Below are positions 1 to 64,000 of a DNA stretch of 64,000 nt, one piece after another. The position numbers and the translations under genes were made by a program. Source of the DNA: Siphonodentalium dalli (taxonomy: Eukaryota; Mollusca; Scaphopoda; Gadilida; Siphonodentaliidae); contig CP136064.1 in the NCBI GenBank assembly GCA_032622095.1, positions 131,385,129 to 131,449,128 on the forward strand, written 5' to 3'. The stretch's first letter is position 1. Every line of letters begins with the position of its first letter. The notes beneath the pieces were generated by a model, which made no database searches, was not told where the DNA came from, and was given only the letters and a program-made list of their open reading frames with translations.

Positions 1-985
1 CCCATCTAGAGGTGATCCTAAACATGCCTGTAAATTATAAAAACATTTCTCCAATAAATGCAGGCTGCAGGGTGTGCCGACGGATTCAAATTTGTAATAA
101 ATTAAAGAGTCAATGACACTGTAAGCTCAACTTGGGAGGTGTTAATAATTTTATGCTGAACAGTCAATAGAATGATAAAGAACGAGAGAGAAATATTTAC
201 AGTAAATGAATTATATTGTGTAAATGAAATTAATTTGATTTCAAACATTTCACCAATAAATGTGGGCTGCAGGGCTTGGATGAGGGATGAGGGATGTGGC
301 ATGTAGTGTGTGCCAAAATGATTTTAGTCACGAAAATAGTAAAATCCAAGATGGCCACTGAAGACCATGTTTTTTATCGAGATTCGGAAAATATCATTGG
401 CTCCCATCTAGAGGTCACCCTGAAGAGCGATGTGGTCTATACCATGTGCCAAAGGATTTAGTCATGCAAAATGTAAAATACAAGATGGCTTATGTTTTTA
501 ATCGAAAATTGTTCAAATTTGATAGCTCTCATCTAGAGGTGATCCTAATCATGCCTGTAAATTTACAAACAAACAAAATCTTAGATATATATGGGATGCA
601 GGGTGTACCGATGGATTCAAATTTGAAATCCAAGATGGCTGCTGGCAGCCATATTTTTTTAACAAATTTCATAAATAATCGATGGCCCCCATCTAGACGT
701 TACCCCAAAGATCCGTATGAAGTTTGATGACAATCGGATGAGGGATGTGGCCTGTAGGATGTGCCAAAGGATTAGTAATGCAAAGAGTAAAATCAAAGAT
801 GGCTGCTGGCGGCATGTTTTTTAACGAATTTCGGAAATAATCGATGGATCCCATCTATAGATCACCCCGAAGATCCATATAAAGCTTGGTGGCAATTAGA
901 TGAAGGATGTGGTCTGTAGAGTGTGACAAAGGATTTAGTATTGCAAAGAGTAAAATTCAAGATGGCTGCCGGCGACCATGTTTTT
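1..985 (+). repeat. Degenerate type A (Pearl-like) monomer array
   Basis: Successive diverged copies of one monomer are visible. Each has a CAAGATGGCTGC segment followed by CATGTTTTTT, then CCCATCTAGAGGT, then GATCCATATGAAG, then GGATGAGGGATGTGG and GTGCCAAAGGATTTAGT. The copies are much more diverged than those at 30.6-32 kb and 36.9-40 kb, so this is an older array. A 5' type A leader with AGTCAATGACACTG is embedded near 110. Short open frames here are repeat by-products and not genes. Confidence 0.75.
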
Positions 986-989
986 CATA

Positions 990-1420
990 AACAAGACAGT
1001 CAATGACTGTGGGTCGCTCTCCAGACTGTTAAGACTGAGAAGACTGGGACTCTGATGACTACCGGTACAAGTCAGTACTTGAAAAAATCAATTAAGACAA
1101 GTAGTTCTAAATATGGACATAGCTGGAGGTTCTCAGATGAGCAGGGCTCTTCACCTTGAACTTTCTAGTTGCACAACACTGACTATTCTCCAACTTCCTA
1201 CCTTTTAAAGAAGACAACCATACCACAGTACTAAGTTCACAAAATTAACTAAGTTCACAAAATACCTTTTGCACATCCCTCTTAGGTTGAATTTTACAAC
1301 TGGTACCAGTACTTCAAGCTCTCAAACTTTTGAAAATTACCAACTTGACACCCCCATAAAGTTAAAAAAATTTGGCCAATTCTGTCCAACAGTTTAACCT
1401 GAAGTAGGAACATATGGACT
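990..1420 (+). repeat. Type B element, 5' part only
   Basis: It starts with AACAAGA followed by the perfect palindrome ACAGTCAATGACTGT. It then follows the same order of blocks as the longer copies at 24806 and 48056: a GAAGACTGGGACTC block, a CAAGTAGTTCTAAA block, a CACCTTGAA block and a run resembling TTGAAATTTTAC. The 3' part of the family is missing. It is a truncated, older copy. Confidence 0.6.
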
Positions 1421-1498
1421 GTTGATTTAAAAACATACATGTTGGAAAATCATACCAAACTATGAGAACAATTCTAACCTATTTTTGGTCTGAATATC

Positions 1499-2213
1499 TA
1501 ATCTACAACTAATGTTGTATCGGGCATGACACTGTTTAAATTTTGATCAAAGTAGGGGGTCAAAACTCCATCCCCTCTACACTCCCTCAAATATTGCCAC
1601 AAACAAGGCTGCCTAGAAATCAATATTATTATACCAGTACCAAACAACATAGAGGAGAGTTAAATCTCTTATCACTGCACCTATTAAAACAAATGTGCCC
1701 CAACTATGAGACCCAATCATCTAGTAATATCAATATACATGTACCCCATAATATCCAATATACCCCTTCTTTGAAAAATCAGGGCATTATTTCACCTGGA
1801 TAAGTGGTGGTTAAGAAAATAATATTAGAAAATCTACAACTAATGTTGTATCAGGCATGAATTTTTTTGGTGTGAGCATCTAATCTACAACTAATTTTGT
1901 ATCAGGCATGAAATTTTCAACTGTTTAAATTTTGATTAAAGTAGGGGATCAAAACTCCACCCCTCTACACTCCATCCTCATTACCTCAAACATTGCCCCC
2001 ACCCAGGCTGCCTAGAAATCAATATTATACCAGTACCAAACAGCATAGAGGAGAGTTAAATCTCCTATATCTGCCCCTATTAGAACAAATGTGAATCCCC
2101 ATCTTTGAGATCCATTCATCTGGTAATATTCTATATACCCTCTATTTTTTCTTTGGAAAATCACGGTATGATTTCACCTGGATAAGTGGTGGTTAAGAAA
2201 ATAATATTGGAAC
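1499..2213. repeat. ~340-bp direct repeat, two copies plus a partial
   Basis: Units at about 1499-1830 and 1876-2213 share the same blocks in order: ATCTACAACTAATGTTGTAT, AAATTTTGATCAAAGTAGGG, CCTAGAAATCAATATTAT, CATAGAGGAGAGTTAAATCT and CACCTGGATAAGTGGTGG. A short partial copy of the unit start lies between them at 1831-1860. A related fragment recurs near 40960-41000. No coding potential was recognised. It is probably an unclassified dispersed repeat duplicated in tandem. Confidence 0.65.
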
Positions 2214-2246
2214 AGCCAAGCCTGTATTTAGTGTGTCTGACCTTTG

Positions 2247-2335
2247 CAGAATGAGGTCCCCAAAAGGTGAATTTAAAGACACCGGCGGGCTAGCATCACT
2301 GAATTCACACTCAGTCTGATTTGGCCTCAACTGCC
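2247..2335. mobile_element. Degraded ~95-bp hairpin element
   Basis: The first half reads GCAGAATGAGGTCCCC, AAAGGTGAATTTAAAG and CGGGCTAGCATCA. The second half is a decayed inverse, ending in CAGTCTGATT. It belongs to the palindromic hairpin family best preserved at 6396-6600 and 17245-17340. The two arms no longer match fully, so this copy is old. Confidence 0.55.
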
Positions 2336-2779
2336 ATGGGAAACCTAGAAACAGATTGAAGTTCTACAGTTGAAATTGGTGATGCACACCCATTGAGCAC
2401 CTCAATTATGCATTTTATCTTCTGCAAATAAGGGGACATAGAAACTGAACAGAAGGGAAAAAGTAATGAGAGGCCGATCACAATCGGCAGATGTTTAACC
2501 CATACCTTGGCGATACCGATTAGCTATTTTAATAAATCCTTACACAAACCTTTTCATGAGTGCAAAAGTTTCAACAATTCAGACCTTACTATTAAGGTCA
2601 CAAGTGGAATCAGACTTATTGGGCACCTTGCTCACATAAACACAATAGGAACACGGATGTGGCATTCGATTTCAACCTATGAGGTCACTCTAACACAGAT
2701 ATGTCTTATAGAGTGATAAAGCTAATTAAGCTCAATCCATAGTCAGAGAGAAGTACCATAGCAGTTAAAGACAAAATAG
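2336..2779. other. Unannotated AT-rich sequence
   Basis: No repeat family, splice-compatible exon or convincing reading frame was recognised between the hairpin remnant and the piggyBac-like MITE. The only open frame (2507-2716) has no recognisable motif. Confidence 0.4.
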
Positions 2780-2783
2780 TTAA

Positions 2784-3243
2784 AGGGGTACTGTACGTCA
2801 TTTTCAATAAATTCTTGGTGATAACAACGATCTAATATCGATAATATATAGAAAACTAAGTAATTTGAGGCGAAGATGTATTCTGTAAATGTTCAGGCTA
2901 ATAGGTTGTCTTAAAATCAAAGTTAATAATTTGATATAAATTGAATTTATGGCTGGATAGTGGATTAGGTAAGGCGTGGCACACATGGTCGTGCAAAAAA
3001 TTATGACTAGACAATGACTTAAATGAGTATATGGGACTAGTATGCATATAATATAACATTTATTTGATACATTTGCTTGAAACTGTCCAAAAATTACTCG
3101 ACAACGACAATTGGTATTTTTACATTCCGGCTAATCTGCCATCCGTAGCATTACTTCGTACTCAAATAATTGAAATCTGGTTACTTTATTTTACGACTCA
3201 GAGACTATAGAAACCAACAACAACATTTGAGTACAGTATCCCT
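2784..3243. mobile_element. piggyBac-like MITE, 460 bp, TTAA target site
   Basis: The element begins AGGGGTACTGTAC and ends GTACAGTATCCCT, a terminal inverted repeat with one mismatch. TTAA flanks both sides (2780-2783 and 3244-3247). TTAA duplication with short TIRs is characteristic of the piggyBac superfamily. A second copy at 26241-26884 shares the TIRs and the first ~120 bp, including GATCTAATAT and AATTTGAG blocks. No transposase is encoded, so it is non-autonomous. Confidence 0.85.
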
Positions 3244-3419
3244 TTAAGACATTAAGTAGATAAACATCATAGCAGCTCCATTTATTTGCTTATTACATTG
3301 GAATGTGAGACATAACATATTATGTTTTTTTTTATTATTGTTATTTTTTTTTATTATGTTTTGTGTTAGCTGCATATTAAAAATTCATGGGATCATTTAG
3401 ATGGGAGAAAAGGGTTAAT

Positions 3420-4985
3420 ATTTCCCATTCAAAAACCAATCAATACATGAACAACTATACCAGTGAGGGATGTATAGACCTGGATATAAAATGATTGATA
3501 ATGATTGGATATAAAATGTTTTAATGCAGAATTTTCAGATAGCTAGAGGTATGATATGAGATTGGTCAGATTGAAAATATTAGATTCATTACATTGGATA
3601 GCATACTGTATGACAATGGAATGGGGTGGGTTAATTTTCTTCTAAGCTGATCATTGGAAAGATATGTGTGTAAACAGCGGAAATATAATTAAAGTTATGG
3701 TTAGTATTTTCAAAACCATTCAATCGATACCAAAATCTATACAGGTGAAGAATGTGTCATGATTAACATGGATGCAATTATTTGTATAGTGATCGTGTGA
3801 AAAATATATTGTTATTACATTGTGTCAACAGGATTGGTGGAGGATGTTAATATGTTAAGCAAATAAACCAAATGACCCTCACTATGCAGGTTACGGGTGT
3901 GTTATCATAAACTATGCCAAGAACTATAAACATAATTAATTGGAAATATTTGAGTTATGAAATCGGATAGAATGGGGTTAATCTTACCCAAACTAATGAA
4001 CTGATAAACACAAAAAGTCCATAAAAAGCATGTCATTAGATTTAGAAACCCATAAAATAAGTCAGTCTCTAATGTCATGAACCTGTTTCAACAAAGGGGT
4101 TAACATAATATTGCACAGAAAACAGAACTGGACCAGAGAGTCATCAATCACAGTTTTGACAGATTTTATCAACAGACTCTGCTAGCCATGCTATCTATAT
4201 ATCTATCTAGTGTCCAGCTAAACATAACTCAATGCCAATAATACACTTTCTGTGTGATGAGAAGTTCTCTTCTAAGCTCACAGTACACGCATTAATTACA
4301 TTATCAGTTACTTGAATTTTAAATGGCCATAACTCTGTTAACATATACCGGATCAAACTTAACTGTATTTCTGGGTGAGGACCATATGTACCAAATTTGG
4401 TGCTGATCAGATGAAAAATATTTAAGTCAACACAGCCTGGATGAATTCTATTTAAAAACAAGAGCAGAAAGGGTTAACTAAACGATACTAAAATCCATAC
4501 AGATGAAGAAAGTGCTAAGAAAGACATAGGTAAGAAATATGAGGCAGATCAGAAGGAATACATGCATATTCAACTTATTGCATCAGTTAGCATGTGTGTG
4601 AAGGGTTAATTATTTTCTAAACCGATCAACCAATCGCTAACAAAAACTATACAGGTGAAGGGTGTGTCATCAAATATGAACACAATCAGACAAAAAATAC
4701 TTTGGTCATAGCATCGGATAGCACATGCCCATGTGTGGATGCAAAGTGTTTACAATTTCTAAACCGATTGATACCAAAAACTATAGAGGTGAGGGGTGTG
4801 TCATTGTAAACATGCAAATGAAATTTGAACACGATCCGGTAAAAAATACTTGAATAATCGAATCGGATAGCAAGTGTCTAGACAGACATCCAGACAGACA
4901 GACGGACGGATGAACTAACGACAGATGGTTGATCCGGATGTTGGCATTATGTGTACCATACAGTACATGGTATGGGTGCACATAA
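3420..4985 (+). repeat. Old tandem-monomer element ending in a GACGGACGG tract
   Basis: Diverged units recur, each with a CGATACCAAAAACTATA-like block, an AGGTGAAGGGTGTGTCAT block and an AAAAAATACTTGAAT-like block. They lie for example near 3735, 4490, 4650 and 4780. The array ends in a short tract of GACA/GACGGACGG repeats at about 4880-4915. That tract type closes the other element families of this window, so this is read as an old member of the same class. The 3' hairpin is not clear. Confidence 0.5.
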
Positions 4986-5048
4986 AAAAGTAACTAAACA
5001 AAATATTTCAATTTGATACTGAAGATACTTTCCAGAAGATGAGGCATT

Positions 5049-5160
5049 AGCAGAATGATATCCATGGAGGGTGTATTTGGTGATGCTAGCCTGCTGTATG
5101 GGGTAGCAACACTAAATTCACCCTCTGGGGACCTCAGTCTGCAAATATCAGACACACTGA
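5049..5160. mobile_element. Palindromic ~100-bp hairpin element
   Basis: One arm is AGCAGAATGATATCC followed by GGGTGTATTTGGTGATGC. The other is the inverse, with GGTAGCAACACTAAATTC, ACCCTCTGGGGACC and TCAGTCTGC. It lies in the same family as 2247, 6396, 6497, 17245, 40886 and 41030. It has no coding capacity. CAGACACA-type sequence follows the right arm in most copies. Confidence 0.7.
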
Positions 5161-5310
5161 ATTCAGGCTTGGGAACACACTAAATTCAGGCTTGGGAACA
5201 CAATTTTGTTTTAATTTGATATTAACAACAAGCACCAGTGCTAGTGCATTGTTTACACAAGTCTGTCCAATAACATTCTAATCTCTAATATGTCATTCAA
5301 ATCTCAATTA

Positions 5311-6160
5311 ATGACCTGACTTGGTCTCTCTGAAGCTGCCTGAGTCCTCTGGCAGAATTAATACTGGCAGATATAATAACTGCTTCTGGTGAGTTGTGAT
5401 ATGATATGGGGTGGAGGGGTTGGTTGGGGCAGGGTGGGGGCCTGGGCCATGCGGGGGGGGGGGGGGGGGGGGGAGTGGTGGATAGTTTCTATGATTTCAT
5501 TAAAGATTAAAGTTTCATAACTCTGAGGATGTTTTTAAAATTTTAGAACTCCCTCTTAAGGTGCTATCTAAGGGGGGGGGGGAGTGGTGGATAGTTTCTA
5601 TGATTTCATTAAAGATTAAAGTTTCATAACTCTGAGGATGTTTTTAAAATTTTATAACATGTTTAAAAAAAAATTGAGTTGTGTCACTGGCTCCACCCAC
5701 ATTCGGCACAGTGACCTCATTTGAACAAATCTGAACCACAGTCGCCCAAGGACCCTTTGTACTAGATATGAACCCATTCGGCCCAATGGAAATTGAAATG
5801 TCATTGTAAGAATTACTATGGTAGGAAAGAGTTATGGTCATAGATTTGCAACTATTTGACCGGGTGACCCCATTTGAACAAATCTGAATTTGATTTACCT
5901 AGGAAACATCCACACCAAATATGAACCCATTCGGCCTTACGATTTGGGAGGAGAAGATGATTATTGACGGACAGACGGATGGACGAGGAGTGATGAGTAA
6001 TGACCTGACTTGGTCTCTCTGAAGCTACCTGAGTCCTCTGGCAGAATTAATACTGGCAGATATAATAACTGCTTCTGGTGAGTTGTGATATGATATGGGG
6101 TGGAGGGGTTGGCTGGGGCAGGGTGGAGACTTCTCCACCTGAGACTTTGCCTCAGGTGAG
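5311..6160 (+). repeat. Duplicated block with poly-G tracts and type B monomers
   Basis: A ~120-bp segment starting TAATGACCTGACTTGGTC (5311) recurs at 5998, so ~690 bp is duplicated in tandem. Inside, an ~82-bp block beginning GGAGTGGTGGATAGTTTC occurs at 5472 and 5581. G-only runs of more than 20 and about 10 bases lie at 5452-5473 and 5572-5581. Type B monomers follow at 5680-5990, with TTTGAACAAATCTGAA, CCAAATATGAACCCATTC and a GACGGACAGACGG tract. The block ends near 6160 with a degraded type B 3' hairpin (GAGACTTTGCCTC then GAGCTAAA). Confidence 0.65.
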
Positions 6161-6169
6161 CTAAAAAAA

Positions 6170-6730
6170 TCGCTAAAATTTGATAGCTCCCATCCAGAGG
6201 CGATCCTAAATATGTCTGTAAATTTTCAAAACATTTTCCAATAAATGCGGGCTCCAGGGTGTGCCGATGGATTTAAATATGAAATCCAAAATGGTTGCTG
6301 GCAGCCACGTTTTTTAACGAATTTAACAAAAATATCAATGGCTCCCATCTAGAGGTCTCCCTGACAAGCCTTGAAATAGGGTATCTGTCATTTGCAGAAT
6401 GAGGTCCCCAGAGGGTGAATTTAGTGATGCTTCCCCGCATAGCGGGCTAGCATCACCAAATTCACCCACTGGGGACCTCATTCTGCTTAAACCTCAGCAG
6501 AATGAGGTTCCCAGAGGGTGAATTTGGTGATGCTAGCCCACTATGTGGGGTAGCATCACTAAATTCACCCTCTGTGGACCTCATTCTGCAAATGACAGAC
6601 ACCCTACTTCAAGGCTTGCACCCTGAAGATCCAAATGAAGTTTGGTGATGATCGGATGAGGGATGTGGACTGTAGGGTGAGCCAAAGAAAATTGTTGACG
6701 GACAAACGGATGGATGGACGACAACCCACA
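6170..6730 (+). repeat. Type A monomers interrupted by two hairpin elements
   Basis: Type A blocks are present at 6170-6385 (GATAGCTCCCATCCAGAGG, AAATCCAAAATGGTTGC) and resume at 6605-6720 (GATCCAAATGAAGTTTGG, GATCGGATGAGGGATGTGG). The tract ends in a GACGGACAAACGGATGG region. The two halves fit together as one array, so the hairpin pair at 6396-6600 inserted into it. Confidence 0.6.
6396..6600. mobile_element. Two hairpin elements in tandem
   Basis: Two palindromic elements of ~92 bp sit head to tail (about 6396-6487 and 6497-6592). Each starts with CAGAATGAGGT(C/T)CCCAG and GGGTGAATTTRGTGATGC and ends with the inverse GCATCAC(C/T)AAATTCACC and GACCTCATTCTGC. Each could fold into a near-perfect stem of about 45 bp. 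They are separated by ~10 bases (TTAAACCTCA). Confidence 0.8.
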
Positions 6731-7229
6731 GGAATAGCTCAAAACTTACAAACTAATGTTAAGCTAAAAATGACTGCTGGTGGCATCGGGAGGTCATTCT
6801 GAAGATCCATATGAAGTTTTGTGATGACCGGATGAGGAATGTCAAATACTGACCAACTGCTCTTCCATATATTCTGGGCAGAATTATGTTCAAACACAAT
6901 GCATTAAAACGTTGTTCGTGTAGTATCGGAATATGACAATCTGACCAATACACAATATTTTCCACAAATTATCATGATTTTATGAACAATGCAGTATTAA
7001 AAAGTAAAGCCACATTTACACCATCTACTGATAGCTATGAGGGCATGTAGTTTGATTTTGAGCTCAGGTGTTGAACCATACACTAAAAATTTGACAATGA
7101 CCATGGCATGGCATGAGATATAATATGCCACACACATATAAGTCATGGGTAAATTTGTCATTGTTTGCAGTCAATGTTAGAAACTGTATAAATTCGAAGT
7201 AACTAATCAATTTGATGTTCAATTTGAGT

Positions 7230-7235
7230 TTTATT
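7230..7235 (-). promoter_or_regulatory. MBLAC1: Poly(A) signal AATAAA of the MBLAC1-like gene
   Basis: TTTATT on the plus strand reads AATAAA on the minus strand. It lies 83 bases beyond the stop codon of the terminal MBLAC1-like exon, which would give a short 3' UTR of roughly 100 bases. It is the first such hexamer after the stop. Confidence 0.55.
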
Positions 7236-7318
7236 CTACATTATCAGGACCCTACAGAAAGCTATTACTAGCTGGATAGCTTTTCAACTATTGATGCAAC
7301 ACCTTCCCAAAAATAGTT

Positions 7319-7587
7319 TCACAATTCCTCTATCACAACACACTCAGTGTGTGACTCAACATGTAGTCCTCCTTCCGTTACACTCTGCCGTTCATCATAA
7401 AACATCACCATTTTCATTTGCTTTTTGAATTCTTCAGGAACTTGAAACATAGGACCATGCCCAGGGACAATGTAGTCTGCTATATTGAGAACACTGAAAC
7501 GATTCTGCTGCTGTACTTCTGGATTCTCACTATTGTCCTGCCATATGTCTGGCTCGTCTAGATCTTCTGCCTTCTCGAACAAATCGC
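7319..7587 (-). CDS. MBLAC1: MBLAC1-like gene, terminal coding exon
   Basis: Acceptor TTCCAG lies at 7593-7588. The exon starts in phase 1 with GC, completing a Gly codon from the previous exon. It encodes GDLFEKAEDLDEPDIW, then a conserved ADYIVPGHGPMF segment, and ends in VVIEEL before TGA (7321-7319). In the MBLAC1 family this part holds the GD strand (Asp ligand) and the VPGHGP motif with the last metal-ligand His. MBLAC1 in vertebrates is reported as a histone pre-mRNA nuclease; that role is family knowledge and not shown here. The charged tail after the VPGHGP region is longer than I would expect and may be lineage-specific. The exon is intact. Confidence 0.9.
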
Positions 7588-7629
7588 CTGGAACATAACA
7601 GTAACAAGTTAATTATCAAGCTGGACATA

Positions 7630-7760
7630 ATGAAAGTGTCAATCACACTGTAGCTCAACTTGGAGATGGGATAATATCATGCTTTCTAATTCAGTAAATT
7701 GCCAATCCTTTGATCTGATTGGCTGAGACTGTCAAAGTGTTCTGTATAACCATTCAATAA
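7630..7760 (+). repeat. Type A element, isolated 5' leader
   Basis: TGAAAGTGTCAATCACACTG followed by TAGCTCAACTTGG is the type A 5' end (compare 30638, 36893 and 48747), with one change in its small palindrome. No monomers or 3' hairpin follow, so it is a truncated copy in intergenic sequence downstream of the MBLAC1-like gene (upstream of its last exon, in intron 4). Confidence 0.6.
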
Positions 7761-8607
7761 TCGGTTTGTAATTTCCATTATGTATGAAGTACCATGTCCA
7801 TACTATTGCTGAAAAGTTATTAATATTGTGCCTATTATTTATATATTTGAATTTCATATAAATAAACAAGGCATTCATTGTGAATGAATATTCTCACATT
7901 TTTGCACTGTCGATGGGGCGGTACATGTGACAGCTTTGATTCAATTTCAAGAAACGTGGGCAGATACAACTGTCCAATTTTTGCCAGAATGTCGCTGTTA
8001 AACATTCATATTATCCAGAGTATAAATCCTGTTATATTCATTTAATTTTCACAAGATATAGAGGTAGGCCTACTATCACATGTATACATATTGAATACCA
8101 AATAAATTTCATTGAATCTTGAATCTTATCCGCTTATAATGATTGTAATCATTTCAGTGTGTAAATTGACCAATGCCGGATGTCACATGATGATTGTCAT
8201 TGTTACCTGTAAGGCGGCAAGAACTATCGATTTTCACTCGAGGACTATAAGTTTCAATATGAGTCAATAATCTAAGCGATTTTGGAAACACAATCAATTC
8301 CTTCATTGGAATAGGGTCAAGCCAAAATAGCAATGCTAAACATGAAAAATATAAAGTCATTCAAAAGCTGTTAATTAGATTTGCTTTCATTCACTCACAT
8401 TGTTGTAAACATATTTGAATAGTTTAATTGCATAATTTCTCATAAAATAGGTGGTAATGCAATTGTGCCGCAACTATATTTTATATGGTAAGGTTGTTTG
8501 TGGCATTATTAGGCTGAGTTGGTGACGTTACTCCATTTTGGGTTGTATTTGCAGTTCTATTTGAATAAGTTGATTTGGTATTAAACAGGTGTTTTGTGTA
8601 AACAGAA
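7761..8607. other. Unannotated AT-rich intron sequence
   Basis: This is part of the last MBLAC1-like intron. No repeat family or exon was recognised. The open frame at 8154-8360 (minus) has no family resemblance and no matching splice context. Confidence 0.4.
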
Positions 8608-8727
8608 TTAGAATGGGGATAACAATGTTGTGTTTGGCAATTTGGGAAAGGTTGTACGCTGATTATAATGGGGAATCAGCATACAACCCTTCCCAAATAA
8701 CCAAACACAACACCGTTATCCCCTAAT
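8608..8727. mobile_element. 120-bp palindromic MITE
   Basis: The left arm begins ATTAGAATGGGGATAAC and continues with TTGTGTTTGG, TTGGGAAAGGTTGTACGCTG. The right arm is its inverse, ending GTTATCCCCTAAT. The arms are ~50 bp with a short AATGG-type loop and a few mismatches, so the whole unit is one hairpin. No target-site duplication could be assigned. Confidence 0.7.
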
Positions 8728-8729
8728 TA

Positions 8730-8905
8730 CAGTCAATGGAGTGATAAAGAATGCAGAAAGTTTAAATGTTTTAGCAATATATACCAGAGGTCAGCCCGAA
8801 GAGCCATATGAAGTTTGGGATCAATTGGATGAAAAATGTTGGCTGTACATAGGGCATGCCAAATATTAATTTATGCAAAGATTAAATTCCAAGATGGCTG
8901 TTTCA
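8730..8905 (+). repeat. Type A fragment
   Basis: Blocks GTCAATGGAGTGATAAAGAATG, GAGCCATATGAAGTTTGG and TCCAAGATGGCTG match the type A leader and one monomer. The fragment is truncated after the ATGGCTG block. Confidence 0.55.
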
Positions 8906-9225
8906 TTTCATTTCATACTTTCATGTCATTAATATTACATATAGAATTGTACTCTCCCAAAATTTACTCGCCGCTCGGTGAAGCGAAGCAAAATGCCTGA
9001 GAAAAAATATGTTACTCAAGCGTCCTACATCGGTCAGCTGTAACTAATCCCTCCACTTTTTTCTGGCATAGCTTGAAGCAGTACCCTCGGTGTATTCACT
9101 TGATATTTAACCTTTGTATTATGACAGAAGCTGGAGTCTGTGATTCTGTGTCGGAGTATGATGTAGGTTGAGATACTCCTCGACGAAAAAGGACATCTAA
9201 ATATGATTTACTGGAGTAAAGGTAC

Positions 9226-9411
9226 ATGGATTCGTGGGAATCTGACTTGAATGGAGACATAGAAAATCTTCCTTTGACATCTGAGGGAGTGTTTATAGAG
9301 GGTCTCGAACAAGGCTCAAAATATTTATTTTTTACTGATTGTCAAAATGACAGGCACCAAATGGATGGAGCTGGTCATTTCAGAATGGTGCTTGTCAAAT
9401 TTTCACAATGA
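9226..9411 (+). other. Unrecognised 61-codon open frame
   Basis: The frame is acidic and hydrophilic and begins MDSWESDLNGDIENLP. Upstream, in the same frame, a basic stretch RRKRTSKYDLL is separated from it by a stop. It could be a decayed transposase fragment or chance. I recognise no domain. It lies just upstream of the type D element. Confidence 0.2.
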
Positions 9412-9428
9412 CAGGACATGATATTTAA

Positions 9429-10660
9429 AACAAGAGGTGGCATCAGAGATGCTGTGTCTCGTTTTCGGTGGCTTACCGCCGGTGGCTACCGCCAATTGGT
9501 GTGCATCAGTATCGGTAGACTAATAGGTAAAATCGAAAAATGACTAATTAAGGGCCATAACTCCATCAAATTTAATCGGACCAGGCCGGTTTTCGAACTC
9601 GTCCGAGATATTCTTGGGAGACACCTATATACCAAATTTCAATCAAATCGGATAACGTTTGTTGAAGTTATCGCGCTAACGAGCTGAAAATTCGTGAAAA
9701 ATGACTAATTAAGGGCCATAACTCTATCAAATTTTATCGGACCAGGCCGGTTTTCGAACTCATCCGAGATATTCTTGGGAGACACCTATATACCAAATTT
9801 CAATCAAATCGGATAACGTTTGTTGAAGTTATCGCGCTAACGAGCTGAAAATTCGTGAAAAATGACTAATTAAGGGCCATAACTCTATCAAATTTTATCG
9901 GACCAGGCCGGTTTTCGAACTCATCCGAGATATTCTTGGGAGACACCTATATACCAAATTTCAATCAAATCGGATAACGTTTGTTGAAGTTATCGCGCTA
10001 ACGAGCTGAAAATTCGTGAAAAATGACTAATTAAGGGCCATAACTCTATCAAATTTTATCGGACGAGGCCGGTTTTCGAACTCATTCGAGAAATTCTTGG
10101 GAGACACCTATATACCAAATTTCAATCAAATCGGATAACGTTTGTTGAAGTTATCGCGCTAACGAGCTGAAAATTCGTGAAAAATGACTAATTAGGGGCC
10201 ATAACTATATCAAATTTTATCGGACGAGGCCGGTTTTCGAACTCATCCGAGATATTATTGGGAGACACCTATATACCAAATTTCAATCAAATCGGATAAC
10301 GTTTGTTGAAGTTATCGCGCTAACGAGCTGAAAATTCGTGAAAAATGACTAATTAAGGGCCATAACTCTATCAAATTTTATCGGACCAGGCCGGTTTTCA
10401 AACTCATCTGAGATATTCTTGGGAGACACCTATATACCAAATTTCAATCAAATCGGATAACGTTTGTTGAAGTTATCGCGCTAACGAGCTGAAAATTAAA
10501 AGGGCCATAACTCTGTAATAAATGTGCGGACGAACCCGATTTTTTGTCTGCAGCTTACGTGCATGGATATGTACTCACACACCAAAATTTTAATCCGTCA
10601 ATAAACGGTTGAGTTATAAGCCGCCCGCCCGCCCGTCCGCCGCCCGCCCGCCCACCGTCC
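9429..10660 (+). repeat. Type D element with six 161-bp monomers
   Basis: The leader is AACAAGA followed by the hairpin GCATCAGAGATGC. The core is a minisatellite whose TGACTAATTAAGGGCC block falls at 9541, 9702, 9863, 10024, 10185 and 10346, a period of exactly 161 bp each time. Each unit also contains TATCGGACCAGGCCGG and TATACCAAATTTCAATC. Copies differ at only a few positions, so it is a young or homogenised array. The array stops at ~10495 and is followed by a degenerate unit and a CCCGCCCGCCCGTCCG tract (10621-10660), equivalent to the GGACGG tract of the other families. Confidence 0.85.
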
Positions 10661-10680
10661 CTCATCAAACTATAAACTAA

Positions 10681-10981
10681 AAATATAATATATATTTCCT
10701 TAAAGAAAGCCTGAACACTGAACTATATGGATATATGTCCTGCGTTTGTAAACCATAGTAGAAAGGGGTTAACTTTTTGTGGTCGCCTACCATTGGCTTG
10801 CTCGGAATCAGTCACGCATGCGCAGTCCCAATATAACGCACTTTACAGATTGAATTAGTCAGTTTATTTTCAACTCAATCAGAAGATTGGCGAGTTGCGG
10901 GGTTGGGAATGGCACCGCCATGGGAGGGCCCTATGATAGTTCAGTGCTCAGGCTTTCTTTAAGGAAATATATATTATATTT
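10681..10981. mobile_element. 301-bp MITE with long TIRs
   Basis: It starts AAATATAATATATATTTCC and ends with the exact inverse, and the repeat continues inward as TTAAAGAAAGCCTGA and CACTGAACTAT. Its left 170 bp (TATATGTCCTGCG, GTGGTCGCCTACC, GCGCAGTCCCAATATAACGC) match, inverted, the right end of the large element at 10992-15655. It therefore looks like a deletion derivative or relative of that element. Confidence 0.75.
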
Positions 10982-11176
10982 TTAAAAATATCATATTTCC
11001 GCTAAAGGAAGCCGTTCACACTGAACTATATGGATTAGAATGCAAGCCCAGGAGGAGGCACGAGCAATAAAGTTAATTGCCAAATTTTTTTTTTAGGGAA
11101 TGCACTCTTCTAAAACAGATTGTACCTAAATATGAATTCTTTAATGAATCTGTTATGATTAGTTACGTGAAATAAC

Positions 11177-11966
11177 TCATATAATTAGAGTGCTATATTG
11201 CTCAAACATGTACCTCCCCCCCTTGTTTTTGGAAGCAACATCCCAGGTGGTGCCATTCAATTCAGAATTGCGAGCGAACCGAGCAATTCTCTTTTCTTTA
11301 TCCGTCAGTTCTAAGAATCCAGCCGATTTGAGATGCGAGGAGACTAACTCCCTCTCCGCGACATAACGACCTGCACTGGAGGAGGCCCACTCCGAAGATG
11401 GCAAGACAACCAACATTAAGAGTTAACTAACTGCTGTTCGCCAATGCAAATGGCAGATAACCTGATGCCCAATCTGTGGAGAGCCCATTAGCCCAAATGG
11501 GTTATACAACTATAAGCGAGTCAAGCTATCGGATCAGAGGGAGCCCCCACCATCGCATGCTGCAGGTGGTCATGCCCAAGCTAATATCCTGGCCAAGCTG
11601 GAGGGTGGGGAAAGGTCATTGTTCTCCTATCCCTTCAGTGTTCACGGAGGAGTGGCAGGCAAGGCCGCATTTTGTTGTTAAGGCAAGCGTGGCCAGGGGG
11701 ACGCGGCGCTTTACCTCATGGATACGGCCCCTGCCCTATGCTTAAGCTGCCGGAGGCCCATCTGCCGGTGTCGATTTGTAGGCACGCGATTTGGCAGCTT
11801 TAGCGCCCAGAACCGCTGGCGTTTGGTGGGGGACAAAATCCGACAAATGTCCTGGAGGTCCCAAGTACCCTGTCTTCTCCACCAGACGTTTCCCCACAGA
11901 ATGATTGTACCGCCGAGGCGTAATTGGAGGAGCGTGAACTGGTCCTGCCCTTAGAACAGTTATCAC
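11177..11966. other. GC-richer island with short open frames, unidentified
   Basis: Base composition is clearly more GC-rich than its surroundings. Short frames are open on both strands, including 11177-11416 (minus), 11476-11745 (plus) and 11742-11966 (minus). None shows a domain I recognise. Its place inside the 44-bp-TIR element suggests a decayed transposon coding region, but this is inference. Confidence 0.3.
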
Positions 11967-11973
11967 ATGTTCA

Positions 11974-12465
11974 CATGTCTCTGAGGTACCTATGTATCAC
12001 AATATACACATTGCGTATATATATATATAAAATGATATAATATATATATCCGGGGGATATATATATTAAGTTTTCCTCATGAGACCATGTCAGAAGGCCC
12101 TACCATAGCTGCGCCCATCAATCCAATGGTCGGAGCCAGATCACAGCTCCCTGTCATGATCCAACGTATCACTAAATATAGATATATAACCCCACAGAGA
12201 ACATGTCGCATGTCTCTGAGGTACCTATGTATCACAAGATATCATTGCAGAAATACGGTGATACAAATCTTTTGCATACTATATAGATATATAAAATGAT
12301 ATAATAGATATATCATGGTGATATATAAGTCATCATGAGATCATGTCATAAGACCCTACCAAAGCTGCGCCCAACAATCCAATGGTCGGAGCCAGAGCAG
12401 AGATCCCTGGCACAATCTAATGTATCATTAAAGATATATATATAGCCCCTCAGAGAACATGACCA
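11974..12465 (+). repeat. Two ~240-bp direct repeats with AT dinucleotide runs
   Basis: The block CATGTCTCTGAGGTACCTATG occurs at 11974 and 12209. In each unit it is followed by a TATATATAAAATGATATAAT run, a CATGAGA(C/T)CATGTCA block, CCCTACCA(T/A)AGCTGCGCCC and CAATCCAATGGTCGGAGCC. The period is ~235-245 bp and the units are clearly diverged. They lie inside the large TIR element. Confidence 0.7.
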
Positions 12466-12469
12466 ACAG

Positions 12470-13345
12470 CCATGAGCATCGGAAGCGCATGGCCGAACAC
12501 CGCAAGTGACCAAAGCATCCAATGAGAAAGCAAACCGCTACTCTCAGGTGCCAAATAATAATGTCGGTACAATTATTAATTTTGGAGAAATTTCCCAACG
12601 ATCACCATCCTTTGGAATGGAGATAGACAGCAAAATGTGCAATCACAAGTATTATGTTCAGCCTAAATCCACACACATTACTATTATTAGGCCATTACTA
12701 CCACTAGGCACCTGAGAGCAGTCCACGTTCCCAGCGGAATACCCACCGCGATCCGATTCTAAGAAATGAAGGTGCGCCTTCTACAACCGAAATCAGTTCA
12801 AATGATGTACAATGTAGTCAGATGATAAACACAGGTAAATTTTCACGGTCACCATACGGAATATTCAGGTCTGAGCCTCTGCCCCCCCAAACATGCAGCA
12901 GAACGACCTAGGTGTGTGATAGGTCGGTTAGTGTGAAGCATGCAGCAAACTAGGGGAAGACCTGCTCTAAAAATGGCTCCCCTAGGAAGGAAACGAATGA
13001 AATTATCATCCTTCTAGTAAAGGATACACATCCCTTTTATAATGTTGTTTTATTTTAATTTGAAGAGCCAAGATAGAGAGGAACTCCCCCTACCTAAGTG
13101 CTTAAGGCATGCTTAAGGCATGTTTAAGGAAGAGAGGACAAATCCAGCATAGACCGAAATGCGCAGAGTTGGCAGCATGGTTTCAGGCCCTTATGATCAG
13201 GCATCTGGTGCCATGGGGATGGGATCCACTCGTACGGGGTGGTCCCCTGCCTGCGTCTTAGGAAAGGTCGGTAATGCTGGTCAATGAGCTTCCTCGAAAG
13301 TTTAGCTGGACAGCGCAAACATCTTTGGCTGTTTTATTGTCTATG
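12470..13345. other. Interior of the large TIR element, unannotated
   Basis: No domain, repeat or exon was recognised. Small open frames at 12506-12715 (plus) and 13124-13318 (minus) lack known motifs. Confidence 0.35.
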
Positions 13346-13617
13346 TGCCAGATAATCAAATTGATATGGGCAATAGAAGTATGAAGAGCCATGCTGATGG
13401 ACTCTTGTCGGAAAGGCTATTGGCAGTGGTCGTGGGACACGTGACAATATAAATGCTTTCCATGTAAATATGCTTCATTATGTGCAGATAATCAAATTGA
13501 TATGGGCAATAGAAGTATGAAGAGCCATGCTGATGGACTCTTGTCGGAAAGGCTATTGGCAGTGGTCGTGGGACATGTGACAATATAAATGCTTTCCATG
13601 TAAATATGCTTCATTCA
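13346..13617 (+). repeat. 136-bp tandem duplication, almost identical copies
   Basis: The unit beginning GATAATCAAATTGATATGGG occurs at 13351 and 13487. I saw one clear difference inside the unit (GGACACGTGAC against GGACATGTGAC). The high identity points to a recent duplication. No coding content was recognised. Confidence 0.85.
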
Positions 13618-14575
13618 TATGTGAAGTCTATTCGCCATATCAACGGTATGAAAGGTCGGGACACGTATATGTTTGAAAATTCATTGAGACTCCAGCTAGT
13701 CCATGAATACCTTCAAAACACCTACCATGCCCTTTATGAACAATGCATGCTGTATTGGATGTACATATGCAGCCTGTTCTTGTACATGGGTCAGCCATTA
13801 AGTTTTAATTGTCCACACCCGATCGCACAGCGTAGTGCACCCACGACAACATACCTGAACAAGTGTTGTAATGGGGAAAGTCGGCATTTGCATTCGGATT
13901 TTATTCAGTAATCTCGAATGGGACTTTTTAGCCTGACAAACTTGGTATCGGACCAAGTTCTGATTTCTGTCAGAATACCCTGACCAGGGTGCGATCCCCG
14001 GTCCGCTAGCACATGGCTGAGATTGTTACATTGAAGTTGATGCACCGTTACGAGAATCAAACCATGAGCAGAATTATAACACTTGTCAAATATCAATCTC
14101 TGTCAATTTATTAAAGTAATAATGACACTACTGTTATTCTTAGGTACCTGTTTTGACATTGATAAACCAAGATGTAATCAACTTTAAGTTCAAATGTGAC
14201 CAACACATCTGGATCAGTTGTATTGAACCATAAAACAACAAAGTATTATGTGAAAGAATGTTGTTCATAACATTATGATAGATAGCGTCAGTAGCGATGT
14301 AATTATTGCTAAATAAATGTCCACGCGTAAATAAATTACCACGAAATTAGGTGACTTCCGGTAGCGAATCACGTGGCATTTTTTATATCTGACAAATTCT
14401 ATCATACCTTATAGATGCTATAATAATTACATAGATGTATTGCTCACAATAATCTATGCGCCTCGTAAGGCCTTGAAATGGCGGCTGATTATGGCGAAAT
14501 GTCGATTTTCATATTCGATAAATTTTTTAAGTTAGCCACCTGTTCGAAAACACGGACAATTGTAGCAAGGACGCG

Positions 14576-14829
14576 GATCCCCACTATTGAAGATCCCCCC
14601 CCTAGCAGCTGATACAGTGCTTAAGTAGGTACACCTTTCACATTTCAGTTCGGTCGTGGTGTTTGTTTCTTCAATACGGCGAAATCTGGTCACAAAACTT
14701 GACATATATGGATTAGAGTTATATCCCGTAGTTCTGTTCGGAGCGCCGAGTAGAATACAGCCAAATGTCAAACCGAATAATGCCGAACATCTTTCGGTAT
14801 GACTCGGGGGATCTTCAATAGTGGGGATC
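14576..14829. mobile_element. 254-bp element with perfect 24-bp inverted repeats
   Basis: The left repeat (14576-14599) starts GATCCCCACTATTGAAGATC. The right repeat (14806-14829) is its exact inverse over 24 bases. The interior (GTTTCTTCAATACGGCG, ATATGGATTAGAG) is single-copy in this window. It is a small TIR or fold-back element nested in the 4.66-kb element. Confidence 0.75.
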
Positions 14830-15655
14830 AGACAAATTGCACAATTGTATGTTTGAAGCGAAACGGTCCGTGAATTCGAAACAATAATTTAAAAAACGAA
14901 CGCGTAGGCAACCAGTAATTATTGTATCGATAAATTGAATTTGTTGTCTAGTTATTAAACGACAAATTCGGAACAATACTCCCTTTAGACTTCCGTTCGG
15001 TTTCGTAGCAGAAAATAAACTGATTAATTCAATCTGTAAAGGTTATAGTACACCAATTATCAAAAATTATCAAAAATTATCCCCCTTGGTGTGCTGTCAC
15101 CCACACTCAAGTCAGCATAAAATCACATCTGGCAGCTGAATGGTTGATTATGATTGGGATAAAATTAATGAAAAAATCAAAGCCACCATGGAAATATTAT
15201 ATCTAGATGAATATTGATACAGAGTGGGTGAAATAATGAACCTGGCATTTTATAATAATGGGGGTATGTTTGAAAATTTGGTGATGAATTTTTCTGCGAA
15301 ATTAGGGCAGTATCAAAAGCGGTAAATTTAAAGGTGGAAAACCAACACGTACCTATTAAATTTTTTGGGTCAAATTGGGTCCGAAGGGCCATTCTTCAAA
15401 ATTGACTAGGTTAGAAAGTTCCTGAATTCACAAGGAATCGAGCATAGCCCCGGACGTTAACACTGTCGCCTATGGAGAATAATTGGTGTCCTGTAACCTA
15501 TAGTGCGTTATATTGGGACTGCGCATGTGTGACTGATTCCGAGCAAGCCAATGGTAGGCGACCACAAAAAGTTAACCCCTTTCTACTATGGTTTACAAAC
15601 GCAGGACATATATCCATATAGTTCAGTGTGAACAGCTTCCTTTAGCGGAAATATG

Positions 15656-16613
15656 TGGCTTACTGACTCCAAATTCATTACAATTTACAAATAACGAAAA
15701 GTCGATGGTTCTTTATTATTTATGTAATCACAGGACAATTCAATGTCATATATCTTCATACCTTTATGTGTTTAATTATTTATTGAATAAAATAAAAAAT
15801 ATATTGTGAATAAAATTTCAAATCAAATGAAAAAATGTCAATATGTGACCCACTTACAGTACAGTTAAGTTATAGCTCTCTTGCAAATTTATACAATGAT
15901 ATGGGACTTCTCATTTGTCAATCACAGCACTTGTATTATAGGCCCCAAAAAATACTTGTTTGTTTCCAATTACGAAGCCAAAAATGTCCATGTACATTTT
16001 ACATGTAGGGATTTTTTTTTTTAAACTATATGTAGATCTTAAACTTTTCTTACTTCAAAGTATGTGAAGCCTGTCTGTATTATGTGGGAAAGAACTGAAT
16101 CCAGCTCAATAAAAAAGGTGACTAGTTATATAAATTTTGACAGGACATAGGCTCCCATTACAAAATAGCAGATAGATATTGAAGAGTCTCCCAAAAGTAC
16201 TTACAACTACAAACTGCCCCCATTCTTACAAAAGTTCAATGTTTGATACCATAATAGTGTTACACCTTTTAATGCCTACCTATCACTCAAATTTTCAACT
16301 ACAGAATATAGAATATATCACTTGTCATATAATTACAAACTCATTTAAATTGTATACACCCCTTCACATTTCACACCCCTTCACATATCAAAATGAGTCA
16401 TTAAACGTATATGGGCTCAAACGTGGACGGTAGGCCTAAAGACTTTGTTTTATACTTGTTTATGTTCCCTATTTGGGATGTTATTTAGATTTTTCTATGT
16501 TTGTTGACCATTGACTACAGTTTGATGCCTTTTGTGAGCATAATTTTCACACTTAATTAGGCTAATGACTCATTGAATTAAATTAAAAACTTCAACTACT
16601 TGGTAATATACAT
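15656..16613. other. Unannotated AT-rich intron sequence
   Basis: No repeat family or splice-compatible exon was recognised. Short frames (for example 16179-16433) lack recognisable motifs. Confidence 0.4.
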
Positions 16614-17210
16614 GAATGGCCATGTTTTTTTCACCGAATGATGCCAAAATGACTCGCTCCCATTTACATGTCATCAGCCTTGATAAATTTCATAATGATC
16701 CGACTTGTAGCCCATGCCAAAGGATTTAGTCATGCAAAGAGTAAAAACCAATGGCTGCAGGCAGCCTTGCTTTATGGCCAAATGACCCCAAAATGACTCG
16801 TTCCCATGTACATGTCATCCATGACAAATTCCATGATGATCCGACGAATAGTTAGGCCTGTAGCCTGTGCTAATGGATTGGATTTTTAAATCCAAGGTGG
16901 CCACTGGTGGCCATATGTTTTTGCCGAATGACCCCAAAATGATTCGTACCCATTATCCCATCTACATGTCAATGTCAACAGCCATGGTAAATATCATAAT
17001 GATCCGACCAAATGACTTGTTGCCCATGCCAAAGGATTTAGTCATACAAAGAGTAAAAACCAAGATGGCTGCCAGCAGTATCCAAATTGTAGTTATCGAT
17101 CGGAAACCAAAATTGTTAGCGGACAGACGGATGGATGACCAGCAAATGGATGGATGGACAGATGGACAGACTGATTACATACATGTAATACAACCTTTTT
17201 TTCAAAAAGG
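16614..17210 (+). repeat. Type A array with GGATGG tract and hairpin-like end
   Basis: About three diverged monomers are present with CCATGTTTTT, GAATGACCCCAAAATGA and TACATGTCA blocks, and the GGATTTAGTCAT(G/A)CAAAGAG block. A GACAGACGGATGG / GGATGGACAGATGG tract follows (17100-17170). The end at 17180-17210 (CATGTAATACAACC ... TTTCAAAAAGG) resembles the type C ending seen at 45710-45750. Confidence 0.65.
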
Positions 17211-17244
17211 CAACAATGTTAATTTGATACTAAGATGAGGTCTA

Positions 17245-17340
17245 AGCAGAATGAGGTCCACAGAGGGTTAATTTAGTTCTGCAAGCCCACTGTGTGGGAT
17301 AGCATTACTAAATTCACCCTCTGGGGACCTCATTTTGAAA
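17245..17340. mobile_element. Palindromic hairpin element
   Basis: Arms start GCAGAATGAGGTCCACAG and GGGTTAATTTAGT, with the inverse ACTAAATTCACCCTCTGG and GACCTCATTTTG on the right. A CAGACACACTATTTCAAGGC sequence follows, as after the copies at 5049 and 6497. It belongs to the same family as 6396-6600. Confidence 0.75.
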
Positions 17341-17809
17341 ATGACAGACACACTATTTCAAGGCTTGGTAGGATATGAATATTATGAATAGGTATACTAC
17401 TAAATGATCAAATGGTATCTGTGGTTTTAAGCGATATACATGTAATGTCAAACTTTGGCATTTGGACATGAGCACCATAATTTGAAAGATTTTGTTTTAT
17501 ATAAACACCAGAAATTCTGACTGAAGCTAACTGCAAAAGGCTGGATAATTTACAGACATTAATATGAATACATTTGTGTTGCGCATTTAAAATGACTGAA
17601 TCCAACCAGCAATGGTCAAGAATCATTTTGAGAAATATCCACAATTACAGCTGTCATCATGAGACTGAATGCAATTTCAGACACTTATTCTGTACAAAAG
17701 AATTGCGCCATGAATATTAAGTTGAGCGATCTGCTACCATAAATCAGATTCATGTATTTGGCATTTATGAAGAATAATTTTCTATATATAGCATCAAAAA
17801 AGCAACAAC
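17341..17809. other. Unannotated intron sequence
   Basis: No repeat family or exon was recognised. A short frame on the minus strand (17408-17644) has no recognisable motif. Confidence 0.4.
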
Positions 17810-18741
17810 AATGTCCATGACACTGTAGTTCAACTTTGCGAAGAAGTTAAATTTTTGTGCTGAGCAATGAATGGAATGATGAATTGAATTTTGAAATCCA
17901 AGATGTCCACTGGCAGCCATGTTTTTCAGCCAAATGAACCCAAAATGACTCGTTCCCATCTACATGTCAATATCAACAGCCATGACACATTTCATAATGA
18001 TCTGACCAAAGGTACGACTTGTAGCCTGTGCCAAAGGATTAAGTCATGCAAACAGTAAAATCCAAGATGGCTGTGGACAGCCATGTTTTATGGCCGAATG
18101 ACCCCAAAATGACTCATTCCCATCTACATGTCAATGTCAACAGCCATGACAAATTTCATAATGATCCAACAAAAGGTACAACTAGTCACCCGTGCCAAAC
18201 GATTTAGTCACGCAAAGAGCAAAATCCAAGATGGCTGCCAGTGGCCATGTTTTATGGCATAATGACCCCCAAAATGACTCGTTCCAATCTACAAGTCAAT
18301 GTTAACATCCCTGACGAATTTCATGATGATCCAACCAAAGGTACAACCTCCAGACCGTGCCAAAGGATTTAGTCATGCAAAGAGTAAAATCCAAGATGGC
18401 TGCTGGCCGCCATGTTTTATATCCGAATGACTCCAAAATAACTCGTTCCCATCTAGATGTCAATATTAACATCCACGACATATTTCATGATGATCAGACA
18501 AACACTCCGGCCTGTAGCCGTGCTAATGGATTGCATTTTGAAATCCAAGATGGCCACGGCAGCCATGTTTTTTGGCCGAATGATCCCATGCCAAAGGATT
18601 TAGTCATGCAAAGAGTAAAATCCAAGATGGCTGCTAATGGAAATTGTTGACGGACATCTCCACACACACACATTCTAGCACACATGGAAGACGATACCAA
18701 GTTTGGCAACAGCTCAAACTTTACAAGTAAAGTAGAGCTAA
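17810..18741 (+). mobile_element. Type A element with both ends present
   Basis: The 5' leader is CCATGACACTGTAGTTCAAC. Five to six ~161-bp monomers follow, each with CCAAGATGGC, CCATGTTTT, CCGAATGACCCCAAAATGAC and CATCTACATGTCAAT blocks. The 3' end near 18710-18741 is the hairpin AGCTCAAACTTTAC ... GTAAAGTAGAGCTAA. It lacks a long GGACGG tract but has GTTGACGGACATC and a CACACACACA run. It is located in an MBLAC1-like intron. Confidence 0.75.
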
Positions 18742-18748
18742 AAATGGT

Positions 18749-18955
18749 AAGCTCACATCTAGAGGTCACCCAAAGGATCCATATGAAGTTTGGTGACGAT
18801 TGGATGAGGGATGTGGCCTGTAGGGTGTGCCAAAGGATTTATTGATGCAAAGAGTAAAATCCAAGATGGCTGCCAGTGGCCATGTTTTTTGGCCGAATGA
18901 TCCGAAAATGACTCGTTCCCGTCTACATGTCAATATTAACATCCATGTTATTTAA
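18749..18955 (+). repeat. Type A monomer fragment
   Basis: One and a third monomers follow the 3' end of the previous element: CTCACATCTAGAGGTCACCC, GATCCATATGAAGTTTGGTG, CCAAGATGGCTGCCAGTGG and CCGAATGATCCGAAAATGAC. It is a separate, older fragment. Confidence 0.6.
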
Positions 18956-19199
18956 ACATGAACCCACTTCCAAGGTCTTTAGTCCCTTAATAAATGAAAT
19001 GCAGGACTCACACCTATCAGTAAACTGGTATTAAAAATAAATGGATACTCCTAAAATCAGAAGTTGAAACCAAATTTTATAAAATCCGCTCAAATGTACT
19101 ACAATAAAGTTATCATTTGGATAAACATCTGAACAGACAGATAATACTGATAAATATAGTCTGTAATGTTTTAAGGAGACAGAGATAAATTTAGCTGAC

Positions 19200-19314
19200 C
19201 TGTTATGACAATGGTTCCATTCGGTGTGTTACGAACGACAACCGATACATCTGATGCTGTATGACCAGGTGTGGGAATAACCTCAATGTTCTCATCTATC
19301 TCGTATGGTATTCC
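19200..19314 (-). CDS. MBLAC1: MBLAC1-like gene, penultimate exon
   Basis: A pyrimidine-rich acceptor ends CACACAG, the exon starts in phase 0 with GGAATACC, and it ends after 38 codons plus one base (ACAG then GTCAGC donor). It encodes GIPYEIDENIEVIPTPGHTA and SDVSVVV, then NGTIVITG. PTPGHTASDVSVVV is the family's TPGH strand with a metal-ligand His followed by the conserved DVSVVV. The 115-nt exon is intact. Its phase-0 start matches the phase-0 end of either alternative upstream exon, and its 1-base overhang matches the GC start of the last exon. Confidence 0.9.
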
Positions 19315-20941
19315 CTGTGTGAGACAGAATGGAAAGAAAATGGGAAAACTACAAATAAGTGAGTGGTATTTACATAATAATTTTTTCCAGTCTTGCATAA
19401 ATCTTTAAAATAATGTCAATTTGGAAAATTACCAGTCATTTTACTGGAGTCTGGGAACCTAGTACATTTATTGGTTAATATTTACATAGCCCATTTGTAT
19501 TACACTAAATCCTGTTTGGTGATTGTCAACTGTCAATTAAGTCACCCGTTTTATATCCCAATAACACCACACAACATCAGAAATTGTTGACCTACCTATA
19601 TAAATCACTAAAAGCATGCAAGCAGAATAATTGGACGAATTACATCTGAAGCCAGTTATTTATATCAATCACATTATTGTTGCAAAGTGCTTGTAAATCT
19701 TATATTGGGCTGACTTAATGTGCTGCGTGGGCTAGTCTCAAATTCTCGGCAGATTTTATGAAAATAAATAAGCATACTCAGCTTTTTTATGGGCATAAAT
19801 CATCAAAATGCTATATAAATAGAAGAAATGAATGTAGTGGGTGTGTGTACATGTGTTATTGGGGGATATGTGGTTGTTGTGTGGTGCTGTGGTCATTGGG
19901 GGCACATTTAGTGTGTAAACCAATTTGCAGTTTACATAATGTACCCCATTGACCAAAGTGCTGTATCCTCCAATAGCACACACCCGCTACATTCATTTCT
20001 TAAATAGTTCAAATATATTGTTCAGTAGGAAATACTGCATTCACTTGAAATCCAGTAAGTGATATTGTGAAAGTTGTGTGAATAATTTAAGACTTGTGTA
20101 TTTTTGTGAGAATATAAATATTTTCTCACAAAAATAAAAAAGTTTCTTAAATTTTTATAAACGATATTATAAACCAATGTGTATTAGCTTTCCTATGTTC
20201 AAGGATGTTGTACTGATTTTTGGGAATTTAATTCTGGAAACAATATTTTATGACAATCATCAACTAGCATTATAGTCCAGTCCATTAGTAATTTTGCCAT
20301 TTTTAGATATACCATGGACAAACTATTTTCTCAGGAAGCAAATTTTGAGTGTGTTTTCTGTGTTTTATTTGTCAAAAATGCCTGAAAATCGTGATTTTTC
20401 AATATATTAAATAAATTATAAAAAAATTTGTGCATTTGATCCAATTTTGGACAGAAATTTGGTATAAAACATCAGAACCAAACAAACTAAGGCAAAAGTT
20501 GGATTGGAATAATTTAAAATGGCAACCATGGGGGTCGGGTCTTTTTACAGATCGATTAATATCAGAGTGGTTGATTGTTTGTGGCTTACAGTGTTAGTAT
20601 TTACAAGTACATATGTTTAAGGGTGAAAATTTGAAAAGAATACAACATCGAACACAAAATGCTTCGTAAAAGATACTGTACATAAGGGTATAGGTATATA
20701 TGAAAAATACTATATTGGCAGTATACACATGATCCAAGAGATTCGCCAAGAAAAACATCTGCCAAAACCATTTATGATTATCGTTCTTGTTTGAGGTTGT
20801 CCAATGTGTATCAAAGAGCGGGACCCCAATATTTGAAGCGGTGCATTTGACATTATTTCATTGTTGTTGTATATGCACACACAGATATAGAAACATTTCA
20901 GATATTGTTCGTATAGAGTGATGGAAATTTGTATGAAATTA
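19315..20941. other. Unannotated AT-rich intron sequence
   Basis: No repeat family, splice-compatible exon or RNA gene was recognised. Frames at 19756-19983 and 20710-20982 on the minus strand look like chance. Confidence 0.4.
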
Positions 20942-21085
20942 AACAAGACAGCCAATGACGGGAGTCGCTCACCTGACTGCAAAGACTGAGAAGATTGGTA
21001 TTCTGAAGACTAAAACATTAAGTACTTGTCAAAATCACCTAAACCAAGTAGTTCTAAACTTGGACATAGCTAGAGCAGGGACATA
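20942..21085 (+). repeat. Type B 5' leader fragment
   Basis: AACAAGACAGCCAATGACGG is followed by the family blocks GAAGATTGGTATTCTGAAGAC and CAAGTAGTTCTAAACTTGG, ending near GACATAGCTAGAG. It is a truncated copy of the family at 24806 and 48056. Confidence 0.6.
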
Positions 21086-21958
21086 AATAAAAAAGAACAT
21101 TCAATAATTAAATTTCCAAAAAATGTATGATTAAATTATTTTTTTATTTAAATCAAAATTGTGATATAAATGTTCAAAATTCTAAGTCATAAACCGAAAC
21201 CAAAGTTGCTGCAATTTTGAGTTGAAAAGATTAGTATCCAATGATCATCACCGATTTAGTCACCGCGATTGCTACTAATGCTTCATATGGTCCTGGGATA
21301 CCGGTGGATGTTATACATGTAACACCATTTTTTCTTTATATTTTGATTCAAAACAATGTTTTTTTTAATTTTTTGTTAAATTGACTTAGATTTCAATCTA
21401 ATGGGAATTTTTTTTTAGGTTTTTTAACTATTTAAAAAAAATCAAAATGTTTAAAAGATCAAGATATATAAAGAAAACTTAAATGCTCATTCTCGTTAGC
21501 AAAATTTTATATATGGATCTGAAAATCTGTGAATGGGTTATTATAGGTTCTATTTCATTTTCTGCATACATATTGTATATACCATTATATTATATACTTC
21601 AGTCATTAGATTCAATACACATATTTATGAAAAAATATACAGCAAATAATTTAATCTAAAAGAAACAATACCAAAAATTAAATGCCCTCTACACATCTTC
21701 TTTGAATGTACAGTCTCAAGATCTGTTTGCTTCAATTTCAACATATACTCCATCAAAAATGTTCTCTTATCTTTGAAATTACACCTCAAAATATCGTTCC
21801 TGGGTTATAAAACCTCCCGACATGTTTAAAGACAATTCTTTTGATATATGTGTACTCTTATATAAGAAATATATATACTCTTGCAAATTTAAAGATGGAT
21901 TATCTCTCTAAATAACAAATTTGAAATAGTTGCGTGGGTATAAAATAATAAATATGAA
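21086..21958. other. Very AT-rich intron sequence
   Basis: Homopolymer A and T runs dominate. No gene, repeat family or motif was recognised. Confidence 0.45.
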
Positions 21959-22366
21959 CTGAAGACCCCTGTCCGGAAAGGCTTCTATCAATTAATTTTG
22001 ATTTTATTTTGAATATTTTATTATGAAATGATATGATTAATTGGGAAACTTTATTTGTCTATTTTTAAAACAGACCATTCGGGTGATACCATATAGCGAT
22101 AGAGAGGCTGTTCCTATGGCTACGTACCAAGTGTCAAATGTCCCAGATTGATTGGTTGTATTGTTTTATTTCATAGTTATAAGCGATAAAGGGTATAATT
22201 AATGTTTATTTGTGACAAAATTACACAATAAAATTTCTGGTCTCTGTTAACAGTAACTACTATTGTTTGTTAGCTAAACAACCACACCTTTTTAGACCAG
22301 AAAATATTCGAAATAAAATCAATATTAAACGATAGAAGCATTTCCGGACAGGAGTCTTCGATTCAG
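21959..22366. mobile_element. ~405-bp TIR element
   Basis: The left end CTGAAGACCCCTGTCCGGAA is followed by AGGCTTCTATC and AATTAATTTTGATTTTATTT. The right end is the inverse: GAAATAAAATC, GATAGAAGCATTTCCGGACA, GGAGTCTTCGATTCAG. Inner CAGACCATTC/GACCAGAAA segments extend the symmetry weakly. No target duplication or coding capacity was seen. Confidence 0.65.
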
Positions 22367-22699
22367 AATTTCAGATCTAATATTTTATACTCCGGTAACT
22401 ATATAATACATGTTTACAAAGAGATAAACCACCTTAAAGAATAGTGACCCTACACTTTCTGGTCTAATTGAACACATTAGAAACAACAAATTTACTGAAA
22501 CTGTTTTCAAAAAGAGATTGAACTCCCAAAAAGAGATTTTTTTTTAGAACAAGATGGATTGAACTCAACCCTCTCTTTGATTCAACCAACTCATAATTAA
22601 AACTGAAAAATTTGAAGAAAAAAAACAGAAAGCAACCATGTATTCTCGCTCACACTTCAATATGTCAAACTCCCACAGACAAAAGAATAAAATATAAAT

Positions 22700-23190
22700 A
22701 AATTATAGTATTCTAGAATGGTAAGATGTGTTTCAACTTGTGTCCAAAATGCCATACTTGGACAAAGGTTGCCTTCACCTTCCTGTAAATGTACGCCTAC
22801 CACATACATTGGGTGTCTTGCTGTGAGTACTGTTTCAGGTTTCAGCCTGTTTTTGGTGGATAGCTTCTCTATAAGGTGCTTCACCTACAGATGGCCGTAT
22901 CATCTTGTAGGGACTGGTTGTTTCTGGGGCTCCACACTGCCATGGGCCATGGAGCCCTTTCAGTCACTTGACGGTGACTGAGTGGGCTCTGTGTCTCATG
23001 GAGATGCTTCTCCTGGAAAGGCCAGGCTCACGCAGAGGATGGGAGGGGGGGGTGCGGTTGTCAGGGAGGGGGCATCTGGGGTGCGGCATCCTATTCGGAG
23101 GGCTGATATAGGAATGGCATTCTCATCTGGTCCAGTGTGGGTTGGTTGGATGCAGGACTGGGACAGGTGACTGTAATATATTTTGTCCCA
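22700..23190. other. GC-richer, possibly once-coding segment, unidentified
   Basis: Base composition rises sharply compared with both flanks. The plus strand holds two frames in the same phase separated by one stop (22718-22981, 22982-23170). The minus strand has frames too, including one with TARHPMYVVGVHLQEGEGN. I recognise no family. A decayed transposon coding region or processed transcript is possible. None of it fits the splicing of the MBLAC1-like gene. Confidence 0.3.
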
Positions 23191-24805
23191 ATACAATATA
23201 TGTTGAACTTATTATATACATGTATGTTGAACTTATTACATATGTTATAACTATATATTTTTGAGATCAGAATAAAAATACTAAAAAAAATTTAAAAGAT
23301 AAAAATGTGTCAAACCGCACTTTATAGGATGAGGTTAGATTGTGTCAAATTTATATTGTTTGAGTGTTTACTAGCAGAGGAAGTAGTCACCTTGGGGTGC
23401 CGATTTACAAAGAAGCCACCAAACAATAGGTTGATAATTGCCATCGATTACATAATGGAATGGTGTCTCGATAATGTAGATGATGAGTGATCATATGTGT
23501 GCAAATGACAGCCGTAGTAATATATTTGAGTTTTTTTGTCGCTTCCTAGAGGGTCTGAACAGACTAGCGAAAATGCAGTACTGCCAGTACATATGCATGT
23601 AGCATACATCTTTTAATCCTCCATGTTGTGTTTTGTTTGTCATGTGAGCAATCATTCTAATTGGGTCATCTTTGATAAATTCATATGGCAGTCATGCTTT
23701 CATTTTCAAACAGGTGTAGACACACAGTAATAAAGAGCGTTCTCTAATATTGTTGATACCCTTTTTCAATTGAGGTTGATTTTGCGGATTGTCCTGATAT
23801 TGTTTTCTATTGTTTTCATTTTAACGAGAAATTGATTTGAAACAGTTGGTGTCAAATAGAATGTGGCATATTTAAAACAACATTACATGCATGACTTCAT
23901 ATATTAACACCCATACACAGATTATGGAGATGGTGAGTGATCAGATATGTGCATGTATATGAGAGACTTAGTTATATATCTAACGAACCACTTTTCAATT
24001 GAGGATGATTTTGTGGATTACCAAGATGCATGTTTGTTACCATGATGGCTATTTTTCCCCTAAATTTACTTACATGTCAATTTATTTTAGTGTGATTACA
24101 TCTGACAATGTTCCATTGTGATACCACAATTTGTTTGAGATAAGAAACAGTGGTGAAATAAATACATAGCAAATTCAATATCAAATAGAATATCATTTTC
24201 CATCTGGCACTTTTTGATCCAAACATGCTATATTATACACAAGAAGCTAAACGAAAAGTAAAATAGTCTTGTGATTTTGTATTAATTTTCTTTTAATGTT
24301 TTTTTTTCAGATTGAACTCATTGCTCAATTTAGATTGAACTCATTGCTCAATTTAACAAATGTTTTTTAGTTTTAATCAAAATTTTGAAAAAGAAAAAAA
24401 ACCGCAGATATAACATCCACACTGATTCCGCAGAGGTACCCCGATTCACCTCAGCAAATTTGATTGAAAGCGTCCAGTGGTCTGGAAGAACAATCAGACA
24501 GTCACGTTGTTCATAGGGTTGCGACGTTTCAAAGTGATTCACAGTGATTAGCAGCGAAGATTTCCAGTGGATCGCCACAAGAATTATAAGCCAAACTGAT
24601 ACTGCCTGCTAATCCCTGTCGCTTCAAATCGAGGCGGAATAATGAATGTCGGCAATTCGGCGGGATATCTCACTAAAAAAAGGCCCGACATGATGAGGCT
24701 GCTTTGTCTTGGGGGTACTGTATCATCGACTGCACCTTCTGGTGGGACTCGGTGGGTTGTGGGCAGGAGTGCGGATCTGGTCTTCTATGTTGAGGGGTGA
24801 TGATG
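23191..24805. other. Mostly unannotated intron sequence
   Basis: A short frame at 23305-23490 has no recognisable motif. A 22-bp unit ATTGAACTCATTGCTCAATT occurs twice in direct repeat at about 24312-24356. Nothing else was recognised. Confidence 0.4.
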
Positions 24806-27514
24806 AACAAGACAGTCAATGACTGTGGAGACGATCACCAGACTGTAAAGACTAGGAAGACTGGGACTCGGAAGACCATAAGAGTTAGTACTTGTCATAT
24901 TCACTTAAAAACAAGTAGTCCTAAAGAGGGACATAGCCTAGAGGGTCTACGTTGAGCAGTGGGGTGTCCACCTTGAAATATGGTCCAGATCCCCCCACCC
25001 CACATAGTCCATAGTCTGCTCCCTCTCAACTGAAGCAAACACACTCCCAAGTTTGTAAAATTCCTTTGCACATGTTGGAATATTACAACTGATACTTCAA
25101 GCTTTCCTAACTGTGGCAAAGTTACAACCTGACATGCTCCCCTTTTTTAATGGTGGACCCCATTGAAACGAATTTTGATCCCAACTCTCCATAGGCCATT
25201 TACACCAAATGCCATTTCTTGATTGGTCGAACCCATTTTAACAAATCTGTAACCCAGTCCCAAGTAACACAAGGACCCTCCATACTGGTTACTACATATA
25301 GGCTAAATAGGACTGATGGATCTTGAGGAGCGCCATTTTAAGAATTACTTTGGGGGAAGAGTTATGTCCATGGTAGCACCCCTATTTGACCTGGTGAACC
25401 CATTTCAACAAATCTGAACCCAGTCACCCAATGACTCTCTATACCAAAATGTATACCAAATATGCCAAATGGTTCTTGAGAAGATCTTTTAAAAATAACT
25501 GATGAGGGAAAGAATTATGTCATTGGCACTGACCAATTCTGAATCAAATCTGAATCCTAGTCACCCATACCAAATATAAGCTGAATAGGCCTGATGGTTC
25601 TTGATAGGAAGACATTTTAAGAATTACAATGGATGGACAAGTTACGTCCCTGGCTCCGCCCTTATTTGACCAGGTGACCTCATTTTAACACATCTGTATC
25701 CCTGTCACCCAAAAACCATCCACACCAATTATAAGCTAAATAGCCCTGCTGATTCTTGAGATGTTTTAAGAATTACTATGGATGGAAAGAGTTAGGTCCT
25801 TAGTTTCTTGAGAAGATGTTTTCAGAATTACTATGGATGGAAAGAGTTAGGTCCCTAGCTATGCCACTTTTTTGACCATGTGACCCCCATTTGAACAGAA
25901 CTGAATCCCAGCCACCTAGGGACCATCCACACAAAATATGTCTCAATTCTTCATCTCAGGTAAGGTAAGAAAAATGCCTCCATCTTTCTCATCCAGTTTC
26001 CCATATGTAATCGCCTGAGAAAACAGGTATTTAGTTTTACTGGCCTAACTGTCAGATTCATCATTCACACTTGGCCTTGGGAGTGGAGTTTGTTATCATA
26101 AGCAGGATCATTTATATACAAACTCTCTAACAGGCAGAGAAATTTAGGCTATTAATCAAAGCAGTCATTCCAAACAGATTTTGTTAACGCTGCCATTTCA
26201 TTTATTACTTTATAATCAATGTGACTTCTATATGGTTTAAAGGGGTACTGTACCCCAATTTCAATAAATTCCCAGTGACAATAGCGATCTAATATGAATA
26301 TTATATTATAAAATAACTAATTTGAGTCGACGATGTCTACTGAAAACGTTCCGGTTAACAGGCTATCGTAAAAGTAAAATTGAATTATTTAATATAAATT
26401 CATTTATGGCTGGAGTCATAAAATGGAGAATTATGCCATTACGAGTTACCGTTCTTGAAATCGCATATGTTGCGTGTCTTTTATCGACGGCCATTCGCGA
26501 ACATTATTGAGTTGCAAACAAAACATGTTACCTGCAAAAGAAGGCCCGTTATAACCAATTCGGGAAAAAAGGAGAAAGAAACAAGAGTCATAAAGCGTCA
26601 AGTATTTTATAGGGAGTGAGATTGTTCGATGGAAGAGATTGAATGCATCAATCGAAGCTGTGAGCAATGAACTTCCGGTTCTTCCTGCGACCTGGGTCTT
26701 CTCCGGTGAAGGTCAAAAACATGGCGCGTAGTTTGAAATCGTAATATTTTTGTTTCCAAGATCAATATTTTCTTCGCTAAATTAGGTTTATACGAAACTC
26801 ATATAACACGAACACAATCTAACTTGAAAGTTATTTCAATGGGAGTAAATAAAAAAATCGCCTATCTTAGTGTACAGTACCCCTTTAAGCATGTTCTTGA
26901 TTTTAGACTGATTTAAACCAAATTTGGTTGAGTCACCCTGGTGGATGTTATAATGGTGTTATTTTTTTTTAAATTGAGCAAGAAATTAATCTCAATTATA
27001 AAAATAAAAAAATTAATTTGAAAAAACAAAAAAATCTATTTTTTTGGGGGTTTTTTGTTTTGTTTTGTTAAATTGAACAAGGAGTCCAATGTAAAAAAAA
27101 ATTTTTAGTTCAATCTAAAAAATTTTTTATATTTTTTTAAGAGTTGTGTCCCTGGCCCCGCCCACATTTGACCCAGTGACCTCATTTGAACAAATCTGAA
27201 CCCCAGTCACCCAAGGATCCTTCATACCAAATATGAACCCATTTGGCCTGATGGTATTTGAGAAGAAGATGTTTAAAAGAATTACTATGGAGGGAAAGAG
27301 TTATGGCCCTGGCTTCGCAATTATTTGAGCCAGTGACCTCATTTGAACAAATCTGAATGTGAGTCACCTAGGGAACATCCACACCAAATATGAACTCATT
27401 CGGTCCATTGGTTCCAGAGGAGAAGATGTTCAAAGAATTGTTGACGGACGGACGGACGACGGACGAGGAGTGATGACTATAGCTCCACCGGAGACTTCGT
27501 CTCAGGTGAGCTAA
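24806..27514 (+). mobile_element. Type B element, copy 1 (2.7 kb)
   Basis: It begins AACAAGACAGTCAATGACTG. The body has monomers with TTTGAACAAATCTGAA, GTCACCCAAGGA, CCAAATATAAGCT and GAATTACTATGG blocks. It closes with a GACGGACGGACGG tract and a 3' hairpin GAGACTTCGTCTC followed by AGGTGAGCTAA. The first ~680 bp match the copy at 48056 with only a few differences per 100 bases, and the order of blocks is the same to the end. It carries a piggyBac-like MITE (26241-26884) absent from the other copy. The 3' hairpin ending in CTAA resembles Helitron termini. Confidence 0.8.
26241..26884. mobile_element. piggyBac-like MITE, 644 bp, TTAA target site
   Basis: It starts AGGGGTACTGTACCCC and ends GTACAGTACCCCT, with TTAA on both sides (26237-26240 and 26885-26888). 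The matching position in the second type B copy (50318-50330) reads GGTTTAAGCATG, with a single TTAA and no element. That is a true empty site. It shares its first ~120 bp with the 460-bp copy at 2784. Confidence 0.9.
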
Positions 27515-28107
27515 AAAGGAATGTTTAATGAGTCTCAGTGATTTTATTAAAGAAAAATTCATAACTTTAAGTTTCATAACTCTGTGGATGTTATAGTCAT
27601 GTTAGTTTTTCAAAGTCCTTTTAAAATGTTTTTGCAAGGTTTTAAATCTCAATTAAATAAATTTTTGTTTTATTTTAATTATATTTGAATTTGTTTTTTT
27701 TAAATTAATTTTTTTTTTTAAGAGGTCTGTCCCTGACTCGGCCCATGATCCGGTGACCCCATTTGAACAAATTTGAATCCCAGTCACAGAAAGAACCTCA
27801 ATATCAAATATAAGCTAAATCAGCCTGATGGTTCTTGAGAAGAAGTTGTTTTAAGAATTACTACCGGTATGGAGGGAAAGAGTTATGGCCCTGGCTTCAC
27901 AATTATTTTACCGGGTGACCTCATTTGAACAAATCTGAATGTAAGTCACCGAGGTACATCCACACCAAATATGAATCCATTCATTTTATTGATTCTGGAG
28001 AAGAAGATGTTTAAAGAATTGTTGACGGATGGACGTCTAGGCCGACGGACAATGGATGAGGAGTGTTGACTATAGCTCCAGCTGAGACTTCGTCTCATGT
28101 GAGCTAA
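27515..28107 (+). repeat. Type B 3' part, adjacent copy
   Basis: A second type B tail follows directly: CCCATTTGAACAAATTTGAA, GAATTACTACCGGTATGG, CACCAAATATGAATCCATTC, a GACGGACAATGGATG tract, and GAGACTTCGTCTCATGTGAG then CTAA (28104-28107). It duplicates the last ~550 bp of the preceding element in more diverged form. Confidence 0.65.
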
Positions 28108-28295
28108 AAAGGTTTAAAACAAGGTTACATAAAAATAACAAAAAAACATTTTCAGCTGGTTTTACAAATTGTTCCCAAATGGCAATTGGGGCCAGTGAAG
28201 AAAATAACTTAAAATTATTCAAAGTGATCAACTATTAGTTATCAATTGGTGCATGCACTCAAATTAAAGAAAATGAGAATAAAATATGATTATAC

Positions 28296-28459
28296 CTGCT
28301 TGAATTCGTGGGAGACATATAGATCTCCAATACATATATCAAAGCCATAGACATGGATCGAGTTAGTAAATAAGTTAGAATTTCCAGTGTGGTCAGAATG
28401 TCCATGTGTGCACACAACATATTCTATATTCTCTGGGGTCAGGTTATTTTTGGCCAGGC
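28296..28459 (-). CDS. MBLAC1: MBLAC1-like gene, alternative exon 3b (zinc-binding version)
   Basis: Acceptor TTCCTGTTGCAG, then a phase-1 start (GC completes Gly), then 54 codons ending at CAG before donor GTATAATC. Length is 164 nt. It encodes LAKNNLTPENIEYVVCTHGH, then SDHTGNSNLF and ends VSHEFKQ. THGHSDH is the metallo-beta-lactamase HxHxDH metal-binding motif, and the sequence matches the MBLAC1 family GTHGHSDHIGN region. This is the catalytically competent choice of a duplicated exon pair; its partner lies 5.2 kb upstream in the gene at 33841-33678. Confidence 0.92.
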
Positions 28460-29162
28460 CTGCAACAGGAAACAAATAGTTAGTTGAGTTAATTAAAGGT
28501 GATTAGTTTATTGGGGGGAACTAGGTTACCACTCACAACACTTTCAGAAACTTAGCTTGATGAAATTATTTTTGATTTTTCAATATAAACAATGTCTGAC
28601 TTTATCAATCCCGGAATACCACTAACAGTTTAAAAAAAATCAATTTCAGAGAGCAGAAAGAAGAATTGTTGATAAACTATGCAACTTTTTAAGGAGTATG
28701 TTGTTGTAATTGGTAACACCAAGCACAGAAATCATATCAGTAGTGTGAATATATTGCAATTGTTAAGCAAACATCTGAAATTAAGAGCAAATTCGAACTT
28801 ATAAAGTCAGAGAAAGGTCTGATTTCAATATATTTTGATGGGAATCATCTGCCCTAATTGAACAATGTTATAATTCCATATGATAAAATATCTGGGTCAA
28901 TAGAAGATTGGTTTCAAAATAGAGAAATTAATTTGTTCATAGATTTACATGGAAAATGAGAACATATTTGAATGATCTAATCCTGACATTTATCTCTTTC
29001 AACACAAAACACCTTCATCATCTTACAAGTGTTTCTTATGAATATTTATTACCACATCAATAGCCCACTGGTCAAGACCAAACATGGAGTATACAGATAA
29101 AATGCCAGAAGTGTCGCTACAGTTTAATTCTCGAAACAAGGAAATTCAGGAGACTTCTCTAT
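28460..29162. other. Unannotated intron sequence between the two alternative exons
   Basis: No repeat family or further exon was recognised in this part of the 5.2-kb interval between the duplicated exons. Confidence 0.4.
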
Positions 29163-29880
29163 GGGAGGTTAAATATTTGTGCTTAAGTGCAAATAACCTC
29201 TATCATTTGCGCTTAAGCGCAAATCATTTGCGCTTAAGCACAAATCAAAATTAATATGCATTATCCCCCTGAATTAATTTTAAATGGCACAAGCCTAAAC
29301 ACAAAACAACGTATATATAGGCCCACCATATGACGGAATTAGCAATCCACCAGTAACCCCAATATCCCTTTTGTGACCATGGAAATGGTATAGATCTGTG
29401 CAGGATATGTCTCTTTTATAAAATAATATACTAGATCTCTGGGATGGAGACACAAATTCTTGGGGACAGGGATGCTGATAATATGAAAATATGGGTTTTT
29501 CCCCTATTTCAAGTCAATAAGTACACCATATGAGGGAAGCAAGCCCCTAGTAACCACTAATTCCCAATTTATGGTCATGGAAATGGTATATATCTGTGCA
29601 GGAGATGTCCCTTTAATAAAATATACTAGTGCTCTGGGAGTGAGGCATCAATTCTTGGGACACCAGGGACAGAGATGCTGATATGCATATTTAAATATGT
29701 TTTTTCTTCAACTTTAGAGCCTGTATGGGGCTACTACTATGGGCCCATGATAATATACTATGAGATGGACTCAATCATTCACAATCAGAGGGAAGTATTA
29801 AAGGGAGTGTTAGGTATTTGCGTTTAAGCGCAAATAAATAATAAATGTGAAAATGATTTGCGCTTAAGGTAAGGTTTTAC
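29163..29880. repeat. Element bounded by TTTGCGCTTAAGCGCAAA palindromes
   Basis: Palindromes of this 18-bp type occur several times: a variant with TTGTGCTTAAGTGCAA at ~29175, a perfect copy at ~29206-29223, a variant at ~29225-29245, one with GCGTTTAAGCGC at ~29818-29835 and a half copy at ~29858. Between them lie two diverged ~200-bp direct repeats, each with ATGGAAATGGTATA and CTGTGCAGGA(T/G)ATGTC (29379 and 29577). It may be a fold-back or TIR element whose ends are clustered palindromes. Confidence 0.5.
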
Positions 29881-30630
29881 ATAGAAGATAATGGTGCAGG
29901 TTAAACAATTCTACAGTAATGCTGTCGGAGTGAAGGATGGAAAAGAGGGAGAACCAATTTCAATGAAAATATTTTTGTTGATGATTTCCATCAAATTTAT
30001 ATACAAAAAGTTATCTCCATGATATGGGGAATCTTATAATGTGATTCAAAGATACCCTATGAGTCAGGGATGGGGGTTGGTGAGGAACATCAAAATTAAT
30101 AAAAAAAAACAATTTGTCAACAATTTCTACCAAACTTAAAATTAGTCATGTCCATATGACAGTATAGTAAGAGAATATTACAGTATGGTAAAATATTCCA
30201 AAGTGGCACCATCCATGTCATTTCCTCCAAACTTATAGTCATCTCCATTGTACAGGAAATCTATGGTACAATTCAACATGGCAAAAGTCATACCATTGGA
30301 GTCTGGGATGGGGGTTGAGGGAGGAGCACCAAAATCGGATAAAAATATGTGTCACAGATATCATTCAAACATATATAGATATCTCCATGATATAAGATAC
30401 CTACTGGTGCAGCTTAAATTCTCTGAAGTGGCACAATTCAGGTCAGGAGATGGGGGAACTAACACAATTGAGAAAACCATGGATTTTCCTACAAACTTAT
30501 AAAGTTCCCAAAATAGTGCTGTTCATGTAAGGAATGAATGTCATGTAAGGGGCACCAACAATGCTAAAACAAGTTTCCTAGTTTACCAAACTTATCTATA
30601 TAATCATATCCGTGAGTGACATATCATATA
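29881..30630 (+). repeat. Degenerate tandem repeat
   Basis: Units contain variants of a CATCTCCATGATATA block, a TATGGTACAATT/GGTGCAGCTTAAA block, a CAAAGTGGCACCA block and a GGGATGGGGGTTG block. They are spaced roughly 130-170 bp apart and strongly diverged. No element ends could be assigned. Confidence 0.45.
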
Positions 30631-30637
30631 AACTATA

Positions 30638-31955
30638 TGAAAGTGTCATGAAACTGTAGCTCAACTTGGAAAGGGAATAATTTAATGTATTACAGTCAAT
30701 GGAGCGATTAGGAATGTGGAAGGTTGAATATCTAATACTAGTTTATAGACATGACGAGAAAAGTAAAATCCAAGATGGCTGCTGGCGGCCATGTTTTCGG
30801 CCGAATGACCCCAAAATGAGTCGTTCCCATCTACATGTCATCGTTAACATCAATGACAAATTTTATGACGATCAGACTAAAGGTAATACCTGTAGCCCAT
30901 GCTAAATAATTTAGTCATACAAAGAGTAAAATCCAAGATGGCTGCTGGCGGCCATGTTTTTTGGCCGAATGACCCCAAAATGACTCGTTTCCCATCTACA
31001 TGTCATTATTAACATTCATGACAAATTTTATGATGATCAGACTAAAGGTACGACATGTAGCACGTGCTAAAGAATTTAGTCATACAAAGAGTAAAATCCA
31101 AGATGGCTGCTGGCGGCCATGTTTTTTGCCCGAATGACCCCAAAATGACTCGTTCACATCTACATGTCATTATTAACATTCATGACAAATTTCATGATGA
31201 TCAGACGAACAGTACGACCTGTGGGCCGTGCTAATGGATTAAATTTTGAAATCGAAGATGGCAGCTGGCGGCCATGTTTTTTGTCCGAATGACCCCAAAA
31301 TGAGTCGTTCCCATCTACATGTCATCGTTAACATCAATGACAAATTTTATGACGATCAGACTAAAGGTAATACCTGTAGCCCATGCTAAATAATTTAGTC
31401 ATACAAAGAGTAAAATCCAAGATGGCTGCTGGCGGCCATGTTTTTTGGCCGAATGACCCCAAAATGACTCGTTTCCCATCTACATGTCATTATTAACATT
31501 CATGACAAATTTTATGATGATCAGACTAAAGGTACGACCTGTAGCCCGTGCTAAAGGATTTAGTCATACAAAGAGTAAAATCCAAGATGGCTGCTGGTGG
31601 CCATGTTTTTTGGCCGAATGACCCCAAAATGACTCGCTCCCATCTACATGTCATTATTAACATTCTTGACAAATTTTATGATGATCAGACTAAAAGTACG
31701 ACCTGTAGCCCGTGCTAAAGAATTTAGTCATACAAAGAGTAAAATCCAAGATGGCTGCTGGCGGCCATGTTTTTGGGCCGAATGACCCCAAAATTACTCG
31801 TTCCCATCTACATGTCAATATTAACATCCATGACAAATTTCATGATGATCAGACAAACATTACGGCCTGTAGCCCGTGCTAATGGATTGAATTTTGAAAT
31901 CCAAGATGGCCACTGGCGGCCATGTTTATTTCCCGAATTTTCATGTATAGTATAA
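30638..31955 (+). mobile_element. Type A (Pearl-like) element, array of 8 monomers
   Basis: The 5' leader TGAAAGTGTCATGAAACTGT and TAGCTCAACTTGG is followed by GTCAATGGAGCGATTAGGAA. Eight monomers follow. The GGCCATG block falls at 30787, 30949, 31114, 31269, 31434, 31599, 31763 and 31918, a mean period of ~161.6 bp. Each monomer carries CCAAGATGGCTGCTGGCGGC and CGAATGACCCCAAAATGA. No 3' hairpin is present; the array stops in the last monomer at ~31945. The structure matches bivalve Pearl-type elements. Confidence 0.85.
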
Positions 31956-32555
31956 TACAGGCCTGAAGATTTCAGTTCGCCTGGAGGTTACCTAAAGCTA
32001 AAATGCCGCGAACGAAAAAACACCTACATTGTGCCAAAGTTTTCAAAGTGTGCCAAAGGTCTCACGATCATGTATTTTCACCTTCATTATTGCTCAATCT
32101 AGTCCCAAGATGAGATATTCAAAATTATTGTTCAATGATTTGCTCATTAGTAATTAATAATACAGTGATGTGATTATATGTGCATAAACTCTTCTGTTAA
32201 CCTAAGCACTAAGTTTGTGCCACAAACCTGGTGACAAAAAATTGATTACTCATAATTTTAAGCTCTGCAGGCCTGTGTATATATTAACCGATAGAAAACC
32301 CTGCTAGTAAAAATATGTTGCTAATTCCATTAATATTGTGAGATATTCATTGTTATGACGGCTTCATAAGTCCCTTCTCCTTATTTCATTCTCTAAGAAG
32401 AAGCCTCTATTCAAAATAGTTTTTTTTTACAAGGAAACTGATCATTTATTAATAGGTATCCTGACATTTCCATCACCCATGTGAGTGGACATTTCCCCAC
32501 CTGGTGACTTAAAAAAACAAGGGTTGCGCATCAAAGATGGTTTGTTGATATTGTT
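31956..32555. other. Unannotated intron sequence
   Basis: No repeat family or exon was recognised. Confidence 0.4.
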
Positions 32556-32965
32556 GTGAAAGGTACACATAACAAATATGAATGTAATTGGTTGATGTTT
32601 GTTCAAGTTATCACGCTAATAGACATAACATTTCCTAAAATTGCTAAAAGTAGACTAACTATTGAGTGCCGTAACTCAGGTAAAAAGGATCAGACAAATC
32701 TGGTTTTGGAACTTGTTCTAGATATTGTTGTAAAAGATCCATACGCCAGCATACCAAATATGAATGCAATTGGTTGACATTTGTTCAAGTTGTCGCGCTA
32801 ACGGACATAACATTTACTAAAATTTCTAAAAATAGACAGACAGTAACTCAGGTAAAAAAAATTTGAACAAACCTGGTTGTCGAACTCGATCATGATATTA
32901 CTGTGACAGGTTGATACATGTATACCAAATATGAATGAGATTGGTTGACGTTTGTTCAAGTTAAA
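32556..32965 (+). repeat. Type D-like degenerate tandem repeat
   Basis: Three diverged units share CAAATATGAATGYAATTGG and GTTGAYRTTTGTTCAAGTT blocks at about 32574, 32754 and 32927, followed by CGCGCTAAYGGACATAAC. The wording of the unit (TTATCRCGCTAA, CCAAATATGAATGCAATTGG) is a diverged relative of the 161-bp type D monomer at 9541-10500. The period here is nearer 175 bp. Confidence 0.55.
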
Positions 32966-33677
32966 ATGCTAGCAGATATATAACGGGAAAACATCTGGTG
33001 GGTCGACACCTGGCGGGTATACGTCAGGTGGGTAATTGTCAGTATTACTATTAATCTATTGTCTGCTATACGTCAGTACTGAGTACGGATGTAAAATGTT
33101 ATGCTGTGTGCTATATGTCCGTATTGACATTTCATCACACTATCTGTCACCCATTTATTCATATAAACTAGAACTCAGAGATTGGTGCATTGGAACAACT
33201 ATATCTCAAAGTTTCATGTATGGTGTTCCACGATTGTGAAGGATAATAGCCTTTCAATTGATTCAGTTTTATGGTTTTCGTGATATTCAGTTATATTTTT
33301 CCACTGGAAAATGCCATAATGTCGATGACCCAGCACACGACGTCATAACATTAGCATTGAAAAGGTTAAAGTAATACTTCTATCTGAGCCAGTATATATG
33401 GCACATGAGTGTGGAAATGTTTGGTATTCACCAAATTATTCAGACACTTGTCACTACAAATCTTACTTGATTAATCATGCAAACATCATACAATACTAAC
33501 TTTGACCCAAGTCAGTAACTAACCAAAACCAAGCCTTCACAGAGGCCAGTAATCCACATATACTACGTTAGTACAAAGCTCATAACTTTTAACAAATTGT
33601 TACTGTCTCTCACAACGACTAAAGAACAAACACCAAACAACAAAAGACAATGGAACATTTCAGGCTTGACATTGTAC
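32966..33677. other. Unannotated intron sequence
   Basis: Apart from short GGTGGGTCGACACCTGGCGG-like repeats near 32998-33030, nothing was recognised. Confidence 0.4.
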
Positions 33678-33841
33678 CTGTTTGAAATCATGTAGGATAT
33701 AGCTGTGTCCATTGTAGATTTGATTTGACACCACATGGATTGATCCAGTAAACAGGTTAAGATTTCCCACCTTGTCAGAGTTTCCACTTGTACAGACAAC
33801 ATACTTTATGTCATCAGCGATTAAACCATAATCCAATAGTC
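33678..33841 (-). CDS. MBLAC1: MBLAC1-like gene, alternative exon 3a (metal-ligand-less version)
   Basis: Acceptor CACTTCTCAG, phase-1 start (GA completes Gly), 54 codons ending at CAG before donor GTACAATG. Length is 164 nt, identical to exon 3b. It encodes LLDYGLIADDIKYVVCTSGN, then SDKVGNLNLF and ends ILHDFKQ. By eye, 28 of 54 residues match exon 3b without gaps. YVVCT, GN.NLFT, SIHV and FKQ are kept, but THGHSDH has become TSGNSDK: all three histidine ligands are lost and only the Asp remains. The frame is open and both splice sites are intact, so it looks functional and not decayed. Confidence 0.85.
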
Positions 33842-34558
33842 CTGAGAAGTGCATTAATAAAAGTAATAATCACTATGCCTTGATGAAGGTCACAGAGAGT
33901 GAGAGTTGTATTCCTGATTTGCTGAAAATGCTGACTGAAATACACAAGCTTTATTTTTAGATTGACATAAAAAATGCCTTCATAACAACGGAATGGGGTG
34001 ATTTAAAGTAGTGATTATGAATTACCTATGAATGTGAGATTTACAATACCTGATAGAGAACAAGAGTGTCAATGACTGTTGAGTCACTTTCCTGGCTGTA
34101 AAGACTGAGAAGACAACAACAGTCAGTACTTGTCAAGATATTACTCTAACCCCTTTCTATACTAAATGATTTCTCACATTCAGTTAAAAAATATACATTG
34201 AATTGGTATATTATTCATTGGGAGGGGTTTTCAGGGACAATAAGCAGACAGATCATACAAATGCAGAAGGAGTCTTATTTATTGAAGAATAAAAGGCCAT
34301 CCGGCCACAGTGTCCCCCGAAAAAGTGGCTTCATTGGGGGCATCAGCTTTTCTGAAAATAATAACAAGAACCCTAAATCCGATACTAAATTTCAGAACAA
34401 TCCAACCAGTGTCCCCTGAAATGGAACACGGCAAACTCTAGATATTTATTTGTTAATTTTACCTTCATTAATGCTGGCTGTGTTATTTGTTACCAGATGG
34501 TCTGTTCAGTGAATAAACAAGAAATCATCGGAAAAAAGTTCATATTATATTTTCATAT
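33842..34558. other. Intron sequence with a type B-like leader
   Basis: A leader AACAAGAGTGTCAATGACTG starts at 34059 and continues with a short type B-like block to about 34145. The rest, including the frame at 34198-34419, is unrecognised. Confidence 0.45.
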
Positions 34559-35160
34559 AAGAAATCAATATTCAATATTTGAGAGCAACCAGACAAAAAT
34601 GGGTGGATCGTACCCATATTGGAACTTGATCTGTATTTCGAGCTGATAAACTCATATACCAAATTTGATTAGATATGATCACACAAACTAAAGTTATCAT
34701 CCGGAACCAGAAATTGACAGGATTCTAAGTCGTAAAAGGACCATAACTCTCACGAAAATGGGCAGAGCAAACCCATATTAGAACCTGACCTGTATTTTGG
34801 GCTGATAAACTCACATAACAAATTTGGTTCAGATATGATCACACAAACTGAAGTTATCATCCGGAAACCAGAAAATTAAAAGATTCTAAGTCGGAAAAGG
34901 GCCATAACTCTCGCAAAAATGGGCGGATTTTACCCATATTCGAACTTGACCTGTATTTTGGTCTGATAAACTCACCTATGAAATTTGCTTCTGATCTAAT
35001 AACCGAAACTAAAGGTATCATACGGAAACCATTTCCGGACGCACGGACGGACACCGGCTGTTTTAATAGTCCCCCGAATTTTTTTTTCGGGGGACAAAAA
35101 TGTACAGATAATAAGTTCAATTCATGTTTGTTGAACTTATTATCTGAGCTTTCCAAGGGA
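34559..35160 (+). repeat. Type C array (161-bp period) with terminal hairpins
   Basis: Monomers share GGGTGGATCGTACCCATATT-like, CTGATAAACTCA, ACCAAATTTG and AAGTTATCATCCGGAAACC blocks. TTCTAAGTCG occurs at 34723 and 34884, exactly 161 bp apart. The array ends in a GGACGCACGGACGG tract followed by two perfect hairpins (35069-35095 and 35105-35146). Confidence 0.75.
35069..35146. other. Two adjacent perfect hairpins closing a type C array
   Basis: The first stem is GTCCCCCGAA paired with TTCGGGGGAC around a T-only loop (35069-35095). The second is CAGATAATAAGTTCAA paired with its exact inverse around TTCATGTTTG (35105-35146). A terminal GC hairpin is typical of rolling-circle (Helitron-like) 3' ends. 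The second hairpin is unusual. Confidence 0.7.
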
Positions 35161-35169
35161 TAACTACTC

Positions 35170-36200
35170 ATCAATGAGTATTTAGTATAGAAAGGGTTAA
35201 AACACGAAGTTATATATAGGGCATATCTAGTGGCATCTATTGAGTGGTGGGGTGTCCACCTCAAAATTTTCAACTGCACCGTACCCACCCCTCCCATAGT
35301 CATTAGCGTCCTCTTAACGAGACGCAAACTCCCAAGTTCGTAAAATTTCCTTTGAACAACCCCCTTAGGTTGAAATTTTACGATTGAAACCTCAAGCTTT
35401 CCAAACTGTTGGAAAGTTTCAACCTGACATGCCCCTTTTTTAATTGTTGACCGCATTTAACATATTTTAATCCAAACTATCCACGAACCCTAGTACACAC
35501 CAAATGCCATTTCTTTACTGGTATAACCAATTTTAACAAATCTGCATCCCAATCACCCAAGGACCCTCCATTCTCTATATTAGCTAAGTAAGCCTGATGG
35601 TACTTGAAAAGATGTTTTAAGAATTACTATGGAGGGAATGACTTGTCCCTGGCTCTGCCCCTAATTGACACAGTGGCCCCATTTGAACAAACCTGAATCC
35701 CGGTCACCCAAGGACACTCCATACCCAAATATAAGCTGAATAGGCCTCATGGCTCTTAAGAAGATGTTTGCAGAATTACTAAGGAGGGATAAGTTATGTC
35801 CCTGGCTCTGCCCATATTTGACACAGAGACCCCATTTGAACAAATCTGAATCCCAGTCACCAAAGGACCCTCTATACAAATATAAGCTAAATAGCCACAT
35901 GGTCTTGAGAAGAAGATGTTTTAAGAATCACTACAGAGGAAAATAATTATGTTCCTGGCGCAACCCCTAATTTAGCCGATTACCCCATTTCACAAAATCT
36001 GAATCCCAGTCACCCAAGTACCCTCCATACCAAATATAAGCTGATTAGCCGTGATGGCTTTTGAGGAAAAGATGTTTTAAGGATTACTATAAAAGGTAAG
36101 AGTTATGTAACCCAGGCTCTGCCTCTTTGATCCATTGACCCCATTTGGACATCAGTCACCTAGGGACCATCCACAACAAATCTGGGCCAATTATTCAGAC
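35170..36200 (+). repeat. Type B fragment, diverged
   Basis: It follows the internal order of the 24806 copy: GTGGGGTGTCCACCT, CAAACTCCCAAGTT, TTGAAATTTTACGATTG, CAACCTGACATGCCCC, and then several CCCATTTGAACAAATCTGAA / CCAAATATAAGCT monomers. Both the AACAAGA leader and the 3' hairpin are missing. A 199-codon minus-strand frame here (34857-35456) is only an accident of the repeat. Confidence 0.65.
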
Positions 36201-36574
36201 AACCTGTTTTAATTGACAGAAGTCAATCAAAACCAATCCCAGGACATCAGAATGATGGTGTTAGTTTTTCAAAAATATTATTTAAAAAATTGAATTTAAA
36301 AAAAAAAAAAAATTGAGCAAAGAGTTAAATCTAAATAAAAAAGTTGTTTAAATGTTAAAATGGTTTAATCAAGATGAGCCACAATGGGGCCACAGGCCCC
36401 TAACGCATAAAAGGGGCCGCAGTCCACTCTGATGCTCAATAAAGTCTCCCGAAGGTGTTAGTTTTTCTAAATTTTGATTTAAAACTAAAAAATATAATTT
36501 AATTTAATTTTAATTTTTTTAAAACAGTGCTTTGTTAAATTGTGCTATGAATTCAATAATCAATTCTAAACAAA
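36201..36574. other. AT-rich sequence with a type B-like TTGAGCAA block
   Basis: Contains AAATTGAGCAAAGAGTTAAA and a TAAAGTCTCCCGAAGG segment, plus homopolymer runs. No gene was recognised. Confidence 0.4.
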
Positions 36575-36892
36575 ACTAGAGGTGTGACTGTTCCAATGGG
36601 ACTAAGGATACCCCCGTGTTTTAAAATACTAAGATGTTTCACATGTCAGTAAACATTTAGTTAAAATAATAAAATAACAGTTCCCATTACAGGCACACAA
36701 CCCTAACCCTAATCTTAAACCTATTGACCGAAAAATGTAGGAACAAGACTGTCAATGACTGTGGGGTCGCTCACAAGACTGTAAAGACGGAGAAGACTGG
36801 GACTCTGAAGACTACAATAGTCAGTATGTTGTTATTTTTTGTATATTTTTATATTCATAATTTTTATTTAAAATTCGAAAAAAAAATTAAAA
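36575..36892 (+). repeat. Type C leader followed by a short type B leader
   Basis: ACTAGAGGTGTGACTGTTCC with CCAATGGGACTAAGGATACC opens the segment. The same opening marks the type C insertion into copia at 60618. A CCCTAACCCTAATC stretch and AAAAATGTAGGAA follow, then AACAAGACTGTCAATGACTG (36742) begins a type B leader that breaks off near 36830. Confidence 0.6.
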
Positions 36893-39800
36893 TGAAAGTG
36901 TCAATGACACTGTAGCTCAACTTGGAAAGGGAATAATTTAATATATTACAGTCAATGGAGCGATTAGGAATGTGGAAAGTTGAATGTCTAATACTAGTTT
37001 ATAGACATGAAGAGAAAAGTAAAATCCAAGATGGCTGCTGGCGGCCATGTTTTCGGCCGAATGACCCCAAAATGAGTCGTTCCCATCTACATGTCATCGT
37101 TAACATCAATGACAAATTTTATGACGATCAGACTCAAGGTACGACCTGTGGCCCATGCTAATGGATTAAATTTTGAAATCCAAGATGGCCACTGGCGGCC
37201 ATGTTTTTTGTCCGAATGACCCCAAAATGACTTGTTCCCATTTACATTCCAATTTCAACAGCCATGAAAAATTTTATGATGATCAGACTAAAGGTACGAC
37301 CTGTAGCCCATGGTAAAGGATTTAGTCATACAAAGAGTAAAATCCAAGTTGGCTGCTGGCGGCCATGTTTTTTGGCCGAATGACCCTAAAATTACTCGTT
37401 CCCATCTACATGTCATTGTTAACATCCATGACAAATTTTATGATGATCAGACTAAAGGTACGACCTGCAGCCCGTGCTAAAGAATTTAGTCATGCAAAGA
37501 GTAAAATCCAAGATGGCTGCTGGCGGCCATGTTTTTTGGCCAAATGACCCCAAAATGACTCGTTCCCATCTACATGTGATTATTAACATTCATGACAAAT
37601 TTTATGATGATCAGACTAAAAGTAGGACCTGTAGCCCGTGCTAAAGGATTTAGTCATGCAAAGAGTAAAATCCAAGACGGCTGCTGGCGGCCATGTTTTT
37701 TGGCCGAATGACCCCAAAATGACTCGTTCCCATCTACATGTCAATATTAACATCCATGACAAATTTCATGATGATCAGACGAACAGTACGACATGTGGCC
37801 CGTGCTAATGGATTAAATTTTGAAATCCAAGATGGCTGCTGGCGGCCATGTTTTTTGTCCGAATAACCCCAAAATGACTCGTTCCCATCTACATTCCAAT
37901 TTCAACAGCCATGACAAATTTTATGATGATCAGACTAAATGTACGATCTGTAGCCCGTGCTAAAGAATTTAGTCATACAAAGAGTAAAATCCAAGATGGC
38001 TGCTGGCGGCCATGTTTTTTGGCTGAATGTCCCCAAAATTACTCGTTCCTATCTACATGTCAATATCAACAGCCATGACAAATTTTATGATGATCAGACT
38101 AAAGGTACGACCTGTAGCCCGTGCTAAAGGATTTAGTCATACAAAGAGTAAAATCCAAGATGGCTGCTGGCGGCCATGTTTTTTGGCCAAATGACCCCAA
38201 AATGACTCGTTCCCATCTACATGTGATTATTAACATTCATGACAAATTTTATGATGATCAGACTAAAGGTACGACCTGTAGCCCGTGCTAAAGGATTTAG
38301 TCATACAAAGAGTAAAATCAAAGATGGCTGCTGGTGGCCATGTTTTTGAGCCAAATGACCCCAAAATGACTCGTTCCCATCTACATGTCAATATTAACAT
38401 CCATGACAAATTTCATGATGATCAGACAAACAGTACGACCTGTGGCCCGTGCTAATGGATTAAATTTTGAAATCAAAGATGGCCGCTGGCGGCCATGTTT
38501 TTTGTCCGAATGACCCCAAAATGACTCGTTCCCATCTACATTCCAATATCAACAGCCATGACAAATTTTATGATGATCAGACTAAAGGTACGGCCTGTAG
38601 CCCATGGTAAAGGATTTAGTCATACAAAGAGTAAAATCCAAGTTGGCTGCTGGCGGCCATGTTTTTTGGCCAAATGACCCCAAAATGACTCGTTCCCATC
38701 TACATGTCATTATTAACATTCATGAAATTTTTTATGATGATCAGACTAAAGGTACGACCTGTAGCCCGTGCTAAAGAATTTAGTCATACAAAGAGTAAAA
38801 TCCAAGATGGCTGCTGGCGGCCATGTTTTTCGCCAAATGACCCCAAAATTACTCGTTCCCATCTACATGTCAATATTAACATCCATGACAAATTTCATGA
38901 TGATCAGACGAACAGTACGACATGTGGCCCGTGCTAATGGATTAAATTTTGAAATCCAAGATGGCTGCTGGCGGCCATGTTTTTTGTCCGAATGACCCCA
39001 AAATGACTCGTTCCCATCTACATTCCAATTTCAACAGCCATGACAAATTTTATGATGATCAGACTAAATGTACGACCTGTAGCCCGTGCTAAAGGATTTA
39101 GTCATACAAAGAGTAAAATCCAAGATGGCTGCTGACGACCATGTTTTTTGGCCGAATGACCCCAAAATTACTCGTTCCCATCTACATGTCATTGTTAACA
39201 TCCATGACAAATTTTATGATGATCAGACTAAAGGTACGACCTGCAGCCCGTGCTAAAGAATTTAGTCATACAAAGAGTAAAATCCAAGATGGCTGCTGGC
39301 GGCCATGTTTTTTGGCCGAATGTCCCCAAAATTACTCGTTCCCATCTACATGTCAATATCAACAGCCATGACAAATTTTATGATGATCAGACTAAAGGTA
39401 CGACCTGTAGCCCGTGCTAAAGGATTTAGTCATACAAAGAGTAAAATCCAAGATGGCTGCTGGCGGCCATGTTTTTTGGCCAAATGACCCCAAAATGACT
39501 CGTTCCCATCTACATGTGATTATTAACATTCATGACAAATTTTATGATGATCAGACTAAAAGTAGGACCTGTAGCCCGTGCTAAAGGATTTAGTCATGCA
39601 AAGAGTAAAATCCAAGACGGCTGCTGGCGTCCATGTTTTTTGGCCGAATGACCCCAAAATTACTCGTTCCCATCTACATGTCAATATTAACATCCATGAC
39701 AAATTTCATGATGATCAGACGAACAGTACGGCCTGTAGCCCGTGCTAATGGATTGAATTTTGAAAACAAAGATGGCCACTGGCGGCCATGTTTTTTTCCT

Positions 39801-39987
39801 AATGACCCCAAAATGAATCATTCCGGTACAAATGTTGATGTCAACAGCTATGACAAATTTCATAATGATCCGATCAAAGGTACGACCTGTAGCCTCTATT
39901 GTTGACGCCTTACGCACACACACACACGGACGACGGACGACAAAGCCATGGCAATAGCTCAAACTTTACAAAGTAAAGTTGAGCTAA
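36893..39987 (+). mobile_element. Type A (Pearl-like) element, complete, 18 monomers
   Basis: The 5' leader TGAAAGTGTCAATGACACTG contains the perfect palindrome GTGTCAATGACAC and is followed by TAGCTCAACTTGG. Eighteen monomers follow, with GGCCATG (or variant) positions running from 37043 to 39784, a mean period of 161.2 bp. The array closes with CACACACACACGGACGACGG and the hairpin AGCTCAAACTTTAC AAA GTAAAGTTGAGCT, ending CTAA at 39984-39987. The leader segment TAGCTCAACTT and the ending AAGTTGAGCTA are inverse copies (subterminal inverted repeats). Short open frames reading MFFGRMTPKLLVPIYMS in many monomers are repeat artefacts. Confidence 0.9.
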
Positions 39988-40450
39988 AAAATTGAGCAAG
40001 AAGTAAAATTATAGGGTTTTTTTCCATTTAAAAATAATTTTTTTTGTTAAATTTAGCAAAAGGAGTTAAATCTAAAAACTTGTATCTAAAAATAGTTTAA
40101 AAAAAAAGAAGATATTTACCCTGCCGATGTTTGCCCCAGTGACCCCATTTTAACAAATCTGAACCCCAGTAAACCAAAGACCCTTCATACCAAATATGAA
40201 CTCATTCGGCCTGATGCCACTTGAGAAGAAGTCGTTTTAAGAATTACTATGGAGGGAAAGAGTTATGGCCATGGCTTCGGAACTAATTGACCCAGTGACC
40301 TCATTTGAACAAATCTGGATACCAGTCACCTAGGGAACATCCACACCAATTATGAACCCATTCGGTCCTATGGATCTGGAGAAGAAGATGTTCAAAGAAT
40401 TGTTGATGGACGGACGACGAGTGATGACTTTTGCTCTACCACCAGTCTTA
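39988..40450 (+). repeat. Type B fragment
   Basis: Begins with AAAATTGAGCAAGAAGTAAA and contains CCCATTTTAACAAATCTGAA, CCAAATATGAACTCATTCGG, GAATTACTATGGAGGGAAAG and a GGACGGACGACGAG tract. It ends with a decayed 3' hairpin. The type A element at 36893 probably inserted into this copy, since similar TTGAGCAA sequence lies at 36311. Confidence 0.6.
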
Positions 40451-40885
40451 GAAACAAAATCCATGCAAGTAAAGGTGGATTATTATCATTATAAACCTGG
40501 AGATAGAATCTGAGAATTTAAATTAAAAATATCACAAAAGCATAAAATTGGTGACCAGGGTTAATACATGTAACCCATTAAATGATGGAACTGTACCCAG
40601 TATGTCACTTGAATGTATCATAGATACAATGCTAATATTTCAAATGTGTTGATAAACAAATACCATAGATGGCACACACAATTACAGTAATCCCCCAGCT
40701 GCCAACTAGCAGAATGAATTCTAATTTATTGTTTATTTAATCTGAGAGACCAAGTGTATGGTGATTGATGGGCCAATTCTATATCACCCAGATAATGGAT
40801 CATTTTCAATTAATCTCAAGATGTCTGTATTTAAAATGGATCAAATAAATTTTGATAGCATGCATTTATGTAGCTTAAAATAATA
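40451..40885. other. Unannotated intron sequence
   Basis: No repeat family or exon was recognised. Confidence 0.4.
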
Positions 40886-41125
40886 TGCCAGAATGAGGTC
40901 CCCAAAAGGTGAATTTAATAACACTATTCCGCAAGGCGGGCTAGCATCAGGGTATAATGAGTTCAACTGGATAGGTGGTGGTTAAGAATAAAATATTGGA
41001 ACAGCCAAGCCTGAATATAGTGTCTGACATTTGCAGAATGAGGTCCCTAAAGGGTGAATTTAGTGACGAAATCCTGCAATGTGGGCTAGCATCACCAAAC
41101 TCACCCTCTGGGGACCTCATTCTGC
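40886..41125. mobile_element. Two hairpin-element remnants
   Basis: The first (40890-40945) keeps only the left arm: CAGAATGAGGTCCCCAAAAG and GGGCTAGCATCA. A CTGGATAGGTGGTGGTTAAG segment, also seen at 2185, separates it from the second (41034-41125). The second has both arms: GCAGAATGAGGTCCCTAAAG on the left and ACCAAACTCACCCTCTGGGG, CCTCATTCTGC on the right. Confidence 0.65.
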
Positions 41126-41289
41126 TTAGGCTTCAACTGCTATGGGAGACATAGGAATAGACTGATGTTCTCCCTGTCTAGAGCTAATACCACTGGCTGA
41201 ATCTGCTGGTGGAAGAGGTGAGATGGGTGGGGTGCTGTTGGTTGGTGGCAGGGTGGTGGTCTGGGTCATGAGGGGGGAGGGTGATGGAA

Positions 41290-42004
41290 AGGGACAGTTT
41301 TCATGCTGTCATTCAAGATTTTCATAACTCTGCGGATGTTACAATGGTGTTTGTTTTTCTAATTTATTTTTTTCTGGACAGTGGGTGCAGGGGCAGAGCA
41401 GAGTGGAGGGAAATTGGGGGGGGGCTTTTTATTTTTAATTGAGCAAGGATTTCAATTTAAAAATATTTTTGTTAAGAGTTATGTCCCTGGCTCGGCCCCT
41501 ATTTGACGCAGTTACCCCATTTGAACAAATTTGAACACCAAACACCCAAGGACCCTCCATACCAAATAGTAGCTAAATCGGCCCAATGGTTCTTGACAAG
41601 AAGTCGTTCTAAGAATTACTATGGAGGAATAAAGTTATGGCCCTGGTTTCGCAATTAATTGACCGGATGACCTCATTTGAACAAATCTGAACACCAATCG
41701 CCCAAGGACCCTCCATACCAAATATTAGCTAAATCGGCCCAATGGTTCTTGACAAGAAGTCGTTCTAAGAATTACTATGGAGGAATAGAGTTATGACCCT
41801 GGTTTCGCAACTAATGGACCTGGTGACATTATTTGAACAAATCTGAATGCGAGTCACCTAGGGAACATCCACACCAAATATGAACCCATTTGGTCTTACA
41901 GTTCGGTAGAAGAAGATGATTCTTGATGGACGGACAGACGTCCGGACGGACGACGGACGAGGAGTGATGATATAGCTCCACCGGAGACTTCGTCTCAGGT
42001 GAGC
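41290..42004 (+). repeat. Type B element, 3' half
   Basis: Two well-preserved monomers repeat at a 156-bp spacing (GCCCAATGGTTCTTGAC at 41581 and 41737). They are followed by CACCAAATATGAACCCATTT, a GGACGGACGACGGACG tract, and the complete 3' hairpin CCACCGGAGACTTCGTCTC with AGGTGAGCTAA. Confidence 0.7.
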
Positions 42005-42613
42005 TAATAAAAGCTCGGACAAAATTATACATGTTGCGAAAATTTCTAAGTCGAAAAAGGGGAATAACTCCACAAAAAAAAGTCGGACAGACAGACATCA
42101 TAATATGCAGGTGCACAGGTTCCCATGGTACTACATATCAGTGCCAAGATTAAAAAACATTGACCTAAAAATGTAGGAATAAAAGCTCGGACAAAATTAT
42201 GCATGTTGCAAAAAAAAAATTCTAAGTCGAAAAAGGGGGATAACTCCACCAAAACATGTCAGACAGACGTCATAATCGCAGGTGCAAAGGTTCCCATTGT
42301 ACTAAATATCTGTGCCAAGTTTAAACAAAATTTACCTAAAAATGTAGGAATAAAAGTTCGGACAAAACTATACATGTTGCGAAAAGTTTCCAAGTTGAAA
42401 AAGGGGGGATAACTCCACCAAAAAAAGTCCGACAGACTTCATAATCACATGTGCACAGGTTCCCATGGATGGTTGATGTCTGTGCCAAGTTTCACGGAAA
42501 TTGATAACAAAAAAAAGACTGAGAAAAACTCCGGACAAATTTGTGTCCACGGACGGACGAGCTGATTCCAGTATACCCCCCCTCAACTTCGTTGCGGGGG
42601 GGGGGGGGGGTAT
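42005..42613 (+). repeat. Type C-like array with C/G terminal hairpin
   Basis: Three monomers contain AAAAGCTCGGACAAAATTAT, TTCTAAGTCGAAAAAGGGG, GATAACTCCACC and TCCCATGGTACTA blocks, spaced ~168-176 bp apart. The array ends with CGGACGGACGAGC and a TATACCCCCCCT ... GGGGGGGTATA hairpin at about 42572-42613. Confidence 0.7.
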
Positions 42614-42695
42614 AATTATTGTTTTTAAATCTACATTTAAATGTTTTCTGTATAGCTTTTTTAAAAATAAAAATGTGTACATGTCATGTTTGCTG

Positions 42696-42740
42696 GTCTA
42701 GATTCTTACTCCCCGAATTGTGGGCAGTAAGAATCTAGAC
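42696..42740. other. Hairpin with 15-bp perfect stem
   Basis: GTCTAGATTCTTACT pairs with AGTAAGAATCTAGAC across a 15-base loop (CCCCGAATTGTGGGC). It lies ~80 bp beyond the C/G hairpin of the type C array, a position comparable to the second hairpin at 35105. It may be part of the same terminus. Confidence 0.55.
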
Positions 42741-42931
42741 AAGTGAACATGATGTGGCTGTGTTCCCGAATAACTATTTGCATGCTCTGATTTGACTTAT
42801 AGCACAATTGACTGCACACAATGAGATTAACTGGAAATTGATGTTGAGTTTGCGCTGATCACGACACACAATCCTTGAGCTGAACTATTACTTATCCAGT
42901 CTTGGGAATTTGTGTGCTTTACCGACAATCA

Positions 42932-43395
42932 GTGTAACAAATGTAGTAATGGGATTAAAATAGATATGGTCATGGTAGCTTGTTCCAAACATCAAATTAA
43001 CTATAGGTCCATTTGAATAACACTTGAAATTTAAGCCTGACTCGCTGTTTTTATCTTGCTATATTGATATATACTATAAATTTCATGCAATGACATGACA
43101 GTAATATATTATCTTTCTCACCCGATTATAGGGTCATTGGAAATATTGAAAACATTGAACGCGAACAATTTTGATTGTCCCTTGCTGACTTACAATGATA
43201 ATTATTTTTAAAACACAAACTCTGATTTTTAAAATGAGAAGAATATTTTTGGAGACTGAAGCTTCCAGAGGTTCGCCCATGGATATTATACATTGTAATA
43301 TGCTCCATCAACCCACCAATGCCCTTGTACTTGCATACCCAGGACACAATTGTAGTAATGGGATTAAAATAGATATGGTCATGGTTGCCTGTCAT
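42932..43395. repeat. ~40-bp direct repeat flanking ~360 bp
   Basis: TGTAGTAATGGGATTAAAAT and AGATATGGTCATGGT occur at about 42941 and 43351. The sequence between them contains no recognised element. The minus-strand frame at 43126-43395 begins MTGNHDH but shows no family I can support. Confidence 0.5.
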
Positions 43396-43520
43396 TCATG
43401 AACATAGAAGAACACGGATTTGAATACACCCCACTTAACAGCAAAGTCAGTATCTGTACTATCTACTTCTATATGCAGTCCCTTATAATCGGTGACCATC
43501 ACGCAACATATTTATCTCAC

Positions 43521-43619
43521 CTTGCTCTATGAGGTTCTTGTCCCAAGGGTTCCCAGTGTCCACCAGAACAGTGTGTGGACCTTTGATCAAGGTTATGCTT
43601 CCACATGCTTTTTGACGTC
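43521..43619 (-). CDS. MBLAC1: MBLAC1-like gene, exon 2 (first exon found)
   Basis: Acceptor TATTTACAG, a phase-2-type start (GA completes the previous codon), 32 codons plus one G, then donor GTGAGATA. It encodes RQKACGSITLIKGPHTVLVD and TGNPWDKNLIEQ. LIKGPHTVLVDTGNPW matches the early beta-strand and VDTG turn of MBLAC1 and other metallo-beta-lactamase-fold proteins. The N-terminal exon with the start codon must lie upstream on the minus strand (higher coordinates); I could not identify it in the remaining 20 kb. The single overhanging G fits both alternative exon 3 copies, giving Gly. Confidence 0.88.
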
Positions 43620-44080
43620 CTGTAAATAATACATACTAGTATCAATGTTAATGCAATGCATAATTTATTTAATTTCTTTTGGTATATAACAGTTGTATAT
43701 AATACAAATTATACAATACAATATCTGGGTGAAGATAAACTCAAAGAAGAATATTTGTATCTCTGGAGCTTTTTCCTGGAACTCCCCCTGTCTGATTCCT
43801 ATAAAACAACGAGCTATTAAAAGAATCACATGATCTATAGCATTAGATTTAAAACAATGTGCATAGTCGCTAGAAGCCAAATCTCTATTTTGAACCTATT
43901 GTTCACTATGGAATACTGTTTATGGAACTTCAGAACCCCCACACCCCACTGATGCGAAGAGTAAAATTCAAAATGGCTGCTGGCAACAATGTTTTCTGAA
44001 CAAATATTGTTCAAATTTTATAGCTTATAGAGCTAAAAGTGATCCCGAACATGTCTGTAAATTTTCAAAAACATTTCTCT
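43620..44080. other. Unannotated sequence with a short type A piece
   Basis: From about 43950 a type A piece is visible (GCAAAGAGTAAAATTCAAAA, TGGCTGCTGGCA, CATGTCTGTAAATTTTC). The remainder shows nothing recognisable, and no MBLAC1-like first exon was found. Confidence 0.45.
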
Positions 44081-44660
44081 AACAAGAGCACGCCGTCGGG
44101 GCGTGGCATAATACGCCCATTTCTGGAGTAGAGTGGGGCAAGGTTTAATTAATTTGTTTGAAACCTTAGACTAGAGATGAAATAATAACAAAAATAAAAC
44201 TGAGTTATCTTGTGGAAACCGAATTTTGTTTTAAAAATATTTCTTTTCAGACAAAAAAATCCTATAACTCTGGCAACAATGGTTGGACCAGATTCAAATT
44301 GACCTGCAAAATCATGTAGACAGAACCAATATTTGAACTTGATCAGAACCCATATTTGAACTTGATCTGTATACCAAATTTGGTTCAGTTCACTCGATTC
44401 AATCTAAAGTTATCATCTGGAAACCGCATATCAGATAAAATCTAAATCGAAAAAGGGGCATAACTCAGTCAAAATAATGCGGACGAAACCCATATTCGAA
44501 CTTGATCTGTATTTTGGTGTGGTAAATTAATATACCAAATTTGGTTCAGTTGACTCGATTCAATCTAAAGTTATCATCCGGAAACCAAAAGCAGACGGAC
44601 GACGGACGGTACGACAACCCATTTACATAATACAAACGTTTTTTCAAAGAGGCGTATAAT
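44081..44660 (+). mobile_element. Type C element with both ends
   Basis: Leader AACAAGAG is followed by the hairpin CACGCC GTCGG GGCGTG and ATAATACGCCC. Monomers carry ACCAAATTTGGTTCAGTT (44374 and 44535, 161 bp apart) and AAGTTATCATCCGGAAACC. A GACGGACGACGGACGG tract follows. The 3' end near 44650 reads AGGCGTATAAT, the inverse of the ATAATACGCC after the leader, so subterminal inverted repeats are preserved. Confidence 0.75.
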
Positions 44661-44880
44661 AAATGTTGGCTGCAGGGTGTTCCGATGGATTCAAATGTGA
44701 AATCCAAGATGACTGATAGATGCCATGTTTTTCAAAATTTGGAAAAATTTAATGGCTCCCATCTAGTGGCCACCCAAAAGATCCATATGAAGTTTGGTGA
44801 TGATTGGATGAGGGATGTGATCTGTATGGTGTACCTGCAAGTATTTAATCATGCTAAGTCATAAAAAATGGCTGAGCTCC
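44661..44880 (+). repeat. Type A monomer fragment
   Basis: GTTGGCTGCAGGGTGTTCCG, AAATCCAAGATGACTG, CCCATCTAGTGGCCACCC and GATCCATATGAAGTTTGGTG mark about one and a half old type A monomers, similar to the array at 1-985. Confidence 0.6.
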
Positions 44881-45006
44881 CAAGTTCGCATAATAACAAT
44901 TGCACAACCCCTCCCCCTTGGCTTGAATTTCCGAAATGGCTCCAGGCAAATTCAGGCCTAGATGTTTTTTAATTGATTAGCAGTTTTAACTGGTCATCTT
45001 AGAGGT

Positions 45007-45178
45007 GAAAACTACGGCTTTTGACTGAACACAAGAATTATCATTCGTGGGTACAAGCAAATATCGATTTTGAATCATTTTCCACTGGTGGCAAACCGCT
45101 CGTGGATAATCGATATTTGCTTGTTACTTGTACCAACTCATGATAATTCTCAGATTCAGTCAAAAGCCATAGGTATCC
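45007..45178. mobile_element. ~170-bp fold-back MITE
   Basis: The left arm reads ACGGCTTTTGACTGAA, GAATTATCAT and GTACAAGCAAATATCGATTT. The right arm is the inverse: AATCGATATTTGCTTG, GTACCAACTCATGATAATTC and ATTCAGTCAAAAGCCATAG. The arms are ~60 bp with several mismatches around a ~40-bp loop. No coding content is present. Confidence 0.75.
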
Positions 45179-45299
45179 TCTACATGTATTTATTGGTTTC
45201 ATTTTTTTTGCGATGAAGTGACAAAACGATAGTAAATTTTGCTGATAACATATTTATATATTTATTATATGAAGAATTACATGATTAACATAAAACAAA

Positions 45300-45755
45300 C
45301 ATAGAAAAAGAGCATCGCTATGACATGGCAAAATACGCCCCTTAGCCATATCAAATTGTACTAAATGTACCATAAAATAAATTAACAATTTGAACTTGCA
45401 AAGAATATTTGATATATCCTAAATTTCAATGCCAAAATAAAGTCAAATTCTAAGTCGAAAAATGGCAGTTACTCATGTGAAAATAATTTGACAGAACGCA
45501 TATTCCAATTTGGCCTGTAGTTTTAGCTGGGTTTGATTGATTGATTGGGGTTTAACGTCGTTTTAGCAACAAAGCCATATCACGAGTATTGCTGGGAAAC
45601 ACACATAACAGCGTTGGTTAGAATCAATTAATGCAAACAAGAGTTATCAGATGGAAACCAAAACTGTTAATGGATGGATGGATGGACAGACAGACAGATA
45701 AACATACTGATTACATAATACGACCTTGGTTTCAAAAGGGCGTATAAAAATGAAC
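45300..45755 (+). repeat. Type C-like element, older
   Basis: The leader GAGCATCGCTATGACATGGC is followed by AAAATACGCCCC. The body has TCTAAGTCGAAAAATGG and AGAGTTATCAGATGGAAACC blocks, a GGATGGATGGACAGACAGAC tract, and the end CATAATACGACCTTGG ... AAAGGGCGTATAAAAATG. An inserted segment at about 45536-45605 (GATTGGGGTTTAACGTCG, CATATCACG) is a motif I associate with dispersed molluscan repeats, from memory only. Confidence 0.6.
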
Positions 45756-47174
45756 AGTACAATAGAAACAAATTATATACCCATTGATTATACAACCACC
45801 AATATGGCCACACTTCCCCAGGCTAGACCTTTTCACATCACGCACTATAGTTAAATGGCTCAGCGTCCACCCGTCCATGCCCAAATATACTTTGTATGAA
45901 AGAAATGTAAGGAAATGCATAACCGTTTCTTTTAATGACATAAAATAATCTGTAAGAATGATGAAAATGTACAGCCACCAAAACATGCATGGATGGAAAA
46001 GGGGCTCCGGTATCAATTCTGGATACGATTCTCAACAGTGAGATTGGACGTCACTAGAGGGAACTATTAAGATTTTCATATAACAGCAAGATATTTCACA
46101 CTACATACTGGATGGAGAAAAAAACCTCCATTTGGCCAATTAAAGATCTATACATAATCCCATTAAGCACCCCTCAATTACTATTTATTTGGATTCGGGG
46201 GTAAAAAATATTTTATTCGAGTCAAGGAACCTCTCAAAGCTCAGAGTTATTAGATATCAATTTTTTAAATCTATTATTTTTCACAATCGAGAATTATTAG
46301 TGGCCCAATAAACAATTGACGAGCCGACGTTCTCGGACCAAATTGAGGATGGAGATGAATAACTCTAAAATAAAGAGGTATCTGTTGATAATATGGCCAA
46401 ATTACATCGAACAACATGTTGATAAATAACATGTTTCGGGCAATTTTATACTACATATGACAGTGGTAGCATTATTTTTGGGCAATTAATAAATTCTGAT
46501 AACTGAAGTGACATTTCTAAAAATGTTGTTGTTGTTGGATGTTGTTATATGGGGACCATTGAATCGGATTGAAGGATTGAATACCTTTAATGTCATGGTA
46601 GCCATGAAATTCACAACTGTCGAAAAAGTTTGTCAATGTTATGGGTGAGACAACCCAAACCACAAACCTTTTCGGAATGTCCATGATAGAAAGGATTTTC
46701 AAGCCTGAGACAATGTGATATGGAATAAATGTGGTAAAAGTGATGTGGCAAATAGGGTGTTTGGGTGTACACTCCAGCCCCAATTTTGGTCAAACTTTTC
46801 AACATTTGGAATTTTCAATAACTTAAAGGGGTACTGTAAACTAAATCCGACCATTTATGGGACCATCTCCTTTTATACTAAACAGAATTTATGCAACAAA
46901 TGAATGAATTTGAGGCATGGATTAGTGAAAAATACACCCATGTGCTCTATGATCAATGCAAACAACATGGTTATTATAATGAAAATGAATTTATGACTCA
47001 TTTGATTTGAGATTATTTTGAAATATAGTTTAATTTCCCAACCAGTACTTAATATAGTCGGTCTTAGAAACACGCTCTTTAAGGAAATAGTGTTAAAAAA
47101 ATTGAGAATTGTTTCTAGGGTACTTTTCAATGAGGAATTTCACAGTGCCAGCTGATTTAAAAAAAACGGTGCAC
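45756..47174. other. Largely unannotated sequence
   Basis: Nothing was firmly recognised. One end of a piggyBac-like MITE (TTAA then AGGGGTACTGTAAAC) lies at 46823-46840, without a matching right end. Small minus-strand frames at 45732-46035 and 46517-46805 are not supported as exons. Confidence 0.4.
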
Positions 47175-47513
47175 ACATTGGGGTTTTAGGGGCCTGAACC
47201 CCAATTTCGGGTTTCAGCACTTTTTCTCAAAATATCACCCCAATAAAAAAATATTTTTCAGTTCAATTCACTTAAATGTAGTAAGTAGACATTTAATGCT
47301 AATCATTTTTCTGGTAAAAAAAGTCTGTAAAAAGAACCAAAATTAGGGTTTTATCAGCATGAACCCCAATTTTGGGGTTTATCCCTTTTTCCTCAGATTA
47401 TAGTCCCAAAAATAATTTTGTTTTTGCCAACAAGTTTAATTTACTATGCAACAATACTGATAGTCATTCTTCCATTTTTTAAAACAGTTGTAAGTTCTAA
47501 CATCAGGGTTTTA
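47175..47513 (+). repeat. Degenerate ~161-bp tandem repeat cut by the copia LTR
   Basis: GGGTTTTA occurs at 47181, 47346 and 47506, spacings of 165 and 160 bp. The first two are followed by CTGAACCCCAATTTCGGG or ATGAACCCCAATTTTGGG and a TTCTCAAAATAT/TCCTCAGATTAT region. The copia LTR begins inside the third unit. Confidence 0.55.
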
Positions 47514-47734
47514 TGTTAACTTGAATCGTGTATATAACTTTAACTTCCTGGTTCAAGAGTTATCGTTCCGGAAGTGACGTCAGTGTGTGAAAATGGGGAG
47601 AATGAGGAAGTGTTTTAGAGGTGATGGTATTGTGATTGTATGAAAGGAGAAAAGGAGAGGCAATCTGTGACAGCGGTGGGATACTGGGCACGGAGGAAAG
47701 AGACTTCAGGTGAGCTTTGCTATCGAACTTTTCA
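47514..47734 (+). repeat. Putative 5' LTR of the copia element (221 bp)
   Basis: It begins TGTTAACTTGAATCGTG, contains a TATA-like GTATATAAC at 47528-47536 and ends TTTTCA exactly where the primer-binding site begins, so TG...CA is satisfied. The right boundary is firm. The left boundary is inferred from the TG and typical short copia LTR length; there is no second LTR to compare. The possible target-site copy on the left is TTTTA (47509-47513). Confidence 0.6.
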
Positions 47735-47745
47735 TGGTAGCAGAG
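47735..47745 (+). other. Primer-binding site, initiator-Met tRNA type
   Basis: TGGTAGCAGAG directly follows the LTR end. It is complementary to the last 11 bases (with CCA) of eukaryotic initiator methionine tRNA, the usual primer class for copia elements. Confidence 0.75.
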
Positions 47746-47797
47746 CGAGGTTCCATCAATAAACAATTCGGTTTGTGAATTTCGAAATAAACAGAAA

Positions 47798-48055
47798 ATG
47801 GCAACGAGAAATTATAAAACACCACCGATGTTTTCGGAATCGAAGCCCTATAATCGTTGGATAGATGAACTACATGTAAATGTATGGGTGATTATAACAG
47901 AATTAGCACCAGAAAAGCAGGCGGCGGCGATTGCGTTATCATTACCGGAAAATAGAGGTGGAATTCGTGACAAAGTGTTCAGTGAGTTGACTGTTCGTGA
48001 ATTAAGTGACAAAGAGGGTTTCAAAAAGTTGATAACTTTCATGGATAAAATTTAT
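47798..48055 (+). pseudogene. gag: copia gag, N-terminal fragment
   Basis: The start codon (MATRNYKTPPMFSE) lies 52 bases after the primer-binding site. The frame runs 86 codons through SKPYNRWIDELHV, a copia gag opening, and LPENRGG to MDKIY, where a type B element interrupts it. It resumes at 51434 with KDELSSAYETYTDFDRY. Gag forms the particle shell of the element. The fragment itself has no stop or frameshift. Confidence 0.85.
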
Positions 48056-48746
48056 AACAAGACAGTCAATGACTGTGGAGACGCTCACCAAACTGTTAAG
48101 ACTAGGAAGACTGGGACTCGGAAGACCATAAGAGTTAGTACTTGTCATATTCACTTAAAAACAAGTAGTCCTAAAGAGGGACATAGCCTAGAGGGTCTCC
48201 GTTTAGCAGTGGGGTGTCCACCTTGAAATATGGTCCAGATCCCCCCACCCCACATAGTCCATAGTCTGCTCCCTCTCAACTGAAGCAAACAAACTCCCAA
48301 GTTTGTAAAATTCCTTTGCACATGTTGGAATATTACAACTGACACTTCAAGCTTTCCTAACTGTGGCAAAGTTACAACCTGACATGCTCCCCTTTTTTAA
48401 TGGTGGACCCCATTCAAACGAATTTTGATCCCAACTCTCCATAGGCCATTTACACCAAATGCCATTTCTTGATTGGTCGAACCCATTTTAACAAATCTGT
48501 AACCCAGTCCCAAGTAACACAAGGACCCTCCATACTGGTTACTACATATAGGCTAAATAGGACTGATGGCTCTTGAGGGGCGCCATTTTAAGAATTACTT
48601 TGGGGGAAGAGTATATGTCCATGGTCGCACCCCTATTTGACCTGGTGAACCCATTTCAACAAATCTGAACCCAGTCACCCAATGACTCTCTATACCAAAA
48701 TGTATACCAAATATGCCAAATGGTCCTTGAGAAGATGTTTTAAAAA

Positions 48747-49659
48747 TGAAAGTGTCAACTTGGAAAGGGAATAATTTCATGTGTTAAAGTCAATGGAGTG
48801 ATTAGGAATGTGGAAAGTTGAAAGGCCTAGTTATGCAAAGAGTAAAATCTAAGATGGCTGCTGGCAGCCATGTTTTTTTGCCGAATGACCCCAAAATAAC
48901 TAATATATATACGTAACAAAATGCGACACAAACAACTTTGATATTAAAGCAGCTGTTTTTTTTAAACAAAGAGTATAACATTGAACACACACATGTAAAT
49001 GGAATGTCTCACTTAGAAATTCATTTTGGTATAAAATCCTTGATTTGTGACCTTCACACTGGGAGCCCACAGCTCCTGCTAAATCCGTCAGAAATATCAT
49101 AATCACCCAGTGCGCAACAGCGACGCTCGTGTGCGTTTACGGCGAGAGAATACAGGCAGTTACATGCTTCATTTCACACACTGGTGAGGCAGTTACAGGC
49201 TTCATTTCATACACTGGCGAGGCAGTTACAGGCTTCATTTCACACGCTGGTGAGGCAGTTACAGGCTTCATTACACACACTGGTGAGGCAGACAGGCTTC
49301 ATTACACACACTGGTGAGGCAGAATTATTCCCATCTACATGTCATTGTTAACATCCGTAACAAATTTCATGAAGATCTGACCAAAGATACGACCGATAGC
49401 CTGTGTCAAAGGATTTAGTCATGCAAAGAGTAAAATCCAAGATGGCTGCTGGCGGCCATGTTATTTTGCCGAATGACCCCAAAATGACTCGTTCCCATCT
49501 ACATGTTAATGTCAACATTCATGACAAATTTCATAAAGATCAGACCAAAGGTATGACCTGTAGCCCACGGGAAAGGAAATTGTTGACGGACACATGCACA
49601 CAAGGACGACGGACGCTAATCCATGGCAATAGCTCAAACTTACAAATAAGTTGAGCTAA
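48747..49659 (+). mobile_element. Type A element nested in type B copy 2
   Basis: Runs from TGAAAGTGTCAACTTGG to the hairpin AGCTCAAACTTACAAA and TAAGTTGAGCTAA. Copy 1 at 25486-25505 reads TTTTAAAAATAACTGATG uninterrupted, so the empty site is known. The insertion falls between A and T, with no duplicated target if the element ends in CTAA. It contains a 33-bp minisatellite and about two monomers. Confidence 0.85.
49154..49322 (+). repeat. 33-bp minisatellite, five copies
   Basis: The unit GGCAGTTACAGGCTTCATTT followed by CACACACTGGTGA repeats about five times; the fifth unit lacks GTTA. It sits in the middle of the nested type A element and is not present in other type A copies here. Confidence 0.85.
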
Positions 49660-50844
49660 TAACTGATGAGGGAAAGAATTATGTCATTGGCTCTGACCAA
49701 TTCTGAATCAAATCTGAATCCTAGTCACCCATACCAAATATAAGCTGAATAGTTCTTATGGTTCTTGATGGGAAGACATTTTAAGAATTACAATGGATGG
49801 ACAAGTTACGTCCCTGGCTCTGCCCTTATTTGACCAGGTGACCTCATTTTAACACATCTGTATCCCCGTCACCCAAAAACTTTCCATACCAATTATAAGC
49901 TAAATAGCCCCGATGATTCTTGAGAAGTTTTAAGAATTACTATAGATGGAAAGAGTCCCTAGCTATGCCATTTTTTGACCATGTGACCCCCATTTGAACA
50001 GAACTGAATCCTCCACACAAAATATGTCTCAATTCTTCATCTCAGGTAAGCTAAGAAAATGCCTCCATCTTTCTCATCCAGTTTCCCATATGTAATCGCC
50101 TGAGAAAACAGGTATTTAGTTTTACTGGCCTAACTGTCAGGTTCATCATTCACACTTGGCCTTGGGAGTGGAGTTGTTATCATAAGCAGGGTCATTTATA
50201 TACAAACTCTCTAACAGGCAGAGAAATTTAGGCTATTAATCAAAGCTGTCATTCCAAACAGATTTTGTTAACACTGCCATTTCATTTATTACTTTATAAT
50301 CAATGTGACTTCTATATGGTTTAAGCATGTTCTTGATTTTAGACTGATTTAAACCAAATTTGGTTGAGTCACCCTGGTGGATGTTATAATGGTGTTATTT
50401 TTTTTTTAAATTGAGCCTGATTGAGCAAGAAATTAATCTCAATTAAAATAAAAAAATTAATTTGAAAAAATAATAAAAAATTTGGGGGTTTTTTGTTTTG
50501 TTTTGTTTTGTTCAATGTAAAATGTTTTTTTTTTTAAGAGTTGTGTCCCTGGCCCCGCCCACATTTGACCCTTACTGAACAAATCTGAACCCCAGTCACC
50601 CAAGGATCCTTCATACCAAATATGAACCCATTTGGCCTTATGGTATTTGAGAAGATGTTTAAAAGAATTACTATGGAGGGAAAGAGTTATGGCCCTGGCT
50701 TCGCAACTATTTGACCCAGTGACCTCATTTGAACAAATCTGAATGTGAGTAACCTAGGGAACATCCACACCAAATATGAACTCATTCGGTCCATTGGTTC
50801 CAGAGGAGAAGATGTTCAAAGAATTGTTGACGGACGGACGGACG

Positions 50845-51339
50845 AACAAATGGGTAGATATGTGGCTCCGACCTATGTGGCTAGAAATGGTAATGTGGCT
50901 TTAGTTTTTATGTGGCTTCTCAAGTAGCCATAAAATTTTATGTGGCTATCAAGTAGTAGATAGTGATAAAACTCCAGATTATGGATTCATAACATGTTGG
51001 AATTATAGCAGAAGAAGCTGATTAAAACTCAAAAACTTGCACTCAGCAACTGGGACAGTGGAATAGGAGAAACTGACAGGTCCGTGATTGGGTGGCTAGC
51101 CGCATAAATGTCAGTCAGTGTCCGACATCTCCTATTGACGGGTCATGGATGTCTAAATCGATGGACTTTTTGTTTCCAAATTTTGAGTGACTACAAAATT
51201 AAATAAGCTGATTAGGCCAAATAGATCATTTTTGAACGTCCATCTGAAAGCTGTTACGTGGCTAGCCACGCAACGGAAGTTATGCACATAAATATCCATT
51301 TCACACACTCTTAGCCACATAAGTAGTCATTAGTAAACA
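50845..51339. mobile_element. ~495-bp insert in the GACGG tract of type B copy 2
   Basis: Copy 1 has an uninterrupted GACGGACGGACGACGGACG tract at 27445-27470. Here the tract is split by ~495 bp rich in ATGTGGCT. The left part has TATGTGGCTCCGACC and TATGTGGCTAGAAATGG; the right part has TTAGCCACATAAGTAG, so the motif is inverted at the two ends. Origin is unknown. Confidence 0.6.
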
Positions 51340-51433
51340 CGGACGGACGGCTCGACGGACGGACGGATGGACGGACAACGGACGAGGAGTGATGACTATA
51401 GCTCCACCGGAGACTTCGTCTCAGGTGAGCTAA

Positions 51434-51818
51434 AAAGGATGAACTGTCATCTGCATATGAGACATACACAGATTTTGATCGTTACAAAAAGACACAAAAA
51501 TTTGACATGGATCATTACATCATGGATTTTGAGAAGAGGTATAATAAGAAACTTCGACAATCAGTTCTGGCTTTTAAGCTTTTGGATGGAACTTGTTTAG
51601 AACACAAAGACCGGCAACTTGTTCTTACTGCTGTAAATTATGAGGACTCTGATTCATTATTCAGACAGATGAGTGTAGCTTTAAGGAAATTCTTCGGAAA
51701 ACAATCTATGACAGCTAATGAAAATAAAGATAGAAATATATCTATCAAAGTGGAACCAGATGATTCTGAAGCGTATGTTGCATTTCGGTATGGTGATAAG
51801 AGGACGTGGACAATATGA
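51434..51818 (+). pseudogene. gag: copia gag, continuation
   Basis: The frame resumes with KDELSSAYETYTDFDRYKK and runs through MDHYIMDFEKRYNKKL, then KVEPDDSEAYVAFRYGDKR to a stop at 51816. The pol part that should follow is in the +1 frame from about 51799. This can be a single-base indel or a frameshift site; decay is more likely given other lesions. Confidence 0.8.
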
Positions 51819-53388
51819 CAGAAATAGAGGATTTTCTCGGGGTCATGGAGGTCAAGCACCGGATAGACCTGGAGGGTTTCAACGAGGTCGTGGAGGTCAA
51901 AATTTGGATAGACCTGGAGGAAGGAATAGACGGCGGACTAATCCTATATCTTCTGATGGGAGGCCAATGAGGTGTGTAATCTGTGAGAGTATTCTGCATT
52001 TCGCCGCAGGATGTCCACATTCTTACGAGAACATGGAGAAAAGGACATACTTTTGTAATTCCGAAATTCAACAAGATGCAGAAGCTGTACTATTTACAGG
52101 AAATGTAGTAGAAGAAATGCAAGTTCTGGTAAATGAGACAATTTGTTGTGCTGTTCTTGACATCGCTTGTAGCTCAACAGTCGCAGGAAAACTGTGGATG
52201 GAATGTTTTCTGGATTCATTAACACCAGAGAATTTAGCAAAAGTGCAACGAGAGGAGAGCTCAACTGTTTTCAGATTTGTTGGTGGAACAAGACTTGAAT
52301 CAAGAGGGAAAGTAACTTTTCCGTGTGAATTAGCCGGAGTTCGAAGCACAATAACAACGGACGTTGTTGATAGTGACAATCCACTTTTGTTAGGAAAACC
52401 ATCTATGAAGAAAGCAGGAATTGTTTTGGACTTGGTGAATGATCGTGCACATATTTTTGACAAATATGTTGACTTACAATTAACATCTGCAGGACATAAT
52501 TGTATTCCACTCTTTCAAACTGAGGTTACCATTCAGGAGACATGCATGGTTGACATTTTCAAGGACAAAGTTTCTTTAAACGAGATGCAGCATGTGATCA
52601 CCAAATTACATAAACAATTTGCTCATCCTTCTAGTGAACGTCTTAAAGTTCTTTTGAGAGATGCCAATATGAGAGATAAGAGGTGTCTTGAAATCGTGGA
52701 TAAGGTGACTGAAAACTGTGATATATGCAAACGATATCGGAAAACTTCAAGTCGTCCAGTTGTGTGTGTACCAATTTCTAAAAATTTCAATTATGTGGTT
52801 GTGATGGATCTTAAGGAATGGGATAAAAATAAAGGTATTTACTTCCTTCACATCATTGATATGGCAACTCGATTCTCTTTGGCATCAGTTATCTACAGCA
52901 AGAAACAAGAAGTTATTATAGACAATGTGATGAAAATGTGGATCGATGGAGGTTTTGGTACTCCACAGAAAATTCTCACAGACAACGGAGGTGAATTTGC
53001 ATGTTCAAAGGTGAGAGACATGGCTGAAAATTTGAATATAGAAGTGATGAATACTGCTGCTAATTCGCCATGGCAGAATGGACTTTGTGAAAGAAACAAT
53101 GCGGTAGTTGATGGCAGTGTCAAGAAAATTCTATCGGATCAACCTGATATGGATCTGGAGACTGCTCTTATTTGGGCAATAAATGCTAAAAACTCTCTGC
53201 AGATGGTTTATGGTTATAGCCCATATCAGTTAGTGTTCAGATGCAATCCAAATCTACCTTCAATACTGGTTGACAGACCACCAGCATTAAAAGGTTCGAC
53301 ACAAACTGAAATATTCGCAAAACATTTAAATGCTTTGCACAGCGCGCGCCAAGCGTTCATCGGAGCAGAAGCATCTGAAAAAATCTGA
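51799..53388 (+). CDS. pol: copia zinc knuckle, protease and integrase (open 5' pol part)
   Basis: This is the largest open frame of the window (556 codons open from 51718; homologous sequence starts about 51799). In order (numbers from 51718): an RG-rich stretch (about 28-70), a CCHC zinc knuckle C86-C89-H94-C99, an aspartic-protease-like LDIACSSTVAG at 147-157 in which the usual D(T/S)(A/G) reads DIA, a zinc-binding HX4H/CX2C segment, and the integrase core with D364, D422 and E458, i.e. D-X57-D-X35-E. The last two lie in ILTDNGGEF and NGLCERNN. The frame ends in a TGA (53386-53388) inside a conserved region, likely a mutated Arg codon. Confidence 0.9.
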   Translation, partial: RGRGQYDRNRGFSRGHGGQAPDRPGGFQRGRGGQNLDRPGGRNRRRTNPISSDGRPMRCVICESILHFAAGCPHSYENMEKRTYFCNSEIQQDAEAVLFTGNVVEEMQVLVNETICCAVLDIACSSTVAGKLWMECFLDSLTPENLAKVQREESSTVFRFVGGTRLESRGKVTFPCELAGVRSTITTDVVDSDNPLLLGKPSMKKAGIVLDLVNDRAHIFDKYVDLQLTSAGHNCIPLFQTEVTIQETCMVDIFKDKVSLNEMQHVITKLHKQFAHPSSERLKVLLRDANMRDKRCLEIVDKVTENCDICKRYRKTSSRPVVCVPISKNFNYVVVMDLKEWDKNKGIYFLHIIDMATRFSLASVIYSKKQEVIIDNVMKMWIDGGFGTPQKILTDNGGEFACSKVRDMAENLNIEVMNTAANSPWQNGLCERNNAVVDGSVKKILSDQPDMDLETALIWAINAKNSLQMVYGYSPYQLVFRCNPNLPSILVDRPPALKGSTQTEIFAKHLNALHSARQAFIGAEASEKI

Positions 53389-53735
53389 AGAGCACTCAGG
53401 CATCAGGTTCGGCCTAGTGGAGATCGATATGAAATTGGCGATATGAAATTGATTCTGAACAAAACTTGCCATCAGAAAATGCAAATGTCCGAAATGAGTT
53501 CAAGCTTCCAAAATTGGGACAATCTATTCGTTTTGTGCGAAAAGGAGATGATGAATGGTGTTATGTTGACATAGTGAGTCGTGGTGGTAAAGTTGGTGGA
53601 AAATATGCAGAATGGCTAAATGTTAAGGAACATGGAGATAAGCCTGTAAGAGCTATTGATTTTCGAAATGGAGTGGACAAGTGGGAATTATACGAAGAAA
53701 GTGAAGAATCGAGGGAAGAAAGTACTATAAACTGA
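53389..53735 (+). pseudogene. pol: copia linker between integrase and RT
   Basis: Coding similarity continues after the nonsense codon (RALRHQVRPSGDRYEIGD). It then shifts frame near a small duplication of GATATGAAATTG (53427-53452) and goes on as PKLGQSIRFVRKGDDEWCYV to a stop at 53733. It is part of the polyprotein that joins integrase to RT and carries two lesions. Confidence 0.75.
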
Positions 53736-53736
53736 T

Positions 53737-53881
53737 ATGGAGGTGAACATAACAAAATATTCTAAAGATAGCGAGATTGTAGCTGCTGCAAAATGTCAGG
53801 AATTGGAAAATTGGAGTAAATTTGAAGTTCACGAGGAAGTTAACGACTCTGGACAGTCATTCATCTCAACCAGATGGGTTA
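53737..53881 (+). pseudogene. pol: copia RT, N-terminal fragment
   Basis: After another frame change the sequence reads KCQELENWSKFEVHEEV and FISTRWVI, the standard opening of copia RT. The fold-back element inserts directly after the WVI codons. The frame continues at 58842 (TENCVDGQPKVKARLVARGF). Confidence 0.8.
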
Positions 53882-56800
53882 TAGTCCAGGAGATATTGGT
53901 CAACCTCTGCACCCCCCCCCCCAGGACTTAACTTCACCCCACTAATTTTCTTCCTTAAGGTCTCCTCTAATTTTTTTCACTTGTTAACAAGAAAAGATTA
54001 ATGCACCAGGTTTCATTGATCGGCGTTATAGTAAAGATGATGTCACATGCCGTCTTGCTTTCCGCTCGATTCGTTATGCTAATATACAACCCTTACAAAT
54101 TAGCCAAAAATCCGACACCAGAATCCAATATGGCGGCCAAGATGGCCGCCGAAATGTGAAAATATGCTATTTTTCTGTCATGTTACCACCTTTCGTTTGT
54201 CTCTGTGGGAAAATGTTAGAATGTTTGCGTCATGTTATACATTTATCATACAGAGGAGTCATTGGCGAATACATGGGGACCATAATATGCATTCATTGCG
54301 GGATATTTTTGTCCGATATCACGTTTTCCCAAATGCCGGTATCATAGGTCAAAGCCGAATCTCCGTTAATAACGCGATGTTATGTTTCGAATCAATGAAT
54401 GTTATTGCTATTATAACAACACCCATGCATATATATTTGCAGGAGATACTCGAGCTAGGATTCCTCTTATACCTGAGTTGAGGAATATTTACCCAACTCC
54501 AAGATGGCGGCCAAAATGGCCACCAGAAATAAAAAATCGCTGATTTTAACATCAGTGAGCATTATTGTCATGACAACTCCACACCTGCTTACTATTGTAA
54601 GTTGGGAACACTTAGACGAAGAACTTTCCTTGTACCATATCCAAATAAAAGTCCCCCAAATCCAAAATGGCGCCCACAATGGCGGACAGATTTTGAAAAA
54701 TCACAGAAAATCCCTCATATTCACATCATTGGGCATTATTGTCGAGACAACTCCATCCATGCGTACAGTTGAGTTGGAAATACTGAGTTGAAGTAATTAC
54801 CTTACATCTCATGCAAGAAATGGTTTTCCAAATCGAAGATGGCGGCCAAAATGGCGACCGAAATTTGAAAACACGCCTACATTCCTTTACTTTCTTAGGA
54901 TGGGCGTTATTGTTTCGCGATTTCTACCCACCACTACATGTTGATATGTATGAATTATTCATTATGGTTTGGCAAGTGATACTCAGTCAATATGGCGGCC
55001 AAACTGGCGGGCAGAAATTGAAAAGAAGCCGATATTATCACATACTAATTTCAACTTTTTGTCATAATATTAATTTGTATAAACGAAACGGTACATAATA
55101 TAAGCCATATATTAGTTCCAATGTAAGTCGTAGTCTTTTGGAAGGGTGAAAACCCACAATCGCGATGTGGCATTTCAAAATCCATTCTCCACTAAGGGCT
55201 CATACTGGCCGTAACCGTATATAGGTGCGCCGAATATTCATATTATGACTTCCAAGAATCAAAACAACAGTACCTGAGCTTATTCTGAATTGCCACATTC
55301 AGCATTATCTAGACTCGTTTCCGTCTCTTCGTCAGATTAATCTATCTCACCCACAACAACAGTTCACTACTCTTCTTCGTAGAAGGGTGCCACTAATCGG
55401 AATGTTTCAAACAATACATATGCCGGATTCTAGCTCACGTGTTTGTTTCGAAAGCTTGGAATTCTTAGCGAGCTTCATTCGTGGTATAGCTTATGGTATA
55501 ATACAGATGCTACATATGCATGGGGTATATGCGTCATCTTGTGCGATACACTATAAAGGAATTCGGTCGATGCGTATACAAGCTTTCAGAAGGACCTATC
55601 TATCTGCGTATTGCCAGCTTTGGTGACCTAATGGGGATAACAACGTGTACACCTGGTGATTTTCCCAAACAGCCACTTCTCAATATATGGTTCATCAATT
55701 CACATACCCATCTAATGCACTCACGTACCCGGACAACTTCTGTATATGGCTTCGAATGTGGAAAGCCCGACATTTGTGGATACAATTCTGCTAAGGCGTA
55801 GACGACCATAATGCATAATATACCCAAACTCCTTGAACATGATCATAAGAACAAGCTTGTTGGCGTCCAGCAATCGTCTCACCGAACAGTTCCAAGCAGA
55901 TGATAACAATAATCACGGTGCTAGTTTGTGGGTATGTGTCACGATAGTGGAAATGAAATTGGACCATGACTGCACCGCCCCTTATTTTGTTATGTTTTAG
56001 ATTCAGACAGGATCTCATGTGTGGCTTTGCTTTCCTTGTATGCTAAAATTGTATGTTCCCACCCATTTGGAAGCCGTTCTTAAACAACTGGACCAGGAGT
56101 ATGCCATTGGCTACTGCTGTATAAGCCCCACCAAGACTGGGGTGTAGTCTTAAAGGCGATACATTTGATAGTTGGTTGATATGTCATACTCACGCTGGGT
56201 GGTATGGTTCAAGAAAGTACAAATGTCATCAACAAAAGGGTGAAATGTTCAACACGAAGAACATCCACAGGAATGTTACGTTGGTGAGCTCTTGCATTCA
56301 GTTCAACAAACGTTGGTACACCAAGTGATTTCTTGGTAACATCACCATTGCGACCATTTCCCTACATGAGACATTAACTACTATATTCTAAAGTTATATA
56401 TATAAAACTATATGATCATAAAGGTCGCGTTCCCCAACGTCCACTGCCATCGAGACTGTAAATTGTTCTTTAAATACATAGTGAAATAAATGCACCACAG
56501 TTCCTGACATTTTCTTGAATAATACCGCCCACATACTGACACTAACCCCGAGAGAGGATAACAAAACACACACGCATATACATTCATGCTATAAAGACAT
56601 TATCATTTAGTCCATCCGACTGTTTTGAGGGAGGCTAGCATAGTATTATCCAGACAAAAGTGTACGTAGTTGAATCAGAAAGGCGGATGTGGAAATACAA
56701 TCTTACCACACCAAATAAAACCGACACGCATGACATTCGATATCTTAAACATGCACCAGGTGTAGGGGTGGTGTATAGAGTGGCCCATTTCATTCCCACT

Positions 56801-58838
56801 ATCATGGCGCATGTCCACAAACTAGCACCGCGAGCATTGTTCTTCTCTGCTGAGAGATATTCGACGATACAACTGCGGGGCTTCACACAGTTTGCTTCGG
56901 ATAATGGTGTGGGTGGTCTGTACACTAGGGTCTTCTCCTTAGCATATAGACATCTGTCCAAGGGAATGAGACAGCTAGCAACCTTCGAAGTTGTCCACAT
57001 ATGCCAATGCATTCGCTGAGTTTGTGAGTTGACGAACCATCTATTGAGAAGTGACTAGCTAACTGGTTCGCCAGGTGTACATGTCGTTATCCCATGGGGT
57101 ATGAGACACATACATAGAGATGACATTCTGTAAGCTTGTATACTCATCGGTCATATGCCTTCCTAGTTCAAGATGACGCACAAATATGATAGTTTGTAAA
57201 TATTTAAAATCGTAAGCTAGACACCGGAAAATGAATTGTTTGAAACGTTATGATTAGAGGGACCCTACTCACAGGAAGTGGTGAATACTTTGTCGGTGTG
57301 AGCGACCTAGATTTATCAGACAAAGAAATGGAAGCTGGTCCAGCTAATTAAGGACGTGACGTGGCAAATCAGAATCTGTTATCAGGTAATTGTTTTGATA
57401 TAACTATTTGGCGCACATACGCTTACGGCCATTATCGGCGCTAAGTGGAGACTGGATATCGAAATGCCACATCGCGATATTAATTGTGGTTTTTCATCTT
57501 TCCAGAAGGATACGAGCTATGTTATGCGTTTTGATACCTTTAAGTTGAACTAGTAGATGGTTTATGTACAGTTTCGTCCATACATACCGATATTATGACA
57601 AAAAGTTGAAATTAATATGTGAAAATATCGATTTCTTTTCCATTTCTAGCCGCCAATTTAGCAGCGATCTTGGCTGTGAGTATCAATTGCCAAACCCTAA
57701 TGAATACTTCATGTCACTATTCCATATCAACATGTAATGGTGGGTAGAAATCGCGAAACAATAACGCCCGTCCTAAGAATGTAAAGGAATGTAGGCGTGT
57801 TTTCAAATTTTGGTCGCCATTTTGGCCGCCATCTTCGATTTGGAAAACCATTTCTTGCATGAGATGTAAGGTAATTACTTCAACTCAGTATTTCCAACTC
57901 AACTGTACGCATGGATGGAGTTGTCTCGACAATAATGCCCAATGATGTGAATATGAGGGAATTTCGGTGATTTTTCAAAATCTGTCCGCCATTGTGGGCG
58001 CCATTTTGGATTTGGGGGACTTTTATTTGGATATGGTACAAGGAAAGTTCTTCGCCTAAGTGTTCCCAACATACAATAGTAAGCAGGTGTGGAGTTGTCA
58101 TGACAACAATGCTCACTGATGTTAAAATCAGCGATTTTTTTTTCTGGTGGCCATTTTGGCGCCATCTTGGATTTGGGTAAATATTCCTCAACTCAGGTAT
58201 AAGAGGAATCCTAGCTCGAGTATCTCCTGCAAATATATATGCATGGGTGTTGTTATAATAGCAATAACATTCATTGATTTGAAACATAACATCGCGTTAT
58301 TAACGGAGATTCGGCTTTGATCTATGATACCGGCATTTTGGAAAACGTGATATCGGACAAAAATATCCCGCAATGAATGCATATTATGGTCCCCATGTAT
58401 TCGCCAATGACTCCTCTATATGATAAATGTATAACATGACGCAAACATTCTAACATTTTCCCACAGAGACAAACGAAAGGTGGTAACATGACAGAAAATA
58501 GCATATTTTCACATTTCGGCGGCCATCTTGGCCGCCATATTGGATTCTGGTGTCGGATTTTTGGCTAATTTGTAAGGGTTATATATTAGCTTAACGAATC
58601 GAGCGGAAAACAAGACGGCATGTGACATCATCTTTACTATAACGGCGATCAAAGAAACCTGGTGCATTAAAAAAAAATGGCCGCCATGATGGACGCCATC
58701 TTGTCTGGAGTCTCTGCGGCCACTTTTTTTTCTTGTTAACAAGTGAAAAAAATTAGAGGAGACCTTAAGGAAGAAAATTAGTGGGGTGAAGTTAAGTCCT
58801 GGGGGGGGTGCAGAGGTTGACCAATATCTCCTGGACTA
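53882..58838. mobile_element. 4,957-bp fold-back element with ~2-kb inverted arms
   Basis: It starts TAGTCCAGGAGATATTGGTC and ends with the inverse. Both ends carry a C-run (or G-run) and AGGACTTAACTTCACC. The left arm (about 53882-55985) is repeated, inverted and diverged, at about 56780-58838. An ~0.8-kb spacer lies between. The 3-bp TTA flanks both sides (53879-53881, 58839-58841), and removing the element plus one TTA restores the RT frame. A 3-bp TTA duplication fits PIF/Harbinger-type integration, but no transposase was recognised. Arms contain paired ATGGCGGC motifs about every 160 bp. Confidence 0.85.
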
Positions 58839-58962
58839 TTATAACTGAAAATTGTGTTGACGGACAACCAAAAGTTAAAGCCAGATTAGTCGCCAGAGGG
58901 TTTGAAGAAATGGATTCTCACAGGACTGATTCTCCCACAGCAGGAAAGGATACACTTAAAAT
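58839..58962 (+). pseudogene. pol: copia RT, second fragment
   Basis: Encodes TENCVDGQPKVKARLVARGF and EEMDSHRTDSPTAGKDTLK, the conserved fingers region of copia RT. It is bounded left by the fold-back element and right by the hAT-like element, whose TSD (CTTAAAAT) forms its last bases. The open frame is intact within the fragment. Confidence 0.88.
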
Positions 58963-60124
58963 CAGGGGCGTAGCAAGCAAATTTTATTGGGGGGGTATAA
59001 CCATTCATCGTGAAGCACTGACCGGACGCCGATGGCGTCGGTGGGGGAGAGCACGAGAGGGGGTCGCCCCCCTCTCGATGGGGAGTTCTGACATTGGAAG
59101 CTTAAAGTGGCTCTCTGGTGGCTTCTGACCCATCTGACATTGTTTTCCCACACACTACATTATCATAGATTAGATCAACATTCTTATCATTTATCAATTG
59201 TAATTTCATAAAATGGTAGGCCGATTGAAAGTGTAATGAACAAATAGGTATATGGGAATTCATGTTGTGTTATTATCTAGTCATTAATGATGTGAAATTA
59301 CTCCCATAACTGGGATAAGATATTCAGAAAGTAAATATGACACAAACAACCATGAGAAAGTAGACTACATGGATACACACATCACCATGGGTATGTATCG
59401 TGGGGTATTTATCGTGTGGGTATGAATAGTGTGGGTATGTATCGTGGGTATGTATAGTGGGTATGTATAGTGGGTATGTATCATGGGGGTATGTATCGTG
59501 GGTATGTATAGTGGGGGTATGTATAGCGTGGTTATGTATAGTGGTGGTATGTATTGTGTGAGTATGTATAGTGTGGGTATGTATAGTGTGGGTATGTATA
59601 GTGTGGGTATGTATAATGTGGGTATGTATAGTGTGGGTATGTATAGCGTGGGTATGTATAGTGGTGGAATATATTGTGTGGGTATGTATCGTGTGGGTAT
59701 GTATAGTGTGGGTATGTATAGTGTGGCTATGTATAGTGTGGGTATGTATAAAGTGGGTATGTATAGTGTGGGTATGTATAGCGTGGGTATGTATAGTGGT
59801 GGTATATATTGTGTGGGTATGTATAGTGTGGGTATGTATAGTGTGGCTATGTATAGTGTGGGTATGTATAATGTGGGTATGCATAGTGTGGGTATGTATA
59901 GTGTTGATATGTATAGTATGGGTATGTATCGTTTGGGTATGTATAGTGTGGGTATGTATCATGGAGGTATGTATGGTGTGGGTATGTATCGTGGGGGTGT
60001 GCATTGCCGTGATCGTCGGCGATACTTCATTAGTTTGCCAAATATTTTTACTAACCTTTGGAAAATATTGGGGGGATAAATACCCCCCTTGCCCCCCCCC
60101 CCCCCCCCGGTTCCTACGCCCCTG
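58963..60124. mobile_element. hAT-like non-autonomous element, 1,162 bp
   Basis: It starts CAGGGGCGTAGCAA and ends TTCCTACGCCCCTG, short inverted repeats of hAT type. An 8-bp duplication CTTAAAAT lies on both sides (58955-58962, 60125-60132). Removing element plus one copy restores the RT reading frame (GKDTLK into IFIGLASS). The interior is a 15-bp minisatellite and G/C runs, with no transposase. Confidence 0.92.
59400..60000 (+). repeat. 15-bp minisatellite, about 40 units
   Basis: The unit TATGTATAGTGTGGG repeats with minor changes through the hAT-like element. Because 15 is divisible by three and the unit lacks stop codons, long artificial frames appear on both strands (VGMYS and IHTHT periodic peptides). 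These are not genes. Confidence 0.95.
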
Positions 60125-60132
60125 CTTAAAAT

Positions 60133-60617
60133 ATTCATTGGACTAGCTTCATCGTTATCATGGAAATGCAACATTATCGATGTCAAAGCTGCGTTTCTAC
60201 AGGGGAACGCAATTGAAGGGAAGTCCTGTTAAAACCTCCAAATGATTTGTACAATAATAAATTGTGGAAGTTAAAGAAGTGTGTTTATGGACTTAACGAT
60301 GCTTCTCGTCAGTGGTATTTCAGAGTGTGTGAAGTATTAAAATCATCAGGCTGCAAACAATCACAAAATGATCCTGCTCTTTTCTACAAGTATTCTGATA
60401 AAGGACTAGATGGGCTTTTTCTGATGCATGTGGGCGATTTCTTGTGGTGTGGTAATGAACAATTTCGAAAGGGAGTGATTTCAGAGATCTTGAGAACATT
60501 TCAAATAGGAAAGCTGCTCATGATCAATTTCGTTACATTGGATTGGACATTCATCAAAGTGATAAAAATATAATGATGAATCAAACTCAGTATATTGGAT
60601 CATTGTGTGGAATTCCA
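60133..60617 (+). pseudogene. pol: copia RT, third fragment with catalytic lesion
   Basis: Contains CNIIDVKAAFLQGN (first catalytic Asp region), LKKCVYGLNDASRQWYFRV (copia RT signature) and FLMHVGDFLWCG. The last corresponds to the catalytic VDD motif with the first Asp changed to Gly. Single-base deletions shift the frame near 60217 and again near 60510. It ends at IGSLCGIP, where a type C insertion begins. Confidence 0.85.
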
Positions 60618-61454
60618 ACTAGAGGTGTGACTGTCCCAATGGGACTACGGATACCCCCTGTTTTTAAAATACTAAGATGTTTCACATGTCAGTAAACATT
60701 TAGTTAAAATAAAAATATAACAGTTCCCATTGCAGGTGTACAACCATAACCCTAATCTTAAACCTATTGATCAAAAAATGTAGGAATAAAAGCTTGGACA
60801 AAATTATGTATGTTGCGAAAACATTTCAAAGTCGAAAAAGGGGAATAACTCCACACAAAACAGACGTCATAATCGCAGGTGCACAGGTTCCCATGGTACT
60901 AAATATCAGTGCCAAGATTAAAAAAACATTGACCGAAAAGAGTAGGAATAAAAGCTCGGACAAAAGTATACATGTTGCGAAAAAGGGGGGATAACTCCAC
61001 CAAAAAAAGTGTACAACCATAACCCTAATCTTAAACCCATTGACCAAAAAATGTAGGAATAAAAGCTTGGACAAAATTATGCATGTTGCAAAAAAGTTTC
61101 TAAAGTCGAAAAAGGGGGATAACTCCACCAAAAAATGCAAAAAATGTAGGAATAAAAGCTTGGACAAAATTATGCATGTTGCAAAAAAGTTTCTAAGTCG
61201 AAAAAGGGGGATAACTCCACCAAAAAATGCAAAAAAGTTTCTAAGTCGAAAAAGGGGGATAACTCCACCAAAAAATGTCGGACAGACGTCATAATCGCAG
61301 GTGCACAAGTTCCCATGGTACTAAATATCTGTGCCACGTTTTAAAAAAATTGACATAAAAATGTAGGAATAAAAGCTCGGACAAAATTATACATGTTGCG
61401 AAAATTTTCTAAGTCGAAAAAGGGGGGATAACTCCACCAAAAAAAGTCCGACAG
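60618..61454 (+). repeat. Type C array inserted in copia pol
   Basis: Opens ACTAGAGGTGTGACTGTCCC, as at 36575. Several monomers follow with AATGTAGGAATAAAAGCT, GGACAAAATTAT, TCTAAGTCGAAAAAGGGG and GATAACTCCACC. Some are shortened by internal deletions. It ends abruptly in AAAGTCCGACAG against RNase H sequence without the GGACGG tract and hairpin, so the 3' end and part of copia were probably deleted together. Confidence 0.75.
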
Positions 61455-61708
61455 TGAGAGATCCAAAATTTGAACACATACTAAGTGCAAATAAAGTAAT
61501 CAAAAAGTTGCAGTTGGAAACTTACAACTTAGTTTTTCCACAATTTACCAAGATAGAGAACTTGAGACTCCGAGTTTACTGCGATGCGTCGTTCGCAAAT
61601 CTGCCTGATGGATATTCAAGTGCCGCTGGATTCATAATATTCATGACTGACGAAAATGATTTGTCATGTCCTTTGTACTGGAAATCAACGAAAGTAAAAA
61701 GAATAGTA
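61455..61708 (+). pseudogene. pol: copia RNase H, partial
   Basis: Encodes RDPKFEHILSANKVIKKL, then LRVYCDASFANLPDGYSSAA and PLYWKSTKVKRIV. YCDASF carries the first catalytic Asp of copia RNase H. The region linking RT to this point is missing, and the fragment stops where a type A leader is inserted. The rest of the element is not in the window. Confidence 0.85.
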
Positions 61709-61709
61709 A

Positions 61710-61813
61710 TGAAAGTGTCAATGACACTGTAGCTCAACTTGGAAAGGGAATAATTTAATGTATTACCGTCAATGGAGCGATTAGGAATGTGGAAAGTTGA
61801 ATGTCTAATACTA
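61710..61813 (+). mobile_element. Type A 5' leader inserted in copia RNase H
   Basis: TGAAAGTGTCAATGACACTG and TAGCTCAACTTGG through AGTTGAATGTCTAATACTA match the leader at 36893 almost exactly. The copy at 36995 continues with GTTTATAGACATG; here a second fold-back element interrupts at that point. The 3' part is presumably beyond it, outside the window. Confidence 0.85.
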
Positions 61814-64000
61814 TAGTCCAGGAGATATTGGTCGACCTCTGCACCTCCCCCCCCCCCAGGACTTAACTTCACCCCACTAATTTTCTTCCTTAAGGTCTCC
61901 TCTAATTTTTTTCACTTGTTAACAAGAAAAAAAAGTGGCCGCAGAGACTCCAGACAAGATGGCGTCCATCATGGCGGCCATTTTTTTTAAATGCACCAGG
62001 TCTCTTTGATCGCTGTTATAGTAAAGATGATAGCACATGCGGTCTTGTTTTCTGCTCGATTCGTTATGCTAATATACAACCCTTACCAATTAGGCAAAAA
62101 TCCGACACTAGAATCCAATATGGCGGCAAATATGGCCGAAATGTTAAAATATGCTATTTTTCTGACATTTCACCACCTTTCGTTTTTGTCTCTGTGGGAA
62201 AATATTGGCATTTTGGCGTGAATTTATACATTTATCGTATAGAAGAGTCATTAGCAAACACAAGGCGACCATAATATTCATTTATTGTGTGATATTTTTG
62301 TCCGATATCATGTTTTCCCAAATGCCGGTATAATAGGTCAAAACCGAATCGACGCTAATAACGCGATGTTATGTTTCGAATCAATGAATGTTATTGATAT
62401 TATAACAACACCCATGCATATATATTTGCAGGAGATACCCGAGCTAGGATTCCTCTTATACCTGAGTTGAGGAATATTTACCCAAATCCAAGATGGCAGC
62501 CAAAATGGCCACCAGAAATAAAAATTTGCCGAAAATCGCTGATTTTAACATCAGTGAGCATTATTGTCATGACAACTCCACACCTGCTTACTATTGTAAG
62601 TTGGGAACACTTAGGCGAAGAACTTTCCATGTACCATATCCAAATAAAAGTCCCCCAAATCCAAAATGGCGCCCACAATGGCGGACAGATTTTGAAAAAT
62701 CACAGAAATTCCCTCATATTCACATCATTGGGCATTATTGTCGAGACAACTCCATTCATGCGTACAGTTGAGTTGGAAATACTGAAGTGAAGTAATTACC
62801 TTACATCTCATGCAAGAAATGGTTTTCCAAATCGAAGATGGCGGCCAAAATGGCGACCGAAATTTGAATACACGCCTACATTCCTTTACTTTCTTAGGAT
62901 GGGCGTTATTGTTTCGCGATTTCTACCCACCATTACATGTTGGTATGTATGAATTATTCATTAGGGTTTGGCAAGTGATACTCACAGTCAATATGGCGGC
63001 CAAACTGGCAGGCAGAAATTGAAAAGAAGCCGATATTATCACATACTAATTTCAACTTTTTGTCATAATATTGATTTGTATAAACGAAACGGTACATAAT
63101 ATAAGCCATCTATTAGTTCCAATGTAAGTCATAGCCTTTTGGAAGGATGAAAACCCACAATCGCGATGTGGCATTTCAAAATCCATTCTCCACTAAGGGC
63201 TCATACTGGCCGTAACCGTATATGGGTGCGCCGAATAGTCATATTATGACTTCCAAGAATCAAAACAACAGTACCTGAGCTTATTCTGAATTGCCACATT
63301 CAGCATTATCTAGACTCGTTTCCGTCTCTTCGTCAGATTAATCTATCTCACTCACAACAACAGTTCACTACTCTTCTTTGTAGAAGGGTGCCACTGATCG
63401 GAATGTTTCAAACAATACATATGCCGGTGTCAGGCTCACGTGTTTGTTTCGAAAGCTTGGAATTCTTAGCGAGCTTCATTCGTGGTATAGCTTATGGTAT
63501 AATTCAGATGCTACATATGGGGTATATGCGTCATCTTGTGCGATACACTATAAAGGTAATCGGTCGATGCGTATACTAGCTTTCAGAAGGACCTATCTAT
63601 CTGCGTATTGTCAGCTTTGGGGACCTAATGGGGATAACAACGTGTACACCTGGTGATTTTCCCAAACAGCCACTTCTCAATATATGGTTCATCAATTCAC
63701 ATACTCATCTAATGCACTGACGTACCCGGACAACTTCTGTATATGGCTTCGAATGTTGAAAGCCCGACATTTGACGGATGCATTTCTGCTAAGGCGTAGA
63801 AGACCATAATGCATAATATACCCAAATTCCTTGAACATGATCATAAGAACAAGCTTGTTGGCGTCCAGCAATCGTCTCACTGAACAGATCCAAGCAGATG
63901 ATAACAATACACACGGTGCTAGTTTGTGGTTATGTGTCATGATAGTGGAAATGAAATTGGACCATGACTGCACCGCCCCTTATTTTGTTATGGTTTAGAT
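61814..64000. mobile_element. Second fold-back element, first arm, cut by window end
   Basis: Starts TAGTCCAGGAGATATTGGTC and follows the left arm of the 53882 element closely. It also keeps a ~60-bp segment (GTGGCCGCAGAGACTCCAGA, GATGGCGTCCATCATGGCGG) that is missing from that left arm but present in its right arm. It runs off the window before any spacer or inverse arm. CTA precedes the first base. Confidence 0.88.

Follow-up and report, generated by a model that had tools for sequence, protein, structure and literature searches.

The MBLAC1 gene of Siphonodentalium dalli has two alternative versions of its third coding exon, termed 3a and 3b, and the choice of one or the other at splicing could probably decide whether an active enzyme or its disabled counterpart is made. 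The two exons lie in a 64,000-nt stretch of contig CP136064.1, referred to here as the window. The best-supported reading of the sequence, and one held with fair confidence, is that they are an old tandem duplicate of exon 3, spliced one or the other, and that the products would be a two-metal enzyme and a regulated off-state isoform without the two-metal site.

The gene has five coding exon positions, all of which were located, and is on the minus strand. The first coding exon (C4:131455595-131455649) is 6.5 kb outside the 64-kb window. The features inside the window are as follows.

43521..43619, minus strand: exon 2, with the LVDTGNPW motif; its phase 1 donor is common to 3a and 3b
33678..33841, minus strand: exon 3a, alternative, metal ligands replaced, LLDYGLIADDIKYVVCTSGNSDKVGNLNLFTGSIHVVSNQIYNGHSYILHDFKQ
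33771..33791, minus strand: TSGNSDK motif of exon 3a, with S, N, D and K at ligand positions 116, 118, 120 and 121 (numbering of PMC6303110)
28460..33677, minus strand: intron between 3a and 3b, 5,218 nt, including a 164-nt satellite array at 30762-31882
28296..28459, minus strand: exon 3b, alternative, complete ligand motif, LAKNNLTPENIEYVVCTHGHSDHTGNSNLFTNSIHVYGFDICIGDLYVSHEFKQ
28389..28409, minus strand: THGHSDH motif of exon 3b, with H116, H118, D120 and H121
19200..19314, minus strand: exon 4, phase 0 acceptor; the codon of ligand H196 (PGH) is at 19261-19263
7319..7587, minus strand: exon 5, containing the stop codon; D221 (GDLF) is at 7583-7585 and H263 (PGHG) at 7457-7459

Exons 3a and 3b are 164 nt apiece. 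Both are open solely in the frame that continues exon 2 (phase 1), both end in phase 0, and an AG acceptor and a GT donor are found for each. Aligned without gaps, they are identical at 28 of 54 residues and at 97 of 164 nt. The coordinates, length, phase, GT-AG sites and identity of about 52% given in a first-pass annotation of this DNA are thus confirmed, as is its contrast of TSGNSDK in 3a with THGHSDH in 3b.

Mutually exclusive exons are neighbouring, homologous, of about equal length and the same phase, and have intact splice sites (available text of PMC3228551). The 3a/3b pair shows the homology, the length, the phase (1 to 0) and the GT-AG sites. A transcript with only 3a and a transcript with only 3b are both in frame and encode proteins of the same length, 233 residues. 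Inclusion of both exons results in an early stop 143 nt upstream of the following exon junction, and skipping of both results in one 92 nt upstream, because the exon length of 164 nt is not divisible by 3. Either event spoils the product; therefore the full protein is obtained only with one of the two included. These properties support the view that the exons are built as a mutually exclusive pair, which the first-pass annotation had proposed.

The 3a and 3b acceptors rank at the 98.8 and 100.0 percentiles among AG sites in the locus. The corresponding donors speak against the pair's use: they are at the 90.7 and 91.3 percentiles among GT sites, lower than the other three donors of the gene (96.6 to 99.9), and both are without a G at +5. 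Steric exclusion of 3a and 3b is unlikely, because the intron between them is long. The longest intron-intron pairings are 12, 13 and 15 nt, compared with shuffled maxima of 12-16, 12-14 and 12-14 nt. The 15-nt match, AT-rich and between intron 2 and intron 4, is longer than in its ten shuffles, but the next matches of that pair include repeat-family sequence. Docking RNA pairing between introns gives no clear signal in this one genome with ten shuffles each.

When 3a was compared with all 2.23 Gb of the genome, 3b was found with E = 1.6e-9, and the four other matches have E-values of 0.076 to 5.9. The likeness of 3a to 3b is therefore not due to chance. One of these four was considered as another metallo-beta-lactamase (MBL) gene and rejected, as by eye it looks like reverse-transcriptase-type sequence; the other three have E-values of 1.8 to 5.9. 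Within the 154 kb surrounding the gene, exons 1, 2, 4 and 5 were each found once, and the best non-self match of exons other than 3a/3b has E = 0.18. Genome-wide, no further copy was found at E ≤ 0.5 among the best candidates scored; the six matches are all this gene's own exons. As far as searched, the MBLAC1 gene is single-copy, and a tandem whole-gene or multi-exon duplication is rejected because these searches gave no further copy of exons 1, 2, 4 and 5. The intron satellite has a period of 164 nt, the same as the exon length. This is taken as coincidence; comparison of 3a with the satellite gives chance-level 20-residue matches only (E = 0.5 or more). Searches of the window for RNA families and for tRNAs (bacterial settings) gave no matches.

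For both isoforms, the best-scoring protein of known structure is human MBLAC1 (PDB 4V0H), with 137.3 bits for the 3b isoform (next best 34.1) and 129.5 bits for the 3a isoform (next best 24.4). This supports the MBLAC1 identity proposed earlier. In Pfam, which speaks against 3a, exon 3b alone matches PF00753 with 30.9 bits, exon 3a alone has no match at E ≤ 10, and the full isoforms score 41.5 bits (3a) and 67.2 bits (3b). In NCBIfam there is no match above the curated cut-off for the 3a isoform, and none for the 3b isoform among the 25 matches listed.

Human MBLAC1 has seven metal ligands: H116, H118, D120, H121, H196, D221 and H263 (available text of PMC6303110). All seven align in the 3b isoform, with most of them, four, in exon 3. 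Positions 116, 118, 120 and 121 are H, H, D and H in 3b and in all five relatives compared. The 3a isoform keeps four of the seven, D120 from exon 3a itself and H196, D221 and H263 from the shared exons 4 and 5. With S, N and K at positions 116, 118 and 121, it is classed as a product of the MBLAC1 gene and not as an active member. The ligand loss behind the earlier description of the pair as zinc-binding and zinc-less, three of the four exon 3 ligands in 3a, is supported, but "zinc-less" goes too far, since four ligands remain and one metal could still bind.

Exon 3a could be a real mutually exclusive exon whose product is still a metalloenzyme, one that holds a single metal and differs in activity or in substrate; this appears unlikely. 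D120, D221 and H263 would hold the metal, with H196 near and K121 beside it. In B1 and B2 metallo-beta-lactamases a metal is bound at the D120/C221/H263 site, NDM-1 has K at position 121, and B2 enzymes are active with one metal, all of which favour a single-metal site. The retention of D120, H196, D221 and H263 in the 3a isoform (ligands from PMC6303110) also favours it, as does coq-2, where exon choice changes the substrate and does not remove activity (PMC7434440). However, 3a has lost H116 and H118 from the four M1 ligands and, at the same time, H121 from M2. In addition, human MBLAC1 is described as using two metals, and replacing other ligands in it abolished activity (available text of PMC6303110).

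The rest of exon 3 was compared with five relatives at 50 non-ligand positions. Identities of 3a to the relatives are 28, 28, 23, 23 and 19, and those of 3b are 24, 26, 24, 21 and 17. Among non-ligand residues invariant in the five relatives, 13 of 15 are kept in 3a and 12 of 15 in 3b, whereas one of four ligands is kept in 3a and all four in 3b. Thus 3a shows the pattern of a pseudoenzyme, with catalytic residues lost and fold residues kept. The difference between ligand and non-ligand retention, with just four ligand positions, has a Fisher p of 0.037 (0.014 with a 4-of-5 rule). Among the non-ligand residues, position 40 of exon 3 is D in all five relatives but Q in 3a, and therefore the ligands are not the sole change. 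Outside the ligands, 3a is on the whole conserved to about the level of 3b.

Neutral decay of 3a was simulated in 20,000 runs at 0.25, 0.5, 0.62 and 0.96 substitutions per site. At 0.25 substitutions per site, P = 0.007 for the retention of 13 out of the 14 invariant residues present in 3b (four-relative set); at 0.5, 0.62 and 0.96 this was seen in 0 of 20,000 runs. These probabilities are without the further condition of no stop and no indel. Three methods give a dS of 1.2 to 2.9 between 3a and 3b, although the two exons agree at 7 of the 11 four-fold codons that they share. The dS is uncertain, and the simulation was therefore extended down to 0.25. Pairwise dN/dS, subject to the same uncertainty, is 0.18 to 0.32 by three methods. 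The relative comparison and the simulation together reject simple decay as the main reading, in agreement with the earlier view that the ligand loss goes beyond decay, and 3a appears to be maintained as an exon for an MBLAC1 without the normal two-metal site.

That 3a is merely left over from an old exon duplication, dead and now out of the mRNA, is improbable. Its donor is weak (90.7 percentile) and three ligands are lost, but 3a still has an open frame, the exact length and phase, and its splice sites, non-ligand conservation equals that of 3b, neutral decay is rejected at the simulated branch lengths, and the pairwise dN/dS, with its uncertain dS, points the same way. Least probable is that 3a is used as a poison or regulatory exon that, by its inclusion along with 3b or by the choice between the two, mainly lowers MBLAC1 output via nonsense-mediated decay, its protein doing little: 3a together with 3b does give the stop 143 nt before the next junction, but a poison exon would not need its protein sequence to be conserved, the frame and fold residues of 3a are kept like those of 3b, and 3a alone gives a full-length frame.

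In the preferred reading, that of a splicing switch, exon 3 would have been duplicated in tandem long ago and its copies spliced one-or-the-other. Both copies lie between exons 2 and 4 and fit them in phase, so the switch would act at splicing. Choice of 3b would give an ordinary two-metal MBL-fold enzyme. Choice of 3a would replace H116, H118 and H121 with S, N and K; the fold is expected to be kept and the two-metal site to be gone. Transcripts with both exons or neither should be removed by nonsense-mediated decay. We infer from these features that both transcripts exist and that the 3a protein is stable and inactive. Its most likely function would be a regulated off-state, in which the non-catalytic 3a isoform sets the cell's amount of active MBLAC1; it may still bind partners or substrate. 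Ligand-substituted human MBLAC1 is mainly monomeric (available text of PMC6303110), which weakens a dominant-negative dimer model for the 3a isoform. A further step, put forward tentatively, is that exon choice lets one MBLAC1 gene produce a two-metal enzyme together with a maintained pseudoenzyme that is its partner and tunes or redirects MBLAC1, a division of roles for which CPSF73 and CPSF100 take two genes. The 3a isoform would then compete for partners or substrate, perhaps depending on the tissue or the oxygen state.

Exon choice that alters a zinc ligand is already known. In Drosophila CRMP it swaps a zinc-binding histidine for glycine, from which the authors infer that the zinc-free form of this CRMP/dihydropyrimidinase is less active (available text of PMC7954323). 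As in CRMP, homologous alternative exons belong to one gene and metal-binding histidine is found in one copy alone. The fold and enzyme are different, however; one ligand is named for CRMP, whereas exon 3a lacks three of four in one motif, and the fly exons are known splice isoforms, whereas 3a/3b splicing is predicted. Mutually exclusive exons also alter key catalytic residues in Drosophila CG42249, a likely nucleotidase of another enzyme family (PMC7954323), the effect being predicted in both cases. The coq-2 exons 6a/6e of helminths, annelids and molluscs switch the substrate, for ubiquinone or rhodoquinone synthesis (PMC7434440). They too are alternative exons of equal length that reshape the core of an enzyme in invertebrate lineages, but they switch substrate, whereas 3a loses metal ligands. 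The coq-2 6a/6e pair seems to be present in this genome as well, which is consistent with a mollusc. A search for the haemocyanin beta-sandwich family gave nothing in this genome and nothing in any of the control genomes, and so carries no information on the phylum.

INTS11 and INTS9 are an MBL-fold enzyme and its likely pseudoenzyme partner. CPSF100, the relative of CPSF73, is a likely pseudo-enzyme with the MBL fold (PMC6303110). In both pairs, as with 3b and 3a, an active MBL-fold protein stands beside a relative without its site, but these are separate genes that also differ in other domains, unlike two exons of one MBLAC1 gene. In the available main text of PMC6303110 there is no mention of an exon-choice isoform of human MBLAC1, and "isoform" has 0 occurrences. 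No report of an exon-choice pseudoenzyme or ligand swap in the metallo-beta-lactamase fold was found in the literature searched. Thus the earlier statement that no precedent was known stands for this fold, as far as searched, and does not stand for exon choice generally, given CRMP (PMC7954323).

The physiological substrate of MBLAC1 is debated, and histone pre-mRNA cleavage has been proposed (PMC6303110). SWIP-10, its worm relative, has a role in dopamine-neuron protection (PMC5891035). If the switch is real, a natural isoform that differs by one exon and is without the two-metal site would be an evolution-tested control for separating catalytic from non-catalytic roles of MBLAC1, and the metallo-beta-lactamase fold would join the short list of folds in which metal ligands are swapped by exon choice.

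The Siphonodentalium dalli genome is 2.23 Gb in 9 contigs, and the window corresponds to C4:131385129-131449128. The window covers an MBLAC1 gene from exon 2 to exon 5, and a whole-protein query against the genome recovers the first coding exon in place. The coding exons are:

C4:131455595-131455649, minus strand, first coding exon (MMNEVIVLKEGYSISDGP), 6.5 kb beyond the window
43521-43619, minus strand, exon 2
33678-33841, minus strand, exon 3a
28296-28459, minus strand, exon 3b
19200-19314, minus strand, exon 4, carries H196
7319-7587, minus strand, exon 5, carries D221 and H263

The full-protein query yields six matches at E ≤ 0.5, and these are the gene's own six exons; the gene is therefore single-copy within the reach of the search, in which the tool scores only the best candidates. 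Ahead of the start codon in the first coding exon (C4:131455650 and beyond) lies an acceptor-like stretch of good quality (ctttcttgcag), which may indicate an additional non-coding exon on the 5′ side.

The introns contain several repeats. Three arrays of a 164-nt satellite are found at 17894-18495, 30762-31882 and 37018-39894, two of them with a higher-order period of 483-484 nt; the identity of unit length and exon 3 length is taken as a coincidence. Between exons 4 and 5, a 161-nt repeat is present six times (9535-10497) with 97% matching, and so spread recently. In the intron that precedes exon 2, open frames at 47741-53735 (plus strand) resemble by eye a copia-type retroelement, including a 558-residue frame (51712-53388) with an integrase-like part. 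A 15-nt repeat present 41 times (59388-59998) is free of stops in several frames of each strand.

The first-pass annotation had described 3a and 3b as alternative copies of exon 3, and this observation is right. Each is 164 nt long with entry phase 1 and exit phase 0, and 28 of the 54 encoded whole residues are identical without gaps. A whole-genome query with 3a matches 3b at E = 1.6e-9. Bases agree at 31, 40 and 25 of 54 sites by codon position, which is the pattern of protein-coding constraint. The predicted protein has 233 residues with either exon alone. The next junction lies 143 nt beyond the end of the stop created when both are included, and 92 nt beyond the one created when both are skipped; nonsense-mediated decay is expected from such stops.

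The best solved relative is human MBLAC1 (4V0H), with 137.3 bits for the predicted protein with exon 3b (3b isoform) and 129.5 bits for that with 3a (3a isoform); the next-best solved structures give 34.1 and 24.4 bits, respectively. PMC6303110 gives the human ligands as H116, H118, D120, H121, H196, D221 and H263. The first four come from exon 3b (codons CAT, CAT, GAC and CAC), and together with exons 4 and 5 all seven are matched. Exon 3a displays S, N, D and K at these four positions (AGT, AAC, GAC and AAG), in agreement with the motif difference first reported, and the 3a isoform keeps D120, H196, D221 and H263.

Choice of 3b would give the MBLAC1 enzyme, and 3a, if spliced, an isoform of equal length that would lack the usual two-metal site. 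The active site of human MBLAC1 adjoins the dimer interface, and protein with H196, D221 and H263 replaced is inactive and mainly monomeric (PMC6303110). By analogy with this monomeric variant the 3a isoform may dimerise weakly, and for this reason an off-state or competitor is favoured over a dominant-negative dimer. A serious rival is that the 3a isoform is a single-metal enzyme, since four ligands are still present in it, class B1 and B2 metallo-beta-lactamases hold a metal at D120/C221/H263, and NDM-1 has K at position 121.

That 3a is a decaying copy of 3b is rejected by comparison with relatives. In a scan covering 84,980 prokaryote genomes there were 67 matches to the pattern and 18 relatives; bacterial loci L019, L020 and L021 (45 to 52% identity) were used and 15 others (23 to 42%) omitted. 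One further relative, L040, was found among 395 genomes sampled from the L019 phylum, and 291 and 396 genomes sampled from the L020 and L021 phyla gave no relatives besides the starting genomes. Such close relatives are sporadic in bacteria (2/395, 1/291 and 1/396 genomes in three phyla, starting genomes counted), for which transfer of the gene between bacteria and animals may be a reason.

With human MBLAC1 these four loci form a five-relative set. Exon 3 has 50 positions other than the ligands, and at these 3a and 3b are identical to the relatives at 28 and 24 (L019), 28 and 26 (L020), 23 and 24 (L021), 23 and 21 (L040) and 19 and 17 (human), respectively; relative-rate counts show no difference (p 0.34 to 1.0). 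All five relatives agree at 15 non-ligand positions, of which 13 are kept in 3a and 12 in 3b; for the ligand positions the counts are 1 of 4 and 4 of 4 (Fisher p = 0.037; 0.014 with a 4-of-5 rule). Family residues G, D and V (exon residues 5, 10 and 37) are kept in 3a and changed in 3b. Against this tidy picture, an invariant non-ligand D is Q at residue 40 of 3a, and one invariant A is lost in both copies. Non-ligand conservation of 3a is on par with that of 3b, and therefore 3a is not a decaying copy.

A neutral simulation started from 3b as stand-in ancestor, with intron base composition, and followed the 14 invariant residues (four-relative set) present in 3b. At 0.25 substitutions per site, at least 13 of 14 are kept in 0.7% of runs and 27% are stop-free; at 0.5, 0.62 and 0.96, 13 are kept in 0 of 20,000 runs. 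Branch length is uncertain, with pairwise dS of 1.9 (NG86), 1.2 (LWL85) and 2.9 (ML); identity at 7 of the 11 four-fold codons that the two exons share suggests a lower dS. Pairwise dN/dS is 0.18 to 0.32. The invariant counts and the simulation uphold the original view that this is not simple decay, and the core inference on 3a is well supported by conservation.

Pfam scores count against this reading of 3a, which from Pfam alone would be unrecognisable as a metallo-beta-lactamase exon. The Lactamase_B score (PF00753, cut-off 22.7) falls from 67.2 bits for the 3b isoform to 41.5 for the 3a isoform; 3b alone gives 30.9 bits and 3a alone no match. A drop of this kind is to be expected where a profile is strongest in the motif itself.

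Splice sites were scored with a basic weight matrix built on general metazoan frequencies, as percentiles among AG or GT sites of the locus. Acceptors of 3a and 3b are at 98.8 and 100.0 and donors at 90.7 and 91.3, against 96.6 to 99.9 for the three other donors of the gene and 97.7 to 99.7 for its three other acceptors. The modest, similar donors would suit a regulated pair and would equally fit a rarely used exon. The introns flanking and between the pair (9,679, 5,218 and 8,981 nt) are long enough to make steric exclusion unlikely. Pairing between introns gives no clear signal, the longest exact matches being 12, 13 and 15 nt (shuffled maxima 12-16, 12-14 and 12-14); the 15-nt match, of intron 2 with intron 4, is longer than any in its ten shuffles, although AT-rich and seen in one species.

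Change of active-site residues by exon choice is already known. As described in PMC7954323, it removes a zinc ligand in Drosophila CRMP and alters catalytic residues in CG42249. It also switches the substrate of coq-2 in helminths, annelids and molluscs (PMC7434440). For MBLAC1 or the metallo-beta-lactamase fold, the listings and abstracts covered, largely of papers outside subscription journals, yielded no report of such a switch, consistent with the earlier statement that none is described in this family. A candidate coq-2 pair is present on C1 (C1:89063000-89082999), with 44% identity over 41 residues (E = 1.4e-9). Its exons, in a gene that matches the UbiA family, are at 8072-8202 of L052 (131 nt) and 1606-1739 of L053 (134 nt), both stretches of C1, the lengths being by reading. 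From this match we take the gene to be a likely COQ2, and the pair resembles the mutually exclusive 6e/6a exons already described. If it is truly the 6e/6a pair, this would point to rhodoquinone synthesis in Siphonodentalium dalli.
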